From positions 1-57,294 of the forward strand of contig CALAMQ010000101.1 of NCBI GenBank assembly GCA_937925815.1: DNA of 57,294 nucleotides, given 5' to 3'. The translations under genes and the position numbers were made by a program. This document shows positions 1 through 57,294 of this stretch, piece by piece. The stretch is from an uncultured Granulosicoccaceae bacterium (GTDB lineage: Bacteria > Pseudomonadota > Gammaproteobacteria > CALCKW01). The notes under the pieces were generated by a model, which was not told where the DNA came from, did no database searches, and was given only the letters and a program-made list of their open reading frames with translations. Positions within the stretch are counted from its first letter, which is position 1; the number at the start of each line of letters is the position of its first letter.

Positions 1-2
1 TT

Positions 3-47
3 GACCGGGCCGTGTCGCTCGCGGGAGACGGTTCATGTTCTGGTTGA
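3..47 (+). CDS. C-terminal end of an ABC transporter ATPase (partial)
   Basis: The window opens inside a frame that reads DRAVSLAGDGSCSG and stops at 45-47. The Asp-Arg-x-Val-x-Leu-x-Asp-Gly pattern is typical of the last strand of LolD/MacB-type ABC ATPases. The frame overlaps the start of the permease gene at 35 by 13 bases, as is common for ATPase-permease pairs. Only 14 residues are visible, so the assignment rests mostly on context. Confidence 0.4.
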   Translation, partial: DRAVSLAGDGSCSG

Positions 48-1279
48 GTTTGGCGTGGAAGAGCTTGGTCAACCGGCGCGCCACCGCCTCCTTGACGGCG
101 CTGTCGATGGCGATCAGCGTGATGTTGCTGGTGAGCGTTGAGAAGATCCGCGTCGACACCAAATCCCACTTCGCCAGCACCATCAGCGGCACCGACTTGA
201 TCATTGGTGCGCGCACCGGACCGGTCAACCTGCTGCTCTACACCGTCTTCAGACTCGGCGACCCAACCGGTGGCGTGCGCTGGTCGGCCTACCAAGACCT
301 CAAAGCGCACGAGGCCGTCGCCTGGACTGTGCCGCTGTCACTCGGCGACTCGCACCGCGGCTACCGCGTGCTCGGCACCAACCTCGACTACTTCAACCAC
401 TATCAGTACGGCCGCGATCAAAAACTGTCGCTGGCCGCTGGCCGTGAGTTCGACTCCCCGCTCGATGTGGTGCTCGGCAGCGAAGTCGCCAGCGCCCTCG
501 ATTATGCCGTCGGCGACAGCATTGTCGTCTCGCACGGCCTTGGCAACGCCAACATCACCACGCACGATGACAAACCGTTCACCGTGGTCGGCGTGCTGGC
601 CCCCACCGGCACGCCTGTGGACCGCACACTGCACGTGTCGCTCGCGGGCATCGAGGCCATCCACATGGGGTGGGTCAACGGCGTCAGGCTCGGGCGTGTC
701 GCCGATGACGCCGCGATCCCGGAGCCCGAGGCCATCACAGGTTTCCTCGTCGGCATGAAAAGCCGCGTAAAGACCTTTGCCTACCAGCGCTTGGTCAACG
801 ACTACACCGACGACGTGCTCATGGCCATCATCCCCGGCCTGACCTTGCAGTCACTCTGGGCCACGCTCTCGGGCGTTGAGCGCGCGCTCTTTGCGATGTC
901 CGCTGTGGTGGTGCTCGCAAGCTTGCTCGGCATGCTGACAGTCCTGCTCGCCGGATTGAATGAGCGCCGGCGCGAAATCGCACTGCTGCGCGCCATGGGC
1001 ACACCCGCGAGCCACGTATTCAAGCTGCTGTGTGGCGAGTCGATGCTATTGGGTGCGGTCGGTGTGGCAGTTGGGCTCGCGCTCCACTACGGCACGGTCG
1101 CACTCGCAGCACCGTGGTTGCTCGACACCTACGGCGTGGTTATCACCCTCGGCGCGCCGTCGGTTGCCACGCTCGGATTACTCGCAGCCGTGGTGATCGG
1201 CGCGACACTGGTAGGCTTGATACCGGCTGCGCTCGCCTACCGCAACGCACTCGACGACGGATTGACCGTAAGGGTATGA
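35..1279 (+). CDS. ABC transporter permease, FtsX/MacB-like
   Basis: This 414-residue protein has the FtsX-type permease layout: one transmembrane helix near residues 15-33, a large extracytoplasmic domain to about residue 270, then three hydrophobic helices in the last 140 residues. A conserved cytoplasmic stretch, LNERRREIALLRAMGTPASH, sits between the second and third helices; this is the coupling region typical of LolC/MacB/YbbP permeases. It probably acts in the inner membrane with the ATPase whose tail lies just upstream. The stop overlaps the start of the following lipoprotein gene (ATGA), so the two are likely coupled. In zinc-regulated operons such as Vibrio zrg, an ATPase, a permease and a DUF3299 protein occur together (family knowledge). 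The substrate here is unknown. Confidence 0.88.
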   Translation: MFWLSLAWKSLVNRRATASLTALSMAISVMLLVSVEKIRVDTKSHFASTISGTDLIIGARTGPVNLLLYTVFRLGDPTGGVRWSAYQDLKAHEAVAWTVPLSLGDSHRGYRVLGTNLDYFNHYQYGRDQKLSLAAGREFDSPLDVVLGSEVASALDYAVGDSIVVSHGLGNANITTHDDKPFTVVGVLAPTGTPVDRTLHVSLAGIEAIHMGWVNGVRLGRVADDAAIPEPEAITGFLVGMKSRVKTFAYQRLVNDYTDDVLMAIIPGLTLQSLWATLSGVERALFAMSAVVVLASLLGMLTVLLAGLNERRREIALLRAMGTPASHVFKLLCGESMLLGAVGVAVGLALHYGTVALAAPWLLDTYGVVITLGAPSVATLGLLAAVVIGATLVGLIPAALAYRNALDDGLTVRV

Positions 1280-1881
1280 AACACATGACTCGATTCAGCC
1301 TCGCGTTGGTCACCGCCGCAGTCCTCAGTGGCTGTGGCTTTGACCGCAGTGACGCGGTCGACGCCGCAACCGCCATCGAAGACACAACGGCTGGCGACGA
1401 CCCCTATGTCGTCGACCCAAACATGCCCTCCCAGCACAGCACATCGACGCCACTGACCATGCCGATGTGGGACACGCTCCCGGAGCCTGGCGAGGACGGC
1501 CACCGCCACCTCGACTGGGAGCACTTGATGCCCCGCAACTTTGACTTCACCGCCTCGCTGTCAAATCTCGACGACGCGCCGGTGGTCGAGGAATTAGACG
1601 GTGAACGCGTGCGCATACCGGGTTATGTGATTCCGCTCGACACTGACCTGGACCGCGTCTACCGCTTTTTACTCGTGCCTTACGTCGGCGCCTGCGTCCA
1701 CGTGCCACCGCCCCCGTCCAACCAGCTTATCTACGCGCAAATGGAAGAGGGCATGGAATCCGCTCAACTGTGGGAGGCTGTGTTTGTCTACGGCACCCTC
1801 TCTGCCGAGAAAGCCGTCACCGAATGGGGCAACACCGGCTACGTACTCGAGGTCGAACGTTGGGAACCTTACACTTGGTAA
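1276..1881 (+). CDS. DUF3299 family lipoprotein
   Basis: The protein has 201 residues. The start chosen is the ATG that overlaps the permease stop; the open frame extends upstream only as a shadow of the permease. The N-terminus is a lipoprotein signal, with Leu-Ser-Gly-Cys around residues 16-20. The C-terminal half matches the DUF3299 pattern: PGYVIPLDTD, then FLLVPYVGACVHVPPPPSNQ, then a late aromatic-rich strand. The single Cys and His in GACVHVPPPP suggest metal or redox contact, but this is inference. It is the last gene of the ABC operon and is probably periplasmic and membrane-tethered. No enzymatic function is established for the family. Confidence 0.82.
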   Translation: MKHMTRFSLALVTAAVLSGCGFDRSDAVDAATAIEDTTAGDDPYVVDPNMPSQHSTSTPLTMPMWDTLPEPGEDGHRHLDWEHLMPRNFDFTASLSNLDDAPVVEELDGERVRIPGYVIPLDTDLDRVYRFLLVPYVGACVHVPPPPSNQLIYAQMEEGMESAQLWEAVFVYGTLSAEKAVTEWGNTGYVLEVERWEPYTW

Positions 1882-2208
1882 GTCACAGCCCAGCTGATAC
1901 GACACCACAGCCTACAACCTGCTGACAATAATCCCTGGCGGCTCCAACCTTCTAACACGCACACAGCCGATACCGATCGGTGTTTGGTACGGGATCGCAC
2001 TTGTACTGCTATAAAAGCCCCAACACTGGTCTTTTAGCAGTCATACGTGAAAACACGTTCTTGCATAGGTGATCGCGCTTACAGCGTGAACCGTGCGCCC
2101 AATGCCCGGTCAGACCTGTACCTGCCAATGAGCAGGTTGTGACACACTCTCACAACACGCGAATAGCAAACAAACTGATCCAACAAGACAACTCTGGAGA
2201 AAGACAAC
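1882..2208 (+). other. Intergenic region upstream of the bufferin operon
   Basis: No gene is visible in these 327 bases. The region holds several short dyads: ACCGATCGGT at 1972-1981, ACGTG-AAAA-CACGT at 2045-2058, and ACCTGC-CAATGA-GCAGGT at 2120-2137. A Shine-Dalgarno GGAG at 2196-2199 precedes the bufA start. The bufferin promoter should lie here, but I could not assign -35 and -10 boxes with confidence. Confidence 0.5.
2120..2137 (+). promoter_or_regulatory. 18-bp dyad upstream of bufA (possible operator or hairpin)
   Basis: ACCTGC and GCAGGT form a perfect 6-bp inverted repeat around CAATGA, ending 71 bases before the bufA start. It could be a regulator site or a leader hairpin. No binding protein can be named from sequence. 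Confidence 0.3.
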
Positions 2209-2535
2209 ATGAGCACCAAGAACCTCAACCGCTCCGCCATCATCGCCGGCTCACTCGCACTGGCTGTCAGCCAAATTGCTGTCATTCAAACTGCCGCAGC
2301 TGCAAGCAAAGAAAAATGCTACGGCGTGTCACTGGCTGGTCAAAATGACTGTGCGGCGGGCCCAGGCACAACCTGCGCTGGCACGTCCAAAGTTGACTAC
2401 CAGGGCAACGCTTGGACACTGGTACCAGCAGGCGACTGCGAGAAATTCGGCGTCGCAGAGACCATGGCGCAATTCGAACTGCCTGGCGACCGTGTTGGCT
2501 CACTCGAAGCACTCGACCGCGACCTCCCAGGTTAA
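2209..2535 (+). CDS. bufA: Bufferin precursor, DUF2282 family (BufA)
   Basis: This 108-residue protein has a secretion signal (residues 1-32, ending Ala-Ala-Ala-Ala) and a mature part with four cysteines at 37, 48, 56 and 77, in the DUF2282 pattern KCYGV...NDCAAG...TTCAGTS...[13 protein letters not shown]2282 proteins are known as bufferins: ribosomally made, exported peptides whose cysteines are modified by a DUF692 (MNIO) enzyme and which sequester copper in the periplasm (Caulobacter work). GGAG precedes the ATG. The next three genes, at 2611, 3473 and 4273, are the expected enzyme, partner and DoxX protein. Metal specificity in this organism is inferred. Confidence 0.88.
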
Positions 2536-2610
2536 TTAACGCAAGCCCTGAACTGCGATCCGGACTCGCCGGATCGCGTTCAATAAAAATCAGAGTGGAA
2601 CACCTCTAAC

Positions 2611-3486
2611 ATGCCTGTCACCACCCCCCCCATCACTCGACTGCCACAACGCGCCGGTGTGTGCTTCAAGCACCAACACTATGACGGCATCGTGCAAGAT
2701 CAACCTGATGTCGGCTGGTTTGAGGTTCACGCTGAAAACTACCTTGGCGCCGGCGGCAAGCCGTTTCAGATGCTGAGCTGGATTCGCGAGCGCTACGCGC
2801 TCTCAATACACGGGGTTGGCTTATCCATTGGGTCGCACAACGGCCTAGATGCCAACCACCTCGCACGCGTCGCAGCCCTGGTTGAGCGCTTTGAGCCGCA
2901 CTCCTTCAGCGAACACTTGGCGTGGTCAACCCACGACAACCGCTTCTACAGCGACTTACTGCCGGTGCCTTACAACCGCGAAACCGAAGACACCGTCTGC
3001 GCGCATATCAACCAAGTGCAAGACACCCTCAAGCGGCCCATGCTGCTAGAGAACCCCTCAAATTACCTCAGCCTCAACACCAGTACGTTGTCGGAGGCAG
3101 AACTGCTAAACAACATCGTGCGGCGCACCGGCTGCGGTCTATTGCTGGACGTTAACAACGTCTACATCTCCGCGCGCAATATTGGCTACAGCGCTGAAGA
3201 CTATATCCGCTCACTGCCGACAGACCGGATTGGTGAAATGCACCTCGCCGGGCATTTGGTTGACGACGCAGACCCAGCGGACCCACTGTTGATCGACACC
3301 CACGACCGCGCCGTGTGCGATGACGTCTGGGCACTCTACGCCTTTGCGCTCGAGACCTGCGGCGCGACGCCTACGCTGATCGAGTGGGACAGCAATTTGC
3401 CCGAGTGGGCAGAGCTCGCAGCCGACATGCAACGCGCTGAGTCGCTGCTCAACCCGTCAGAGACTGTGCGCTGTGCCAACGCTTGA
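2611..3486 (+). CDS. bufB: DUF692 multinuclear non-haem iron oxidative enzyme (BufB)
   Basis: This 291-residue protein is a DUF692/MNIO TIM-barrel enzyme, seen in the motifs FEVHAENYLG near residue 38, LLENPSNYLS near 147, LLDVNNVYIS near 180 and MHLAGH near 210. These carry the His, Glu, Asp and Asn ligands of the multi-iron site. Family members convert precursor cysteines to heterocycles, 5-thiooxazoles in bufferins. It follows bufA by 75 bases, and its end overlaps the DUF2063 gene by 14 bases, implying co-translation. It should act in the cytoplasm before bufferin export. Confidence 0.9.
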   Translation: MPVTTPPITRLPQRAGVCFKHQHYDGIVQDQPDVGWFEVHAENYLGAGGKPFQMLSWIRERYALSIHGVGLSIGSHNGLDANHLARVAALVERFEPHSFSEHLAWSTHDNRFYSDLLPVPYNRETEDTVCAHINQVQDTLKRPMLLENPSNYLSLNTSTLSEAELLNNIVRRTGCGLLLDVNNVYISARNIGYSAEDYIRSLPTDRIGEMHLAGHLVDDADPADPLLIDTHDRAVCDDVWALYAFALETCGATPTLIEWDSNLPEWAELAADMQRAESLLNPSETVRCANA

Positions 3487-4276
3487 GCGCTTCCAACAAC
3501 AAACCAGCGACGCTCTGCTAGACAGCGCCACCGCATGTCCGGAGGCCGTCAGTGGTGACAAACGCGAACGCCGCTTTGATGTTTACCGCAACAACCGCGC
3601 TGTCAGCCTGATTGAAAACCTCCAGGCGCTCTACCCCGCCGTTGCGCGCTTGGTAGGCCAAGAATTTTTCACCGCCGCCGCGCGCGCCTACATAGACGCC
3701 CACCCACCCACGGGTCCGGTGATGGCAGAATTTGGCGAGGCCTTTGGCGACTTCATCGCAGCGTTGTCTGGCGCAAAAAGCATCCCGTACATACGCGACG
3801 TTGCGCGCATTGAATGGTGTCGCAACGCGGCCTACAACGCCTCGGACGCACCGGTGTTGTCATTGGAGGCGCTCGCAAGCGTGCCACCCGACACGCTGCC
3901 GGAACTTCGCCTAGATCCGCATCCGGCGCTGCACACCGTCACATCGCGCTGGCCGTCAGGCAGTATCTGGGCGGCGACGCAGAGACCCGCTGGCACGGAC
4001 GCACCCGCTGTCGACATGCGCACCGGCGAGCAAATTGCCATCACCCGTCCCGCCTGGGACGCCGACGTTCACATCCTCACGCAGCAGAGTGCGCAATTCC
4101 TGCACGCTCTGACGCAAGGCTCGACCATTGGCGACGCCGCAGCAAGCCAACTCGATCTCGACCCGGCGTTCGACGCCGGGCCTCACTTAGTTCACGTTCT
4201 GTCGCTCGGCGCGTTTACCGCCATTGCACAGACTCTCACCGCCGACCCCACGGCAACACCACAGGTTTCACCATGA
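3473..4276 (+). CDS. bufC: DUF2063 family partner protein (BufC)
   Basis: The 267-residue protein starts at a GTG inside the end of bufB and reads PTLERFQQQTSDALLD, the usual N-terminus of DUF2063 proteins. An FDVYRNNRAVSLIENLQALYP segment follows near residue 35, cut here only in describing it, and marks the N-terminal helical domain. Members pair with DUF692 enzymes and are thought to act as the precursor-recognition partner. The older label of putative DNA-binding domain is not convincing in this context. Its stop overlaps the DoxX start (ATGA). Confidence 0.85.
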   Translation: MPTLERFQQQTSDALLDSATACPEAVSGDKRERRFDVYRNNRAVSLIENLQALYPAVARLVGQEFFTAAARAYIDAHPPTGPVMAEFGEAFGDFIAALSGAKSIPYIRDVARIEWCRNAAYNASDAPVLSLEALASVPPDTLPELRLDPHPALHTVTSRWPSGSIWAATQRPAGTDAPAVDMRTGEQIAITRPAWDADVHILTQQSAQFLHALTQGSTIGDAAASQLDLDPAFDAGPHLVHVLSLGAFTAIAQTLTADPTATPQVSP

Positions 4277-4830
4277 TCCGCCTACTCACATCTGCCCACG
4301 ATTCTGTTTTCAACGCTCTGCAAACCCATGTCGGACCGTGGCTGCCCGGCCTGCTCGCGCGCTTCACCTTCGCCGCCGTGCTGCTGGTCTACTACCTCAA
4401 CTCCGCCAAGACCAAAGTTGGCGAGGGCATAACGGGATTCTTTTCGATTGATGACGGCGCCTACTTCCAAATGTTGCCCAAAGTGATTGAGCAATTTGGC
4501 TACGACGCGACCCAAGTACCGCTGTTCCCGTACAAACTTATTGTGTTTGCCGGCACCTATGCCGAATTTATTTTGCCGTTATTGATTGTCGCGGGCCTGT
4601 TCACCCGTCTGGCGGCGCTGGGCATGATTGGTTTCGTATTCGTGCAATCGTTCGTGGATGTCACCGGCCACCATGTCGATGCCGAGACGGTCGGCGCCTG
4701 GTTCGACCGCTTCTCCGACTCAACCATTCTCGACCAACGCACCCTGTGGGTCTTCTTGCTGGTCTACCTCGTGATCTACGGCGCGGGCAAGCTCTCACTC
4801 GACGGTTTGCTGCTCGCCAAGCGGCGCTGA
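4273..4830 (+). CDS. bufD: DoxX family membrane protein (BufD)
   Basis: The protein has 185 residues with four predicted transmembrane helices, at about residues 20-38, 85-110, 115-135 and 155-175, in DoxX order. The ATG at 4273 overlaps the bufC stop; the longer upstream frame is a shadow of bufC. DoxX proteins recur as the fourth gene of bufferin operons, where their role is unclear (membrane redox or maturation support has been suggested). A strong terminator follows 24 bases downstream, so this is the last gene of the operon. Confidence 0.85.
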   Translation: MIRLLTSAHDSVFNALQTHVGPWLPGLLARFTFAAVLLVYYLNSAKTKVGEGITGFFSIDDGAYFQMLPKVIEQFGYDATQVPLFPYKLIVFAGTYAEFILPLLIVAGLFTRLAALGMIGFVFVQSFVDVTGHHVDAETVGAWFDRFSDSTILDQRTLWVFLLVYLVIYGAGKLSLDGLLLAKRR

Positions 4831-4853
4831 CGCAAATCCAGACTCCACCAAAG

Positions 4854-4880
4854 ACGGCGGCCCACGGGCCGCCGTTTTGC
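4854..4880 (+). terminator. Rho-independent terminator of the bufferin operon
   Basis: ACGGCGGCCC (4854-4863) pairs with GGGCCGCCGT (4866-4875), followed by TTTTGCGTTT. It sits 24 bases after the DoxX stop. Confidence 0.85.
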
Positions 4881-4942
4881 GTTTGATCAAGGTGTTCTGA
4901 TCACGCCCGGCACAACCAGATTGTGTTTTCCCTGTATTTTTA

Positions 4943-4954
4943 TTAACATGTTAA
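4943..4954 (+). promoter_or_regulatory. Perfect palindrome TTAACATGTTAA, probable operator of the hpa operon
   Basis: This 12-bp perfect palindrome lies in an AT-rich stretch 23 bases before the hpaF start and 10 bases before its Shine-Dalgarno sequence. The position suits a repressor that blocks the hpa promoter. HpaR, a MarR-family protein, is the known hpa repressor in E. coli, and MarR sites are AT-rich palindromes of this kind. The regulator gene is not in the window, so the link is inference. Confidence 0.55.
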
Positions 4955-4977
4955 CAAACTCACCGAGGTGCTTTGCT

Positions 4978-5400
4978 GTGCCCCACTTTAGCTACGAATA
5001 CTCGGCCAACCTCGACGGGCGTCTCGACCACGACGCACTGTGTGAGCGCCTGTTTGACACCGCCATCAGCACAGGCTTCTTTGAAGTCGGTGCGGTGCGG
5101 GTGCGCGCTGTGCGCTGCGAGCACTACCGGGTCGCAGACGGCCTGCCCGAGAACGCCTTCCTGCACCTCATGTTGCGCATAGGCCAGGGCCGCAGCGAGC
5201 AAGACCGCGCGGCCATCGGGGAGGCGGTGTTCAACGCACTGACTGCCCAACTCAACGATTTGTTGTCCGAGCCGTATTTCGCCCTCACCTTCGAGATCTG
5301 CGAAATTGAGTCGGCCTACAGCTGGAAAAAGAACGCCATTCACCCGCGTGTGCGCGCTGCCCTCGCCGCCGCCGACACACCCAATGGAGAGACACTGTGA
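4978..5400 (+). CDS. hpaF: 5-carboxymethyl-2-hydroxymuconate delta-isomerase
   Basis: HpaF isomerises 5-carboxymethyl-2-hydroxymuconate in homoprotocatechuate degradation. Family members need Pro directly after the initiator Met as catalytic base. Here the GTG at 4978, preceded by GAGG at 4965-4968, gives Met-Pro-His-Phe-Ser-Tyr-Glu-Tyr-Ser-Ala-Asn-Leu, so that start is preferred over the longer frame. The protein is 140 residues, slightly longer than the usual 125-130. Its stop overlaps the hpaE GTG by four bases (GTGA). It is the first gene of a six-gene hpa operon, behind the palindrome at 4943. Confidence 0.88.
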   Translation: MPHFSYEYSANLDGRLDHDALCERLFDTAISTGFFEVGAVRVRAVRCEHYRVADGLPENAFLHLMLRIGQGRSEQDRAAIGEAVFNALTAQLNDLLSEPYFALTFEICEIESAYSWKKNAIHPRVRAALAAADTPNGETL

Positions 5401-6917
5401 GCGCACTTGACGACAACATTCAAAAAGCCGAGGCCCACCTCGCGCGTTTTCGCGCTGAGGGTGTCCAGAACCTGATCAACGGTGAGTCCGTGCCAGCCCA
5501 AAGCGGTGACACCTTTGAGTCCATCACGCCGGTTGATCTGAGCACCCTGTGCAGCGTTGCCAAGGGTGGCGCCGCCGACATCGACGCCGCCGCCCAGGCC
5601 GCGCACGCGGCCTTCCCGGCCTGGCGTGACATGCCGGGCAAAGACCGGCGCGCACTGCTTCACGGCATCGCCGACGCCATCGTCGCGCGGGCAGAGGAAA
5701 TTGCCTTTACAGAGTGCATGGACACCGGTCAATCGCTCCGCTTCATGAGCAAGGCCGCCTTGCGCGGCGCCGCCAATTTCCGCTTTTTTGCAGACCAGGC
5801 ACCGGCTGCCCGCGACGGCAACAGCAGCTACGCGCCTGGGCAAATCAACGTCTCCTCGCGCAGCCCGATTGGCCCTGTCGGTGTGATCACGCCGTGGAAC
5901 ACGCCGTTCATGCTCAGCACCTGGAAGATCGCACCGGCGCTCGCGTCCGGCTGCACGGTGGTGCACAAGCCGGCCGAGCTCTCGCCGCTATCCGCGCGTT
6001 TGTTGGTGGAGATCGCCCACGAAGCTGGCTTGCCCGCTGGCGTGTGGAACACGGTCAACGGCATTGGCGAAGACGCGGGCAAAGCGCTCAGCGAGCACCC
6101 GCTGATCAAGGCGATTGCCTTTGTTGGCGAGAGCAACACCGGCTCACACATCATGCGCCAGGGCGCAGACACGTTGAAACGTGTGCATTTTGAGCTCGGC
6201 GGCAAGAACCCAGTGGTGGTATTTGCCGACGCCGATCTCGAGCGCGCCGCCGACGCTGCGGTGTTCATGATCTACTCGCTGAACGGCGAGCGTTGCACGT
6301 CCAGCAGCCGCCTGTTGGTTGAGCGTTCAATTCACGACGCATTCTGCGCCTTGGTCGCTAAGAAAGCGGCCAACATCACACTTGGCCACCCTCTAGACAC
6401 CGACACCACCATTGGCCCGCTGATCCACCCGGTGCATGAGGAGAAGGTGCTCTCCTACATGCAAGTGGCGCGCGACGAGGGCGCGACCATCGCCACCGGC
6501 GGTGAGAAAGCAGGTGGCGCTCTTGCCAACGGCTGCTGGGTTAAGCCAACCCTGTTCACCAACGCCAACAACCGGATGCGCATCGCGCAGGAAGAGATCT
6601 TTGGACCGGTGTTGACAGCCATTGCGTTCGACTCCGAAGACGACGCGCTCGCGCTTGCCAACGACGTGCAGTACGGCCTCGCAGGCTACCTGTGGACCGC
6701 CGACAGCAACCGCGCCATGCGCTTCTCTGACCGCATGGACGTCGGCATGGTGTGGGTCAACTCAGAGAACCTGCGCCACCTGCCGACGCCCTTTGGCGGC
6801 ACCAAGAACTCCGGCATAGGCCGGGATGGTGGCGACTGGTCGTTCGACTTTTACATGGAAACCAAGAACGTGTGTTTCGCAACCGACGCGCACCGCGTGC
6901 CCAAACTCGGAGGCTGA
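5397..6917 (+). CDS. hpaE: 5-carboxymethyl-2-hydroxymuconate semialdehyde dehydrogenase
   Basis: This 506-residue NAD-dependent aldehyde dehydrogenase has the family signatures GVITPWNTPFML near residue 162, FELGGKNP with general base Glu266, and NGERCTSSSR with nucleophile Cys300. It oxidises the semialdehyde made by HpaD to the dicarboxylic acid. The HpaE assignment over other aldehyde dehydrogenases rests on close similarity in the motif regions and on its place between hpaF and hpaD. GTG start, coupled to hpaF. Confidence 0.9.
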   Translation: MSALDDNIQKAEAHLARFRAEGVQNLINGESVPAQSGDTFESITPVDLSTLCSVAKGGAADIDAAAQAAHAAFPAWRDMPGKDRRALLHGIADAIVARAEEIAFTECMDTGQSLRFMSKAALRGAANFRFFADQAPAARDGNSSYAPGQINVSSRSPIGPVGVITPWNTPFMLSTWKIAPALASGCTVVHKPAELSPLSARLLVEIAHEAGLPAGVWNTVNGIGEDAGKALSEHPLIKAIAFVGESNTGSHIMRQGADTLKRVHFELGGKNPVVVFADADLERAADAAVFMIYSLNGERCTSSSRLLVERSIHDAFCALVAKKAANITLGHPLDTDTTIGPLIHPVHEEKVLSYMQVARDEGATIATGGEKAGGALANGCWVKPTLFTNANNRMRIAQEEIFGPVLTAIAFDSEDDALALANDVQYGLAGYLWTADSNRAMRFSDRMDVGMVWVNSENLRHLPTPFGGTKNSGIGRDGGDWSFDFYMETKNVCFATDAHRVPKLGG

Positions 6918-6921
6918 CCCC

Positions 6922-7902
6922 ATGCCCGTACCTGCCTACAACCTCTACCCCGACTTCAATGTGGTGCGCCTGAGCCACGTGGAATTGGTGGTCACCGACC
7001 TCGACGCCAGCCGTGCGTTTTACGAAACCACACTGGGCCTGCAAGTCACCGACGAGACCTCGGACACCGTCTACCTGCGGGCGATGGAAGAACGGGGTCA
7101 CCACTGCATTATTTTGACGCGCGGCGATGCAGCGCAGGTCAACGTGATGGGCTTTAAGGTCTACAGCGAGGATGACCTCGACAAAGCCGAGGCGTGGTTC
7201 ACCGCGCGCGGTCGGCCGACTGCATGGGTCGAGCGCCCCTATCAGGGGCGTACCTTGCGCACCAGCGACAACCTCGGTATGCCGCTTGAGTTCTACCACG
7301 CCATGGACCGCCTGCCGCACATCCACCAACAGTACGCGCTGTACCGCGGTGTCAAACCGCTGCGTATCGACCACTTCAATTGCTTCTCAACCAACGTCGA
7401 TGAATCGGTCGCCTTCTATAACGACATGGGCTTTCGCGTCACCGAATACACTGAGGACGAAGAGAGCAAAAAACTGTGGGCCGCGTGGATGCACCGCAAG
7501 GGCGGCGTGCACGACATGGCATTCACCAACGGCGTCGGCCCACGTATGCACCACGTGGCCTTCTGGGTGCCGACCCCGCTCAACATCATCGACCTCTTGG
7601 ATTTGATGTCGACCACAGGGTATGTCGCCAACATCGAACGCGGCCCTGGACGGCACGGCATCTCCAACGCCTTTTTCCTCTACATCCGCGACCCGGACGG
7701 CCACCGCATCGAGATCTACTGCTCGGACTACCAGACTGTTGACCCGGACCACGAGCCCATCGCTTGGGATCTGACTGACCCGCAGCGCCAGACGCTCTGG
7801 GGCGCCGCAGCACCCAAGTCTTGGTTCGAAGAGGGCAGTGTGTTTGCGGACACGGAAACCCGCGACCCCGAGCTGCAAGCCAAACCGATCGTCGCACCCT
7901 GA
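6922..7902 (+). CDS. hpaD: 3,4-dihydroxyphenylacetate 2,3-dioxygenase
   Basis: HpaD opens the ring of homoprotocatechuate next to its two hydroxyls. The 326-residue protein is a type I extradiol dioxygenase built of paired VOC modules, not the LigB-type HpaD of E. coli. Likely metal ligands are His151 (LRIDHFNCFS), His210 or His211 (MHHVAFWV) and Glu264 (GHRIEIYCSDY). They line up well with His155/His214/Glu267 of the Brevibacterium fuscum enzyme. The ATG at 6922 follows GGAGG at 6909-6913; the longer frame upstream is a shadow of hpaE. The gap to hpaG is 123 bases, the longest in the operon. Confidence 0.92.
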   Translation: MPVPAYNLYPDFNVVRLSHVELVVTDLDASRAFYETTLGLQVTDETSDTVYLRAMEERGHHCIILTRGDAAQVNVMGFKVYSEDDLDKAEAWFTARGRPTAWVERPYQGRTLRTSDNLGMPLEFYHAMDRLPHIHQQYALYRGVKPLRIDHFNCFSTNVDESVAFYNDMGFRVTEYTEDEESKKLWAAWMHRKGGVHDMAFTNGVGPRMHHVAFWVPTPLNIIDLLDLMSTTGYVANIERGPGRHGISNAFFLYIRDPDGHRIEIYCSDYQTVDPDHEPIAWDLTDPQRQTLWGAAAPKSWFEEGSVFADTETRDPELQAKPIVAP

Positions 7903-7954
7903 CACCACGCGACGCAGCGTCTGCCCACTTCGCTGTAAACTGAACCCAAATCAA

Positions 7955-8000
7955 GCGTGCCCCTGCGGCACGCAGGCAAGCCGGCACACACAGCGCCGGC
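7955..8000 (+). other. Two adjacent hairpins between hpaD and hpaG
   Basis: GCGTGC (7955-7960) pairs with GCACGC (7968-7973), and GCCGGC (7980-7985) pairs with GCCGGC (7995-8000). There is no T-run, so this is probably not a full terminator. It may stabilise or process the mRNA, or reduce expression of the downstream half. Confidence 0.35.
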
Positions 8001-8025
8001 GCCCCGGTCCGACAGAGGAAGACCC

Positions 8026-8919
8026 ATGACTGACCCGATCGACATCGACCGCCCGCGCCTTGTTGCTTTCCAAGTGGATGACACCCAACGCTACGGTGTG
8101 CTCACAGACGATGGCGTGGTCGACCTCTGGGCACGCCACCGCAAAACCTGGCAGTCACTGCGCGAAGTGATCCACGACGGCGCATTGCTGAAGCTCGCCG
8201 AAGAAGGCGCCGCACTCGAGCCAGACTTTGGTGAACACACCTTGCAATACACCATCCCGGTGCCGTGGCCTGAGAAGATCATTTGCATTGGCGTCAACTA
8301 CCCCGACCGCAACGCCGAATACAAAGACGGCCAAGAGGCGCCGCCCTACCCGTCGATGTTCCCGCGTTTCCCGCGCAGTTTTGTGGGCCACAACCAGCCG
8401 CTGACGCGGCCGGTCGCGTCAAGCCAGCTCGACTACGAAGGTGAGATTGTGATCGTGACCGGCAAGGGCGGGCGTCATATCCCACGCGAGTCGGCGCTCG
8501 ATCACATCGCAGCCCTCTCGCTCTGCAACGAAGGCACCCTGCGTGACTGGGTGCGGCACGCCAAATTCAACGTCACCCAAGGCAAGAATTTCGACGGCAG
8601 CGGCGCGATTGGCCCGTGGCTGATTCCCTACACCGACGAATCGCAACTTGCGGACATCGAGCTGACCACCCACGTCAACGGCGAGCTGCGCCAACAGGAC
8701 CGCACCAGCCGGATGATGTTCGACTTCCGGTACATCATCAATTACATCTCAACCTTCACAACCCTGGTTCCAGGAGACGTGATAGTGACTGGCACCCCAA
8801 CCGGTGCGGGCGCCCGCTTCGACCCACCCAAGTTCCTCGTGCCCGGTGACGTGATAGAAGTGTCGGCCACGGGCATCGGTACGCTTCTGAACACGGTTTC
8901 AGACGAGGCGCAACCATGA
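8026..8919 (+). CDS. hpaG: Fumarylacetoacetate hydrolase family protein, HpaG-type decarboxylase/isomerase
   Basis: The 297-residue FAH-fold protein carries ICIGVNYPDRNAEY near residue 86, SSQLDYEGEIVIVTGK with metal-binding Glu residues near 140, and the late VIVTGTPTGAG near 255. In E. coli, HpaG is a tandem two-domain enzyme of about 430 residues that decarboxylates and isomerises the HpaE product. This copy has only one FAH domain, so the activities must be shared by one active site or split with another protein. The start ATG follows AGAGGAAG; the longer frame is non-coding. The stop overlaps hpaH (ATGA). Confidence 0.8.
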   Translation: MTDPIDIDRPRLVAFQVDDTQRYGVLTDDGVVDLWARHRKTWQSLREVIHDGALLKLAEEGAALEPDFGEHTLQYTIPVPWPEKIICIGVNYPDRNAEYKDGQEAPPYPSMFPRFPRSFVGHNQPLTRPVASSQLDYEGEIVIVTGKGGRHIPRESALDHIAALSLCNEGTLRDWVRHAKFNVTQGKNFDGSGAIGPWLIPYTDESQLADIELTTHVNGELRQQDRTSRMMFDFRYIINYISTFTTLVPGDVIVTGTPTGAGARFDPPKFLVPGDVIEVSATGIGTLLNTVSDEAQP

Positions 8920-9716
8920 CCCCGACGCGCGCCGCCGAGATCGGCAAGGCGCTGTTTGAGGCCGAGCGCTCGCGCACCCAGATTGGTTTGATCTCACAAG
9001 TCAACCCCGACATGACCATGGATGACGCCTACGCGGTGCAAGACGCGTTTGTCAGCGCCAAGAAAGACGCGGGCGCGGTGCAGCGCGGCTGGAAGATTGG
9101 TCTCACATCCAAAGCCATGCGCGACGCGCTCAAGATCGACATCCCCGACTCCGGTGTGTTGTTCGATGACATGTTCTTCGACGACGGCGCAACCGTGCCG
9201 GCAGACCGCTTCATCCAGCCGCGCATTGAAGCTGAGATTGCGTTTGTGATGCGCGATGACCTCACCGGCCCGAACGTCACCGCCTGGGATGCCATGGCGG
9301 CAACGGATTACATCCTGCCCGCCATCGAGATTCTCGACACGCGCGTGATCCGCCAAGACCCCGAGACCGGCGCGTTGCGCAAAATCACCGACACCATCGC
9401 TGACAACGCCGCCAACGCCGGCATCGCGCTCGGTGGACGGCCGATTGCCGTTGACGACGTTGACATGCGCTGGATCGGCGCAATTGTCTCGCGCAACGCC
9501 GAAGTCGAAGAGACCGGCCTCGGTGCTGGCGTGCTCAACCAACCCGCGCAGGGCATCGCCTGGCTTGCCAACCGCTTGGCAACCTATGGCGAGACTTTGC
9601 GAGCCGGTGACGTGGTGCTGTCCGGCTCCTTTGTGCGCCCGGTAGAATGCCCACACGGCAGTACCTTGCTTGCAGATTTTGGTGAGTTCGGTTCTGTCAG
9701 CCTCCACTTCGCCTGA
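8916..9716 (+). CDS. hpaH: 2-oxo-hept-4-ene-1,7-dioate hydratase
   Basis: The 266-residue protein belongs to the HpaH/MhpD hydratase family. It has WKIGLTSKAMRDAL near residue 58, RIEAEIAFVM near 105 with metal-ligand Glu residues, and GDVVLSGSFVRPVECPHG near 230. It adds water to 2-oxohept-4-ene-1,7-dioate, giving the aldol substrate for HpaI. Length matches E. coli HpaH (267). Coupled to hpaG by ATGA; hpaI starts 19 bases after its stop. Confidence 0.9.
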   Translation: MTPTRAAEIGKALFEAERSRTQIGLISQVNPDMTMDDAYAVQDAFVSAKKDAGAVQRGWKIGLTSKAMRDALKIDIPDSGVLFDDMFFDDGATVPADRFIQPRIEAEIAFVMRDDLTGPNVTAWDAMAATDYILPAIEILDTRVIRQDPETGALRKITDTIADNAANAGIALGGRPIAVDDVDMRWIGAIVSRNAEVEETGLGAGVLNQPAQGIAWLANRLATYGETLRAGDVVLSGSFVRPVECPHGSTLLADFGEFGSVSLHFA

Positions 9717-9735
9717 CTCAGACCGGATTCCCCAC

Positions 9736-10542
9736 ATGCCAGCGCCAACAAATGTCCTGAAAGATCGCCTGCAACGCGGCGAGGTCACAACCGGTCTCTG
9801 GATGGGATTCGCCGACCCCTACCTCGCCGAACTGACCGCGCGCGCGGGCTTTGATTGGGTGGTGGTCGATAACGAACACTCACCCAATGACGTCAAGAGC
9901 ACCGCCGGGCAGTTGCAAGCAATCGCACAGACATCAACGCAGGCGGTGGTGCGACCGATCGTCGGTGAGACCTGGCTGATCAAGCAATTGCTGGATATCG
10001 GCGCGCAGACTTTTGTGATGCCGATGGTCGAGACCGTTGAGCAAGCAGCAGAACTGGTCGCGGCAACACGCTACCCGCCAGAGGGTGTGCGCGGTGTGGG
10101 CGCGGCGCTTGCGCGCGCCTCCCACTTCAACGCCATCCCGGACTATCTCACTACCGCCAACGATCAGGTTTGCAACATCATGCAAATCGAATGCGCCAAG
10201 GCTGTGGACAACATCGAGGCGATTGCAGCAGTTGACGGGGTGGACGGCCTGTTCATTGGGCCAGCGGATCTGTCTGCAGACATCGGCTACCTCGGTCGAC
10301 CGTTCGAGCCCGAACCCATGGCCTACATCGACGCGGCGATCACGCGAATTCTCGCAACCGGCAAATTCGCTGGCATCCTCACCGCCACCAAACACCACGC
10401 CGAGCACTACATCGCACTCGGCGCGACCTTTGTCGGTGTCGGCACCGACATCACCTGTTACGGCAAGGCCGTGCGCGAGCTCGCATCACAGTTCAACGCC
10501 GCCAGCAACACCGAAGCCTCAAGCGACAACGGGCCCTACTGA
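9736..10542 (+). CDS. hpaI: 4-hydroxy-2-oxoheptane-1,7-dioate aldolase
   Basis: HpaI is a class II (metal-dependent) pyruvate aldolase that splits 4-hydroxy-2-oxoheptanedioate to pyruvate and succinic semialdehyde. The 268-residue sequence shows GLWMGFADPYLAEL near residue 20, VVVDNEHSPND near 42 with the catalytic His, FVMPMVETVEQA near 95 and GLFIGPADLSADIGY near 173. The ATG at 9736 gives the usual N-terminus and length. It is the last hpa gene. Genes for the 4-hydroxyphenylacetate hydroxylase (HpaBC), the regulator and the transporter are not in the window. Confidence 0.92.
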   Translation: MPAPTNVLKDRLQRGEVTTGLWMGFADPYLAELTARAGFDWVVVDNEHSPNDVKSTAGQLQAIAQTSTQAVVRPIVGETWLIKQLLDIGAQTFVMPMVETVEQAAELVAATRYPPEGVRGVGAALARASHFNAIPDYLTTANDQVCNIMQIECAKAVDNIEAIAAVDGVDGLFIGPADLSADIGYLGRPFEPEPMAYIDAAITRILATGKFAGILTATKHHAEHYIALGATFVGVGTDITCYGKAVRELASQFNAASNTEASSDNGPY

Positions 10543-10616
10543 CCCCTGCTGTACGCCCCTCAAACTGCCGCATGACAGGCCGATAAGGTCTCAACAGCGG
10601 TTGTCAGGGCAGCACC

Positions 10617-12164
10617 ATGCAGAATTCAGATGTTGAACAGCTTGGGCGGCTGTTGCATTCCCACTTTCCCATTGTGGTGCTCGAGAGCGAGGAAGAAGAA
10701 CGCTGTCTCAAGTTGCTCGCGCACGCCGCGGGCGACTGCGCCCTGCAGGCGCAGCGCTGGTCGATTGCATCCGGTTTCGAAGCGCTGAAGACCGCCATGT
10801 TCTCAGCGAGGCCGCTGTCTCTGCACGACAACGACGCCCCACAGACAGATATCCCCGACCGAGACCCGCGAGAGGCGCTGGAGTCCGCCGCCAAGCGGCT
10901 GAGTAACACCCTGTTGGTGCTGCTCGATTTTCACCCCTACCTCGAATGCCCACGGGTGGTGCGCCAGCTCAAGGAGTTTGCTCTGGCAAGCAGGCAGACC
11001 GGCAACAAGATCGCGCTGCTGGGCCACAGCGTGCCGGTGCCGGCGGAAATCCAGAAACTGAGCATGCCGTTCACGGTGTCCCTGCCAACAGCAGACCACA
11101 TCAAGATGCTGATCGAGCGCGAAGCCAAGTTGCACACCATTCGCCACAAGACCCGTGAAGTCACGATCGATCCGAAGGCGCAGTCGCTCTTGGTGCGAAA
11201 CCTCACCGGCGTGACCTACACCGACGCCGAGCGACTGGTTCGAAACGCGATCCAGACCGACAACGCGATCACGCAATCAGACGTTGCCGACGTCATGCAC
11301 GCAAAGTATGAGCTGATCAATCAGGGCGGTGCGCTCTCCTTCGAGTACGACACCCGTTCGTTTGATGACGTCGGCGGGTTCAACTATTTGAAGGCGTGGA
11401 TCGACAAACGCCGAAGCGCAATTCTCGGGTCTGATGTGAACACCGATCGCCCGAAGGGCCTCATGCTGCTAGGGGTCCAGGGTTGTGGAAAAAGCTTGTG
11501 CGCGCGCGCTATCGCCGGCCAGATCGGTGTGCCGCTGATCCGCTTTGACATTGGCGCGGTATTTAACAAGTTCATTGGCGAGAGCGAGCGCAATATTCGC
11601 GAGATACTGCGCAGTGCAGAGGTGCTCGCCCCGTGTGTGCTGTGGATCGATGAAATCGAAAAAGCCATCAGCGGCACCCACGACACCACCGGCGCGTCGC
11701 AGCGTGTGCTGGCCACGCTGCTGTCGTGGATGCAGGAGAACAGCAAGGGGGTCTTTATCGTGGCAACGGCGAACGACGTGCAGCGCTTGCCGCCAGAAAT
11801 CATGCGCAAGGGCCGACTCGACGAAGTGTTCTTTGTCGACCTGCCAACGCAACAAGCGCGTGTGGAGATCACCCGATCGGTTCTGACCCGTCGGTCAATC
11901 GACGTTGCGCCCTTCGACCTCGACGCAATCGCTACCCGCAGCGAGGGATTCTCAGGTGCAGAAATCGAGCAGGCCGTGGTTGCCGCAACCTACAACATCC
12001 ACTCTGGCAACACGCTGAAAACGATTGATATCATCCGCGAAATTAGCCTCACGCAACCACTGTCAGTGGTGCGGCGTGAGGCCATCACGGCGCTGCGGCA
12101 ATGGGCCCACACACGTACCGTAGACGTCGACCAAGGGCCGCATTCGCAATCGATCGCCGTCTGA
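10617..12164 (+). CDS. AAA+ ATPase, Ycf46-like
   Basis: This 515-residue protein has a poorly conserved N-terminal part, then one AAA module. Walker A is GVQGCGKS (about 286-293) and Walker B is VLWIDEIEKA (about 341-350). Sensor-1 Asn is in VATAND (about 382-387), an Arg-finger segment is RKGRLDEVF (about 398-406), and the C-terminal lid begins SEGFSGAEIEQAVVAA. Length and layout fit the Ycf46 clade of bacterial and plastid AAA proteins, whose function is largely unknown. It lies 74 bases after hpaI on the same strand and ends 6 bases from the oppositely oriented oxidoreductase gene. Any link to aromatic degradation is only by position. Confidence 0.85.
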   Translation: MQNSDVEQLGRLLHSHFPIVVLESEEEERCLKLLAHAAGDCALQAQRWSIASGFEALKTAMFSARPLSLHDNDAPQTDIPDRDPREALESAAKRLSNTLLVLLDFHPYLECPRVVRQLKEFALASRQTGNKIALLGHSVPVPAEIQKLSMPFTVSLPTADHIKMLIEREAKLHTIRHKTREVTIDPKAQSLLVRNLTGVTYTDAERLVRNAIQTDNAITQSDVADVMHAKYELINQGGALSFEYDTRSFDDVGGFNYLKAWIDKRRSAILGSDVNTDRPKGLMLLGVQGCGKSLCARAIAGQIGVPLIRFDIGAVFNKFIGESERNIREILRSAEVLAPCVLWIDEIEKAISGTHDTTGASQRVLATLLSWMQENSKGVFIVATANDVQRLPPEIMRKGRLDEVFFVDLPTQQARVEITRSVLTRRSIDVAPFDLDAIATRSEGFSGAEIEQAVVAATYNIHSGNTLKTIDIIREISLTQPLSVVRREAITALRQWAHTRTVDVDQGPHSQSIAV

Positions 12165-12170
12165 CGCCAA

Positions 12171-15100
12171 TCAAGACGCTGAGCGGGAATCGGTTGGGCC
12201 GTTATCCGCGTTGGCAGCGATAAGACCCACGCTTGCGCTCACAGTTTGCGGCGACGCACCGCCACGGAACAAGGCCCGACGTTTGCGCGCCTCGAGCGCT
12301 TTGGCAGCCCGCACATGGCCATAGCCTTTGACGCCTTGCGGCCAGCGCAAGAGCTCAGCTGCCCAACGTGTGCGGCCTGCTGTAGTTGCCTCTACTGCTG
12401 CGTCGAGATCCTCGCAGTAGAGCGCGAGCAGTTCCTTGGCCTCGCGTCGCTCGGCGCTGAAGCCAAAGGGATCAAGCCAAGTGCCGCGCAATACGCGCAG
12501 GTGTTGCAGCCCACGAAAGACCAGAAAGACCCAACCGCCAAACCGAATCTTGCTCGGAACACCGTTTTTCAACGGTGTGAGACCGGGTGGCGCGAGGTAG
12601 ACCGACAAGCGCCCACCTCTGCCAACAGCCGCCTCGCGCGCGGCCGCAGCTGCGGGCGTACTGTGCAGGCGCGCCACTTCGTATTCATCCTTGGTTGCCA
12701 TCAGGCGGTAGAGCTGCATTGCCGCAACAAAGGCTGCGTCCTCATCACCCGCACCGAGCAGCGGCTGCAACCGCTCGCGGTAGCGCCGTGCGATGCGCTT
12801 TCCGCCGTAGGCTACCAGACGTTGCGCGAGGCGCTCAACGCGCTCAGCGGCATTGGCATCCTGCACAACCGGCGCGTCGCGCTGTGCGAACGCGGCCGGC
12901 GCCACAACACTGATCCGACCCAGCAACAAGGCTTGTAAATTTTTCTCAACCGCCGCACCGTTGTCCCGGATCGCCTGCTCAACCGACTCGAGCCGCACAG
13001 GCAGTGCACCCAGTTGTAAGGCCGCACCCAACAGCACGGTATTCGCCAAGACCGCATCACCGAGGTAGTGGGTTGCAAGAAAATCAGCATCCAGCGAGTG
13101 GGCGTTTTGCACAAGCGGTGTCACAGTTGCCATGAGAGACTGACTGGACAGGCCTGCTTTGCTACCCGTCAACTCGCCTGCCGTGGGCGCGACCGCCTCG
13201 TTCGCGAGAAAGAGGGTCCGATCGCTGTGGTAGAGAGACAGATTGTTTGCCGCAACCGCGCTCACGAGGTCAGCCGCGATCACAAGGTGCGCGCTGCCGG
13301 GTTGCAGCCGGCCGATCGGCGCGGAGCCGCCGAGTCGGGTCAGCGCACTCACCAGCCCACCCTTCTGCGCAAGACCCGCCATGCCGAGTGAATGGTTCGG
13401 CAATCCATCGAGGTGCGCTGCGGCCGACAAGATAGCGGCGGTTGTCGTGATGCCCAACCCGCCAATGCCCATCAGCGCAATGTTCACCCCATCGCCGAGC
13501 GCAGCAACCGCTGGCGCTGGGAGATCGACTGCGGGCAGGTCTGCAAGGGTCGCTGCTATCGGCGTTGCGCCCTCAACGGCGACAAACGATGGGCAGAAAC
13601 CGTCGGCGCAACGGTAGTCATCGTTGCAACTTTGCGGGTTGATCCGCCGCTTGCTGCCAAGTGATGTGTCGAGTGGCTCGACCGACAAACAATTACTCAC
13701 TGCGGTGCAATCACCGCAACCTTCGCAAACTTCGGGGTTGATCCAGAGTTTTCTTGGCGCTTGCTCACGAGTACCGCGCTTGCGTTGACGCCGCTTCTCG
13801 GTTGCACAGGTTTGAATGAAGACGATCACTGACACACCGCCCTCGGCTTTCAACCGGGCCTCGACGTCGGCAAGTTCATCGCGTGGTGACACACTCAAAC
13901 CTGCGGTATTACCAGACCGGTTCCACTGCTCGGGCTCATCGCTGACAAGCTCAATGCGCTCGACACCCTCGGCCCGGATCAGCTCAACTGCCCGCGCAAC
14001 CGTCAGCGGGCCGTCCACCACCTGCCCACCCGTCATCGCGACCGCGTCGTTATACAAGAGTTTGTAGGTGATCGGTACCTGGGCTGCCACCGCCGCGCGG
14101 ATCGCAAGGCTGCCAGAGTGGTAGAAGGTGCCGTCGCCGAGGTTGGCGGTGACGTGGTCACCCGGATTGAATGCCGACATGCCAAGCCAGGTGACGCCTT
14201 CACCGCCCATCTGCGTCACGCTCTCAGTGGTTCGCCCCATGGACTCGGCCATGATATGGCAACCGACACCAGCCATGACGCGCTGCCCTGGCACAACCTG
14301 TGTGCTGCTGTTGTGGGGACAACCGGAGCAGAAAAACGGCGTGCGAGCCGGCACAGCACCAACGTCCGTGGCCTGGCTCTCACGCCAACGGGCGGCGATG
14401 CCCCGCGCCATGCTGTCCCAGAGCGCAGCGGGCAAGACCCGCTCGAGTGCTGACAGCACGTCGTCTACACCGAGCTGACCAACTTGCGGCAGCAATGGCG
14501 CGCCGTCGGCGTCCGCTTTGCCGAACACCCGCGCACGACCCGGCAATCGGTAGGCGTGTGACAACACCTGGTTTTCAACCAACGGTCGCTTGTGCTCAAC
14601 GACAAGAACCGATTCCGCTCCTGCAACAAAATCCGCAACATCGGCGGCATCAAGCGGCCATGGCATGCGCACTTGACACACGCGCACGCCATGCTCGCGC
14701 AAGCGGTCAAAATCAAAGCCGAGCGTTTGGAGACAGTCTTGCAATACAGTAAAGGCTTGACCCACGCCGACCAGCGACACCTCGGGACGGCGCGGCTCGA
14801 CGACAACGCGGTTTATTGTGTTGGCCCGCGCGAAGGCCCGCGCGGCGGGCAGCTTGAGCTCGCGAAGCAATGCCTCTGCCTCGTGACGCAGGTTGAGGTC
14901 TGCGGGCCGATTGAGATTGGTGACCGAACGGGGTGTCGGCCCCTCGGGCAGCACAATTGTCGGGCGCACTCGATCGAGCCCCACGCTCTCGGTGGTATCG
15001 AGGATCTCCGTGTGGCCGAGCAAGCCGATCCAGAGCCCGGTGTAGCGGGACATGGCATACCCTAGAAGTCCCAGCTCGATCAGATCCGCCACTGACGCCG

Positions 15101-15644
15101 GCGATAGCACCGGCATCTCGGCGTCGATGAAGGCGTAGTCGCTCTGGCTCGCCCAGACCGACGATTTCGCTTGCGCATCATCGCCAGCCAGCGCGATAAC
15201 ACCACCGTGTTCCGCGGTGCCGCTATAGTTGCCGTGCTTGAAAACATCGCCACAGCGGTCAACTCCCGGGCCCTTGCCGTACCACAGCCCGAACACGCCA
15301 GACACGGTGGCACTGTCGGCCCAGCCGGCCTGTTGACTGCCCCAGACTGCCGTGGCGGCAAGCTCTTCGTTGACGCCTGGATTGAAATGGATGTTGGCGT
15401 CGCGGCACCGCGCCGCCTGACGCTGCAGCTCAACATCGAGGCTGGAGACCGGCGAGCCTCGGTAGCCACTGACATAGCCCCCGGTGTTGAGTCCTGCAGC
15501 GGCATCACACGCGGCCTGCTCAAGCAGTAGACGGATGAGTGCGTGGGTGCCGTTGAGCAGGACCCGCGTCGATTCGGGCGCGAATCGCGCGGCCGGAATG
15601 GGCAGTTCGGACGGGGTTTCGACCTTGTTGGCGTGTGCGACCAC
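12171..15644 (-). CDS. Indolepyruvate:ferredoxin oxidoreductase, fused subunits
   Basis: The protein has 1157 residues. It contains an N-terminal pyruvate-oxidoreductase-like part, a thiamine-diphosphate domain (AGVGCHIMAESMGR, then FNPGDHVTANLGDGTFYHSG), Cys clusters for iron-sulphur centres around residue 640 (CEGCGDC, then CNDDYRCADGFC), and a gamma domain (IALMGIGGLGITTTAAIL). It oxidatively decarboxylates arylpyruvates to aryl-acetyl-CoA with ferredoxin as electron acceptor. The GTG at 15644 was chosen because GAGGAGAG lies 7 bases upstream; the open frame can extend 9 codons further. It is divergent from an Lrp/AsnC gene, a likely regulator, and close to the hpa operon. Confidence 0.92.
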   Translation of the reverse strand: MVAHANKVETPSELPIPAARFAPESTRVLLNGTHALIRLLLEQAACDAAAGLNTGGYVSGYRGSPVSSLDVELQRQAARCRDANIHFNPGVNEELAATAVWGSQQAGWADSATVSGVFGLWYGKGPGVDRCGDVFKHGNYSGTAEHGGVIALAGDDAQAKSSVWASQSDYAFIDAEMPVLSPASVADLIELGLLGYAMSRYTGLWIGLLGHTEILDTTESVGLDRVRPTIVLPEGPTPRSVTNLNRPADLNLRHEAEALLRELKLPAARAFARANTINRVVVEPRRPEVSLVGVGQAFTVLQDCLQTLGFDFDRLREHGVRVCQVRMPWPLDAADVADFVAGAESVLVVEHKRPLVENQVLSHAYRLPGRARVFGKADADGAPLLPQVGQLGVDDVLSALERVLPAALWDSMARGIAARWRESQATDVGAVPARTPFFCSGCPHNSSTQVVPGQRVMAGVGCHIMAESMGRTTESVTQMGGEGVTWLGMSAFNPGDHVTANLGDGTFYHSGSLAIRAAVAAQVPITYKLLYNDAVAMTGGQVVDGPLTVARAVELIRAEGVERIELVSDEPEQWNRSGNTAGLSVSPRDELADVEARLKAEGGVSVIVFIQTCATEKRRQRKRGTREQAPRKLWINPEVCEGCGDCTAVSNCLSVEPLDTSLGSKRRINPQSCNDDYRCADGFCPSFVAVEGATPIAATLADLPAVDLPAPAVAALGDGVNIALMGIGGLGITTTAAILSAAAHLDGLPNHSLGMAGLAQKGGLVSALTRLGGSAPIGRLQPGSAHLVIAADLVSAVAANNLSLYHSDRTLFLANEAVAPTAGELTGSKAGLSSQSLMATVTPLVQNAHSLDADFLATHYLGDAVLANTVLLGAALQLGALPVRLESVEQAIRDNGAAVEKNLQALLLGRISVVAPAAFAQRDAPVVQDANAAERVERLAQRLVAYGGKRIARRYRERLQPLLGAGDEDAAFVAAMQLYRLMATKDEYEVARLHSTPAAAAAREAAVGRGGRLSVYLAPPGLTPLKNGVPSKIRFGGWVFLVFRGLQHLRVLRGTWLDPFGFSAERREAKELLALYCEDLDAAVEATTAGRTRWAAELLRWPQGVKGYGHVRAAKALEARKRRALFRGGASPQTVSASVGLIAANADNGPTDSRSAS

Positions 15645-15788
15645 GGACTCTCTCCTCAACAGCGTCAGCACCGGTGTGCAGTGGAGGACATCCTAGAAGC
15701 TAGTAGCAGGCAATATGATTCTTTATATGCCTCAGATTCCCATTATTGAGGTATTATTTTCTAACATCTATATGCGATAAGGTTTTTC
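15645..15788. promoter_or_regulatory. Divergent AT-rich promoter region between the oxidoreductase and lrp genes
   Basis: These 144 bases separate two divergent genes and include an AT-rich core (about 15710-15785) unlike the GC-rich neighbours. CCTCA (15729-15733) and TGAGG form an interrupted inverted repeat around an AT-rich spacer. An Lrp-family protein encoded at 15789 probably binds here and controls both genes. This is inferred from layout. Confidence 0.5.
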
Positions 15789-16274
15789 ATGCCAAAACTG
15801 GACGCAACCGACTGGCGAATCCTCAGCCAGCTGCAAACGGCACCCGACACCTCGATCAACGACCTGGCCCTGGCCGTCAACCTGTCCACGTCCCCCTGCT
15901 GGCGGCGTGTGCAGCGGCTCAAGGCGGACGGCGTCATCCTCGGCCAACGGCTGGCGATTGACCCGATGGCCGTGGGGCTGAGTTGCACGGTATACGCCTT
16001 TGTGAAGCTCGCGCTGCCAAGCACCGACAACATGCAGGCCTTTGAGGACCGGATAGTCGAGATGGCCGAGGTGGTGAGCTGCGAGCGCGTCACCGGCGCG
16101 ATCGACTACCTGATCAAGGTCATTACCACCGACGTGCAGGGCTACGACCGCTTCCTGCGCGAGCAACTCCTGAAAATGCAACTCGTGAGCAATGTGGAGT
16201 CGCATATTGTGGTCGCACGCAGCCCAGTCTCGGATGACTTGCCATTACGCACGGCCGAGCTGGCGGCACGCTGA
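15789..16274 (+). CDS. Lrp/AsnC family transcriptional regulator
   Basis: The 161-residue protein has an N-terminal helix-turn-helix (LDATDWRILSQLQTAP at the start, then LAVNLSTSPCWRRVQRLKADG as recognition region) and a C-terminal RAM ligand-binding domain (YLIKVITTDVQGYDRF). Lrp/AsnC proteins sense amino acids or their derivatives. Given its divergent partner, indolepyruvate oxidoreductase, an aromatic amino acid or arylpyruvate is the likely signal (inference). It is probably autoregulated through the shared AT-rich region. Confidence 0.92.
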   Translation: MPKLDATDWRILSQLQTAPDTSINDLALAVNLSTSPCWRRVQRLKADGVILGQRLAIDPMAVGLSCTVYAFVKLALPSTDNMQAFEDRIVEMAEVVSCERVTGAIDYLIKVITTDVQGYDRFLREQLLKMQLVSNVESHIVVARSPVSDDLPLRTAELAAR

Positions 16275-16373
16275 CAGCCATGCACCCGCAGGCGAGACTC
16301 AAAGAGCGTATGAAAAACAGAAACCGCACGGCTTTCTTGAAATAGATCTGTTCAAAGCCTAAGCCGGGTTTCC

Positions 16374-17207
16374 CTAGCGCTGTTTCGCCGTAGGGTAGAC
16401 GCCCAAAATCTTAAAAGACTCGATGTAGTGATCGAGTTCTTTGAACGCTTGGGCGACGTTCTCATCACGCGGGTCGCCTTGTATTTCAGCGTAGAACTGT
16501 GTGGCGGTGAATGAGCCGTCGAGCATGTAGCTCTCGAGCTTGACCATGTTGACACCGTTGGTGGCAAAACCGCCGAGCGATTTAAACAAGACCGCTGGAA
16601 TATTCTTCACCTTGAAGATGAACGACGTCATGGTGTTGCCACAGCGCTCGGGCTCGTTCGGTTTATTGGACATTGCAAGAAAGCGTGTGGTGTTGTGGTC
16701 GCTGTCTTCGATGTCGCTAGCAAAGGTTTCAAGGCCATAGATCGAGCCGGCAAATTCTGAGGCCAGCGCCGCAACGGTTGGCTCGCCGCGCTCGGCAATC
16801 GCGCGCGCGGCTCCAGCGGTGTCGACACCCGTGACACCTTTAATGTCATGCCGCTTGAGAAACGCGCGGCATTGCCCAAGCAAGACCGGATGGCTGACCG
16901 CTTCGGTGACAGCATCTAACGTCCCGCCGGGCACACCGAGCAAGGCAATGCGAACGCGCACAAAAGCTTCGCCGACGATATGCAAGCCCGACTCTGGTAA
17001 CAGTTGATGTATGTCAGCAACCCGGCCGTAGGTCGAGTTCTCCACTGGCAGCATCGCAAATGCAGCATCGCCCATTCTCACCGCATCGATTGCGGCTTGA
17101 AAGCTGTCACAGGGCAAGACGTCGAGGTCGGGGAAAGCCTGGACGCAGGCTTCGTGGGAGTAAGCACCGCGCTCACCCTGAAAAGCCACTAAACCGGTCT
17201 GTTGCAC
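16374..17207 (-). CDS. pheA: Prephenate dehydratase, monofunctional
   Basis: PheA converts prephenate to phenylpyruvate for phenylalanine synthesis. The 277-residue protein has the periplasmic-binding-like catalytic domain (LPVENSTYGRV near residue 53 and the catalytic Thr-Thr-Arg-Phe in HNTTRFLAM near 171). It is followed by an ACT domain (SLGGFATNGVNMVKLES, YMLDGSFTATQFYAEIQGD) that normally gives feedback inhibition by phenylalanine. The chorismate mutase domain found in the E. coli bifunctional enzyme is absent. The start codon is GTG. It stands alone, with no aro or tyr gene adjacent. Confidence 0.92.
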   Translation of the reverse strand: MQQTGLVAFQGERGAYSHEACVQAFPDLDVLPCDSFQAAIDAVRMGDAAFAMLPVENSTYGRVADIHQLLPESGLHIVGEAFVRVRIALLGVPGGTLDAVTEAVSHPVLLGQCRAFLKRHDIKGVTGVDTAGAARAIAERGEPTVAALASEFAGSIYGLETFASDIEDSDHNTTRFLAMSNKPNEPERCGNTMTSFIFKVKNIPAVLFKSLGGFATNGVNMVKLESYMLDGSFTATQFYAEIQGDPRDENVAQAFKELDHYIESFKILGVYPTAKQR

Positions 17208-17301
17208 GCCGTCCCCTGCCTATTTGATCAAAGGCATCAGTATAGCGTTGCGCCTAACGCTCTGCGCGACGGCGGCAAGCCTGAAATCCGCTGCAATCCA
17301 A

Positions 17302-17320
17302 ACCCGGCCGAGTGCCGGGT
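17302..17320 (-). terminator. Hairpin downstream of the Cys-rich/cytochrome gene
   Basis: ACCCGGC (17302-17308) pairs perfectly with GCCGGGT (17314-17320), 26 bases past the stop at 17346. The T-tract on the minus strand is weak; on the plus strand CGAGTTTT follows. It may act in both directions. Confidence 0.45.
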
Positions 17321-17345
17321 CGAGTTTTCAGGTCTGGCCAGTGGA

Positions 17346-17840
17346 TCAGGTCGATCCGCAGGCCGCGCATGCGCTGGCACACGGGTTTTTCGCAGCGCAA
17401 GGGTTGGCGGCGGCACAGGGATTGGCACCACATGCTGCGCCGCACGCTCCACAAGCTCCACACGCCGCGCAAGGATTTGAAGCGCATGGGTTGGCCGCAG
17501 CGCAGGGATTGGCCGCTGCGTATTCGAGCTGAATTTTTTCGACGTAGGCTGTCAACGCCGCCAACTCACGCGACTGCCAAGGCAGCGGCTCTGCCGCCAT
17601 CGGCACAATCATGCAAAGCTGCACCATGCTCTCAGCATCCACTTCATCGAGACCTGCAAGATCAAATGCCATCTTCACAGAGTGAGGATACGCTTGCGTG
17701 AATGTTGCGTTGTACAAGTTCATATCCGCATGGCAGGAAATACACGCCAAGCCGTTCGAACTCAATGAGGTGTCAGCAAACAACGACTCGCCAAGCCTCT
17801 CCATCGCCTCGCGACTGGCGACATACTTGCGCTCACCCAA
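17346..17840 (-). CDS. c-type cytochrome domain with Cys-rich tail, in frame with the Cys-rich gene upstream
   Basis: From the TTG at 17840 this frame encodes 164 residues. They comprise a class I cytochrome-like domain with haem motif CISCH (17730-17744), the usual preceding LGESLFADTSLSSNG, and a likely distal Met in CMIVPMAAEPLPW. A tail of some 50 residues follows, with 12 Cys in NPCAAANPC-type repeats. The frame has no stop upstream until the TGA at 18117, and beyond that TGA the same frame is the secreted Cys-rich protein starting at 18527. The domain on its own has no signal peptide, although haem attachment at CxxCH happens in the periplasm. It therefore most likely began as the C-terminal part of one 393-codon gene (17346-18527). 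An independent start at 17840 is possible but weak. Confidence 0.7.
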   Translation of the reverse strand: MGERKYVASREAMERLGESLFADTSLSSNGLACISCHADMNLYNATFTQAYPHSVKMAFDLAGLDEVDAESMVQLCMIVPMAAEPLPWQSRELAALTAYVEKIQLEYAAANPCAAANPCASNPCAACGACGACGAACGANPCAAANPCAAKNPCASACAACGST

Positions 17841-17889
17841 GGGACGAACAACCTTGTCTTGCGGGATTTGATTTCCCGCTGCAGCGCAG

Positions 17890-18240
17890 GGGTTGGCACC
17901 GCAGGCGCCGCAAGCCCCGCAGCCGCCTTTGGCTGCGCACGGGTTCTTAGCCGCACACGGGTTGGCACCGCAGGCCGCGGCGCAAGCCCCACACGCACCG
18001 CAACCGCCACAAGCCCCACAGGCGGCCTTGGCCGCGCAAGGGTTCTTGGCAGCACACGGGTTGGCACCGCAGGCCGCGGCGCAGGCCCCACACGCACCGC
18101 AACCGCCACAGGCCCCTCAGGCAGCTTTAGCAGCGCACGGGTTCTTGGCAGCACACGGGTTGGCACCACAGGCAGCGGCACAGGCGCCGCATGCACCGCA
18201 TGCACCGCAACCGCCACAAGCCCCACAGGCGGCCTTGGCT
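17890..18240 (-). repeat. Tandem 99/108-bp repeats in the Cys-rich gene
   Basis: The anchor CAACCGCCACA (plus strand) recurs at 18001, 18100 and 18208, periods of 99 and 108 bases, with a fourth diverged copy near 17915. Each unit encodes about 33-36 residues of CGACGGCGAC and NPCAAKNPC type. The copies at 18001 and 18208 share TGT (Cys) where the middle copy has TGA (18117-18119). Confidence 0.85.
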
Positions 18241-18527
18241 GCGCATGGGTTTTTAGCGGCACACGGATTCTTGGCTGCGCAAGGATTCGCACAACAGGCG
18301 CTGGCGCAAGGATCGGCACAGCAGTCATTCTCTGCAGCACAGGGGTTCTTGGCCGCACAAGGGTTCTTGGCGGCACACGGTGTCGCGCCGCTCGATGCCG
18401 TGCACGCAGCGAGAACAATGGTGTCGCTTGCTTCAGCGGGACTGATTAATGCCAACTCGCCAACGCCATAACTCGCGCCCAAAGCAAACAGCACCGATGC
18501 TGTGATTTTGTTGAGCTTCATTGTCAT
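18117..18527 (-). CDS. Secreted Cys-rich repeat protein (ends at an in-frame TGA)
   Basis: Read conventionally, this is a 136-residue protein with a Sec signal peptide (residues 1-33, ending SPAEAS) and a mature part almost wholly of NPCAAK and CGAC repeats, with 21 Cys. AGAGGA lies 9 bases before the ATG. It is clearly homologous to the protein at 19565-19990: both start with ITASVL-type signals and have (I/V)LAACTAS at the mature N-terminus. The gene stops at TGA 18117-18119, which replaces a TGT Cys codon conserved in neighbouring repeats. The frame then continues for 256 sense codons into the cytochrome domain. I do not recognise a characterised family. Dense Cys suggests metal or thiol chemistry in the periplasm; this is inference. 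Confidence 0.8.
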   Translation of the reverse strand: MTMKLNKITASVLFALGASYGVGELALISPAEASDTIVLAACTASSGATPCAAKNPCAAKNPCAAENDCCADPCASACCANPCAAKNPCAAKNPCAAKAACGACGGCGACGACGACAAACGANPCAAKNPCAAKAA

Positions 18528-18658
18528 CGCAACGTCCTCTAATAAGATGGTTTCTCGTAGCCGCCGTCTACAACCACACGTTCAACACATGCAGAAATAT
18601 AATGCGACTCATCCTCTTATCGTCGGACAAATTTTGAACGCTGACCAGTGCGCGATGA

Positions 18659-18670
18659 CACGTATACGTG
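18659..18670. promoter_or_regulatory. Perfect 12-bp palindrome CACGTATACGTG
   Basis: The palindrome lies in the 208-base gap between the His-rich gene (ends 18736) and the Cys-rich gene (starts 18527), 131 bases upstream of that start. It could be a regulator site for a promoter internal to the locus. Confidence 0.35.
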
Positions 18671-18735
18671 ATATCCACTACGGTTCTTAACACCCACTGA
18701 CAGTGCTAAAACCGCTGTAGCACCGCAATGCTGCG

Positions 18736-19476
18736 TTATTCCACCGAAGCAAGTGCCGCGTCGACGCGAGCAATTTGCTCTGACACAGAAATGGTGATTT
18801 CGCCGGGCACCTCCAGCTCGCGGTGCTCAAACACACTCTTACCGGGGTTGGCCTCTCGCCACAGCTCAAAGCACTGATCTCGGTGAACAAGCAGTGACGC
18901 AATTTCTGCACTGAACAAACACATCACCGCCGATATCCAACGGTTGGTTGGCCAACTTGGATTGGCGTGCTGGATCGCGAAATTACCCAAGTGAGGCACC
19001 ACGTGCTCCGCCGGTACGTAGTGTTCAGCGGTTACCCACTGGTTGGTGCTAAACAGACCGAGCATATGTCCATCTCTGTCCATTGATATCGCTATGAGGT
19101 GGACTGTTTTGCTGGTCGCGTTGGCCATGTCACAGGACATCGCCCTGTCTTCGCCCATCATTGATGCGAGGTAAGGTGTGCGAAAAAAGGTGTGAAAATG
19201 CCCGTGCTCACCAGTCTCGCCGCGGTGAGCGTGGTAGTAATACTGACTGCCGCAACGGCTGTCGAGGACATCATTTTCGGGGTAATGGTTAAATTCGTAA
19301 AACGTGCCCTGGCCGCGCAGCATCTCACCCACAAGATTTAATCCGCCGCGCTCTAACACTTCAGTACAGCGTTGTGCTTCCTGCCCAGCAGTTTGCATTG
19401 CTTGCAATCTTGGCAATGGCAACAGAGTCAGATCCGGCAGTTCAACCGCTGGAAAGTTCACGATGGCATCTCGCAT
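18736..19476 (-). CDS. Conserved protein with His-rich motif (possibly DUF6969)
   Basis: This 246-residue protein has no signal peptide or membrane helix and is probably cytosolic. Its most striking segment is YHAHRGETGEHGHFHTFFR at about residues 81-99, with His82, 84, 91, 93 and 95, preceded by EFNHYP (His64). This could be a metal site. From memory it resembles the uncharacterised family DUF6969, with moderate certainty. It lies between two paralogous Cys-rich secreted protein genes on the same strand, 88 bases after one and 208 before the other. A role in making or loading those proteins is a reasonable guess but unproven. Confidence 0.75.
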   Translation of the reverse strand: MRDAIVNFPAVELPDLTLLPLPRLQAMQTAGQEAQRCTEVLERGGLNLVGEMLRGQGTFYEFNHYPENDVLDSRCGSQYYYHAHRGETGEHGHFHTFFRTPYLASMMGEDRAMSCDMANATSKTVHLIAISMDRDGHMLGLFSTNQWVTAEHYVPAEHVVPHLGNFAIQHANPSWPTNRWISAVMCLFSAEIASLLVHRDQCFELWREANPGKSVFEHRELEVPGEITISVSEQIARVDAALASVE

Positions 19477-19564
19477 TTTGTGGATTTCTTGAGGCTAATG
19501 GCAGCCAGTGGTGTTAGCAAGTACTAAACGCGGACACAACTGACCGCATTTAGTGTGTACAGGT

Positions 19565-19990
19565 TTATGAACCGCTGCACGCCCCGCAACCGGCCTTGGC
19601 AGCGCACGGGTTCTTGGCCGCGCACGGGTTGGCCCCGCAAGCCGCGCCACACGCGCCGGCACACGGGTTCTTGGCAGCGCACGGATTGGCGGCGGCACAG
19701 GGGTTCGCAGCACAAGGGACTGCACAGCATTTGGCCGCACAAGGATCAGTGCAATCTTCAGCTTCCGCCGCGCACGGGTTCTTGGCCGCACACGGGTTGG
19801 CTGCAGCACATGGATTTTTAGCAGCGCATGGGTTTTTCTTGGCAGCGCATGGGTTGGCGCCGCACGAGGCCGTACAGGCTGCGAGGATAATGGTTTCATT
19901 CGCTGACGTGTTTTCAGCCAAGACGACACCGCTGCTGACACTTGCGCCAATGGCAAGCAGGACAGACGCGGTGATTGTGTTCATTTTCAT
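19565..19990 (-). CDS. Secreted Cys-rich repeat protein, stand-alone paralogue
   Basis: The 141-residue protein has a signal peptide (about residues 1-25, ending VVLAEN) and a mature part with 21 Cys in NPCAAK, NPCAAA and CGAC repeats and almost no other side chains. Short breaks (EAEDCTDPC, KCCAVPC) match the order ENDCCADPC, SACCANPC in the paralogue at 18117-18527, so the two share one template. Unlike that gene, it ends normally (TAA) with no cytochrome extension. It is first in the minus-strand locus. The 297 bases upstream (19991-20287) hold no gene and should contain the promoter. Function unknown; periplasmic metal binding or a post-translationally modified peptide are possibilities. 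Confidence 0.82.
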   Translation of the reverse strand: MKMNTITASVLLAIGASVSSGVVLAENTSANETIILAACTASCGANPCAAKKNPCAAKNPCAAANPCAAKNPCAAEAEDCTDPCAAKCCAVPCAANPCAAANPCAAKNPCAGACGAACGANPCAAKNPCAAKAGCGACSGS

Positions 19991-20287
19991 GGTGGTATTT
20001 CCGTTGTTGAGTGATGTTTAGATCCGCCAAAATCAAACGCGGAACCCAACGACGGCACTCACGTGATTAGCGTCGTCGTCAGACCTAAAGAAAACACCTT
20101 CGTTCTCGGAATGAAGTGCGCAGAGGTACGTATAAGGGTTTGCCACTGGATCAAGGCCAGCCACACTGTGCGGCATCCGGTTTTCACTCACTCGATGCGA
20201 GTGCGTCGCAGCCGGCGAGCCACCAGCTGCGGGCCTTTGACGCGCGGATCAAGTGGCAACGTGCCGGCGCAACCGGACCCGCCAAGA

Positions 20288-22606
20288 TCAATGCTTGCGG
20301 CGTTCGTACTGGTCGATCATGTGCCACAGCACGCCCGGGGTTGCCGGCATGTCGATGTCAGGCTCACCATAGCGCCGCATCAGTGCGTCAGACAGTGCAT
20401 TCATCACTGCAGGTGCAGCGGCGATGGTACCGGCCTCTCCAGCGCCCTTGATGCCGAGCGCGTTGGTAGTCGAAGGCACATTTCGGGTTTCAAAATGCAC
20501 CGGCGGCAAATCTGCTGCGCGCGGGAGTTGATAATCCATCAGTGACCCCGTCACCAACTGCCCGGTTTCGTCGTAGACCACACGCTCAAACAGACACTGG
20601 CCTATGCCTTGGACCACGCCGCCAACCACCTGTCCCTCGAGCAGCAACGGGTTCACCGTCACGCCAAAGTCATCGATAGCTGTCCACTTGACCAACCTTG
20701 TAATGCCGGTGGCCGGATCCACTTCTATCTCACAGACGTGCGTGCCGTTGGGGTAGGTGGCCTCGGCTTGTTGCACGTCGCCAATGGCCGTGCGAGCCGA
20801 TTCATCCGGGGCCGACGCCGCCACGGCTGCGAGCGAGATTGCACGGTCGGTTCCGACCACTCGTGCGCTGCCACCGTGGAGCTCGATATCGGCTTCTGCG
20901 GTTTCGAGTTGCTCGGCTGCCAATTGACGCACGCGTTTCAACAACTCCCGCGCCGCCACTTGCACCGATGCACCACCGAGCGGCACAGAGCGAGAGCCAC
21001 CCGTGCCACCACCGGTGGCGAGCTCGTTGGTGTCACCTTGGCGAAGTTCGATGTCCGTGTAGTCAACACCGAGTGCCTCTGCTGCAATTTGGGCATAGGC
21101 GGTTGCATGCCCTTGGCCGTTGCTCTGCGTGCCAATACGCAACGAAAAGCCACCGTCGAGCCCGAGCGACAAGTGCGCGGGCTCTGATCCGGCAAACGCG
21201 CAGGCTTCGATGTAAGTGGCCATGCCGATACCGCGAAAACAACCACGCTGTTCAGCTTCGTGAGCGCGCGACTCAAATCCCTGCCAATCGGCGCGTTGCA
21301 TTGCAAGCGCCATGTGTTCTTTGAACTCGCCTGTGTCATAGAGGCGACCGCCTGCGGACTTATACGGCAATTGGTCGGTTGAGATCATGTTTCGCCGGCG
21401 AATCTCATCTGGCGAGAGACCGAGATCCCGTGCGCAGGCGTCCACCAAACGCTCGAGTGCGTAGGTTGCCTCCGGTCGGCCCGCACCACGGTAAGCATCA
21501 GTTGGCGTGGTGTGGGTGTAGACCCCACGGATATTGGCCGCGAGCGCCGGGATGTCATAGATGCCCGTCGACATCGAGACGCCGAGGTAAGGTATGAACG
21601 GCCCAAAGGCGTTGAGGTAAGCACCCATGGCCGCGATCAAATCAATGTCGAGCGCGAGAAAACGCCCGTCTGATGTCATCGCCATGCGCGCTGTGACCAA
21701 ATTGTCTCGACCGTGCGCATCTTGGACAAAGTGCTCACCGCGCTCGCAGGTCCAGCGCACCGCTCGGCCGAGATCGCGCGCGGCATTTAGGCACAGCGGG
21801 TATTCACGATAGCAAAATACTTTGGTGCCAAAGCCGCCACCAACATCCCCGGTGGTTACGCGCAGCGCGCCAGATTCAATTCCGAGCGAATTGACAAGCG
21901 CGTCACGCATACCGTGCACACCCTGAGACGGCACTTCCATGTCAAAACGACCGGTGTCAGCATCAAACTGTGCGAGGCAGGCTCGCGGCTCCATGTAGTT
22001 GCAAATCAGCCGATTGTTGACCAGTGAGATGGTGGTGACTCGGTCCGCCGATTTGAATGCGGCATCGGTGTCCGCGCGGTCGCCGACAAACGATTCAAAT
22101 GCAAGGTTGGTCCCAGCGTCTGGATACACCAGTGGCGCGTTTGCCGCAAGGGCGTCCGCTGTGTCAGCGCACACTGGTAAGTCGTCGTATTCAACGTCAA
22201 TAAGTGCCGCTGCTCGCTTTCCAATGTTGACTGAGTCAGCGACTACCATCGCCACCGCATCGCCTACGTGCCGCACGACGTCCTTGCACAGCAACGGAAT
22301 GTCGCGCCGCGTGATGGGCTCGCCAGACTTCTGCGGTATCAAAGCGGTGCACGGCAGCGCGTTGAGGTGTTCAATGTCGGCCGCGGTGTAGACCTTGTGG
22401 ACCCCTGGCAATGCGCAGGCGTCAGCGGTGTCTATTCCAGTGATGCGCGCGTGCCCATAGGGCGAGCGCAACAGCACCGCATGCAGCGCGTCGGTTTGCG
22501 CTGCCGCGTCATCGGCATAACGCCCCTGCCCCGTTAGTAGTGCTTGATCTTCAACGCGCGCCAGCGACGCGCCGAGCCCAAATTTGGGTAGAGAGGGAGA
22601 AGTCAC
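20288..22606 (-). CDS. Xanthine dehydrogenase family molybdopterin-binding subunit
   Basis: The 772-residue protein is the large, Mo-cofactor-binding subunit of an aerobic molybdenum hydroxylase. It has the N-terminal RVEDQALLTGQGRYADD segment, GGGFGTKVFCYREY near residue 255, AYRGAGRPEATYALER near 373 and KGAGEAGTIAAAPAVMNAL near 730 with the catalytic Glu. The AYRGAGR loop marks a form II or xanthine/aldehyde type, not the AYRCSFR of true CO dehydrogenase. The usual FAD and 2Fe-2S subunit genes are not next to it, so its partners are elsewhere or it is an orphan. The GTG start has AGGA 7 bases upstream. The substrate cannot be told. Confidence 0.88.
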   Translation of the reverse strand: MTSPSLPKFGLGASLARVEDQALLTGQGRYADDAAAQTDALHAVLLRSPYGHARITGIDTADACALPGVHKVYTAADIEHLNALPCTALIPQKSGEPITRRDIPLLCKDVVRHVGDAVAMVVADSVNIGKRAAALIDVEYDDLPVCADTADALAANAPLVYPDAGTNLAFESFVGDRADTDAAFKSADRVTTISLVNNRLICNYMEPRACLAQFDADTGRFDMEVPSQGVHGMRDALVNSLGIESGALRVTTGDVGGGFGTKVFCYREYPLCLNAARDLGRAVRWTCERGEHFVQDAHGRDNLVTARMAMTSDGRFLALDIDLIAAMGAYLNAFGPFIPYLGVSMSTGIYDIPALAANIRGVYTHTTPTDAYRGAGRPEATYALERLVDACARDLGLSPDEIRRRNMISTDQLPYKSAGGRLYDTGEFKEHMALAMQRADWQGFESRAHEAEQRGCFRGIGMATYIEACAFAGSEPAHLSLGLDGGFSLRIGTQSNGQGHATAYAQIAAEALGVDYTDIELRQGDTNELATGGGTGGSRSVPLGGASVQVAARELLKRVRQLAAEQLETAEADIELHGGSARVVGTDRAISLAAVAASAPDESARTAIGDVQQAEATYPNGTHVCEIEVDPATGITRLVKWTAIDDFGVTVNPLLLEGQVVGGVVQGIGQCLFERVVYDETGQLVTGSLMDYQLPRAADLPPVHFETRNVPSTTNALGIKGAGEAGTIAAAPAVMNALSDALMRRYGEPDIDMPATPGVLWHMIDQYERRKH

Positions 22607-22670
22607 GGATTATCCTCAAGTACAGACCCCTTGAGTGTATCAGTGACGTAGCGGCGGCAATGCCGCGCAA

Positions 22671-23003
22671 TTATTCGGGCACGATGCGGTAGACCGCCTG
22701 GGGCGCTGACGCGGCAAGCAAGTCAATGCAGGTCTCGCCGCCAACTTTAATCCGCTGCGCCGCGCGCGCGCCTGGGTTCTCGTCAATGGCTTGGATGCGG
22801 TGTGGATCGGCGTACATGCTTGCGCTCACACAAAAATTGTCAGCGGCAGCCATAGTCGTCTCAACACTGGGATTGCGGGCAACGAAAGTCGGAACGTGCG
22901 ACACAACTATGCGAATGGTCGCGGTGCCAGAGCTTTCAGCCTTTACTGACATCGAGAATCCAAGCGCCAGAACAACACAAAACAATATTCGCCAAGCGGA
23001 CAT
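22671..23003 (-). CDS. Small secreted protein of unknown function
   Basis: The protein has 110 residues from the ATG at 23003, chosen over an upstream GTG because GCGGAGG lies 7 bases before it. A signal peptide covers about residues 1-23 (ALGFSMSVKAES). The mature part contains two Cys (NFCVSAS and GETCIDLL) that could form a disulphide, and reads as a small beta-rich domain. I do not recognise the family. It lies between the molybdenum hydroxylase gene and a hydrolase gene on the same strand, with no clear shared function. Confidence 0.6.
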   Translation of the reverse strand: MSAWRILFCVVLALGFSMSVKAESSGTATIRIVVSHVPTFVARNPSVETTMAAADNFCVSASMYADPHRIQAIDENPGARAAQRIKVGGETCIDLLAASAPQAVYRIVPE

Positions 23004-23153
23004 AAGCGTCCTCCGCTGCACTGTGTTTCATCGAGGAAACATTGTCGCGAAGGGGTCGCTTGAAAAATGTGATGCAGCTCGCGCCACAGCGCTCATGCTG
23101 CGTGACGCAGTCCACAAGTTTGCGCGCTAGCGGGCCGCAGCTGCACTGATCGG

Positions 23154-24158
23154 TCAGCGCGCTATTGAGTCGTCTATGAATGCCACGGCATCGTCCAGAA
23201 CACGCGATCGAATGGCATCGGTCTCCATGAGCAACTCATGGCGCGCGCCCTCAATCACGCGGGGGCCAACGACTGCCGGACTGGCCGAACAGAGCGCCTG
23301 TTGACCGCCGAACCCAACGATTGGGTCGTCTTGCGCGTTGAACAGCAAGGTTGGGGTTTGAATCTGTGCCGCATCACGGATAGCGGCGCGCATGGCGCGC
23401 TGTGCCTGCTGGAACCAAGCGCGCGTGGGTGAACCCAATTGCGTCTCCGGAACCTGTTGATAGTCGGCCATCAGTTGTTCAAAGCGCGCACGGCTGTGAG
23501 TCAGTGGGTTAAGTACACCGTCTTGTTCGAATGGCGTGTTGACGAACCCTCGCCCGCCTGGCACGTAGGCTTCTCTGCCCCCGCCCACTGGTAGCGCGGC
23601 CAACGTCGCAATGACCACGCTTGCAAGAGCCACGGGCAAGGCGCCAGTTTGAATCTCCAACATCGGCGCAAATAACACCGCTGCACCAAACAACGCTGGC
23701 CGCCGTTGCAACAGGCGGGTTGCAATACAACCGCCCATCGAATGCGCAAAGAGCGCGATGGGTGCACCCTCTCGCGGTATTACTTGCGTCTCGACAAAGG
23801 CCTCGGCGTCATCAACATAATGTTCAAAGTCCACCACGTGCCCACGCTCGGGGTCGTCGAGTAACCGGCCCGACTGCCCCTGGCCTCGGTGGTCTAGAAG
23901 GTAGAGTGCGTGGCCACGGCGGTTCAAATCTAACGCGAGTTCGCGGTATTTAATCAGCGCCTCAGTGCGCCCCGGCAGCATGACAACAGCAGGTGCTGTC
24001 GCACTCCCAGAGACAGCCGGCACGCACAGTGCGTTGATGCGCACGCCAGCCACGCCGTCAAAAGACAAGCTCTCGGCACGCGCCCAGTTTGCGTCAATGG
24101 CCTCGCGCGATGTGACCAATTCCGCTTCGCTGTGCCAGCGCGCCAGCGGCTCGGTCAT
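23154..24158 (-). CDS. Alpha/beta hydrolase, lysophospholipase-like
   Basis: This 334-residue alpha/beta-hydrolase is similar to PldB/monoacylglycerol lipase proteins. It has VVMLPGRTEALIKYRELALD near the start of the fold, LDHRGQGQSGR near residue 95, the nucleophile elbow FAHSMGGCIA near 145 and a late Asp-His pair (AQDDPIVG, GARHELLME). The ATG at 24158 overlaps the gpmI stop (ATGA) and gives a normal N-terminus; the longer open frame is a shadow of gpmI. It probably hydrolyses lysophospholipids or monoacylglycerols. No signal peptide is visible. Confidence 0.85.
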   Translation of the reverse strand: MTEPLARWHSEAELVTSREAIDANWARAESLSFDGVAGVRINALCVPAVSGSATAPAVVMLPGRTEALIKYRELALDLNRRGHALYLLDHRGQGQSGRLLDDPERGHVVDFEHYVDDAEAFVETQVIPREGAPIALFAHSMGGCIATRLLQRRPALFGAAVLFAPMLEIQTGALPVALASVVIATLAALPVGGGREAYVPGGRGFVNTPFEQDGVLNPLTHSRARFEQLMADYQQVPETQLGSPTRAWFQQAQRAMRAAIRDAAQIQTPTLLFNAQDDPIVGFGGQQALCSASPAVVGPRVIEGARHELLMETDAIRSRVLDDAVAFIDDSIAR

Positions 24159-25699
24159 GACAGCGGTTCGAGCAACATGTCGCCAACCATGCCAGAGACA
24201 GGCGGCAGACCCATCAGGCTCAACACCGTCGGGGCGATGTTCGCCAAGCCGCAGCCGTTGACCAGAACAGGGTTGTCGCTGTCCACCACACAACACGCCA
24301 CCGGGAAGGTCGTGTGCTGAGTGTGTGGCTCGCCGGTAATGGGGTCTTGCAGGAGATCGCAGTTGCCGTGATCAGCGGTGACAATTGATGTCACACCGGC
24401 CGCAGACGCGGCGGCCACCAAGGCGCCGACACATTGGTCTACCACTTCGACAGCTTCGATACAGGCGCTGGGCACCCCGGTGTGGCCCACCATGTCACCG
24501 TTCGCAAAATTCACCACGAGCAGGCCGTAATCACCGCTGTCAATTGCCTCGAGTGTCGCGTCGCGTACCGCAGGTGCGCTCATCGCGGGTTGCAGATCGT
24601 AGGTTGCAACCTTTGGTGAATCGACCAACGCTCGGTCTTCGCCGTCAAAGGGCTCCTCACGCTGGCCGTTGAAGAAAAAGGTGACATGTGGGTATTTCTC
24701 GGTCTCGGCACAGCGAAATTGCTTCACGCCCGCCTCACTGACGGCTTCGCCGAGCGTCTGGCCCGGTCGCTCCTTTTCAAACAGCACCGGCAGGCTGTAA
24801 CTCGAATCAAACCGGGTCAAGGTGGTCATATTCACCAAGCCCGCGTTGCCGCGGTCAAAACCCGAAAACGCCTCCACTGCCAGAGCCTCGGTGAGTTCGC
24901 GTGGGCGATCGTTGCGGAAATTGAAAAAGAGCGCTTGATCGCCGGCTTGTATCGCGTCGAAGGCGTCGGTCTTGATCGGCTCAATGAATTCATCACCCTG
25001 GTCTGCGGCGCGCGCGAGCTCGAGCCCGGCCAACACATCTTTCGCCGGGCGGCCGTCACCGAGCCTGAGCAACCGCCACGCCCGCTCGACCCGCTCCCAG
25101 CGCTGGTCACGGTCCATCGCGAAAAACCGGCCGCACAAAGAGCCAATATCACCACCGGCTGCACGCAACGCCGGCTGCACAACCTCGATGAAGCGCTCGG
25201 CACACCGCGGCGCGGTATCACGGCCGTCAGTGATCATGTGCAGCTGTGGCCGCACGCCGTGTGCCTTTGCAGCCGCTATCAACGCCATGAGGTGATCGAT
25301 GTGGCTGTGAATGCCGCCGTCAGAAACAAGCCCAAGCAAGTGCAACGGACGCTTGGCGTCGCGCGCGGCCTCGAGCGCCGCGATCAGCGCGGGGTTGCGC
25401 GCGAGGCTACCGTCGGCGCAGGCATCGCTGATGTTGACCAGGTCCTGGCGCAAGATCGCCCCGCAACCGAGCGTCAAATGGCCCACTTCCGAATTGCCCA
25501 TCTGACCCGGTGGCAGCCCTACAGCCCGGCCAGAGGCCTCGAGCACGGTGAGCCGGTGGGCTGCAAAGAGCGCGTCGAGCGCCGGGGTGTTTGCCGCTGA
25601 CACGGCGTTGTTCAGCCGTGATGGATTGTGCCCCACGCCATCCATGATCACTAACATCACAGGGCGCCGCGGTGGGGTGGTCGCGGTTGATTGGGTCAT
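24155..25699 (-). CDS. gpmI: 2,3-bisphosphoglycerate-independent phosphoglycerate mutase
   Basis: GpmI interconverts 3- and 2-phosphoglycerate in glycolysis using two Mn ions. The 514-residue protein matches the E. coli length. It shows VMLVIMDGVGHNPS at the N-terminus, catalytic Ser70 in GQMGNSEVGH, HLLGLVSDGGIHSHIDH, and the late metal-site segments NFANGDMVGHTG and IVTADHGNCD. The ATG at 25699 was chosen by family length; the frame runs 45 codons further upstream without support. It is divergent from ynjB across 150 bases, which must hold both promoters. Confidence 0.95.
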   Translation of the reverse strand: MTQSTATTPPRRPVMLVIMDGVGHNPSRLNNAVSAANTPALDALFAAHRLTVLEASGRAVGLPPGQMGNSEVGHLTLGCGAILRQDLVNISDACADGSLARNPALIAALEAARDAKRPLHLLGLVSDGGIHSHIDHLMALIAAAKAHGVRPQLHMITDGRDTAPRCAERFIEVVQPALRAAGGDIGSLCGRFFAMDRDQRWERVERAWRLLRLGDGRPAKDVLAGLELARAADQGDEFIEPIKTDAFDAIQAGDQALFFNFRNDRPRELTEALAVEAFSGFDRGNAGLVNMTTLTRFDSSYSLPVLFEKERPGQTLGEAVSEAGVKQFRCAETEKYPHVTFFFNGQREEPFDGEDRALVDSPKVATYDLQPAMSAPAVRDATLEAIDSGDYGLLVVNFANGDMVGHTGVPSACIEAVEVVDQCVGALVAAASAAGVTSIVTADHGNCDLLQDPITGEPHTQHTTFPVACCVVDSDNPVLVNGCGLANIAPTVLSLMGLPPVSGMVGDMLLEPLS

Positions 25700-25849
25700 T
25701 TCAAGGTCCGTTGGATTCGGGTGGGCCAAACGCCCTAGGGTTAGCGCGTATACTTCGTGTGATTTCAAACGCGATAATGCACCACTTTGCACAGTCGCTC
25801 GATGACGGTCCAAGAGTAACGATGCCGTCCCCACTGAGGAAAGGACAAC

Positions 25850-27052
25850 ATGATTCGAACTGCAACCGTTGCAGCACTAGCATTGCTCGCAATGACCCTC
25901 TCTACCACCGCGCGCAGCGAGAGCTGGACTGACGTTGAGAGCGAAGCACGCGGACAAACAGTTTACTTCAATGCGTGGGGCGGGTCAGACGCCATCAATC
26001 GGTATATCGCGTGGGCCGCGGCCAAAGTGAAAGCGCAATACGGCGTGGACGTTCAACACGTCAAAATCGATGACACCGCCGCAGTGGTCGCTCGCGTGCT
26101 GGCCGAAAAAACCGCCGGTCGAGACACCGACGGCACCGTGGACTTGGTCTGGGTCAACGGCGAGAATTTTCGCACGCTCAAGACCAATGGGTTGTTGTTT
26201 GGCCCGTGGACACAGGATGCGCCCAACTACGCACTAGTTGACACCGCTGGCAAGCCCACCACTCTGCTCGACTTCGGTGAGCCTGTGGACAACCTCGAGG
26301 CGCCATGGGGCATGGCCCAATTGGTGTTTATGTACGACACCGCGACCCTAGATGAGCACCCGACGTCCATGCAGTCGTTGCTCGCATTCGCCGAGTCAAA
26401 TGCGGGCCGGGTGACCTACCCCAACCCACCCAACTTTCACGGCACAACGTTTATCAAGCAAGCGTTGCTGGAGCTCACCTCAGACCCCTCCGTTTTGATT
26501 AAGCCCGCAAGCGACGCCGACGACATCGACGCGGTGCTCGCGCCCTTGTGGGAATACTTGGACACCCTGCACCCACACCTGTGGCGCGACGGACAGAACT
26601 TCCCCAAAGACGCACAAGCCATGCGACAGCTTCTCGATGACGGTGAAATCGACATCTCGCTAAGCTTTAACCCCAATGAAGCAAGTCGCGCGATTGCAGA
26701 CGGCCAGCTCCCAGACACAGTGCGCACATACATTCACGATGGTGGCACCCTTGGCAATACGCACTTCGTCGCCGTCCCGTTTAACAGCAGCAACAGTGCT
26801 GGCGCGCGGGTGTTCGCCAATTTCCTGATGTCCGCTGAAGCCCAAGCTGAAAAAGCGAACCCCGATACCTGGGGAGACCCAAGCGTGCTGGCACAAGACA
26901 AACTGAGTGCAGAAGATAGGGCGCGTTTTGATGCGTTGCCGCTGGGAATCGCCACTTTAAGCCCCGCCGATCTCAGCCCAACCTTGCTCGAACCCCACGC
27001 CAGTTGGGTTGGCGAGCTGGAATCGCGCTGGCAGTCCCGTTACGGCGGATGA
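25850..27052 (+). CDS. ynjB: ABC transporter substrate-binding protein, YnjB-like
   Basis: The 400-residue periplasmic protein has a signal peptide (residues 1-23, ending ARSES) and the YnjB/thiamine-binding-like fold marked by VYFNAWGGSDAINRYIAW, VDLVWVNGENFRTLK and EAPWGMAQLVFMYDTA. AGGAAAGG precedes the ATG. Its stop overlaps the permease start (ATGA). The ligand of YnjB is not firmly known; distant similarity to ThiB suggests a small organic ligand. I saw no TPP riboswitch upstream. Confidence 0.88.
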   Translation: MIRTATVAALALLAMTLSTTARSESWTDVESEARGQTVYFNAWGGSDAINRYIAWAAAKVKAQYGVDVQHVKIDDTAAVVARVLAEKTAGRDTDGTVDLVWVNGENFRTLKTNGLLFGPWTQDAPNYALVDTAGKPTTLLDFGEPVDNLEAPWGMAQLVFMYDTATLDEHPTSMQSLLAFAESNAGRVTYPNPPNFHGTTFIKQALLELTSDPSVLIKPASDADDIDAVLAPLWEYLDTLHPHLWRDGQNFPKDAQAMRQLLDDGEIDISLSFNPNEASRAIADGQLPDTVRTYIHDGGTLGNTHFVAVPFNSSNSAGARVFANFLMSAEAQAEKANPDTWGDPSVLAQDKLSAEDRARFDALPLGIATLSPADLSPTLLEPHASWVGELESRWQSRYGG

Positions 27053-28722
27053 CAACAACCCACCAACGCGCCGCCGCCACTGCGGTGGCGCTGTCGGTGG
27101 CGGCGCCGGTTGCTCTGGGGGTCGTCGCCACCGCGGCCATCAGCACTGGTGTGTTGCAGTTTGGCACTGACCCGCAAACCGCTAGCCAGACTTGGCAAAC
27201 CCTGTGGGCACAACCCGGCATCGCACACTCTCTTGCGCTCTCTGCCTTCACAGCAGTTGGCGGGGCGCTGCTCGCGCTCGCCATCGCGGTCAGCCTGCTC
27301 TATGCCTGCAGACGGTACGTCAGCGACCGGGCACTGCAGAGCACGCTGCCCGTTTTGTTGTCCGTGCCGCACGCAGCTTTTGCAATCGGTCTCGCTTTTC
27401 TAATTTCCCCAAGTGGCTGGCTGGCTCGTCTGCTCTCACCTGCGATCACAGGTTGGACCAGACCACCGGACCTCGCGCTGGTGCAAGACCCCTACGGCCT
27501 CGCGCTGATGCTCGGGCTCGCACTCAAAGAGGCTCCGTTTTTGGTGCTGGTGTTACTCGCAGCACTCAATCAGATCGAACACAGTCGTAGCCTGTGGCTC
27601 GGGAGAAGCCTCGGTTACGACGACTGGCAATTGTGGTGGCGCCTGATTTTGCCGCAACTCTACCGCCAGATCAGACTGCCGCTGCTGGTGGTGCTGGCCT
27701 ACGGTCTGTCGGTGGTCGACATGGCCCGCATCCTCGGCCCGAGCGTACCGCCAACCTTTGCCGTGCAAGTGACGCTCTGGTTCAGCGACCCTGACATTCG
27801 GCTGTGGTCGGTTGGTGCCACGGGCGCGCTTGTACTCGCGTCATTGACACTGTTGCTGACAGCGGTTGCACTGTTGTTCGAACGGCTCTTGTCACCCCTT
27901 ATGCGGCACTGGCGCTGCGACGGGCGCCGCACACGCCCTGTGGCACGCTATCTAATGGGTCTGGGCCTGCCACTCATAGCGACCGCCTTCACCCTCGGCG
28001 CACTGAGTGTGATTGTGTTGTGGTCAGTGACGTGGCGCTGGCGCTTTCCATCGGCGCTCCCGCAAAGTTTCAGCCTCGATTTCTGGGCCCGCAACACGGA
28101 AGCGATCATCGGCCCGGCAAGCAATACCTTAGTGCTCGCGGCCGTGAGTAGCTTGCTCGCACTGGTGCTCAGCGTCGCGCTTCTCGAGAGCCACAAACGG
28201 TTGCCGCGCGCTTGGCTGCCGGTACTCTACGCGCCACTGCTGCTGCCACAATTGACCTTCCTATTTGGTGTACAGACTGCATTGGCCTACTTCAGACTCG
28301 ACGGCGCATTGCTGGCAGTCATCTGGGTGCACCTTGTTTTTGTACTGCCCTACACAGTGCTTGCGCTGGCGGGTTACTGGCAGGCCTACGATCAGCGCTA
28401 CGAAATGCTCGGTGCCAGCCTTGCTAAATCACCTGTGTCAGTGTTTTTATCAATCAAGCTCCCCATGATGTGGCGACCACTGTGCTTCGCCCTGGCCATA
28501 GGCTTCTCTGTTAGCGTGGCGCAATATTTAAGCACGCTGTTTGTCGGCGCAGGCCGGGTACCGACTCTCACAACCGAGGCCGTCGGAATTTCAGCTGGCG
28601 GCGATCGCCGTTTGATCGCGGTACTCGCATTTGTGCAGATGGTCTTGCCACTGCTCGTTTTCCTCTTGGCGTTCGCCGCACCAGCGTGGCGCTATCGCAA
28701 CAGAAAAGGCATGCAACTGTGA
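27049..28722 (+). CDS. ynjC: ABC transporter permease with two fused permease domains, YnjC-like
   Basis: The 557-residue inner-membrane protein has two copies of the binding-protein-dependent permease fold, at about residues 65-290 and 320-550, some twelve helices in all. The first-copy coupling loop is near residue 185 (GRSLGYDDWQLWWRLILPQL) and the second near 470 (GASLAKSPVSVFLSIKLP). The ATG at 27049 overlaps the ynjB stop. Its own stop overlaps the ATPase GTG (GTGA). Confidence 0.88.
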   Translation: MTTTHQRAAATAVALSVAAPVALGVVATAAISTGVLQFGTDPQTASQTWQTLWAQPGIAHSLALSAFTAVGGALLALAIAVSLLYACRRYVSDRALQSTLPVLLSVPHAAFAIGLAFLISPSGWLARLLSPAITGWTRPPDLALVQDPYGLALMLGLALKEAPFLVLVLLAALNQIEHSRSLWLGRSLGYDDWQLWWRLILPQLYRQIRLPLLVVLAYGLSVVDMARILGPSVPPTFAVQVTLWFSDPDIRLWSVGATGALVLASLTLLLTAVALLFERLLSPLMRHWRCDGRRTRPVARYLMGLGLPLIATAFTLGALSVIVLWSVTWRWRFPSALPQSFSLDFWARNTEAIIGPASNTLVLAAVSSLLALVLSVALLESHKRLPRAWLPVLYAPLLLPQLTFLFGVQTALAYFRLDGALLAVIWVHLVFVLPYTVLALAGYWQAYDQRYEMLGASLAKSPVSVFLSIKLPMMWRPLCFALAIGFSVSVAQYLSTLFVGAGRVPTLTTEAVGISAGGDRRLIAVLAFVQMVLPLLVFLLAFAAPAWRYRNRKGMQL

Positions 28723-29381
28723 CCGATGCTGCGCTCGTATTTGACAACGTTAGCCTGACATTGCAGGACGCCACGTTAATACACAGCTTGAGCCGCCGCA
28801 TTGAGCCGGGTGAGATCCTGACCCTTATGGGGCCAAGCGGCAGCGGTAAGTCAAGCTTGCTGGCACTGATCGCCGGGGTGCTTCCACCAGAAATTCACGC
28901 CTCGGGCTCAGTCACGCTGGGGGGGCGCGTTCTCGACCGGTTGCCTACCGCCGCACGCCGCGTTGGCATCTTGTTTCAAGACCCGTTGCTCTTTCCGCAC
29001 ATGAGTGTTGGCGAGAACCTCGCCTTTGCCTTGCCACAGCACGTGCGTGGCCGGGCACGACAACGTGCCGTGGATGCGGCGCTGGAGCGCGCCGAGCTGT
29101 CCGGTTTTGCCAAACGCGACCCAATGACCTTGTCGGGCGGGCAACAGTCACGCGTGAGTTTGATGCGCACTTTGCTCGCCGAGCCGCAAGCGCTCTTGCT
29201 CGACGAGCCTTATTCAAGGCTCGATCAGGCGCTTAGGCAAACCTTCAGAGCGCACATCCAAAAGTTGGTGCGCGACGAGGGCCTGCCGACGCTTCTGGTC
29301 ACCCACGATCCCATGGACGCCGCAGAGAACAGTGAAGTCTTGAAAATGGAAGACCTGAAATCTCCAGCAACAAAGACCTGA
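28719..29381 (+). CDS. ynjD: ABC transporter ATP-binding protein, YnjD-like
   Basis: The 220-residue ATPase has Walker A GPSGSGKSS near residue 39, Q-loop LFQDPLLFPHMS near 90, signature LSGGQQSRVSLMRTL near 135, Walker B ALLLDEPYSRLD near 157 and switch His in LLVTHDPMDA. The GTG at 28719 is coupled to the permease stop. The longer upstream frame is inside ynjC. It energises the YnjBC importer. Confidence 0.9.
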   Translation: MTDAALVFDNVSLTLQDATLIHSLSRRIEPGEILTLMGPSGSGKSSLLALIAGVLPPEIHASGSVTLGGRVLDRLPTAARRVGILFQDPLLFPHMSVGENLAFALPQHVRGRARQRAVDAALERAELSGFAKRDPMTLSGGQQSRVSLMRTLLAEPQALLLDEPYSRLDQALRQTFRAHIQKLVRDEGLPTLLVTHDPMDAAENSEVLKMEDLKSPATKT

Positions 29382-29420
29382 AACCCGGCGCAAGTTGCGC
29401 CAACCGAGGGAGTCACCAAA

Positions 29421-30029
29421 ATGCTAGACCGCTGGACCACACAGTGGATAGCCCCACCGCTGAAACACCTCGCGCACCGCGCGCAGGCGCTCGGCATCAG
29501 CGCGGACACCGTAACTGTGACGGGCTTTGGGATCGGCATGACCGCGGTGCCGGCACTCGCATTTCAACAATACCACTACGCCCTTTTCGCCATAGTGGTG
29601 AGTCGCATACTCGACGGGCTGGACGGCACGATCGCACGGATGAACGGACCGACCGACCGTGGCGGCTTTCTAGACATCACTCTCGATTTTATTTTTTACG
29701 CCGCGATTGTGTTCGGATTCGCGATGGCCGATCCACAGCACAATGCGCTCCCCGCCGCCTGTTTGCTCGCGTGTTTTATGGGCACCGGCTCGAGTTTTCT
29801 CGCTTTCGCGGCAGTAGCCAAAAACCGCGGACTGGAACGCATAGACTTGCCACACAAGTCGCTGTATTACGTTGGCGGCCTAGCTGAAGGCACCGAGACC
29901 ATTGCGTTCTTTATCGCAATTTGCGTCTGGCCTGAGCATTTTCCCATTCTGGCTTACGGCTTCGCGATCTTATGCGCCGTGACAACAATGACGCGGCTCT
30001 ACGGTGGTTACCGCGCGTTGTCAGATTGA
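29421..30029 (+). CDS. ynjF: CDP-alcohol phosphatidyltransferase, YnjF-like
   Basis: The 202-residue membrane protein has the CDP-alcohol phosphotransferase motif DGLDGTIARMNGPTDRGGFL, completed by DITLD, with the conserved Asp residues of the bimetal site (about residues 72-98). Five or six hydrophobic helices follow the family pattern. It lies 39 bases after ynjD, as in the E. coli ynjBCD-ynjF neighbourhood. This suggests the transporter and the lipid-type enzyme work together. The alcohol substrate is unknown. Confidence 0.88.
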   Translation: MLDRWTTQWIAPPLKHLAHRAQALGISADTVTVTGFGIGMTAVPALAFQQYHYALFAIVVSRILDGLDGTIARMNGPTDRGGFLDITLDFIFYAAIVFGFAMADPQHNALPAACLLACFMGTGSSFLAFAAVAKNRGLERIDLPHKSLYYVGGLAEGTETIAFFIAICVWPEHFPILAYGFAILCAVTTMTRLYGGYRALSD

Positions 30030-30092
30030 GGTCGAGCCAACCAACTCACCTTGTAAAACTGGACAACAGAACACACCTGTCCGCTGTTCACC

Positions 30093-31538
30093 CTACATTC
30101 CGCTGACCTCGAGTGCGACATCCACCGTGGTCGATTGCGCATCGAGACCCGCAAAGCGCTGATCCCGCAGCGTCAGGGTCAACGTAGCCTCCCCGTTTGC
30201 CAACGGACTGATCGTGATCAACACCTGCCCATCCGCATCAGGGCTGCCAACGGACACCGAAGCAATGCTCGGGTCAATGCTGGCGGACAAACTCAGACGC
30301 GTCTCTACTGTCTCATCGTCTAGTACGGTCAGCATCACGTTGCGCGCAGCTTCTGAGGCCGCGTCGATAACAATCCCTGTTGGCGCGTTTTCGAATGAGG
30401 GCGCATCGTTGACCGGCTGAATCGCAATGGCAACCAGGCCAGCAGATTCAGCGCCGGCCATGTCCACGATGGAGAAAAACACCCGGGCCGTGCCGCTAAA
30501 TCCTTCCGGTGGCTCAAAGCGCAATGCACCCGCGCGAATCTCAGCCGTGCCCTGCCCCGCCGCGCTCACGGCCGACAACCTCAGCGGAAGACCTTCGGGG
30601 TCCGTGCCGAGCTCGTCGACTTGCACGGTCAGCACTGTGTCTTCTAACGACGTGATGCCTACGCCGCTGGCAACCGGTGGCAGGTTCTCACCGACCACCT
30701 GCAATTGCACCGAGACAGGTCCACTGGTGTTGCGCCCGTCGTTCACCTGGTATGTGAACTCATCCACGCCACCTGGGCCCAGCGAACCGTCGTTGGTATA
30801 GCGAAAGCCGCCGTCGGCATCAAGCCTAAAATCCGACGCAAACTGGGGCCCTGCAAGCAATTCTGCACTCAGGCAAGCGGGACCGGAATCCGTCACTTCC
30901 GAGTAGTCGAAATCATCGGTGTCGTTCATCAAAACACCGGAGCCACCGAGCACTTGGCAGCGCTCTCCCCACACCGTTGCCGTGGTTTGCAAGGTCTGAC
31001 CATAAGCCACACTGAATGTGTCATCGACGCCAGATGGTGGCGAACTCACGCTTTGAACACACAAGTCGAACGTGGTTGAGGCAGCACTTTGCGCACTGTC
31101 GAGATACGCAATTTGATAGCGCAACCCCACCGGGTAACGCAACTCCGGCAAGCTGACGAGCACAGAGGATCCACTCACATCCACACCGGCGGCACACTGA
31201 GTATCGCTCAGACTCGGCTGGCAAGCCGCACGCAAGGAGTCGGCGGCGTCGAGCGCCGTGAATTGCGCACTGCACGCGCCGCTGAGATCCCCTTCGGCCA
31301 CGAGGCTTAGCGAAACATCACTGACCACACCATTGGGATCGAGAGTCAGCAGGGAAAACGGCACGGTCTGGCCTTCTTGCACCAGGTTGACCGCATCGAG
31401 CTGCGGTTCTGTCTGATCGCCCTCTTGCAACCCCGTGTCATCAACCCAACTGCAAGCAGCCAGACTCGACAACGCCAAAACACCCACAGCACGGACACAA
31501 ACCCGCGCGACAGACCGAATGCAAAAAGGTGCGATCAC
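30093..31538 (-). CDS. Lipoprotein with cadherin/VCBS-like repeats
   Basis: The protein has 481 residues from the GTG at 31538; GGAG lies 6 bases upstream, making this better than the longer TTG start. A lipoprotein signal ends in SLAAC (about residues 25-29). After a spacer come beta-sandwich repeats of the cadherin-like/VCBS type: DEFTYQVNDGRNTSGPVS near 265, FEPPEGFSGTARVFFSIVD near 340, and a repeated IQPVNDAPSF-type linker. Such proteins sit on the outer membrane or cell surface and may mediate adhesion. Several Cys in the first third suggest disulphides. No specific role can be given. Confidence 0.75.
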   Translation of the reverse strand: MIAPFCIRSVARVCVRAVGVLALSSLAACSWVDDTGLQEGDQTEPQLDAVNLVQEGQTVPFSLLTLDPNGVVSDVSLSLVAEGDLSGACSAQFTALDAADSLRAACQPSLSDTQCAAGVDVSGSSVLVSLPELRYPVGLRYQIAYLDSAQSAASTTFDLCVQSVSSPPSGVDDTFSVAYGQTLQTTATVWGERCQVLGGSGVLMNDTDDFDYSEVTDSGPACLSAELLAGPQFASDFRLDADGGFRYTNDGSLGPGGVDEFTYQVNDGRNTSGPVSVQLQVVGENLPPVASGVGITSLEDTVLTVQVDELGTDPEGLPLRLSAVSAAGQGTAEIRAGALRFEPPEGFSGTARVFFSIVDMAGAESAGLVAIAIQPVNDAPSFENAPTGIVIDAASEAARNVMLTVLDDETVETRLSLSASIDPSIASVSVGSPDADGQVLITISPLANGEATLTLTLRDQRFAGLDAQSTTVDVALEVSGM

Positions 31539-31624
31539 CGCCAACTCCGCCAAAAAAATGACCTTAAATGAGCATAGCAGTCAGTGGCAAAACGACAGCA
31601 CAGTGAGACTACAACTGTCGTCAA

Positions 31625-33079
31625 TTATTGAATGTAGTTTGGCGTGACAGCACGCAACCTGTCCCGCCGCAGCGCCGCCACTGCCGGAATCGGCGCAGCA
31701 GCGGATTCACCGAGAAAGGTGTCAACAGAAAATTTCTCGCCGTTAATTTTAAATTCACCGTCCCGCAGAAAGGCGCTGCTCGAAGGGCCGAACTTGTCTT
31801 CGATAATCAGACCCTTGTTCTCGAGTTCAGCGATACCGCGCGCAATGGGCGGCCACTTGGCCAACATGTGATCGGAAAAAAAGGAGAAATCAGCGAGTGT
31901 GTGGTCGAAGAGCTCACCCCAATTGCGCATGCTCATCATCGAGTTGCCTTCACCTAAATGCTGAAACTCGGTATTGAACCTCAGTTGTGCGGTTGCGTCC
32001 GACTGTGTCAACCGCAGGTTGGTATAGAGATCCATGCCGCCTCGCACCAGTGCCAAGATCCGCTGTTGAATTTGCGGGTCATCCGGCCAGAGCACCCATT
32101 GCGGTCGGCCACGGAATCCGGCGATAGGTTCCGGCAGAGACTGTGCTGCAACACGCTTTTGCATCCTGGACAGCTCGGCATCTCGGCGCAACACACTCAT
32201 CAGACGGTCTTTGTCTAACCCGCTCACCAGAAAGCTGTAACCGAGTTCACCGGTCTCCTCGGCTGAGAAAACGGGCAGCGAACCCACTTGCCCAAACACC
32301 TCAAGAGACTGGGTTTCTTCAAATTCTTTGGCATCGAATTCACCCGCGAGCTCGGCGAGCTCAATTAAGTCCATGCGGGATTTGTAGGTCAATGCCTCGA
32401 TTGAGAACTCGCCCCTGGCAAAGCTCAGCGGTGTCTGCTGGCGCCCACCGAGATCATCCCAATCAACCGGTAAAGCGGAGGCGACAAAGCGCGCGCTCTC
32501 AATGTGGATGTGTTGATGAGGGCTGACGATTCGACCGTGTTTCGCCGTCAACTCCAAGGTCAATGTCTCTTCTTTCAACGAGCCATTCAACGCTAGCGAG
32601 ACGTCCTCAACCGCAACACGTCCGGCACCAAAGGGCAAACTCAGCGCTCCCTTGAGCACCCGACTTTGCAGCGCCAATTCACGAGAGAAGCTCGCGCTGC
32701 CCTCGAGCGCACCTGGCTGTTCTGACGCACCGATATCGTAACGCGACAGCACCCGCCAGCTCGCGAGCCCAAACCGGGCCTCGCCAAAGCTGAGCAGTGG
32801 ACCAAAATCCACCTCCACGCGCAGAGGGAGATCAGTGCCATCTGCGATTTGCAGACGCACATCAGCTTTGCCACCAAGCAGCCCAACAATCTTGTGGTCG
32901 ACAGCCAACCTGGCACCCAAGCGGTGATTCAGGCCGAAATAGCGTTCACTGCCAGGCTCCGGCAGCTCGGACCGAAAGAGCGCTTGCGCGGTATGAAGAG
33001 TGTAAACAGTCAGGCCCACACCGGCCAGGCTCAGCACGGCGGCAAGCCAGATCGCAAGCTTGATGAGTTTTTTTATCAT
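31625..33079 (-). CDS. DUF945 family protein (YdgA-like)
   Basis: The 484-residue protein begins MIKKLIKLAIW with a single N-terminal membrane helix, followed by a long periplasmic domain rich in beta-strands. The layout ELPEPGSERYFGLNHRLGAR... with a late NWGELFDHTLADFSFFSD segment fits DUF945, the family of E. coli YdgA, of unknown function. The ATG at 33079 gives a clean N-terminus; a GTG four codons earlier is also open. It follows tatC on the same strand. Confidence 0.75.
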   Translation of the reverse strand: MIKKLIKLAIWLAAVLSLAGVGLTVYTLHTAQALFRSELPEPGSERYFGLNHRLGARLAVDHKIVGLLGGKADVRLQIADGTDLPLRVEVDFGPLLSFGEARFGLASWRVLSRYDIGASEQPGALEGSASFSRELALQSRVLKGALSLPFGAGRVAVEDVSLALNGSLKEETLTLELTAKHGRIVSPHQHIHIESARFVASALPVDWDDLGGRQQTPLSFARGEFSIEALTYKSRMDLIELAELAGEFDAKEFEETQSLEVFGQVGSLPVFSAEETGELGYSFLVSGLDKDRLMSVLRRDAELSRMQKRVAAQSLPEPIAGFRGRPQWVLWPDDPQIQQRILALVRGGMDLYTNLRLTQSDATAQLRFNTEFQHLGEGNSMMSMRNWGELFDHTLADFSFFSDHMLAKWPPIARGIAELENKGLIIEDKFGPSSSAFLRDGEFKINGEKFSVDTFLGESAAAPIPAVAALRRDRLRAVTPNYIQ

Positions 33080-33161
33080 CGACCGGTGCACACAGGGAGT
33101 ACACCGCAGGGGAGCAGATTACATGCCTGTTAGATTCGCACGCAGCGCCAAGCCACGCCCA

Positions 33162-34025
33162 TCAGGGCCCGGCTTCGTCGTCGCTGTTCGACGGTGCTGC
33201 AATTGTGTTCTGCTTTTGCGTGTCGCCCATGCCGGGCACTACATTTCGCTGGGTTTCAGCTTCGGCCTCGGCATCAGCTTTACGCTTGCGATCTCGCTCA
33301 ATGCCGCGAGACAAAAACACACCCACCTCGAACAATATCCACATCGGGATTGCGAGCAGCGTCTGTGAAATGATATCCGGCGGGGTGAGCACCATGCCGA
33401 TCACAAACGCACCAACAATGATGTACGGCCGTTTTTTGATGAGGTTGTCGGGTGTGGTCAACCCCAGCAACACCAGGATATAGGTTGCCACTGGCACTTC
33501 AAAGGCAATGCCAAAGGCGAAGAAAATCAGGATCACAAAGTCGAGGTATTTACCGATGTCGGTTGCGACTTCAACCCCCTCTGGCGCAACCCCTGTCAGG
33601 AAGCCAAACACCAGCGGGAACACAACGTAATAAGCAAACAAAACGCCGGTGTAAAACAGCAGCGTACTGGAGACCACAAGCGGCATCACCAGACGCTTCT
33701 CGTGCTTATACAAGCCCGGCGCTACAAAAGCCCAAAGCTGATAGAGCAAGAACGGCACGGCGATAAACACCGAGAGCATCAGCACCAGCTTGAATGGAAT
33801 CAGAAATGGGCTGGCCACTTCAATCGCGATCATGCTCGACCCTTCGGGCATGTGTTTGAGCAGCGGATCAGCCAGCCAGGAGTAGATTGCGTTGTTGAAG
33901 GGGAATAAGCAGATAAACAACACAAGCACGGATATGACCATGCGCACCATGCGGTCACGCAATTCGACCAAGTGCGAAATCAACGGCTCTTCTTTGCCAA
34001 GGCCGTCTTCTTCAATCTCACTCAT
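33162..34025 (-). CDS. tatC: Twin-arginine translocase subunit TatC
   Basis: TatC is the six-helix receptor for twin-arginine signal peptides in the inner membrane. The 287-residue sequence has the cytoplasmic N-terminal motif [35 protein letters not shown] near residue 100, and [20 protein letters not shown] near 170. The C-terminal tail after the last helix is longer than usual and polar (about 45 residues). The start overlaps the tatB stop by four bases. Confidence 0.95.
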
Positions 34026-34414
34026 GTTGCATCGTCGGGCTTTCGCGGCGCCTCGGCCGCAGCAGATTCTTCAGTCGGTGGCAATGCAGGTGCCTCTAGC
34101 TCTGACTGGACGGCTTTGACATCGCTTTCAATGTCTCGCGTGAGGGCATCCACCGAGCTGCCTACCTCGCGCTTGGTCTCATCAACCAGTCCGCGCAACT
34201 CTCGGATTTGCGCCTCCTGTTCACCCAGCAATTCGCGCAGGTCACTCGAATTGATTTCGGATTCAAAATCGCGGCGCACATTGGCGACATAGCGCCGAGC
34301 CTTACCCACCCACTTGCCGACGTTGCGCGCTACCTCGGGCAATTTTTCGGGGCCGATAACCAGTATGCCGACCACACCGATCAGCAACATTTCCCAAAAG
34401 CCAACGTCAAACAC
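34022..34414 (-). CDS. tatB: Sec-independent translocase protein TatB
   Basis: The 130-residue protein has a short N-terminal membrane helix ([20 protein letters not shown]), the [18 protein letters not shown] hinge and amphipathic helix, and a long polar tail, as in TatB. It forms the substrate-receptor complex with TatC. The start codon is GTG. It lies 22 bases after tatA and overlaps tatC. Confidence 0.93.
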
Positions 34415-34436
34415 GACAGACGACTCAGATCAGTGA

Positions 34437-34658
34437 TCAGACTTTGTCTTTTTCAGACGCGCTCTGCGTGTCGACCACGTCAGAGGAATCGGAGCTGATT
34501 GAAGCCGCGTCTTCCGCTTTGTCATCTGTTTTGACTGCGTCTTTGAAGCCTCGCACCGCTGCGCCGAGATCGCCGCCCACATTGCGCAACCGCTTGGCGC
34601 CGAAGAGGACCAACACGATCGCCAAAATGATCAACAACTGCCAAACACTGATACCCAT
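34437..34658 (-). CDS. tatA: Sec-independent translocase protein TatA
   Basis: The 73-residue protein begins [20 protein letters not shown], followed by the [19 protein letters not shown] hinge and amphipathic helix and an acidic tail: the pore-forming TatA. The ATG at 34658 was chosen because GGAG lies 7 bases upstream; a TTG four codons earlier would overlap that site. It follows hisE across a 161-base gap. Confidence 0.95.
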
Positions 34659-34819
34659 TACACTCTCCAAATTCTTGTCATGGTTATCGGGTCAGCGACC
34701 CGATCACGCCCCAGACGCTGTCGTCTGAACGCACTTGATTCACACCCTATCACTGCAGCGGTTCTCGCTTTGTGACTTGGGCCCCTATAGCCTGCGGACA
34801 GACCAGCATTGCTCACGAT

Positions 34820-35146
34820 TCACGCTGGGCGACTGCGTTTCTCATCGTGCCCAGAGACACCCCGGCGGCGCGCGAGTTCAGCCAGCACGTCCTCTGGCCC
34901 GAGCCCACGGTGCGCGAGTAACACCAGCGAGTGGAACCACAAGTCAGCGGTCTCACCCACAAGCTCCTGGTCGCTGCCAGTGGCCCCGGCCACCACCGTC
35001 TCGGTGGCTTCTTCCCCGAGCTTCTTGAGGATGTGGTTGAGGCCCTTGGCGTACAAAGACGCCACATAGGACGCATCTGCGGTCGCAAGCTTACGTGCCT
35101 CGAGCTCTTCGCCAAGCGCTATCAGGGTGCCATCATCCGCCATCAT
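34820..35146 (-). CDS. hisE: Phosphoribosyl-ATP pyrophosphatase
   Basis: HisE carries out the second step of histidine synthesis. The 108-residue all-alpha protein has the MazG-like [13 protein letters not shown] and [16 protein letters not shown] metal-binding helices. It is separate from hisI, not fused as in E. coli. The two genes overlap by four bases (ATGA). Confidence 0.95.
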
Positions 35147-35547
35147 GTCTTTCCGTAGAGCTGATCTGGATCGACCAGCACACTGTCTTTTTCGACCCAG
35201 TCACCGCCGTCACACGCACGGTAGAAACAACTCTCGCGGCCCGTGTGGCAGGCCACACCGCCGGTTTGCGTCACTTGCATGAGAATCACATCACCGTCGC
35301 AATCGAGCCGGATATCGGCCACGTGTTGCGTGTTGCCTGAGGATTCACCTTTGCGCCAGAGTCGGTTGCGCGACCGCGAGAAATACACCGCAACGCCCGT
35401 TGACACAGTCTCTGCCAGAGCTTCGCGGTTCATCCACGCCATCATCAGCACCCGCCCGCTGGCGGCGTCTTGCGCGATGGCGGCCACAAGGCCGCTATCA
35501 TCCCAGCGCACCGCGTCCATGATCTTATCCACGGCACGCGTACTCAA
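35143..35547 (-). CDS. hisI: Phosphoribosyl-AMP cyclohydrolase
   Basis: HisI opens the adenine ring of phosphoribosyl-AMP. The 134-residue protein shows [29 protein letters not shown] and the zinc-binding [14 protein letters not shown]. The start is uncertain: TTG at 35547 is the longest, but GTG at 35532 or ATG at 35520 also fit the family N-terminus, and no clear Shine-Dalgarno separates them. Confidence 0.93.
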
Positions 35548-35607
35548 AGCAATACGTGGTGCATGCTAGCACGACACGATCCAACCGAATGTCGGGCGCA
35601 TCGGTCC

Positions 35608-36381
35608 TCATTGGCGCACGTCTATGCCGCGACTGGCCATATGTGCTTTGGCTTCACCAACGGTGAATTCACCAAAATGGAAGATGCTGGCGGCGAGCAC
35701 GGCACTCGCACCGCCCTGTTGTACACCATCGGCAAGGTGATCGAGGGTGCCGACACCGCCCGAGGCAATCACTGGCACCGACACCGCGTCAGAGACGGCG
35801 CGGGTGAGTTCGAGATCAAAGCCAGCTTTGGTGCCGTCGCGGTCCATGCTGGTCAGCAAAATTTCTCCAGCGCCGAGTGATGCGACCTTTGCTGCCCACT
35901 CGACCGCGTCGAGCCCGGTACCGCGGCGCCCGCCGTGGGTGAAAACCTCCCAGCGTTTTGGCTCATCTGCGGCGCTCACACACTTGGCATCAATGGCAAC
36001 CACAATGCACTGGCCGCCCACGATGTCAGTGGATTCAGATATCAGTTCTGGTCTGCCAATGGCGGCCGAGTTGATCGACACCTTGTCCGCGCCAGCGTTG
36101 AGCATGCGGCGCACATCGGCAAATTCGCGAATGCCCCCACCCACGGTGAGCGGGATGAACACTTCCTCCGCCACGCGGCTGACCACATCAACCATGGTGT
36201 CACGCTGGTCGCTGCTCGCGGTGATATCGAGAAAGGTGATTTCGTCTGCTTTCTCACGGTCATAGCGGCGCGCAATCTCGACCGGATCCCCGGCATCGCG
36301 CAAGCCGACAAACTTCACACCTTTGACCACTCGCCCACCGTCGACGTCTAGACAGGGGATAATCCGTTTGGCGAGGCTCAC
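35608..36381 (-). CDS. hisF: Imidazole glycerol phosphate synthase cyclase subunit
   Basis: HisF uses ammonia from HisH to form imidazole glycerol phosphate and AICAR. The 257-residue TIM barrel has [15 protein letters not shown] with the first catalytic Asp, VVAIDAK with the second, and the phosphate-binding [16 protein letters not shown] start. It lies 40 bases after hisA. Confidence 0.96.
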
Positions 36382-36421
36382 AGTCGAATTCCGGGCTTAT
36401 AAAAGGGTTGGGAGCGTGCGA

Positions 36422-37153
36422 TCACTCGGCCGCACGTGCGACATCAAGCGCCTCGGCCAAGTCTAGGGTGCCTTCATATAGGGCTCTGCCGAGAATGCAA
36501 CCCGCGATGCGCTCGGGAGCGGCGCACAACGCGCGGATGTCTTCAATGTTCGCGACACCGCCCGAGGCGATCACGTCGGTCGACACGCTGCCAGCGAGCT
36601 TGGATGTGGCTTCTACATTGACGCCACCCATCATGCCGTCACGACTGATGTCAGTGAATATGATCCCTTCGATGCCAAAAGACTCAAAACGCTGCGCCAT
36701 GTCGATCACGTCGTGACGTGAGAGCTTTCGCCAACCGTCAGTGGCCACCTTGCCGTCTTTTGCATCCAATCCAACGAGCAAGTGCCCGGGGTACGCCGGC
36801 GCCATTTCCTCAATGAAATGTGGATCGCGCACGGCCTGAGTGCCGATGATCAAGAACTGCACACCGCAATCGAGATAGGCTTCGATTGTCTCCTCTGACC
36901 GAATACCGCCCCCGACTTGAATCGCAAGATCTGGGTGCGCCTTGGCAATGGCTTCAATCACGCCACGGTTGCGCGGCTCCCCGGCGATGGCGCCGTCGAG
37001 ATCAACCAAATGCAGCCGGTCAATGCCAGCCTCGACCCACTTGCTGGCCACCGCCACGGGGTCGTCTGAAAACACGGTGTCGTCGTCCATACGCCCTTGG
37101 CGCAGGCGCACGCACTTGCCGTCTTTGAGATCAATTGCCGGAATCAATTGCAT
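36422..37153 (-). CDS. hisA: ProFAR isomerase (phosphoribosylformimino-AICAR-P isomerase)
   Basis: The 243-residue TIM barrel, paralogous to HisF, has [18 protein letters not shown] at the N-terminus and the phosphate sites [11 protein letters not shown] and [14 protein letters not shown] good GGAGTG Shine-Dalgarno precedes the ATG. The start lies 10 bases inside hisH, indicating coupling. Confidence 0.96.
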
Positions 37154-37803
37154 GGTGCACTCCTGACGGGTGTCCAGCTCACGAAGTTGCGCAGTAGCTG
37201 CAACCCCTGAGCGGCGCTTTTCTCTGGGTGAAACTGGCAGGCAAATAGATTGTCACGGGCTATCGCCGAGGTAAAGTCCACGCCGTAATCGCTGACCGCG
37301 GCGCAGACCGCACGCGAATCCGGCACCACGTAAAAGCTGTGGGCAAAATAAAAGTGGCAGCCGTCTTCAATGCCTTCCCACATGGGGTGTGGTTGCTGCT
37401 GAACGCGGTTCCAGCCCATTGCAGGCACTGACAGTTTGTCTTGCGTGCCCGGATCGCGGAGGTCGGTTGCAAAAGGCTTGACCTGACCCGGTACGACGCC
37501 AAGGCAATCGACGCCACCGTTTTCGTCGCTGTGATCGAGCATCACTTGCAATCCCATGCAAATACCGAGGAACGGCTTGTCCGCCACGGCGTTCACAATG
37601 GGCTGGCGCAAGCCCAGATTGTCAATGGCTGCAACGCAAGCCGCCGCCGCGCCCTGTCCGGGCAGCACGACACGGTCCGCCGAGCCAATGTCGGCGGCCT
37701 CAGAGCTCACGACGACCTCTGTTCCGTCTTGCGCCACGGACTCAATGGCTTTGGCGACAGAGCGTAAGTTGCCCATGCCGTAATCAATTATGGTGACTTT
37801 CAC
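37144..37803 (-). CDS. hisH: Imidazole glycerol phosphate synthase glutaminase subunit
   Basis: HisH is the class I glutamine amidotransferase that feeds ammonia to HisF. It shows [15 protein letters not shown], the nucleophile in [12 protein letters not shown] and the His-Glu pair in CQFHPEKS. The GTG at 37803 gives the usual Met-Lys-Val-Thr-Ile-Ile N-terminus (219 residues); a TTG three codons earlier is also possible. Confidence 0.94.
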
Positions 37804-37817
37804 TGGTGTCAATCGCG

Positions 37818-38411
37818 CTAGAGAGCGCCTTTGGTAGAGGGCAGATCGCCAGCCATGCGTGGGTCCACAGTGACGGCCATGCGCAACGCACGACCAAAAG
37901 CCTTAAACACCGTCTCGATCTTGTGGTGCTCGTTGTCGCCACGGATCAGGTCGATGTGCAACGTGGCACCTGCATGGTTTACAAAACCTTGGAAAAACTC
38001 GCGGCATAATTCGACATCAAATGATCCCACGCGATCGCGCACGAAGGGGCAGTCAAACCACAGGCCCGGCCGCCCGGACAAGTCGATGACCACCCGCGAG
38101 AGCGATTCATCGAGCGGGACATAAGCGTGACCGTATCGGCTGATGCCCCGTTTCTCGCCCACCGCATCGCGCACAGCGGCGCCCAGGGCAATACCAATGT
38201 CTTCAACGCTGTGGTGGTCGTCAATGTGGGTGTCGCCATCACAGCGCACAGCGAGGTCCACGCGGCCGTGACGGGCCACTTGATCAAGCATGTGGTTGAG
38301 GAACGGGACACCTGTTTCGAGATCACTCTTGCCCTCTCCATCAAGGTTGAGGGTGAGCGCGATCTTGGTTTCAAGAGTGTCGCGATTAACGGAGGCTGTG
38401 CGTTGCGTCAT
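37818..38411 (-). CDS. hisB: Imidazoleglycerol-phosphate dehydratase
   Basis: This is the monofunctional dehydratase (197 residues), without the phosphatase domain of E. coli HisB. The two Mn-binding His clusters are visible: [16 protein letters not shown] near residue 65 and the later [31 protein letters not shown] is near 33. The ATG at 38411 matches the family; a GTG eight codons upstream is open. It is first of the six his genes here; hisG, hisD and hisC are elsewhere. Confidence 0.94.
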
Positions 38412-38713
38412 GGGGGCAAAAGGCCGTAACTGCACGCGAAAGGCGTGTAATCCGTTAGACTACCAGAAGCTGGTCGAATCGGCAGCACTGCGGTGCCCGT
38501 CATCTCGTGCTGTGCCACTTGGCTTTGAGTGACCAAAGCGTGACATTTTGGCCTGCTCGCCAAGCAGTGCCGCACCGTTCACCGGCTGTTTTCGTGAGGC
38601 GTATGGCACGGCTCGTGGCGCTGACGGAGCAAGGGTTCTCATACAGCACTGAGCCAATCCTGACCACTATATCCGTCGCTGCAGACATATCGACGACCAA
38701 GGTAACGACAACA
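38412..38713. other. Divergent intergenic region between hisB and the TolQ-like gene
   Basis: About 300 bases with no convincing gene. It must contain the his-tat promoter (minus) and the promoter of the 38714 gene (plus). An open plus frame from 38507 runs into the TolQ-like protein, but its first 69 residues look non-coding. I see no his leader peptide and no clear promoter boxes. Confidence 0.4.
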
Positions 38714-39643
38714 ATGCACACCATAAAGTTCAATGCCAATCACAGCCTGGGTGTGATCGGGCGCATCATTTTGATCCTGGCCGTCGTGGTCTTTGTTGTT
38801 GTCGCGCTGCGCGACCCCATCATGCAGTTCTACCTTGAAGACACGCTCACCGAGACCGGTCTTCTGATAAACGGCGCCATTGTTGGCCTGTTCGGCCTGG
38901 GATTGTTGACACTCTTTTGGCAGTTGTTCCAGCTCAGTAAAGAAGAGCGCGCCTTGGCAGCCTTCTTCAACAACATCCAGTCCAATGCCAACCGCCCGCT
39001 GGCTGGCCTTGAGAGCAGCTCAATCATCGCTGACCGATACCTGAGCATGGAAACCCTGTACCGCAAGCACATGCCAATTGACCACGGGGCGCTGGCCGCC
39101 ATATTGGTGGCACGGGAGAGTGGTCGCTTTAGCTTTCCGCGGTTTATCAACAACATCCTCATTCTGACAGGCGTGTTTGGCACCATCGTGTCGCTCGCAA
39201 TTGCGCTGTCGGGCGCATCAGACCTGCTCAACACCGAGGCCGACCTCAGCGGCATGAACACCGTGGTGCACGGCATGAGTACCGCGTTGTCGACAACCGT
39301 CACCGCTATCGTGTGCTTCTTGATTTTCGGCTACGCCTACATCAAATCTAGCGACGCCCAAACACGGCTTATCGCAACCATCGAGTCGGTTACCCTGGAA
39401 TCACTGATGCCGCGCTTCCACATCAGCGCTGAGAGCGTAAACGCCGAGGTCACGCAACTGGTTCAAGCGCTTCAAGAAGTCGTCAAGCAGATCAGCGAGA
39501 ACCAACAGCGCGCGAATGTGGTCGAGCAGCAAGTCGAAAAAGCCTTCCAGGGTCACGACGCCCGCATGGCCGCAATCAGCAGTCATATACGCTCGCTTGA
39601 GAACCTGCTCAAGCAGGGTTTCCGTCTCCACCCCTCTGAATAA
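38714..39643 (+). CDS. MotA/TolQ/ExbB-like proton channel protein
   Basis: The 309-residue inner-membrane protein has hydrophobic helices at about residues 14-34 and 50-72, then a cytoplasmic stretch. The paired helices typical of TolQ/ExbB/MotA follow: FINNILILTGVFGTIVSLAI near 150 and STALSTTVTAIVCFLIFGYA near 195. A polar helical tail ends the protein. The ATG at 38714 follows AAGG and removes a non-coding extension. The next gene, 14 bases on, encodes the expected single-helix partner. These proteins use the proton gradient to do mechanical work in the envelope. It is not a close TolQ or MotA; there are no tol, exb or fla genes nearby. Confidence 0.8.
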   Translation: MHTIKFNANHSLGVIGRIILILAVVVFVVVALRDPIMQFYLEDTLTETGLLINGAIVGLFGLGLLTLFWQLFQLSKEERALAAFFNNIQSNANRPLAGLESSSIIADRYLSMETLYRKHMPIDHGALAAILVARESGRFSFPRFINNILILTGVFGTIVSLAIALSGASDLLNTEADLSGMNTVVHGMSTALSTTVTAIVCFLIFGYAYIKSSDAQTRLIATIESVTLESLMPRFHISAESVNAEVTQLVQALQEVVKQISENQQRANVVEQQVEKAFQGHDARMAAISSHIRSLENLLKQGFRLHPSE

Positions 39644-39657
39644 GACGGAGCACCCGC

Positions 39658-41511
39658 ATGAGCCGATTTGTGGATCTCCGGCCCCATCTGCACCACGATG
39701 CAGCCGGATCAGAGGACAGCTTCTGGCCTTCATTCACCGATATTATGATGGTGGTTGTGATGGTCTTTCTGGTGACATCAAGCGTCACATTTGTGCGCAA
39801 CTGGCACCTCGTTAAGGACCTTCGGGAAACTGTTGAAGCCGAGAAACTTGCGCGTGAGATCGCGCAGAGTTCCATCGCGCAAAACGCGAACCTCGGCGAG
39901 CAATTGGCCGACGTCGAGTCTCGGCTGGAAGATGAGCAAGTTGCCAAGACGCAAATCGAAACCGCGTTGGCCACCAGCCGCGAAACCCTTGCTGCGTTAA
40001 ATTCTGAAATCAACAGCAAGTCCAATGCGCTCGCAGCGCTGCGCGAGAACCTCGGCAACACCGAAGCTGCACTCACCGCTGCACGCGACGAGCGAGAGGC
40101 TGTTAACGCGTCGCTTGAGACAGCTCGTATCAGCTTGCAAGACGTGATCAGCGAGCGGGATGTGTTGGCCAAGGAGTCGGCGTTGCGCGCATCTGAACTC
40201 GCCGCGATCCGCGAGCAACTCGAGATAACCGACGAGTCCCTGGCGCAAACGGAATCGGCGCGCGCATCACTCGCCGAAGAGACCGAGCTGCGAGCGCAGG
40301 AAATTGCCGCCATTCGCGCCCGCTTGGCCGCAACCGAATCCGACCTCAACAGCACCGCCGCTGAACGCGACGCCCAGATCAACGAGCTCAAGCAACTCGA
40401 AGCTCAACTCGCGCAACAGCAACAAACCATCAGCGAACGCGATGCGGCGCTGTCCACGCGCGAAAGCGAACTGACCGCCAACGCCGCCGAATTGGCGCGA
40501 CAAAGCGCTGAGATTGAAGACAAGAACAACGCACTCAGCGCCCTCGAAGAATCCATCGCCGAACGCAATCTGTCACTGGCCACACTGGCAAATACCCTGC
40601 GCGAGCGCGACGACACACTTGGGGCTCTGGACACACAGTTACAACAACGCGAGCAAGCCGTTGCAAGCCTCGAGCAAGGGCTGCGCGAGCGCAATGACGC
40701 CTTAGTTGTGCTCGAAAACCGCCTCGCTGAGCGCGATGCCACAGTTGCATCAACTGAAGCTGCACTCGCAGAGCGTGACAGCACCTTGGCCCAGCGGGAC
40801 ACGGCACTGACGCAAGCTGAATCTGAGCTTGCCGCGTTGGACGCGACACTGGCTGAACGCGAAGCGGATCTCGCCACTCGGGAAGCGGAGCTGCAATCAG
40901 TGCAAGCCAAACTCTCGTTGGTGGACCAGGAACGGCTGGAATTGATCGATTCCGCTACCCAAAACGCGGCAGAACTCGACGCCTTGCGCGGCGCGCGAAA
41001 TGACGTATTGGCCGAACTCGAGGAAGCGCGTTTTGAGCTCAGTGCAGCCAACCGGGACCTGGCCGTTCTCGAGAGTGAGCAGAACCAAAGCGTGGGCACC
41101 ATCAGCCAGCTCCAAATCGATGTTGACGCGAGCGAGGAGCGGCTCGAGTCGCTTCGTGCCGACTATGGTGACCTCAAAGCCAAGTACGATCAGCTGGTTC
41201 GCCCAGCGCGCAGTCCCAAGGACAAATTTGTGGTGCAAGTGCGGGCGCGCATGATCAATGGCGTACTCGAGCGCGCAGTTCGCGAGCAAAATGGCAGTTA
41301 CGAAATTGTCTCCGAGGCGGCGATGACCGCTTGGCTACAACAGCGTCTAGACACACACGGCGACGATCTCTACGTCTCAGTGATCTACCCAGAGAACAGT
41401 GGATTGAGCTACGACGCGGCGTTCCAATTCAGCCAGCAAGTGCTCACAAACTTCGACTACTACCACCGCGAAACGGTGCGATTGCAGCGCGCCGGACGGC
41501 CAATTCAGTAG
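39658..41511 (+). CDS. ExbD/TolR-like protein with a very long coiled coil
   Basis: The 617-residue protein has one helix near the N-terminus, SFTDIMMVVVMVFLVTSSV, with Asp28 at the place of the proton-carrying Asp in MotB, ExbD and TolR. Residues 55-500 or so are an almost unbroken coiled coil rich in Glu, Ala, Leu and Arg, with repeated SLAERDATLA-type units. A C-terminal domain of about 90 residues (FVVQVRARMING, YEIVSEAAMTAWLQQRL, LYVSVIYPENSG, YDAAFQFSQQVLTNF) alternates strand and helix as in ExbD/TolR periplasmic domains. No OmpA-type peptidoglycan-binding domain is seen. It pairs with the channel gene just upstream. Confidence 0.78.
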   Translation: MSRFVDLRPHLHHDAAGSEDSFWPSFTDIMMVVVMVFLVTSSVTFVRNWHLVKDLRETVEAEKLAREIAQSSIAQNANLGEQLADVESRLEDEQVAKTQIETALATSRETLAALNSEINSKSNALAALRENLGNTEAALTAARDEREAVNASLETARISLQDVISERDVLAKESALRASELAAIREQLEITDESLAQTESARASLAEETELRAQEIAAIRARLAATESDLNSTAAERDAQINELKQLEAQLAQQQQTISERDAALSTRESELTANAAELARQSAEIEDKNNALSALEESIAERNLSLATLANTLRERDDTLGALDTQLQQREQAVASLEQGLRERNDALVVLENRLAERDATVASTEAALAERDSTLAQRDTALTQAESELAALDATLAEREADLATREAELQSVQAKLSLVDQERLELIDSATQNAAELDALRGARNDVLAELEEARFELSAANRDLAVLESEQNQSVGTISQLQIDVDASEERLESLRADYGDLKAKYDQLVRPARSPKDKFVVQVRARMINGVLERAVREQNGSYEIVSEAAMTAWLQQRLDTHGDDLYVSVIYPENSGLSYDAAFQFSQQVLTNFDYYHRETVRLQRAGRPIQ

Positions 41512-41551
41512 CGCTCAGAGCACATTCGGACGCAGGGCCGGCGCGTTAACA

Positions 41552-42007
41552 TCAGCGCACCGATTCTGCGCGGGCTTCTAACCAGAAGGTCACAGGGCCG
41601 TCATTCTCTAGCGCGACGGCCATGTCGGCGCCGAACAAGCCGGTTTCAACGGTGGCCACACACTCGCGTGCGCGAGCGACAACCGCGGCAAACAGGGTTT
41701 TTCCAGTCTCGGGATCAGCCGCCGGGCCGAAGCTAGGCCGCCGCCCTTTGCGTGTGTCCGCCGGCAAAGTGAACTGCGGCACCAACAGCAAACCACCACC
41801 GGTATCCCTGAGCGAGCGATTCATCCGGCCGGCATCGTCAGAGAAAACCCGGTAATTCACAAGGCGGTCGATCAGCCGAGTTGCTTCGACGTCTGTGTCC
41901 GCGCGCTCCACACCGACGAGCACCAACAATCCCGACTGAATCTCCGCGATGACCTCGCCATCAACCCGCACCCGCGCGTAATTGACCCGCTGCAACAAGC
42001 CAATCAC
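41552..42007 (-). CDS. dtd: D-aminoacyl-tRNA deacylase
   Basis: Dtd removes D-amino acids (and Gly from tRNA-Ala) to protect translation. The 151-residue protein starts VIGLLQRVNYARVRVDG and has the two active-site motifs GGLLLVPQFTLPADTRKG and NDGPVTFWLEA (the Gly-Pro motif). The GTG at 42007, with AGGTGG just upstream, gives the standard N-terminus. A longer open frame overlaps the neighbouring rhodanese gene and is rejected. Confidence 0.92.
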   Translation of the reverse strand: MIGLLQRVNYARVRVDGEVIAEIQSGLLVLVGVERADTDVEATRLIDRLVNYRVFSDDAGRMNRSLRDTGGGLLLVPQFTLPADTRKGRRPSFGPAADPETGKTLFAAVVARARECVATVETGLFGADMAVALENDGPVTFWLEARAESVR

Positions 42008-42026
42008 AGGCCACCTGATGGTTGCA

Positions 42027-42467
42027 TCAACACTGTTCCCACGGCAATCCGTCGTACCGCCACCCCGCCACACTGCTGCGCTGGTGCACGCCATCGAGCG
42101 GACCTTCAAAGCCATCGCTGACCACAAACACATCGGGCAACGCCGCCTCAACCAACGCGCTGGCCGCGTCAACGGAGCGGTTACCGCTGCGGCAGATCAG
42201 CATCACAGCCACCTGCCCGCGATCACGCCCAGAGACTCGACCGAGCAAGAGTTTGCGCACATCGGCCACGAAATTGGGGTTGATCTCCCAGTTGGGCTCA
42301 TCGATCCAGGGCACGTTGACCGCACCGACCGGGTGGCCAATCATGAGAAATTCCATCTGTGATCGGACGTCCAAGAGCAGCGCGGCAGGCTGCGTCTTTT
42401 GCACCTCGTGCGCCTGATTGGGTGTGAGCAGTTCGTAGCCCTGCTCGTGGTGACGAATTTCCGTCAT
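42027..42467 (-). CDS. Rhodanese-like domain protein
   Basis: The 146-residue single rhodanese domain has LLLDVRSQMEFLMIGHPVGA near residue 30 and the active-site loop LICRSGNRSVDAA near 90, with the catalytic Cys followed by Arg-Ser-Gly-Asn-Arg. The substrate is unknown; such proteins carry sulphur or act on thiols. It lies 19 bases before dtd on the same strand. Confidence 0.9.
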   Translation of the reverse strand: MTEIRHHEQGYELLTPNQAHEVQKTQPAALLLDVRSQMEFLMIGHPVGAVNVPWIDEPNWEINPNFVADVRKLLLGRVSGRDRGQVAVMLICRSGNRSVDAASALVEAALPDVFVVSDGFEGPLDGVHQRSSVAGWRYDGLPWEQC

Positions 42468-42584
42468 GCGTTAGCTATCCTGTTTAGGCCGAGTGCGCGA
42501 GGCCGCGGGTCCACCGTGTGACCGACCGGTGTTTCGCAACCCATTTCGCGATAGTGTATCGCGACGTCCGAGTGTTCGTTCTGC

Positions 42585-43478
42585 ATGTCAGCTCCAAATT
42601 GCCTCCCCTTGTCGTTGCGCGTGTTGGGTGCACTGCCGCTGAAAGTGCTGTACGCGATCACACGCGCGGCATCACTGGTCTACCGCGTTAAGCGGACCAA
42701 GGCCGAGGCCATAACCCGCGTCAACCTGAACCTGTGTTACCCAGCGCTCGAACCCAAGTCCCGCAACGCACTGGTGCAACAAAGCTTGCTGCACGACGCA
42801 TTGAGCCTCGCCGAGTGTGCGCCCTTCTACACATGGTCTCCAGCACGATTGCAGCGCCATATCGACACGCCGGACCAGCAGGTACTCGACAGCGCACTGC
42901 AAGAAGGAAAAGGCGTGATCTTGTGCGCACCTCATTTTGGCGCGTGGGAACTGCTGGGCCAAGTGCTCTCGCAACAGCACCCACTGCACGTGCTGTACAA
43001 GCCTTCAAAACGCGAATCCATAGACAAGGTGCTGATTCCCGGCCGAACCCGGTTTGGTGCACGATTGCATCCAACGACCGCAGGCGGTGTGCGCAGCTTG
43101 CACCGCGCACTCGCAGACAATGCGCTTGTGTCGATTTTACCCGACCAGGAACCCGACAGGTCCGGCGGAGAATTCGCGCCTTTTTTTGGTGAACCGGCGT
43201 TGACCATGACGCTGCTGTATCGCCTCGCGCGAAAACGCAAAGTTCCCGTGGTTCTGACAGCTGCGGTCAGGGACACTCAACATCACCGTTTCACGATTGT
43301 CTACAGTCGGATCGACAATACAATCCACAGCGATGACACTGCCACCGCCCTGTCAACCTTGAACGGCGCAATCGAGTCATTGGCTCGACAACACCCAGAA
43401 CAGTACGTCTGGAGTTACCGGCGATTCCAATCACGGCCGGACGGATCACGTCGACCCTACGGTTGGCCTGCAGCCTGA
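42585..43478 (+). CDS. Lipid A biosynthesis lauroyl/myristoyl acyltransferase family (LpxL-like)
   Basis: The 297-residue inner-membrane enzyme has the HxxxxE acyltransferase motif in CAPHFGAWELLGQVL near residue 114 and ILPDQEPDRSGGEFAPFFG near 180, as in LpxL/LpxM. It transfers a secondary acyl chain to lipid A precursors. LpxL and LpxM cannot be told apart here. It is divergent from the rhodanese gene and ends at a bidirectional terminator. Confidence 0.9.
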   Translation: MSAPNCLPLSLRVLGALPLKVLYAITRAASLVYRVKRTKAEAITRVNLNLCYPALEPKSRNALVQQSLLHDALSLAECAPFYTWSPARLQRHIDTPDQQVLDSALQEGKGVILCAPHFGAWELLGQVLSQQHPLHVLYKPSKRESIDKVLIPGRTRFGARLHPTTAGGVRSLHRALADNALVSILPDQEPDRSGGEFAPFFGEPALTMTLLYRLARKRKVPVVLTAAVRDTQHHRFTIVYSRIDNTIHSDDTATALSTLNGAIESLARQHPEQYVWSYRRFQSRPDGSRRPYGWPAA

Positions 43479-43489
43479 GCTTTAACGCA

Positions 43490-43520
43490 AAAGCGGCCAG
43501 AGCGGCCGCTTTCGTGTTTT
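43490..43520 (+). terminator. Bidirectional rho-independent terminator
   Basis: AAAGCGGCC (43490-43498) pairs with GGCCGCTTT (43504-43512), then CGTGTTTTG. On the minus strand the stem is followed by TTTTGCG. It lies between the convergent acyltransferase and coiled-coil genes. Confidence 0.75.
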
Positions 43521-43593
43521 GTTTCAAGTCCAGTTAAGAGACTGAACCAGACCTTTGATTGGCACCGTGTCGGCGCCGATCAAACTCCGTGAA

Positions 43594-46500
43594 TCACGCC
43601 ACTGATTGAGCGCCATCATCGCGTTGGTCGGACAGCTTTTTGGCTTGACCAATCCAGTCATCGCGATCAATGCGCTGTCGCGAGCCAGGGATCTTGTCTT
43701 CGAGCCACTTGATGTCGGTATCACTCAGCGCGACCAACTGCTCGAATTGATAGATGCCGAGTTCGTTCAGCTCCCTTTCAATTTTCTCGCCAATGCCAAC
43801 GATGACTTTGAGGTCATCAACCTGGTCCGGGCGGCTTTCAAATATGCCAACCTTGGATTGCGGATTGATGAACATCATATTGGCCAAATCGGAGCGCACC
43901 ACTGCCTTGCCGGCACGCACCCGAAACTTGATATCCGAGACTTCGGGAATTTCAGGCAGGCTGTCCGCTTTGTTGCGCTCAGACTCCAGCATCGCCTCGA
44001 GTTCCACAATTCGCGCCAACAGATTCTGGCCCGCCTTGCGGCGCTCTTCCGAAAGCATCGCTTCCAGACGGCGAATGCGCTCGCGCAAGTGAAGATCATT
44101 ATCACTCATGGTCTCCAGATCGCTTTGCATTTTCTCGAGCTCATTCTCAAGCGCGGTATTGCGCGCTGCAGACGCTGCAAGATCAGCCTCAGCACTTTCA
44201 AGCTTTGAGATCAAATCACGCTTTTCCAAGTTCAAAGTTTCGCGCTCACCCTCCGCATCCTTGAGCTCGCGCTCAAGTGTGTCAACGCGTTGCGCCGCCA
44301 ACTTATGATCCGTGGATTTCGCTTGCAACGCGTCGCGCAAGTCGCGGATCTCACGTTCGAGCTCGGCCTGCAAATCTGCACCGGCTGACACTTGCGCAGC
44401 TGCTTCAGCGTTTTGCGCTGCAGCTTTTTCAATCACGCGTTCGAGTTCGCGCAGCTTGTCTGACTGCCCTTTGATCGAATCATTCAACGCGCGATTGTCA
44501 GCCGCAAGCTTGTCACGGTCCTGTTTCAAAGCATCAGCTTGCTGGCGAGCGTCATCGAGCTCGCTTTGCTGCTTCTGGGCTGCCGCCTGCGCTGAGGCAA
44601 GGGCCCGCTCCGCGTCATCAGCGCGCTTCGCCGTTGCCGCGCCTGCGTCCTGTGCACGGTTGTGTGCATTCTCAAGTGCCGCGAGCTTTTGCGACGCATC
44701 ATCGAGTGCAGCCTGGCGCTGGGCACTTTCCTGCTCAGCCCGATCAGCACGGCGCTGGGCCTCGCTGAGCGCTTGTTGCGACCGTGCGAGTTCCTTCTGG
44801 GCTTCCTCGTGCGCGCGTTGGTTGTCTCGCAAAGCAGATTGGTACTGTGCAGCGTCACGCTCACGGGCCTGCTCAAGCGCCGCCGTTTTCTGAGCGCCGT
44901 CCTCAAGCGCTGCTTGGCGTTGAGCACTTTCCTGCTCGGCACGATCAGCACGTCGCTGGGCGTCGTTTAGCGCTTGCTGCGACCGGGACAGTTCCTTTTG
45001 GGCATTCTCATGCGCCATCTGGTTGTCACGCAACGCAGCTTGGTGCTGTGCCGCGTCGCGTTCGCGGGCCTGCTCGAGAGCCGCTGCTCTCTGGGCACTG
45101 TCTTCTAATGCCGCCTGGTGTTGCGCACTTTCCTGCTCGGCGCGATCAGCGCGTCGCTGGGCGTCATTCAATGCCTGCTGTGTGCGGGCAATTTCCTGAT
45201 TGGCATTGTCCACACTGCGCTGGCTTTCGTGCAGGGCCGCCTGAGTTTGCGCCGCATCACGGTCAGCCTTATCAGCCCGGCGCTGCACTTCGGCTTGGTT
45301 TTCACGCTGACGATTGAGTTCGTCTTCAGCTCGCTCAGCGCGACGCATCGCCGCGTCCAACGCGCTCCGCGTCTCAGCCACTGTTTGATCAGCCTGCTCA
45401 GCGGCTTCACGTGCCCGCGCCAATTCGTCTTCGCGCTTCTCCACCTGCCGTGCGGCAGCGGCGAGCGCTTCAGCGCGCTCGGCAAGTTCACGTTCAACAT
45501 CTTCCACACGCTTCTGAGAGTTATTCAACGCGTCAGCATGACGCGCCAATTCGTCTTCAGCTTGGGCTTTTGTGTCGCGCGTCTGATCGAGTGCAGCTTG
45601 AGTTTGAACGATATCGCTCTCGGCCTGTTCGGCACGTTGCAACGCATCATCTAGTGCGCTCTGCAACTGCGCTGCGTCTTGTTCAGCACGCTCAGCGCGG
45701 CGCTGGGTGTCACCGAGCTCCTCGCGGGTGCCAGCAAGCGCTTGATCGAGTTCACGCGCGGCCGCTTCTTGGCGTTCAACCGCCTTTGCTAGCTCCGCAG
45801 CACGCTGTGACGCGGCCTCTTTGTTCTCGGCAAGACTCTGTTTGAGATTGGCGATTTCATTGGCTGCCACCTTGGCATCAGAATCCCGCTCTGCAAGTTG
45901 TTGCGCGGTTTGAGCTGCCTGTTTGGCATGTTCCTGCACAGCTTCTTCGAGGCGAGCAGACAGTGCTTTGAGTTCATTTTCAAGCGCTTGACGCTTGCGA
46001 TCGAGCGCTTCGTTTTGGGCATTGGTCGCGGCGACTTGATCACGCACATCGGTCAATGCCGCTTCAAGTCGCTGCCGATCAGCTTCACTGCCGTCCAAGC
46101 TTGCCTTGAGTTCGTCGGCGAGCGCTTGCTGTGCATTGAGTGCGGAGGCGAGTTCATCAGCGTTTTTGCGGTGATCTGCTTCGGCTGCTTGCAACGCGTC
46201 TTGAAGCGCAGCGATCTGCGTGCTCAACGCCGTACGCTCAGCTTCACTCTGACCCAGCGCGTCACCTTTTTGCGAAGCGGCAAGTTGCGCTTCGGCGATT
46301 TGTCGCTCGAGCTCAACGCGGCGGCTCTCGGCATCAGCGAGTGCGAGTTCACCTGCCTGAACTGCTGAGCGCTCTCGCTCAACTTCGCTTTGCAAGGCCG
46401 ACACACGGTCTTCAAGCGGTCCTATTTTGCCCTCAGATGCGTCGAGTTGATTTCGCAAGTCAGCAATGTTGCTGTCTTTATCTTGTAGATTGCGCTCAGC

Positions 46501-46674
46501 CTTGCGCAGTGCATCGCGCATCGGCGGGATCGCCGTCTCGGCTTCAAACAATTTGTCGTTAAGCTCGCTCTCTGCGCGAGCCGCGCCCACTCGGCGCAAC
46601 AACCAACCGAGAATTGCGCCGAGAATTGATGCTGCGATGAGCAGCAAAAGGACTTGTGTGATCAGGTAGAACAT
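43594..46674 (-). CDS. Giant membrane-anchored coiled-coil protein with C-terminal helix-hairpin-helix domain
   Basis: The 1026-residue protein starts with one membrane helix (FYLITQVLLLLIAASILGAI), then a basic LLRRVG, so the rest is probably cytoplasmic. Residues 35-900 are nearly continuous coiled coil, including three near-identical 67-residue units. The last 70 residues are a helix-hairpin-helix domain: LKVIVGIGEKIERELNELGI, LSDTDIKWLEDKIPG, DRDDWIGQAKKLSDQ. This small domain recurs at the ends of other bacterial proteins and may bind nucleic acid or protein. The gene follows the OmpA-like gene by 21 bases, so the pair is an operon. Function unknown; a structural or tethering role is inferred. 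Confidence 0.82.
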   Translation of the reverse strand: MFYLITQVLLLLIAASILGAILGWLLRRVGAARAESELNDKLFEAETAIPPMRDALRKAERNLQDKDSNIADLRNQLDASEGKIGPLEDRVSALQSEVERERSAVQAGELALADAESRRVELERQIAEAQLAASQKGDALGQSEAERTALSTQIAALQDALQAAEADHRKNADELASALNAQQALADELKASLDGSEADRQRLEAALTDVRDQVAATNAQNEALDRKRQALENELKALSARLEEAVQEHAKQAAQTAQQLAERDSDAKVAANEIANLKQSLAENKEAASQRAAELAKAVERQEAAARELDQALAGTREELGDTQRRAERAEQDAAQLQSALDDALQRAEQAESDIVQTQAALDQTRDTKAQAEDELARHADALNNSQKRVEDVERELAERAEALAAAARQVEKREDELARAREAAEQADQTVAETRSALDAAMRRAERAEDELNRQRENQAEVQRRADKADRDAAQTQAALHESQRSVDNANQEIARTQQALNDAQRRADRAEQESAQHQAALEDSAQRAAALEQARERDAAQHQAALRDNQMAHENAQKELSRSQQALNDAQRRADRAEQESAQRQAALEDGAQKTAALEQARERDAAQYQSALRDNQRAHEEAQKELARSQQALSEAQRRADRAEQESAQRQAALDDASQKLAALENAHNRAQDAGAATAKRADDAERALASAQAAAQKQQSELDDARQQADALKQDRDKLAADNRALNDSIKGQSDKLRELERVIEKAAAQNAEAAAQVSAGADLQAELEREIRDLRDALQAKSTDHKLAAQRVDTLERELKDAEGERETLNLEKRDLISKLESAEADLAASAARNTALENELEKMQSDLETMSDNDLHLRERIRRLEAMLSEERRKAGQNLLARIVELEAMLESERNKADSLPEIPEVSDIKFRVRAGKAVVRSDLANMMFINPQSKVGIFESRPDQVDDLKVIVGIGEKIERELNELGIYQFEQLVALSDTDIKWLEDKIPGSRQRIDRDDWIGQAKKLSDQRDDGAQSVA
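44724..45326 (-). repeat. Three tandem 201-bp repeats within the coiled-coil gene
   Basis: The anchor CACTTTCCTGCTC (plus strand) recurs at 44724, 44925 and 45126, exactly 201 bases apart. Each unit encodes 67 residues with the core QALNDAQRRADRAEQESAQ. Flanking units are more diverged. Recent internal duplication or gene conversion is implied. Confidence 0.85.
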
Positions 46675-46695
46675 TGTAGCTCCAAGCAGACTCTA

Positions 46696-47772
46696 TTACT
46701 TGCCAGACGTGTGTTGAATATGGATCTCGACACGGCGATTTTTTGCCATGCCCTCGACAGTCTCATTCGATGCAACCGGGCGGAATTCGCCGTAGCTGAA
46801 AGACTCGATTCGGTCGGCCTCCATGCCGTGCTCAACCAGAAATTGCTTGACGGTGTCAGAGCGACGCTCACTGAGAGCCTGGTTATAATCTTCCTTGCCA
46901 CGGTGATCTGCGTGGCCTTCCACCAAAACAACACCACCGCAAGTCGCAGCGGTTTCAGCGATGTATTTCAGGCGAGCTTTAAATTCGTCCTGAATATTGT
47001 GTTGTGCAGTGACGTAGTTAATGACGTTATCCTGCATAGCAACACGGTATTTAATCTGACACTCTTGCGAGAGCTTCGCATAAGGATCAATCGTGATGTA
47101 CAACTCCGGCACCAACGGATCAAGCTGGGCTTGTCGGGTGTCCAGAAGCCTCTTTATTTGGTCGATACGGGTCTGATTGGCCGCGACCCCTTCGAGAACA
47201 AATTCGTCATCTGTGATGCTCAATTCACCTCGATTGAGCTGAGTCAAAGAAGCAATCCCAGTCTCAACTTTGGCGGGGGTGTTCACGAAATCATCCGCAC
47301 CGGCCTGCACGCTGTTGATGACGTTCAAGCCAGGGGGCAGTGAATTGTGGATGTCGGCGAGCACGTCAACCGCATCCTCACTGTCCACTAGACCGTTCAT
47401 GGTGAGCGTCTTGCCGTCGTAACTCGCATCGAAGTCAACGCCATTTGCAGGCGTTGCAGCGACGAGATCGTTCTCTGTGCTGCGCACACCCCACACCGCA
47501 GCGACCTGCTCACCCAATTCCTGTACGAGTGGCTCAGGCGCCTCGCCAACCAATGTCACATCGCGACCGGACACAGTGATCGAGGCATCTACCGCTTCTT
47601 CAATCAACAGAGCTTGAGTGCGCGTTGTCACGTCCTGTTCGATGACTTCGGTGTATTTCGCTCCACCGAACCAAAACAGTACAGCGAGCGCTCCTGACAC
47701 CAAAAATATCAATGGAAAGTGCATGTGAATCCCATAGCGTATACGCCCTTCTGAGAGCGGTTTTCGGAACAT
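46696..47772 (-). CDS. OmpA-family protein with BON-like domains
   Basis: The 358-residue protein has one N-terminal membrane helix (FPLIFLVSGALAVLFWFGGA), two beta-alpha repeats resembling BON domains (ASITVSGRDVTLVGEAPEP and a second near residue 120), and a C-terminal OmpA domain with VEGHADHRG and LSERRSDTVKQFLVEHG for peptidoglycan binding. This is like the ArfA/OmpATb arrangement of mycobacteria. The ATG at 47772 was chosen; a TTG six codons earlier is open. It should link the inner membrane to the cell wall, and is followed by the giant coiled-coil gene in one operon. Confidence 0.85.
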   Translation of the reverse strand: MFRKPLSEGRIRYGIHMHFPLIFLVSGALAVLFWFGGAKYTEVIEQDVTTRTQALLIEEAVDASITVSGRDVTLVGEAPEPLVQELGEQVAAVWGVRSTENDLVAATPANGVDFDASYDGKTLTMNGLVDSEDAVDVLADIHNSLPPGLNVINSVQAGADDFVNTPAKVETGIASLTQLNRGELSITDDEFVLEGVAANQTRIDQIKRLLDTRQAQLDPLVPELYITIDPYAKLSQECQIKYRVAMQDNVINYVTAQHNIQDEFKARLKYIAETAATCGGVVLVEGHADHRGKEDYNQALSERRSDTVKQFLVEHGMEADRIESFSYGEFRPVASNETVEGMAKNRRVEIHIQHTSGK

Positions 47773-48112
47773 GTGTGAGGACCAATGCAACTTCCCAGCC
47801 AGAAAAAAGGCGTTGCAAAAACGCGCTTTCCAGGCGGCCTAAATTATAATTTTATATTTTTATTTCAATCACTTATAAATTTTCAGTTGCTCAGCTCAGG
47901 CACCGGAACCAACCACAAATGGAGTTGTCGCAGGCCCTCGAGTTTTCCGCATCAGGCATACAAACAATAAACCGATGCCGACGCTTGCCGGTGCGGCAAT
48001 AACCGCATTTTTCGGACAGTGATTTTGTTTTTTGGCGCACTGCTGACCACGCGGATCACGTTCAGCAGCGTTAAGTGAAAGAGAGACCAGTGGCTCCCAC
48101 AATTCCACTCGC
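47773..48112. other. Intergenic region with AT-rich promoter-like stretch
   Basis: About 340 bases between comM and the OmpA-like gene. Around 47835-47885 the sequence turns strongly AT-rich. On the minus strand TTGAAA and TATAAT occur there, but only 14 bases apart, so a standard sigma-70 promoter is doubtful. A 77-codon open frame (47896-48129, TTG start) is present but not convincing. Confidence 0.4.
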
Positions 48113-49594
48113 TCAACGACGCAGCCCAATAGCCTCGCTCAAACTGCCGAGCCCGACGGCGGCCTCTCCACCGAGATCCGCAATGGTGCGCGCCACTTTC
48201 AACACGCGGTGACACGCGCGCATGCTGAGCTTGAGCTGACTCGCGGCCCCGGCAAAGAACTGCTCGCCCTCGGCGCAGAGCGCGCATCGCGCGTGCAGTT
48301 CAGACACGTTTAGGTCCGCGTTGAGGCAGTCTTGTCTCGCCATTTGGTGCTCACGTGCCGCCTGGACTCTCGCGCCAACCGCCGCACTGGATTCACCGAG
48401 CAACTCGCGCTGTTGGCTCGTGTATTCGACGGGCGGTACAGTGATGTGAAGGTCGATGCGGTCCAGCAACGGGCCAGACACCCGACTCTGGTACCGCTGA
48501 ATCTGCTCTGCCGAGCAGCGGCACGCCCTCGCGGTATCGCCAAAGTACCCGCAAGGACAGGGGTTCATTGCCGCAATGAGTTGGAAGCTAGCGGGGTACC
48601 GCGCGCGGCGGCGCGCACGGGAGATATGGATTTCGCGTGTTTCAAGCGGCTCTCGTAATACATCGAGCACCGCGCGCGGAAATTCCGCCAACTCATCGAG
48701 AAACAGCACGCCCCCGTGGGCGAGCGAAGCCTCGCCCGGCTGGGCCAGCGCACCGCCACCGACCAGCGCCACACCGGACACCGTGTGATGGGGGTGCCGA
48801 AACGGCGGTTGACGCCACTGTGAGACATCAAATCCCAATGTAGATACCGAGTGAATCGCGGCTGATTCCAGCGCGCGGTCTTGCGTGAGCGTTGGCAAGA
48901 TACCCGGCAGGCGGCTCGCAAGCATGGATTTGCCGCTGCCTGGCGGGCCACAGAATAAGAGGTTATGGCCACCGGCTGCCGCGATTTCCAAGGCTCGTCG
49001 CGCACCGTGTTGACCGCGAACGTCACGCAAGTCCGGAAAATGTTGTCTGCCAACAGCTATTTCGCTTGGCGCGTCCAGCGATTCCAGCGCGCGCAGCCAA
49101 CGCACTACATCGAGCAGACAGTCAGCCACGCGCACGTCCGCACCTTCGACGAGTGCTGCCTCTTCGCCAACCGCTCGTGGCAAAACAACCGCCCGACCAC
49201 ACGTTGCGGCAGCGATCACACACGGCAAGGCACCGGGCACAGCACGCAGCGCGCCACCGAGTGACAGCTCACCTGAGAATTCGGTCGCGTCGAACCCTTC
49301 GTTTGGCACTTGTGATGACGCGGCGAGCACACCAAGCGCAATCGGCAAGTCGAAACGTCCACCCTCTTTTGGCAGATCAGCGGGTGCCAGGCTGACGGTG
49401 ATGCGGCGCTGTGGGAATTCAAAGCCCGCGTTGAGGATCGCGGCGCGCACGCGGTCGCGGGATTCGCGCACGGCGGTCTCCGGCAACCCCACAAGGTTGA
49501 AGGCTGGCAGACCACCGGAGATGTCGACTTCGACGGACACTTGGGGTGCGTCCACCCCTGCGATCGCCCGCGTGTACACACGGGCGAGCGGCAT
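48113..49594 (-). CDS. comM: ComM/YifB family Mg-chelatase-like AAA ATPase
   Basis: The 493-residue protein has the N-terminal Lon-protease-like domain (FNLVGLPETAVRESRDRVRA, SLAPADLPKEGGRFDLPIAL), Walker A FCGPPGSGKSMLASRLPG near residue 217, Walker B GVLFLDELAEF near 295 and the C-terminal Mg-chelatase-like helical part. ComM is a hexameric helicase that promotes branch migration of incoming DNA in natural transformation. Its ATG overlaps the ubiK stop by one base. No other competence gene is present. Confidence 0.93.
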   Translation of the reverse strand: MPLARVYTRAIAGVDAPQVSVEVDISGGLPAFNLVGLPETAVRESRDRVRAAILNAGFEFPQRRITVSLAPADLPKEGGRFDLPIALGVLAASSQVPNEGFDATEFSGELSLGGALRAVPGALPCVIAAATCGRAVVLPRAVGEEAALVEGADVRVADCLLDVVRWLRALESLDAPSEIAVGRQHFPDLRDVRGQHGARRALEIAAAGGHNLLFCGPPGSGKSMLASRLPGILPTLTQDRALESAAIHSVSTLGFDVSQWRQPPFRHPHHTVSGVALVGGGALAQPGEASLAHGGVLFLDELAEFPRAVLDVLREPLETREIHISRARRRARYPASFQLIAAMNPCPCGYFGDTARACRCSAEQIQRYQSRVSGPLLDRIDLHITVPPVEYTSQQRELLGESSAAVGARVQAAREHQMARQDCLNADLNVSELHARCALCAEGEQFFAGAASQLKLSMRACHRVLKVARTIADLGGEAAVGLGSLSEAIGLRR

Positions 49595-49860
49595 CAGTCT
49601 GCGTCTGGTTCAGTTGATCGGGACGCGGCTTCCAGATCATCGACACGCGCTTCAAGTGCGGCGAGCCTGGCACGCAACCTGGTCACGAGCGCAACCTGAA
49701 TCTCGTAATCTTCACGTGTGACGAGATCCATGCGCTCTAAGGAGGCCTGCAAAACGGACCGCATGTTCTTCTCAACGTCGTCTTTCACGTTGCGAACCCC
49801 GGGCGGCAGGTGCCGTCCCAGCGCACCGCTGATTTCATCAAAGAACCGGGAATCAATCAT
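49594..49860 (-). CDS. ubiK: Ubiquinone biosynthesis accessory factor UbiK (YqiC/BMFP family)
   Basis: The 88-residue protein reads FFDEISGALGRHLPPGVRNV, then a central amphipathic stretch and a C-terminal coiled coil (LVTRLRARLAALEARVDDLE), as in YqiC/UbiK. It forms trimers and aids the aerobic ubiquinone pathway together with UbiJ. The ubiK-comM order is common in gammaproteobacteria. Confidence 0.9.
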   Translation of the reverse strand: MIDSRFFDEISGALGRHLPPGVRNVKDDVEKNMRSVLQASLERMDLVTREDYEIQVALVTRLRARLAALEARVDDLEAASRSTEPDAD

Positions 49861-50072
49861 GGCGTAAACTCAAGCTGCGGTAACAAACTTTATGATAGCT
49901 GCCGCGTGCCGCTCAGTCCCACTTGCTCAATCTGAGTTTGCGGCAAAGCTGGCAGCAGGCCTTCGCTGTTGAACCAAATCTGAGTCACTTCGCTCAAAAA
50001 ATTGACTGTCTGAGTGTGCACAAATTTTGCGGCAGCACTAGACTCCGAATAATTTACTAACGACCAATCACC

Positions 50073-50564
50073 ATGCTGACGTCTCCCAGACTGACATTCG
50101 CTCTGAGCGCCTTCGTGTGCATCGCCCTGCTCGGCTACGGCTACTACCTTGAGTACGTCGAGTATTTGTACCCGTGTAACCTGTGCAAACTGCAACGGGT
50201 CGCGTTCATGGGTGTTGCGCTGTTCAGCCTGGTCGGAATGGTTCACGGCAGCCACGGCACGCCGTCACGGGCTTACCACTCACTCTCTGCCGTGTGCGCC
50301 GGCATCGGCGCCGCCATTGCCTGGCGCCAAGTGTGGCTTCAGGGACTCCCCCCTGAAGACGTGCCCGAGTGCAGCCCGGGTCTCGAGTTCATGTTGGATT
50401 CATCGCCCTGGCTGGATGTTTTCCGCGAAGTCCTGATTGGCTCCGGCAGTTGTGCCGAGATTGTCTGGACCTTCCTCGGCTTGTCGATTGCCGGCTGGGC
50501 GCTGGTGTGGTTTGCGGCACTGCTGCTTGGCAATCTGGTGATGGCAATCAAGGGCTACCGCTGA
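50073..50564 (+). CDS. dsbB: Disulfide bond formation protein B
   Basis: DsbB reoxidises DsbA and passes electrons to ubiquinone. The 163-residue protein has four membrane helices, the first Cys pair CNLC at 35 and 38, and the second pair Cys100 (PEC) and Cys127 (GSGSC) in the long periplasmic loop. The partner dsbA is not in the window. Confidence 0.94.
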   Translation: MLTSPRLTFALSAFVCIALLGYGYYLEYVEYLYPCNLCKLQRVAFMGVALFSLVGMVHGSHGTPSRAYHSLSAVCAGIGAAIAWRQVWLQGLPPEDVPECSPGLEFMLDSSPWLDVFREVLIGSGSCAEIVWTFLGLSIAGWALVWFAALLLGNLVMAIKGYR

Positions 50565-50686
50565 GCGAATTGAGCAAGGTTTACCCCCTGCTCTAAGCAG
50601 GTTTTGGTCTAAACCCTCGACGCAATCACACGGGCGGCGCTCCTGACGCGCTATAATGGGCGGTTTTCCGCAGCCGAGCCGTTTCC

Positions 50687-52501
50687 GTGATCCAGCAACT
50701 CCGCAACATCGCCATTATCGCGCACGTCGATCACGGCAAGACCACCCTCGTTGATCAACTGCTTCAACAATCTGGCACCCTCGACGCGCGCAAAGACGCC
50801 GTCGAGCGCGTCATGGACAGCAACGCGCTCGAGAAGGAGCGCGGTATCACCATCCTGTCCAAGAACACCGCAATCCGCTGGAACGACTACCGCATCAACA
50901 TCGTCGACACCCCCGGACACGCCGACTTTGGCGGTGAGGTTGAGCGCGTGTTGTCGATGGTCGACTCCGTGCTGTTGTTGGTGGACGCCGTCGACGGCCC
51001 GATGCCGCAGACACGGTTTGTCACCCAGAAGGCCTTTGCACTGGGCTTCAAGCCAATTGTCGTCATCAATAAAGTGGACCGCGATGGCGCGCGCGCAGAC
51101 TGGGCGCTCGACCAAACCTTCGACCTCTTTGACAACCTCGGCGCAACCGACGAGCAGCTCGACTTCCCGGTGGTGTACGCCTCGGCGCTCAACGGCTACG
51201 CGGGTCTCGACGGCGACATACGCAGCGGAGACATGACGCCGCTGTTTCAAACCATTGTTGATCAAGTGCCCTCACCGGACGTGGACCTAGACGGTCCTTT
51301 CCAAATGCAGATTTCCACGCTGGACTACAACAGCTACCAGGGCGTGATCGGCATTGGCCGCGTCAAGCGCGGTCGCATCGGTAATAACGAACCTGTGAAA
51401 GTGGTCACCGCGGACGGCACGGCACGCTCAGGTCGGTTGCTTCAATCGTTCGGGTTCATTGGTCTCGAGCGCGTGCCGGTGGACGAGGCCGCTGCGGGCG
51501 ATATCGTCGCCGTCACCGGTCTTGATCCGCTCGATATCTCAGAGACCTTGTGCGACCCAAATTCTGTGGAAGCACTGCCGGCGTTGAGTGTGGATGAACC
51601 CACTATCAGCATGACATTTCAGCCCAACACCTCGCCCTTCTCTGGGCGGGACGGCAAATACGTCACCAGCCGCCAGATCTGGGAACGCTTGCAGCAAGAA
51701 CTCAAACACAACGTAGCGCTGCGGGTGGAACGCACCGCTGACGCCGAAAAATACCGGGTATCAGGTCGCGGCGAGCTGCATTTGTCAGTGTTGATCGAGA
51801 CGATGCGGCGCGAGGGCTATGAGCTTGCGGTTGGCCGCCCAGAAGTCATTGTGATTGAACGAGATGGCGCGAACCTCGAGCCCTACGAGCAGCTCAGTGT
51901 CGACATCGAAGAAGCCCACCAAGGGGCCATCATGGAGCGCTTGGGCGACCGCAAAGCCGAGCTCAAGAACATGGTGCCTGACGGCAAGGGCCGCGTGCGG
52001 TTGGAATACGTGATGCCAACGCGCGGCTTGATCGGTTTTCGCACGGAGTTCATGACGCAGACCTCTGGCACAGGCCTCTTACACCACGTGTTTGATCACT
52101 ATGGCCCGCAGCTCCAACAAAAAATTGGCCAGCGCAACAACGGCGTCTTGATTGCAAACAGTCTCGGCAAAGCATTGGCGTTTGCGCTGTTCAATTTGCA
52201 AGACCGGGGCAAGTTGATGGTCGAGCACGGCAGCGAAGTCTATGAAGGCATGATCATCGGCATTCACAGCCGTGCCAATGACTTGGTGGTCAATCCGCTA
52301 AAGGCCAAGCAGCTGACCAACATTCGCGCTGCGGGCACAGATGAAAACTTGATTCTGGTGCCGCCCATCCGTCATACGCTTGAGCAAGCACTCGAATTCA
52401 TCGACGACGATGAGCTCGTCGAAGTCACACCTAATGTGATTCGAATTCGCAAGAAAATTCTGAGCGAGAGTGACCGCAAACGCGCGAGTCGCGTGGCCTG
52501 A
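50687..52501 (+). CDS. typA: Ribosome-binding GTPase TypA/BipA
   Basis: The 604-residue translational GTPase shows G1 [11 protein letters not shown]2 [11 protein letters not shown]3 DTPGHADF and G4 NKVDR, then EF-G-like domains and the BipA-specific C-terminal domain ([20 protein letters not shown]). It assists ribosome assembly and adaptation at low temperature or stress. GTG start at 50687. Length and order match the family. Confidence 0.96.
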
Positions 52502-52541
52502 TTGATCGCACGACTACAACGCGCGTCAGCCATTTCAGTAT

Positions 52542-53987
52542 TCAAGACGCGGGCTGCCCGCTCCGCGTGATATCGGTATCGCCCGCACTGGGCGATCCCA
52601 GCACGTCGCCCAATTCATCGAGGTCAGCGAGATCTTCATCAGATTGAGCACTGTCGCCTTCACGATGGCGGCGACGCCTGCGTCGCCGCCGCTTCGCGGC
52701 TGCACCAGCCTGTTGCTGAAGTGCTCTGGCAAACACCTCTAGCGTCGCTGTGAGCAACGCGAGGAACAACCACGATGTTTTCTCGTAGTAGCTGACGTGT
52801 GTTAAGTCCATCAGCGAGTAACCCGCGAGCGCGACTAACGCCATTCTAGGCAGGGCATGTCCGCCGCTTCGCTTGCTAAGTTTCAATGCGCGCCAACCAA
52901 TATACGCGTATATGGAATAATACAACAACAACCCCAAAAGCCCTGTTGAAACAGAGACTTCAATCGGATTCGAGTGCGAATAAGTTCCGGCTGATGAGAC
53001 ATGCCGGAAATTGTCTAGACCGACACCAAAAAACGGATTGTCGGCGAGCAGTGAGACACCCTCTTTGATCATGCCGGTGCGCTCATCAATTGAATTACCA
53101 GACTCGGCGCGCGTGTCGCCTGTGACCATGAATTCAAGAAATTCTGTGACACGTGTGACGATGGCGCCCTCAGTGTCAAAGGTCTGTTCAATCCGTTCAG
53201 AGACGAGCACATTGGATTGCGCGAAGAGCATCAATGCAACCCCGACCGCAACCAGCAACGGCGTTGCCATGATCGCGCGGGCAATGACCCGGCCTCGCCA
53301 CAGCCTAAAGGCCCACACGCTGCCAACCAGCACAACCAACGCACCGAGCAGCGCGGTGCGCGACCCGCTGTTCATCGCCGCGAACAACAACACCGGGACA
53401 AGTACAGCCCAAAACAACGTGAGCCACCTAGAACCATTCAACGACACGCTGAGCAAACACAGCGACAAACCCATCACACAAGCCGCGCCAAACTTATTTT
53501 GGTTGGCTAGCGTGCTTGCAATACGCTCCCCACCCTCTCGCACATCGGCATCCGCCACGTCCGAGAGACTTAATTCAGTGAACGTGATGCCATAGGCCAA
53601 TGCGACGGCAATGCCATACAACATGAGCAAAAGTGACACCGACCGCTGCCACACGATGACTTGTTGCACGCAAAACACCAACACGATCACTTGCAGCATG
53701 GTCACCAATTTGAATACCGCGTCCCAGTGGTCCACCGCGAAAAAGCTCGGCAAAATCGAAAACACAATCCACGCAGCCAAGAGGCCCACTTCTCGCCCAA
53801 AATAGAGTGAGCGATTACCCAGCACAGTAACCGCGAGCACTGCGGCCACGAAGCCTGCACCGACCGCGAGGTTGAGCAAATTGCCGCCTGGCAGCTCCGC
53901 CAACAGCATGATCGAGCAAATCAGCGCAGCGAGGCCAAACGAAGCCACTGTCGACGGGTGCGTGTTGTAACCGCGGAGGTGTGCCAT
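52542..53987 (-). CDS. O-antigen ligase/polymerase-like membrane protein
   Basis: The 481-residue protein has about ten to twelve hydrophobic helices and a large periplasmic loop between residues 250 and 325 (IEQTFDTEGAIVTR, NPFFGVGLDNFRHV), the layout of Wzy/WaaL-type O-antigen ligases. The NxxFGVGxxNF motif and SRTALLGALVVL segment fit. The C-terminus ends in a run of Arg and an acidic tail, unlike most relatives. It probably joins or polymerises surface polysaccharide. A nucleotide-sugar dehydratase gene nearby (55823) supports a polysaccharide role. Confidence 0.82.
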   Translation of the reverse strand: MAHLRGYNTHPSTVASFGLAALICSIMLLAELPGGNLLNLAVGAGFVAAVLAVTVLGNRSLYFGREVGLLAAWIVFSILPSFFAVDHWDAVFKLVTMLQVIVLVFCVQQVIVWQRSVSLLLMLYGIAVALAYGITFTELSLSDVADADVREGGERIASTLANQNKFGAACVMGLSLCLLSVSLNGSRWLTLFWAVLVPVLLFAAMNSGSRTALLGALVVLVGSVWAFRLWRGRVIARAIMATPLLVAVGVALMLFAQSNVLVSERIEQTFDTEGAIVTRVTEFLEFMVTGDTRAESGNSIDERTGMIKEGVSLLADNPFFGVGLDNFRHVSSAGTYSHSNPIEVSVSTGLLGLLLYYSIYAYIGWRALKLSKRSGGHALPRMALVALAGYSLMDLTHVSYYEKTSWLFLALLTATLEVFARALQQQAGAAAKRRRRRRRRHREGDSAQSDEDLADLDELGDVLGSPSAGDTDITRSGQPAS

Positions 53988-54148
53988 GTGTCAGGAATCC
54001 TGCTGGGACGGCGTAAACTGAGTGCCAGTTGCGATCAGGCATCACTGCATTGCATGCTTGCATGACAAGGTTGCAACGCTGTGGCTAAGACCCATCGAAA
54101 CACAATATTCATACCACACAGCATAGTGGCCACACGGGGACAGTGGCA

Positions 54149-55693
54149 CTAAGCGCGTTGACGCTGCCCACGCAACTTGGCAACCAAGTCGGAGCGCAAG
54201 TTAGACAGCTCCTCGCTAGAGGACACATGGTAGATGTGGGGGTTGACCAACCGCAGCACCCCGGGGTCGAGACACTCTATATCGGCAATTCGGCGTTCCC
54301 GCATCACAGCAAGGGGCTCGGGCTCAAGTAACCGCTTGCCATCCCCGTACACCGGAGCGTGTAAATCCTCGACGCGCGAGATATCTCCAGCCTTGAGCAC
54401 GCGTGATTTACTCACATCGACTGGATGAAAGACGGTGTTGTCAGCGGTGATATCAAATTTCTCACCGGCTGTGGACACCAGGTCCACGGCCGCATTGCCG
54501 CGGCGGTCGTACAAACGACGCACAGACTTCTTGCCAGGATTAGGTGTTTTTGAGGCGGAATCGGAGAGCTTCATCGCCGGCTGCCAAGCGTCGCCGTCGT
54601 CGACAGAGACCAGTTTGTATACGCCGCCCAACGATGAATCACCTTCTGATGTGATCATTCGGGTGCCAACACCAAAACTCAAACGTTTGACCAGATGGTC
54701 CGCGTCGACGCCGTAGCGCGAGGCTTCCTGCTGGATTTGCGTGATGATTTGCCAGATCGCGAGTTCGTCGAGATTGTTTGACAGTGCAATGCCGGCATCA
54801 CTGAAACCCGCGTTGTCGAGCATCTTGGCCGCCTGGATACTCAGGAACGCCAAATCACCCGAGTCGAGCCGCACCCCCAGCGGTTTGTGACCCCGGCGTT
54901 TGAGCTCCTCAAACACCTTGATGGCGTTGGGCACGCCAGAATTGAGGGTGTCCACCGTGTCCACCAACAACAGGCATTGGTCGGGATAGCTACGTGCGTA
55001 GGCGCGAAACGCCTCAATCTCTGGCATGCCGAGCGCCATGAAGACTTGAACCATGCTGTGCGCGTGGGTGCCGCGAGGCTGAACGCCAAAATATTGGCTA
55101 ATGCCAACGTTCGAGGTGAAATCTGCACCGCCAATCAGCGCCGCGCGTGAGCCGGCGTTTGCGCCAAAATCATGACCCCGCCGCATACCGAAATCCAACA
55201 TCAGCTGAGAACGGCCTGCGTGCCGGATTCGAGCGGCACGAGTTGCGATAAGTGTTTGATAATTAAGCATTGCCAGCAACGCTGTCTCAAGCAGCTGCGC
55301 CACAACCATAGGACCACTAACAATAGTCAGCGGCGTATTGGGGTGGACCACACGCCCTTCAGGGATGGCTTTGATGTGCAGCTGTTCAAAACTGAAGCTG
55401 GATTCCAGAAACGCTAAATAATCATTTGAAAACAGCAAGTTGCCAAGCGGATCACGCATTTCACGAAGACTATCGAGCACAGTGCTGTTGAACGTCGCGC
55501 TGGCCATCCAGTCAAGTAACCAGCCCATACCAGCGTTGACACAGAATCCGGCCTGATGATTGCCATAGTCTGGGTTACTGCGGAAGAAATGGTCGAACTG
55601 CACCTGACGTTCGGCCAAGCCTTCGCGGAAATACACCTGGCCCATGGTGAGTTGGTAGAGGTCTGTGAAAAGTATGCTTTGTGAAACGGTCAC
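54149..55693 (-). CDS. pncB: Nicotinate phosphoribosyltransferase
   Basis: The enzyme joins nicotinate and PRPP in NAD salvage. The 514-residue sequence shows [15 protein letters not shown] at the N-terminus, [15 protein letters not shown] near residue 210, [20 protein letters not shown] near 240 and [20 protein letters not shown] near 275, all typical of the family. The GTG at 55693 gives the usual N-terminus; the frame opens 24 codons further upstream without support. Confidence 0.9.
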
Positions 55694-55822
55694 AGCGAAT
55701 AGTCTCGGACTGCCTTGGCATGGAGCCAAAAACGCTAGCACATGGTTGAGCCGTGTGCGTCGCACAACACTGCAACACCCAGCAGCTAAGGGATTGCGGG
55801 CAGCACTCAGCGTACAAGTTTT

Positions 55823-57294
55823 ATGAGCGAACAGAGTTTTTTCGTGGACACTGAGACAGTTTTAAGTCATTCACCTACACCGCGTGGCCACAATGGCTTT
55901 CTGCGCTCGATTCGCCAGTTGTCCATACTCTCGCGGGGATGGAAGATCGCCATCATTGGCAGCATCGATGCGTCCTGCGTGTTCACGGCTCTGTGGCTCG
56001 CCCTGAGCTTGCGCCTGAATCGCCTAGTCAATCCCGACATCCACCTCATTCAGGTCTTTGCAGCGGTCGCAATTTTGACAGTGTGTGCCAATTTGGCCTT
56101 TGGGCTGTACCGGGCTGTCATCAGGCGCGCAGGCGACACGCTGCAGTTCAGACTGCTGCGTGCAGCCGCGATCTCCGGCATTTTTGTCATCATTGTTGAC
56201 TACTTTGACTACGGCGCCAGCATGCCGAGATCAACGTTCGTCATCTACGCCTTCATTCTCTTCGTGTTCACAACGGTCACGCGCACCGCCTGGAAAGCCC
56301 TGACACCGCTCCTCGAGTCGATGGATGCAATGACGCGGGTCGCCATTTACGGCGCGGGCTCTGCTGGCCAACAACTGCTGGAAGTGCTGCGCCAGAACAG
56401 CGCGTACAAGCCAGTTGCCTTCATAGACACCGCCGCCACGCTGCAAGGTATTGAGATTTCAGGGCTGCGCGTCTTCTCACCAGATGAACTGAAGAAGCTT
56501 GAAGCAACAGATTCAACCAAACCGCTTGAGGTACTGCTAGCGATCCCGTCGGCATCAGCCGACCAAAGCCAATCATTGATTAGGAAACTGACCGATGCAG
56601 GCCACCAAGTCAAAACCGTTCCAGGCCTCGACGAACTGCTGCTCGGCAAGCACATTGGGCAGCTGACTGACGTGCAGCCTAACGATGTCTTGAGCCGCCA
56701 ATCAGTGGCACCAGACTTCAACTTAATGCGCCAGTTCATAGCGGGCAAAACCGTTTTGATCACCGGTGCTGGCGGCTCCATTGGCTCAGAGATTTGCCGC
56801 CAGTTACTCCCTCTTCAGCCTCAGCGCCTTGTAATACTCGACAGCAGCGAGCCCGCGCTCTACCAAATTGACCAGTCTCTGACTGCGAACCAGTCAAGTG
56901 TGAAAATTGACACGGTTCTTGGGTCTGTCCTCGACCAAAAATTAGTCGACGATCTCTTTTCTTCACGCCACGTCGACGTTGTCTTTCACGCAGCCGCGTA
57001 CAAGCACGTGCCACTCGTTGAGTCGAACCCACTCGAAGGTGCACGAGTTAACATCCTCGGAACCCGCAACGTCGCCGAATCTGCCAGACAGCACAACGTG
57101 AGCAATTTTGTGTTGGTGTCGACGGACAAAGCCGTGCGCCCCACCAATGTCATGGGGGCAACCAAGCGCGCAGCTGAAACCATCATCCAAGACATGCAGA
57201 CACGCTCTGAGAAGACCCGTTTCTCGATGGTGCGCTTTGGCAACGTGCTCGGTTCGTCAGGTTCGGTGGTGCCAAAATTCTTGAAGCAAATTGA
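55823..57294 (+). CDS. CapD/WbpM-type NDP-sugar 4,6-dehydratase (partial, runs off the end)
   Basis: From the ATG at 55823 the frame stays open to the window end (490 codons, truncated). The N-terminal half has about four membrane helices and a CoA-binding-like Rossmann unit ([18 protein letters not shown] near residue 175). The second half begins [20 protein letters not shown] near 310, then [15 protein letters not shown], and [20 protein letters not shown], with Met-Gly-x-x-Lys in place of the Tyr-x-x-x-Lys motif as in WbpM/FlaA1. It makes 4-keto-6-deoxy UDP-sugars for surface glycans. It fits with the O-antigen-ligase-like gene. Confidence 0.9.

Follow-up and report, generated by a model that had tools for sequence, protein, structure and literature searches.

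An in-frame TGA codon that interrupts the gene for a Cys-rich cytochrome is probably a recent nonsense mutation, which would leave a truncated secreted Cys protein. The codon lies on the minus strand at positions 18117-18119 of the window, the whole 57,294-nucleotide stretch of DNA analysed here, and follows 136 codons of a frame that opens at 18527 with a signal peptide (MTMKLNKITASVLFALG...) and continues with NPCAAK and CGACG repeats. Translation of 18527-17346 showed that the next stop is the TGA at 17346-17348, and that the 256 sense codons in between encode further repeats, a haem site (CISCH) and a tail rich in Cys, so the coordinates and counts of a preliminary description of this locus all proved correct. 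The gene and its neighbours comprise the following features.

18117-18527, minus strand: short frame read by translation, signal peptide plus NPCAAK/CGACG repeats, 136 aa, ending at the TGA
18117-18119, minus strand: in-frame TGA, codon 137, the third codon of repeat unit 2, where units 1 and 3 read TGT
18126-18233, minus strand: repeat unit 1, 108 bp
18027-18125, minus strand: repeat unit 2, 99 bp, containing the TGA
17928-18026, minus strand: repeat unit 3, 99 bp, entirely downstream of the TGA and, the TGA excepted, with only synonymous differences from unit 2
17346-18116, minus strand: rest of the frame, with 256 sense codons before the stop TGA at 17346-17348
17529-17873, minus strand: mono-haem cytochrome c domain, PF21342 SoxA/TsdA-type
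17730-17744, minus strand: CISCH haem attachment motif
17349-17528, minus strand: C-terminal NPCAAx/CGACG tail
18736-19476, minus strand: DUF6969 protein (PF22308), conserved neighbour of the cytochrome
19565-19990, minus strand: stand-alone secreted NPCAAK protein, 141 aa, 21 Cys, a separate source of the short form

The haem domain proposed downstream of the TGA was borne out by the CISCH motif and by a match to the SoxA/TsdA cytochrome c family (PF21342) that, at 27.9 bits, stands barely above the gathering cut-off of 27. Unlike SoxA, this cytochrome is mono-haem and flanked by NPCAAK sequences, and it scores far below the cut-off of the NCBIfam SoxA equivalog (20.2 against 110 bits). Weak similarity to the CCP/MauG di-haem peroxidases (PF03150) is confined to the segment around CxxCH, in an alignment of about 30 residues that scores below the cut-off, and only a single CxxCH is present here. 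The translation from the TGA to the haem domain contains no hydrophobic signal sequence, which rules out an internal start with its own signal peptide in that frame, and a terminator scan directly 3' of the TGA found none. The likeness of the short product to the stand-alone paralogue was confirmed by counting: the two have 136 and 141 residues, respectively, and 21 Cys each.

The region downstream of the TGA is, as judged from homology, genuinely coding and not open by chance, because its homologues form a large family whose frames are intact. We compared 86 relatives, consisting of the best 80 of 209 cytochrome-domain relatives in the genome collection, four from a class-wide search, one further genome (G017) and the same-genus genome G001. 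The usual architecture of this family is a signal peptide, NPCAAK repeats, a mono-haem cytochrome c and an NPCAAK tail. A continuous frame from signal peptide to haem was detected in 80 of the 86 by an automatic test and in one more by eye (L099, whose signal peptide features no early Lys/Arg). Three loci could not be judged, two at contig edges (L041 and L089) and one with a run of N (L096), leaving 83 assessable relatives, of which 81 have an uninterrupted frame. This agrees with the earlier proposal that the cytochrome half has no signal peptide of its own and depends on the one upstream. The comparison of orthologues at the TGA codon, which had been suggested as a check, revealed no in-frame stop between signal peptide and haem in any of the 83.

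Two relatives are disrupted in other ways: the Halospina denitrificans cytochrome (L079, 4001-4617) is frameshifted immediately before the haem domain, and a copy in a Rhodoferax MAG (L088, 2827-3679) has no in-frame signal peptide. These cases suggest that broken copies arise now and then, while the TGA at 18117-18119 appears private to this genome within the sample. Within the genus, the cytochrome that G001 (locus L005) encodes at the syntenic position has an apparent signal peptide of its own and no NPCAAK repeats, and the genome has no DUF6969; the repeats and DUF6969 are thus absent together. A cytochrome of this kind is uninformative as a same-genus comparison for the TGA codon, and neither G002 nor G003 has a close cytochrome copy.

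Constraint around the stop could be read from the three tandem units themselves. A parsimony count gives at least 16 synonymous changes among the units and no missense change; the one nonsense change, the TGA, is their sole non-synonymous difference and, as previously described, occupies a position that is TGT (Cys) in both neighbouring units. Under neutrality approximately 25-29% of changes would be synonymous, and the probability that 16 of 16 neutral changes are synonymous is about 3e-10 to 3e-9. Downstream of the TGA, units 2 and 3 differ at seven codons, all synonymously. The cytochrome domain departs from the family consensus at only three of 37-38 strongly conserved columns, and the same-genus homologue is likewise non-consensus at two of those three. 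Such synonymous-only divergence shows that the frame downstream of the TGA was translated and under selection nearly all the time since the units arose, until very recently, and together with the conserved haem domain it excludes an old pseudogene. The same constraint does not discriminate between a recent mutation, an error and current readthrough. The locus usefully illustrates how a stop can be dated as recent from the constraint between tandem repeat units, without a second strain.

A recent nonsense mutation, whether fixed or a strain polymorphism, would have struck the second of three near-identical repeat units in a gene that forms part of a conserved three-gene cassette, encoding a stand-alone secreted NPCAAK protein, a DUF6969 protein and a secreted NPCAAK-repeat mono-haem cytochrome c. 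The signal peptide would still export the product, so that only a 136-residue periplasmic Cys-rich stub would result, and little or no cytochrome would be made beyond background UGA leakage. The stop is absent from the relatives and no further decay has accumulated, as expected of a recent nonsense mutation, but the absence of further decay is equally expected of a functional readthrough gene. Belinky et al. argue that pseudogenisation is poorly marked by a lone in-frame stop when the gene is not otherwise degraded (PMC7918605). The present gene resembles the bacterial lone-stop genes of that study in having one stop, no other degradation and retained constraint, and differs from them in that the stop is known from a single genome and not conserved between orthologues.

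We consider it unlikely that the TGA is a sequence or assembly error in an intact gene whose true codon is Cys. Such an error would be in keeping with a draft assembly of 183 contigs and with the change of a single base within a 99-bp tandem repeat while the rest of the gene is intact. However, distinct synonymous differences set the three units apart in the assembly, and neither unit 1 nor unit 3 has an A at the site where it creates the TGA; mis-joined units would therefore not yield a TGA, which leaves repeat mis-assembly unsupported as the origin of the A and would require a plain base-call error. It also seems rather improbable that the TGA is genuine but leaky, read at low efficiency by a near-cognate tRNA-Trp to give mostly the short product and a little full-length cytochrome. 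The fully preserved downstream frame would fit such leakage, as would the leakiness of UGA in enteric bacteria, where Trp is inserted according to work cited in PMC7918605, but functional readthrough would be recognised by a stop and a downstream frame both conserved between species, and this stop is conserved in no relative. Moreover, a tRNA-Trp type that reads UGA has a 4-bp anticodon stem (PMC13092985), whereas in the tRNA-Trp gene of this genome, read by eye, that stem has the ordinary 5 bp and position 24 is G. No tRNA with a UCA anticodon was found among the 33 tRNA matches located, an incomplete set that includes no tRNA-Cys, so neither a suppressor-type tRNA-Trp nor a UCA tRNA was seen in this non-exhaustive search, and no RNA structure specific to the TGA was detected.

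It is very doubtful that the stop is maintained or reversible, either as a programmed source of a second product or as a switch that would be undone by loss or conversion of a 99-bp unit. The TGA lies in a tandem unit with near-identical in-frame units on either side, which would allow this, and the short product is indeed similar to the stand-alone paralogue. However, the short form already has a stand-alone gene of its own, both here and beside many relatives, in several of which it adjoins the cytochrome gene (for example L025, L028, L035, L042, L046, L078 and L092). The cytochrome gene therefore needs no programmed stop, and two products by design are disfavoured; no other genome has a stop at this position and no second allele was seen.

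Selenocysteine is an extremely improbable reading of the TGA, despite its location at a Cys position. The selA, selB and selC searches that the preliminary description had proposed came out against it in this 99% complete genome: SelA had no matches, SelB had only sub-threshold matches consistent with other translational GTPases, and the single tRNA-Sec match over the cut-off is a tRNA-Ser with anticodon TGA. A SECIS hairpin just past 18117 fared no better, as the RNA that follows the TGA does not fold more stably than shuffled sequences (z 0.59), the TGT-bearing unit 3 forms the same core hairpin as the TGA-bearing unit, and the window contains no Rfam match. In addition, the relatives have many Cys repeats, none with a TGA. 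Genome-wide reassignment was rejected because 32 of the 42 frames of at least 150 aa in the window end in TGA. Among the four options originally offered, a recent nonsense mutation thus fits best, or else a sequence error, which was not among them; selenocysteine fell away with its missing machinery, two products are disfavoured by a stop private to this genome and a stand-alone gene at hand, and readthrough may occur at a low level, with nothing found that is specific for it. As a case of recoding the gene is ordinary, a lone nonsense codon without recoding machinery.

The cassette around the cytochrome is a more interesting lead than the stop codon. The DUF6969 gene lies between the two Cys-rich genes (18736-19476, minus strand), and at 66 of 82 loci the cytochrome gene has a DUF6969 gene nearby. 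A sample of 369 genomes from the class yielded 28 other genomes with DUF6969, and by our own count 21 of these 28 loci (within L173-L220) feature a nearby ORF with several xPC repeats. These ORFs encode small secreted proteins whose repeats are NPCAAK-like in some cases and NPCAPS, SPCSL or SPCGL in others. No ORF with multiple xPC repeats was found at any of 51 control loci from unrelated searches, a contrast that is indicative since the controls were shorter than some of the test loci. Several SPCSL/SPCGL loci (L207, L213, L220 and others) also encode a protein with a YeeE/YedE-like membrane protein motif beside the repeat proteins and DUF6969, which hints at a role in the handling of sulfur. 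A cluster present at 20 cytochrome loci has a Sulf_transp protein (PF04143) as its representative. The predicted DUF6969 model is of high confidence (pLDDT 91.5), and a fold search with it returned no PDB match at E ≤ 0.001 (best E 0.47). Many His, Glu and Asp residues are invariant in the DUF6969 alignment. A literature search on NPCAAK, DUF6969 and Cys-rich or NPC-repeat cytochromes found nothing; the cassette is widespread and undescribed, and the association of DUF6969 with xPC repeats is new.

A comparable arrangement is found in the bufferins (Buf1/Buf2), which are MNIO-modified Cys RiPPs defined by neighbouring MNIO and DUF2063 genes (PMC12452194). As in bufferin clusters, Cys-rich proteins with signal peptides are encoded here beside a conserved protein that has no evident signal peptide. 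The likeness is an analogy only, since the neighbour is DUF6969 and not MNIO plus DUF2063, and the proteins feature NPCAAK repeats and not a Buf1/Buf2 domain. The only MNIO match in the genome lies elsewhere in the window, at 2611-3486. It belongs to a separate region of the window, 2209-4830, that is probably a Buf1-type bufferin cluster with the following features.

2209-2535: small signal-peptide protein with Cys motifs, recognised by eye
2611-3486: MNIO enzyme, PF05114, E 5e-104
3473-4276: ORF in the position of the partner protein, assigned by position alone
3814-4830: region that contains a DoxX match

The recurrent pairing of DUF6969 with xPC-repeat proteins suggests that DUF6969 may act on or with these proteins. 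By analogy with MNIO and the bufferins, we tentatively propose, as a possibility, an undescribed system in which DUF6969 would act on small secreted proteins with tandem xPC repeats (NPCAAK, NPCAPS, SPCSL, SPCGL), and in which the NPCAAK cytochrome would serve as a substrate or partner that bears haem, perhaps in the handling of metals or sulfur. The association suggests a testable role for an uncharacterised protein family and, if confirmed, DUF6969 and the xPC-repeat proteins would represent a new Cys-repeat export system.

Follow-up and report, generated by a model that had tools for sequence, protein, structure and literature searches.

We find that a protein of the DUF6969 family and exported proteins built largely of Cys repeats are encoded side by side in a three-gene locus of an uncultured Granulosicoccaceae bacterium, and that the occurrence of this NPC-repeat locus is beyond chance. 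We propose, with a probability of roughly 45%, that DUF6969 and the Cys-repeat proteins form a RiPP-like pair, in which the latter would undergo metal-dependent maturation in the cytosol before Sec export. The window, by which we mean the whole stretch of 57,294 nucleotides that was analyzed, carries the locus on its minus strand, with its ORFs in the transcription order small NPC-repeat protein, DUF6969 protein, and NPC-cytochrome protein; the three same-strand genes described in an earlier note on this DNA are thus present at that place. The features of the window are as follows.

19565..19990, minus strand: small exported NPC-repeat protein, 141 aa with 21 Cys, candidate precursor 1 (ORF, translation, and NPCAAKNPC DNA matches).
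18736..19476, minus strand: DUF6969 protein, 246 aa, candidate cytosolic maturase or loader (PF22308, conserved residues, and the AlphaFold model of a relative).
17346..18527, minus strand: exported NPC/CGAC-repeat protein with a central SoxA/TsdA-like c-type cytochrome domain and one TGA in frame (ORF, translation, and intact homologues).
18117..18119, minus strand: the TGA in frame, at which neighboring repeat copies have TGT or TGC (Cys) (repeat comparison).
17475..17798, minus strand: SoxA/TsdA-like cytochrome c domain, in which relatives invariably keep CxxCH and a distal Cys (PF21342, alignment, and SoxA 1h31_A).
17896..18266, minus strand: tandem repeats of ~99 bp, the units of which encode NPCAAKNPCAAK(A/G)xxCGACGGCGACGAC... 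(Tandem Repeats Finder and unit alignment).
2209..4830, plus strand: separate bufferin-1 cluster of DUF2282 precursor, MNIO, DUF2063 partner, and DoxX.
16374-17207: prephenate dehydratase gene, the downstream flank of the trio.
20288-22606: molybdopterin-binding oxidoreductase gene, the upstream flank of the trio.

The flanking genes of the trio are ordinary. PADLOC returned no defense system match, no RNA elements or tRNAs were found within the window, and the number of predicted promoters and terminators was not above that in shuffled sequence.

The product of the middle gene matches Pfam DUF6969 (PF22308) across the whole domain (profile positions 2-201 of 201) with an E-value of 2.9e-69 and a score of 233.1 bits against a gathering cut-off of 27. 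The earlier note had described this protein as His-rich and cytosolic; it has no export signal, and the segment with H82, H84, H91, H93, and H95 is as described, but the protein is not an orphan and belongs to a family of unknown function. Together with E90, these His residues make up a cluster in the EHGHFH region. EHGHFH was present in all 29 family matches found without using the motif, and an additional downstream His was kept in the same 29 matches. The six His and the Glu are near-invariant in DUF6969 relatives; the 96-100% conservation of these residues among 114 sequences is weaker evidence, as that set was partly chosen via the motif. The AlphaFold model of a DUF6969 relative is a confident single domain (pLDDT 92.9 and pTM 0.91), for which Foldseek gave no match in the PDB at E ≤ 0.001 and a second structure comparison gave a best VIA Z of 3.1. 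A profile search of PDB sequences with DUF6969 returned nothing credible. No known fold or solved relative was found for DUF6969, which does not in itself prove a new fold. Because the family resembles no known enzyme family in the searches made here and has no recognized fold, the argument for catalysis is drawn from the conserved residues and from topology, i.e. the lack of an export signal on DUF6969 and the presence of N-terminal signal-like segments on its Cys-repeat partners.

To assess the strength of the pairing, we used an alignment of DUF6969 to scan 84,980 species genomes, which gave 80 loci in Alpha-, Beta-, and Gammaproteobacteria. Cys-repeat genes were called by a fixed rule (an export-like N terminus, a repeated Cys motif, and a sequence that is not Arg-rich). 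Such a gene was located within 2.5 kb of DUF6969 in 69 of the 80 loci, in 62 on the same strand, compared with 12 of 120 control windows from the same contigs (Fisher p about 5e-29). The automatic scan found none in the remaining 11 loci, two of which lie near a contig end, and no Cys-repeat gene was seen near DUF6969 in Azospirillum lipoferum and two other genomes (G089 and G212). The reverse search started from the NPCAAKNPC DNA pattern, of which this genome has 11 copies, compared with none for the reversed control. Matches to the pattern were obtained in 4 of the 369 genomes sampled from the class and in 7 of the 397 sampled from the phylum. DUF6969 was encoded in all eight other pattern-positive genomes, compared with 29 of 369 genomes in the class sample, and lay within about 3 kb of the pattern in seven of them; in the eighth, the two are on separate contigs. 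In relatives, the prevailing architecture consists of a signal followed by NPC repeats, a cytochrome, and again NPC repeats, encoded immediately 5' of DUF6969, frequently with a second small NPC protein beside it. One scan yielded more than 570 DUF6969 relatives, and cultured carriers include Marinobacter, Pseudomonas, Stutzerimonas, Denitromonas, and Sinorhizobium. The earlier note had named the loss of this neighborhood in relatives as grounds for abandoning its idea; instead, the DUF6969/Cys-repeat pairing is kept across three classes, and it has the form typical of RiPPs, a variable precursor next to one putative modifying protein. We also considered that the locus might be a low-complexity artefact or a chance neighborhood with no joint function, as repeats are prone to mis-assembly and one frame is broken here, but co-occurrence and adjacency, each tested starting from either partner, together with the conserved neighborhood in three classes, refute this explanation and leave it extremely improbable.

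The broken frame is that of the NPC-cytochrome gene, in which a TGA at 18117-18119 stands in place of a TGT Cys codon of the ~99-bp repeat. The claim that the repeat protein is joined in frame to a c-type cytochrome is thus borne out as regards the domain, but the protein is continuous only by reading through this TGA. SelA (PF03841) had no match in the genome, which is 99% complete, and the controls were positive, so the machinery expected of a selenoprotein was not found. Because the genome lacks SelA and the genes of relatives are uninterrupted, we reject selenocysteine at this position and conclude that the TGA is a nonsense mutation or an assembly error within the repeat.

What DUF6969 is paired with varies, and this variation provides the strongest argument that it acts on Cys-repeat peptides, since the partner sequence changes while the Cys-repeat type stays. 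The constant element is a peptide with an export or membrane leader and regularly spaced Cys residues, usually following Pro. Cytochrome P460 (PF16694), which is absent from the window, takes the place of the other cytochrome in fusions with NPC repeats in Alphaproteobacteria and one further locus (L139); previously described P460s are not known to carry such repeats. In a divergent DUF6969 branch, the operon consists of a YeeE/YedE transporter, a small peptide, DUF6969, and a rhodanese. In 12 of 13 such loci from the class sample, SPCGL, SPCSL, or NPCSL repeats form the end of the peptide encoded between YeeE and DUF6969. Sinorhizobium pSymA belongs to this branch, and its peptide bears PCAA repeats; two further divergent loci have CAATCAATC and CCGCCGCC/CCGCCGCCGC peptides. 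Coupling to such varying Cys-repeat partners is the behavior that an enzyme or chaperone recognizing Cys motifs should show. The divergent genes thus sit in operons like those of YeeE/YedE-rhodanese sulfur trafficking, to which the xPC-repeat peptide and DUF6969 are added components; the small xPC-repeat peptide is not reported in the YeeE/SoxT literature that was found. In plasmid records, we found the rhizobial YeeE/rhodanese context and a Skermanella record in which an NPC peptide occurs with DUF302 and a sigma factor/NrsF pair, but no phenotype for either.

These operons, including that of pSymA, support a rival explanation, namely that the Cys repeats are periplasmic carriers of sulfane sulfur (or selenium) in a role like that of SoxY, with the SoxA/TsdA-like heme oxidatively attaching sulfur compounds to the thiols of the repeats, YeeE/YedE moving sulfur inward, and DUF6969 being a cytosolic sulfur or metal partner rather than a maturase. 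Consistent with this, the rhodanese and YeeE of the divergent branch weakly resemble ExtH and YedE/FdhT (below the cut-off), and YeeE family genes are close to 16 of the 80 main-branch loci and lie between DUF6969 and bufferin genes in three of the loci (L095, L100, and L104). The cytochrome domain bears on the same question. In the window, it scores barely above the cut-off for the SoxA/TsdA family PF21342 (27.9 bits versus 27), its profile aligns across SoxA 1h31_A with the distal Cys opposite a SoxA Cys, and the CxxCH, the His of YPH, and the distal Cys are invariant among 21 aligned relatives. It thus has the domain and residues of a SoxA/TsdA Cys-ligated cytochrome; however, unlike SoxA and TsdA, it carries one heme only, is flanked by Cys repeats, and falls short of the NCBIfam SoxA equivalog TIGR04484 (20.2 bits for the window domain and 34.4 for a relative against a cut-off of 110). 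TsdA chemistry proceeds via a Cys S-thiosulfonate on the heme ligand, the catalytic Cys123 being followed four residues on by Ser127 (PMC4423706). If the distal Cys is the counterpart of Cys123, the Ser position is Pro in the NPC-cytochrome domain, and, because this Ser is not kept, we do not claim thiosulfate turnover. Further, the alphaproteobacterial heme is P460-like rather than SoxA-like, and Sox genes are not among the conserved neighbors of DUF6969 loci. On balance, we consider the sulfur-carrier explanation unlikely, and less probable than the RiPP-like pair.

We next compared the NPC/DUF6969 set with the bufferins and captophorins, for which the criteria are coupling to MNIO, a DUF2063-like partner, a DUF2282/EGKCG/BUF_6/12Cys signature, and thiooxazole and copper. 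The two share the topology of a cytosolic partner and an exported Cys-rich precursor, with an occasional cytochrome c fusion, and FGE-sulfatase neighbors and ECF sigma and NrsF regulators occur near NPC/DUF6969 loci; bufferin-cytochrome fusions and links to FGE-sulfatase and to sigma/NrsF genes have been described for bufferins (PMC12452194). In contrast to bufferins, the partner of the NPC proteins is DUF6969 rather than MNIO (PF05114), and their motif is (N/S/A)PC, not EGKCG or DUF2282: neither NPC protein had a bufferin-type match in Pfam or NCBIfam, and EGKCG is absent from the translations. The sole MNIO of the genome, at 2611-3486, is 13 kb from the trio, inside the complete bufferin-1 cluster and beside its own DUF2282 precursor, and the DUF2063 gene belongs to that cluster, no such partner being encoded within the three-gene unit. 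Eight of the 80 loci have an MNIO bufferin cluster no more than about 8 kb from DUF6969, compared with 0.4 expected, and in all seven loci that were opened (L034, L094, L095, L100, L104, L110, and L126), the MNIO had its own DUF2282-type precursor next to it. Four genomes (G017, G127, G148, and G153) encode DUF6969 and Cys-repeat genes with MNIO absent. Because MNIO has its own precursors and is missing from these four genomes, we conclude that the bufferin and NPC/DUF6969 sets are separate and at times travel together; as neither MNIO nor DUF2063 is part of the latter, we do not file it as a bufferin system. For the same reasons, the MNIO of the window is disfavored as the maturase of the NPC proteins. 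A review of MNIO precursors does not mention NPC (PMC12452194). We note that, taken as a whole, the neighbors of DUF6969 loci suggest links with sulfur trafficking as well as with copper bufferin clusters.

Both NPC proteins of the window contain 14-15% Cys, the small one has an N-terminal hydrophobic, signal-like segment as read from its sequence, and the NPC-repeat tails of the NPC-cytochrome fusion are predicted to be disordered (pLDDT <50 in the AlphaFold model), so the repeats are probably disordered. The Cys content and the predicted disorder would also suit an unmodified metal buffer, in which plain repeat thiols bind Cu(I), Zn, or Ag in the manner of metallothionein and DUF6969 is a non-catalytic metallochaperone or sensor; the physical clustering of DUF6969 loci with copper bufferin gene sets and the Skermanella sigma factor/NrsF pair, known from bufferin clusters (PMC12452194), are in keeping with it. 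A dedicated protein with six near-invariant His and a Glu that tracks several unrelated Cys-repeat sequences, however, exceeds the needs of a passive buffer. Free thiols in the periplasm are oxidized unless protected, which also counts against unmodified repeats, and we regard the plain buffer as a poor prospect, less probable than the sulfur carrier.

The RiPP-like pair remains our preferred reading. We propose that the His cluster of DUF6969 would coordinate one to three metal ions and that the protein would modify or load the Cys residues of (N/S/A)PC(A/G/S) repeats in the cytosol; modification before export is suggested because an export signal is missing from DUF6969 but present on its partners, the Cys residues of which would otherwise be oxidized in the periplasm. 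The exported product would be an unfolded periplasmic multi-thiol scaffold holding a thiophilic ligand, most likely Cu(I), or else sulfane sulfur or selenium, and the fused SoxA/TsdA-like or P460-like heme may give electrons to, or take them from, the repeat sulfur atoms. The proximity of bufferins and the sigma/NrsF neighbors favor copper; YeeE, rhodanese, and the heme of SoxA type speak for sulfur or selenium. Since neighbors differ by branch (YeeE/rhodanese versus bufferin, ECF sigma, and DUF302), we do not fix the ligand. The periplasmic thiol-scaffold role of the Cys-repeat proteins is the more certain part and seems highly probable, whereas the maturase role of DUF6969 falls slightly short of an even chance. 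Among the three ideas put forward in the earlier note, the modified-peptide system with the His-rich protein as enzyme fits best: the persistence of the pairing in the divergent subfamily, the export topology, and the near-invariant six His and Glu speak for it, and the modification itself, like the metal in DUF6969, the ligand, and the electron flow, is inferred. The type of heme and the mixed neighbors may also be compatible with its other two ideas, a periplasmic metal buffer or an electron-carrying scaffold.

A search of an open-access library of 5.4 million papers gave no relevant mention of DUF6969, PF22308, NPCAAK, or EHGHFH, and the gene set, widespread in bacteria, is apparently undescribed. 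It may represent a new periplasmic system for the handling of copper or reactive sulfur. In its most far-reaching and more tentative form, our proposal is that DUF6969 founds a class of metal-dependent peptide maturases of unrecognized fold, which, independently of MNIO, might convert Pro-Cys repeats into long, heme-fused, modified periplasmic polythiols in many Proteobacteria. Overall, DUF6969, so far a family of unknown function, gains a specific role in its coupling to exported Cys-repeat proteins. Should it modify Cys, it would represent a new enzyme class, and exported Cys-modified proteins would have a second route of synthesis that is independent of MNIO. Otherwise, the fusions of NPC repeats with cytochromes would still stand out as an unusual periplasmic polythiol/heme design that links copper or sulfur chemistry.

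Inside the gene for the NPC-repeat protein with a cytochrome c domain, we noted one in-frame TGA in place of a Cys codon (window 18117-18119, minus strand); the surrounding DNA repeat is near-perfect, and the TGA could be an assembly error. Elsewhere, the window carries a complete bufferin-1 cluster, the MNIO of which scores over the NCBIfam BufB cut-off, a long frame with 201-bp tandem repeats at 44711-45165, and a small exported protein without a Pfam match.

Features of the window
2209-4830, plus: bufferin-1 cluster (DUF2282 precursor, MNIO, DUF2063 partner, DoxX)
22671-23021, minus: exported protein, 116 aa, upstream of the molybdopterin oxidoreductase gene
44001-46458, minus: coiled-coil-like open frame, at least 819 aa

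Near DUF6969 genes of other genomes, a Pro-rich peptide gene (L200), absent from the gene table of its sequence record, is flanked by YeeE and DUF6969; a fusion between a VTT-domain protein and a mercuric-reductase-like FAD oxidoreductase is a recurrent neighbour (L098 and 22 more loci); and an exported family matching neither Pfam nor NCBIfam, which looks cupredoxin-like by eye, lies close to DUF6969 in 14 loci (L154 and 13 more).

Features of other DUF6969 loci (local coordinates)
L200:7556-7996, plus: PCAAxxPCAA-repeat peptide, Sinorhizobium medicae pSymA
L098:2156-4300, minus: example of the fusion
L154:8851-9387, plus: example of the 179-aa exported family
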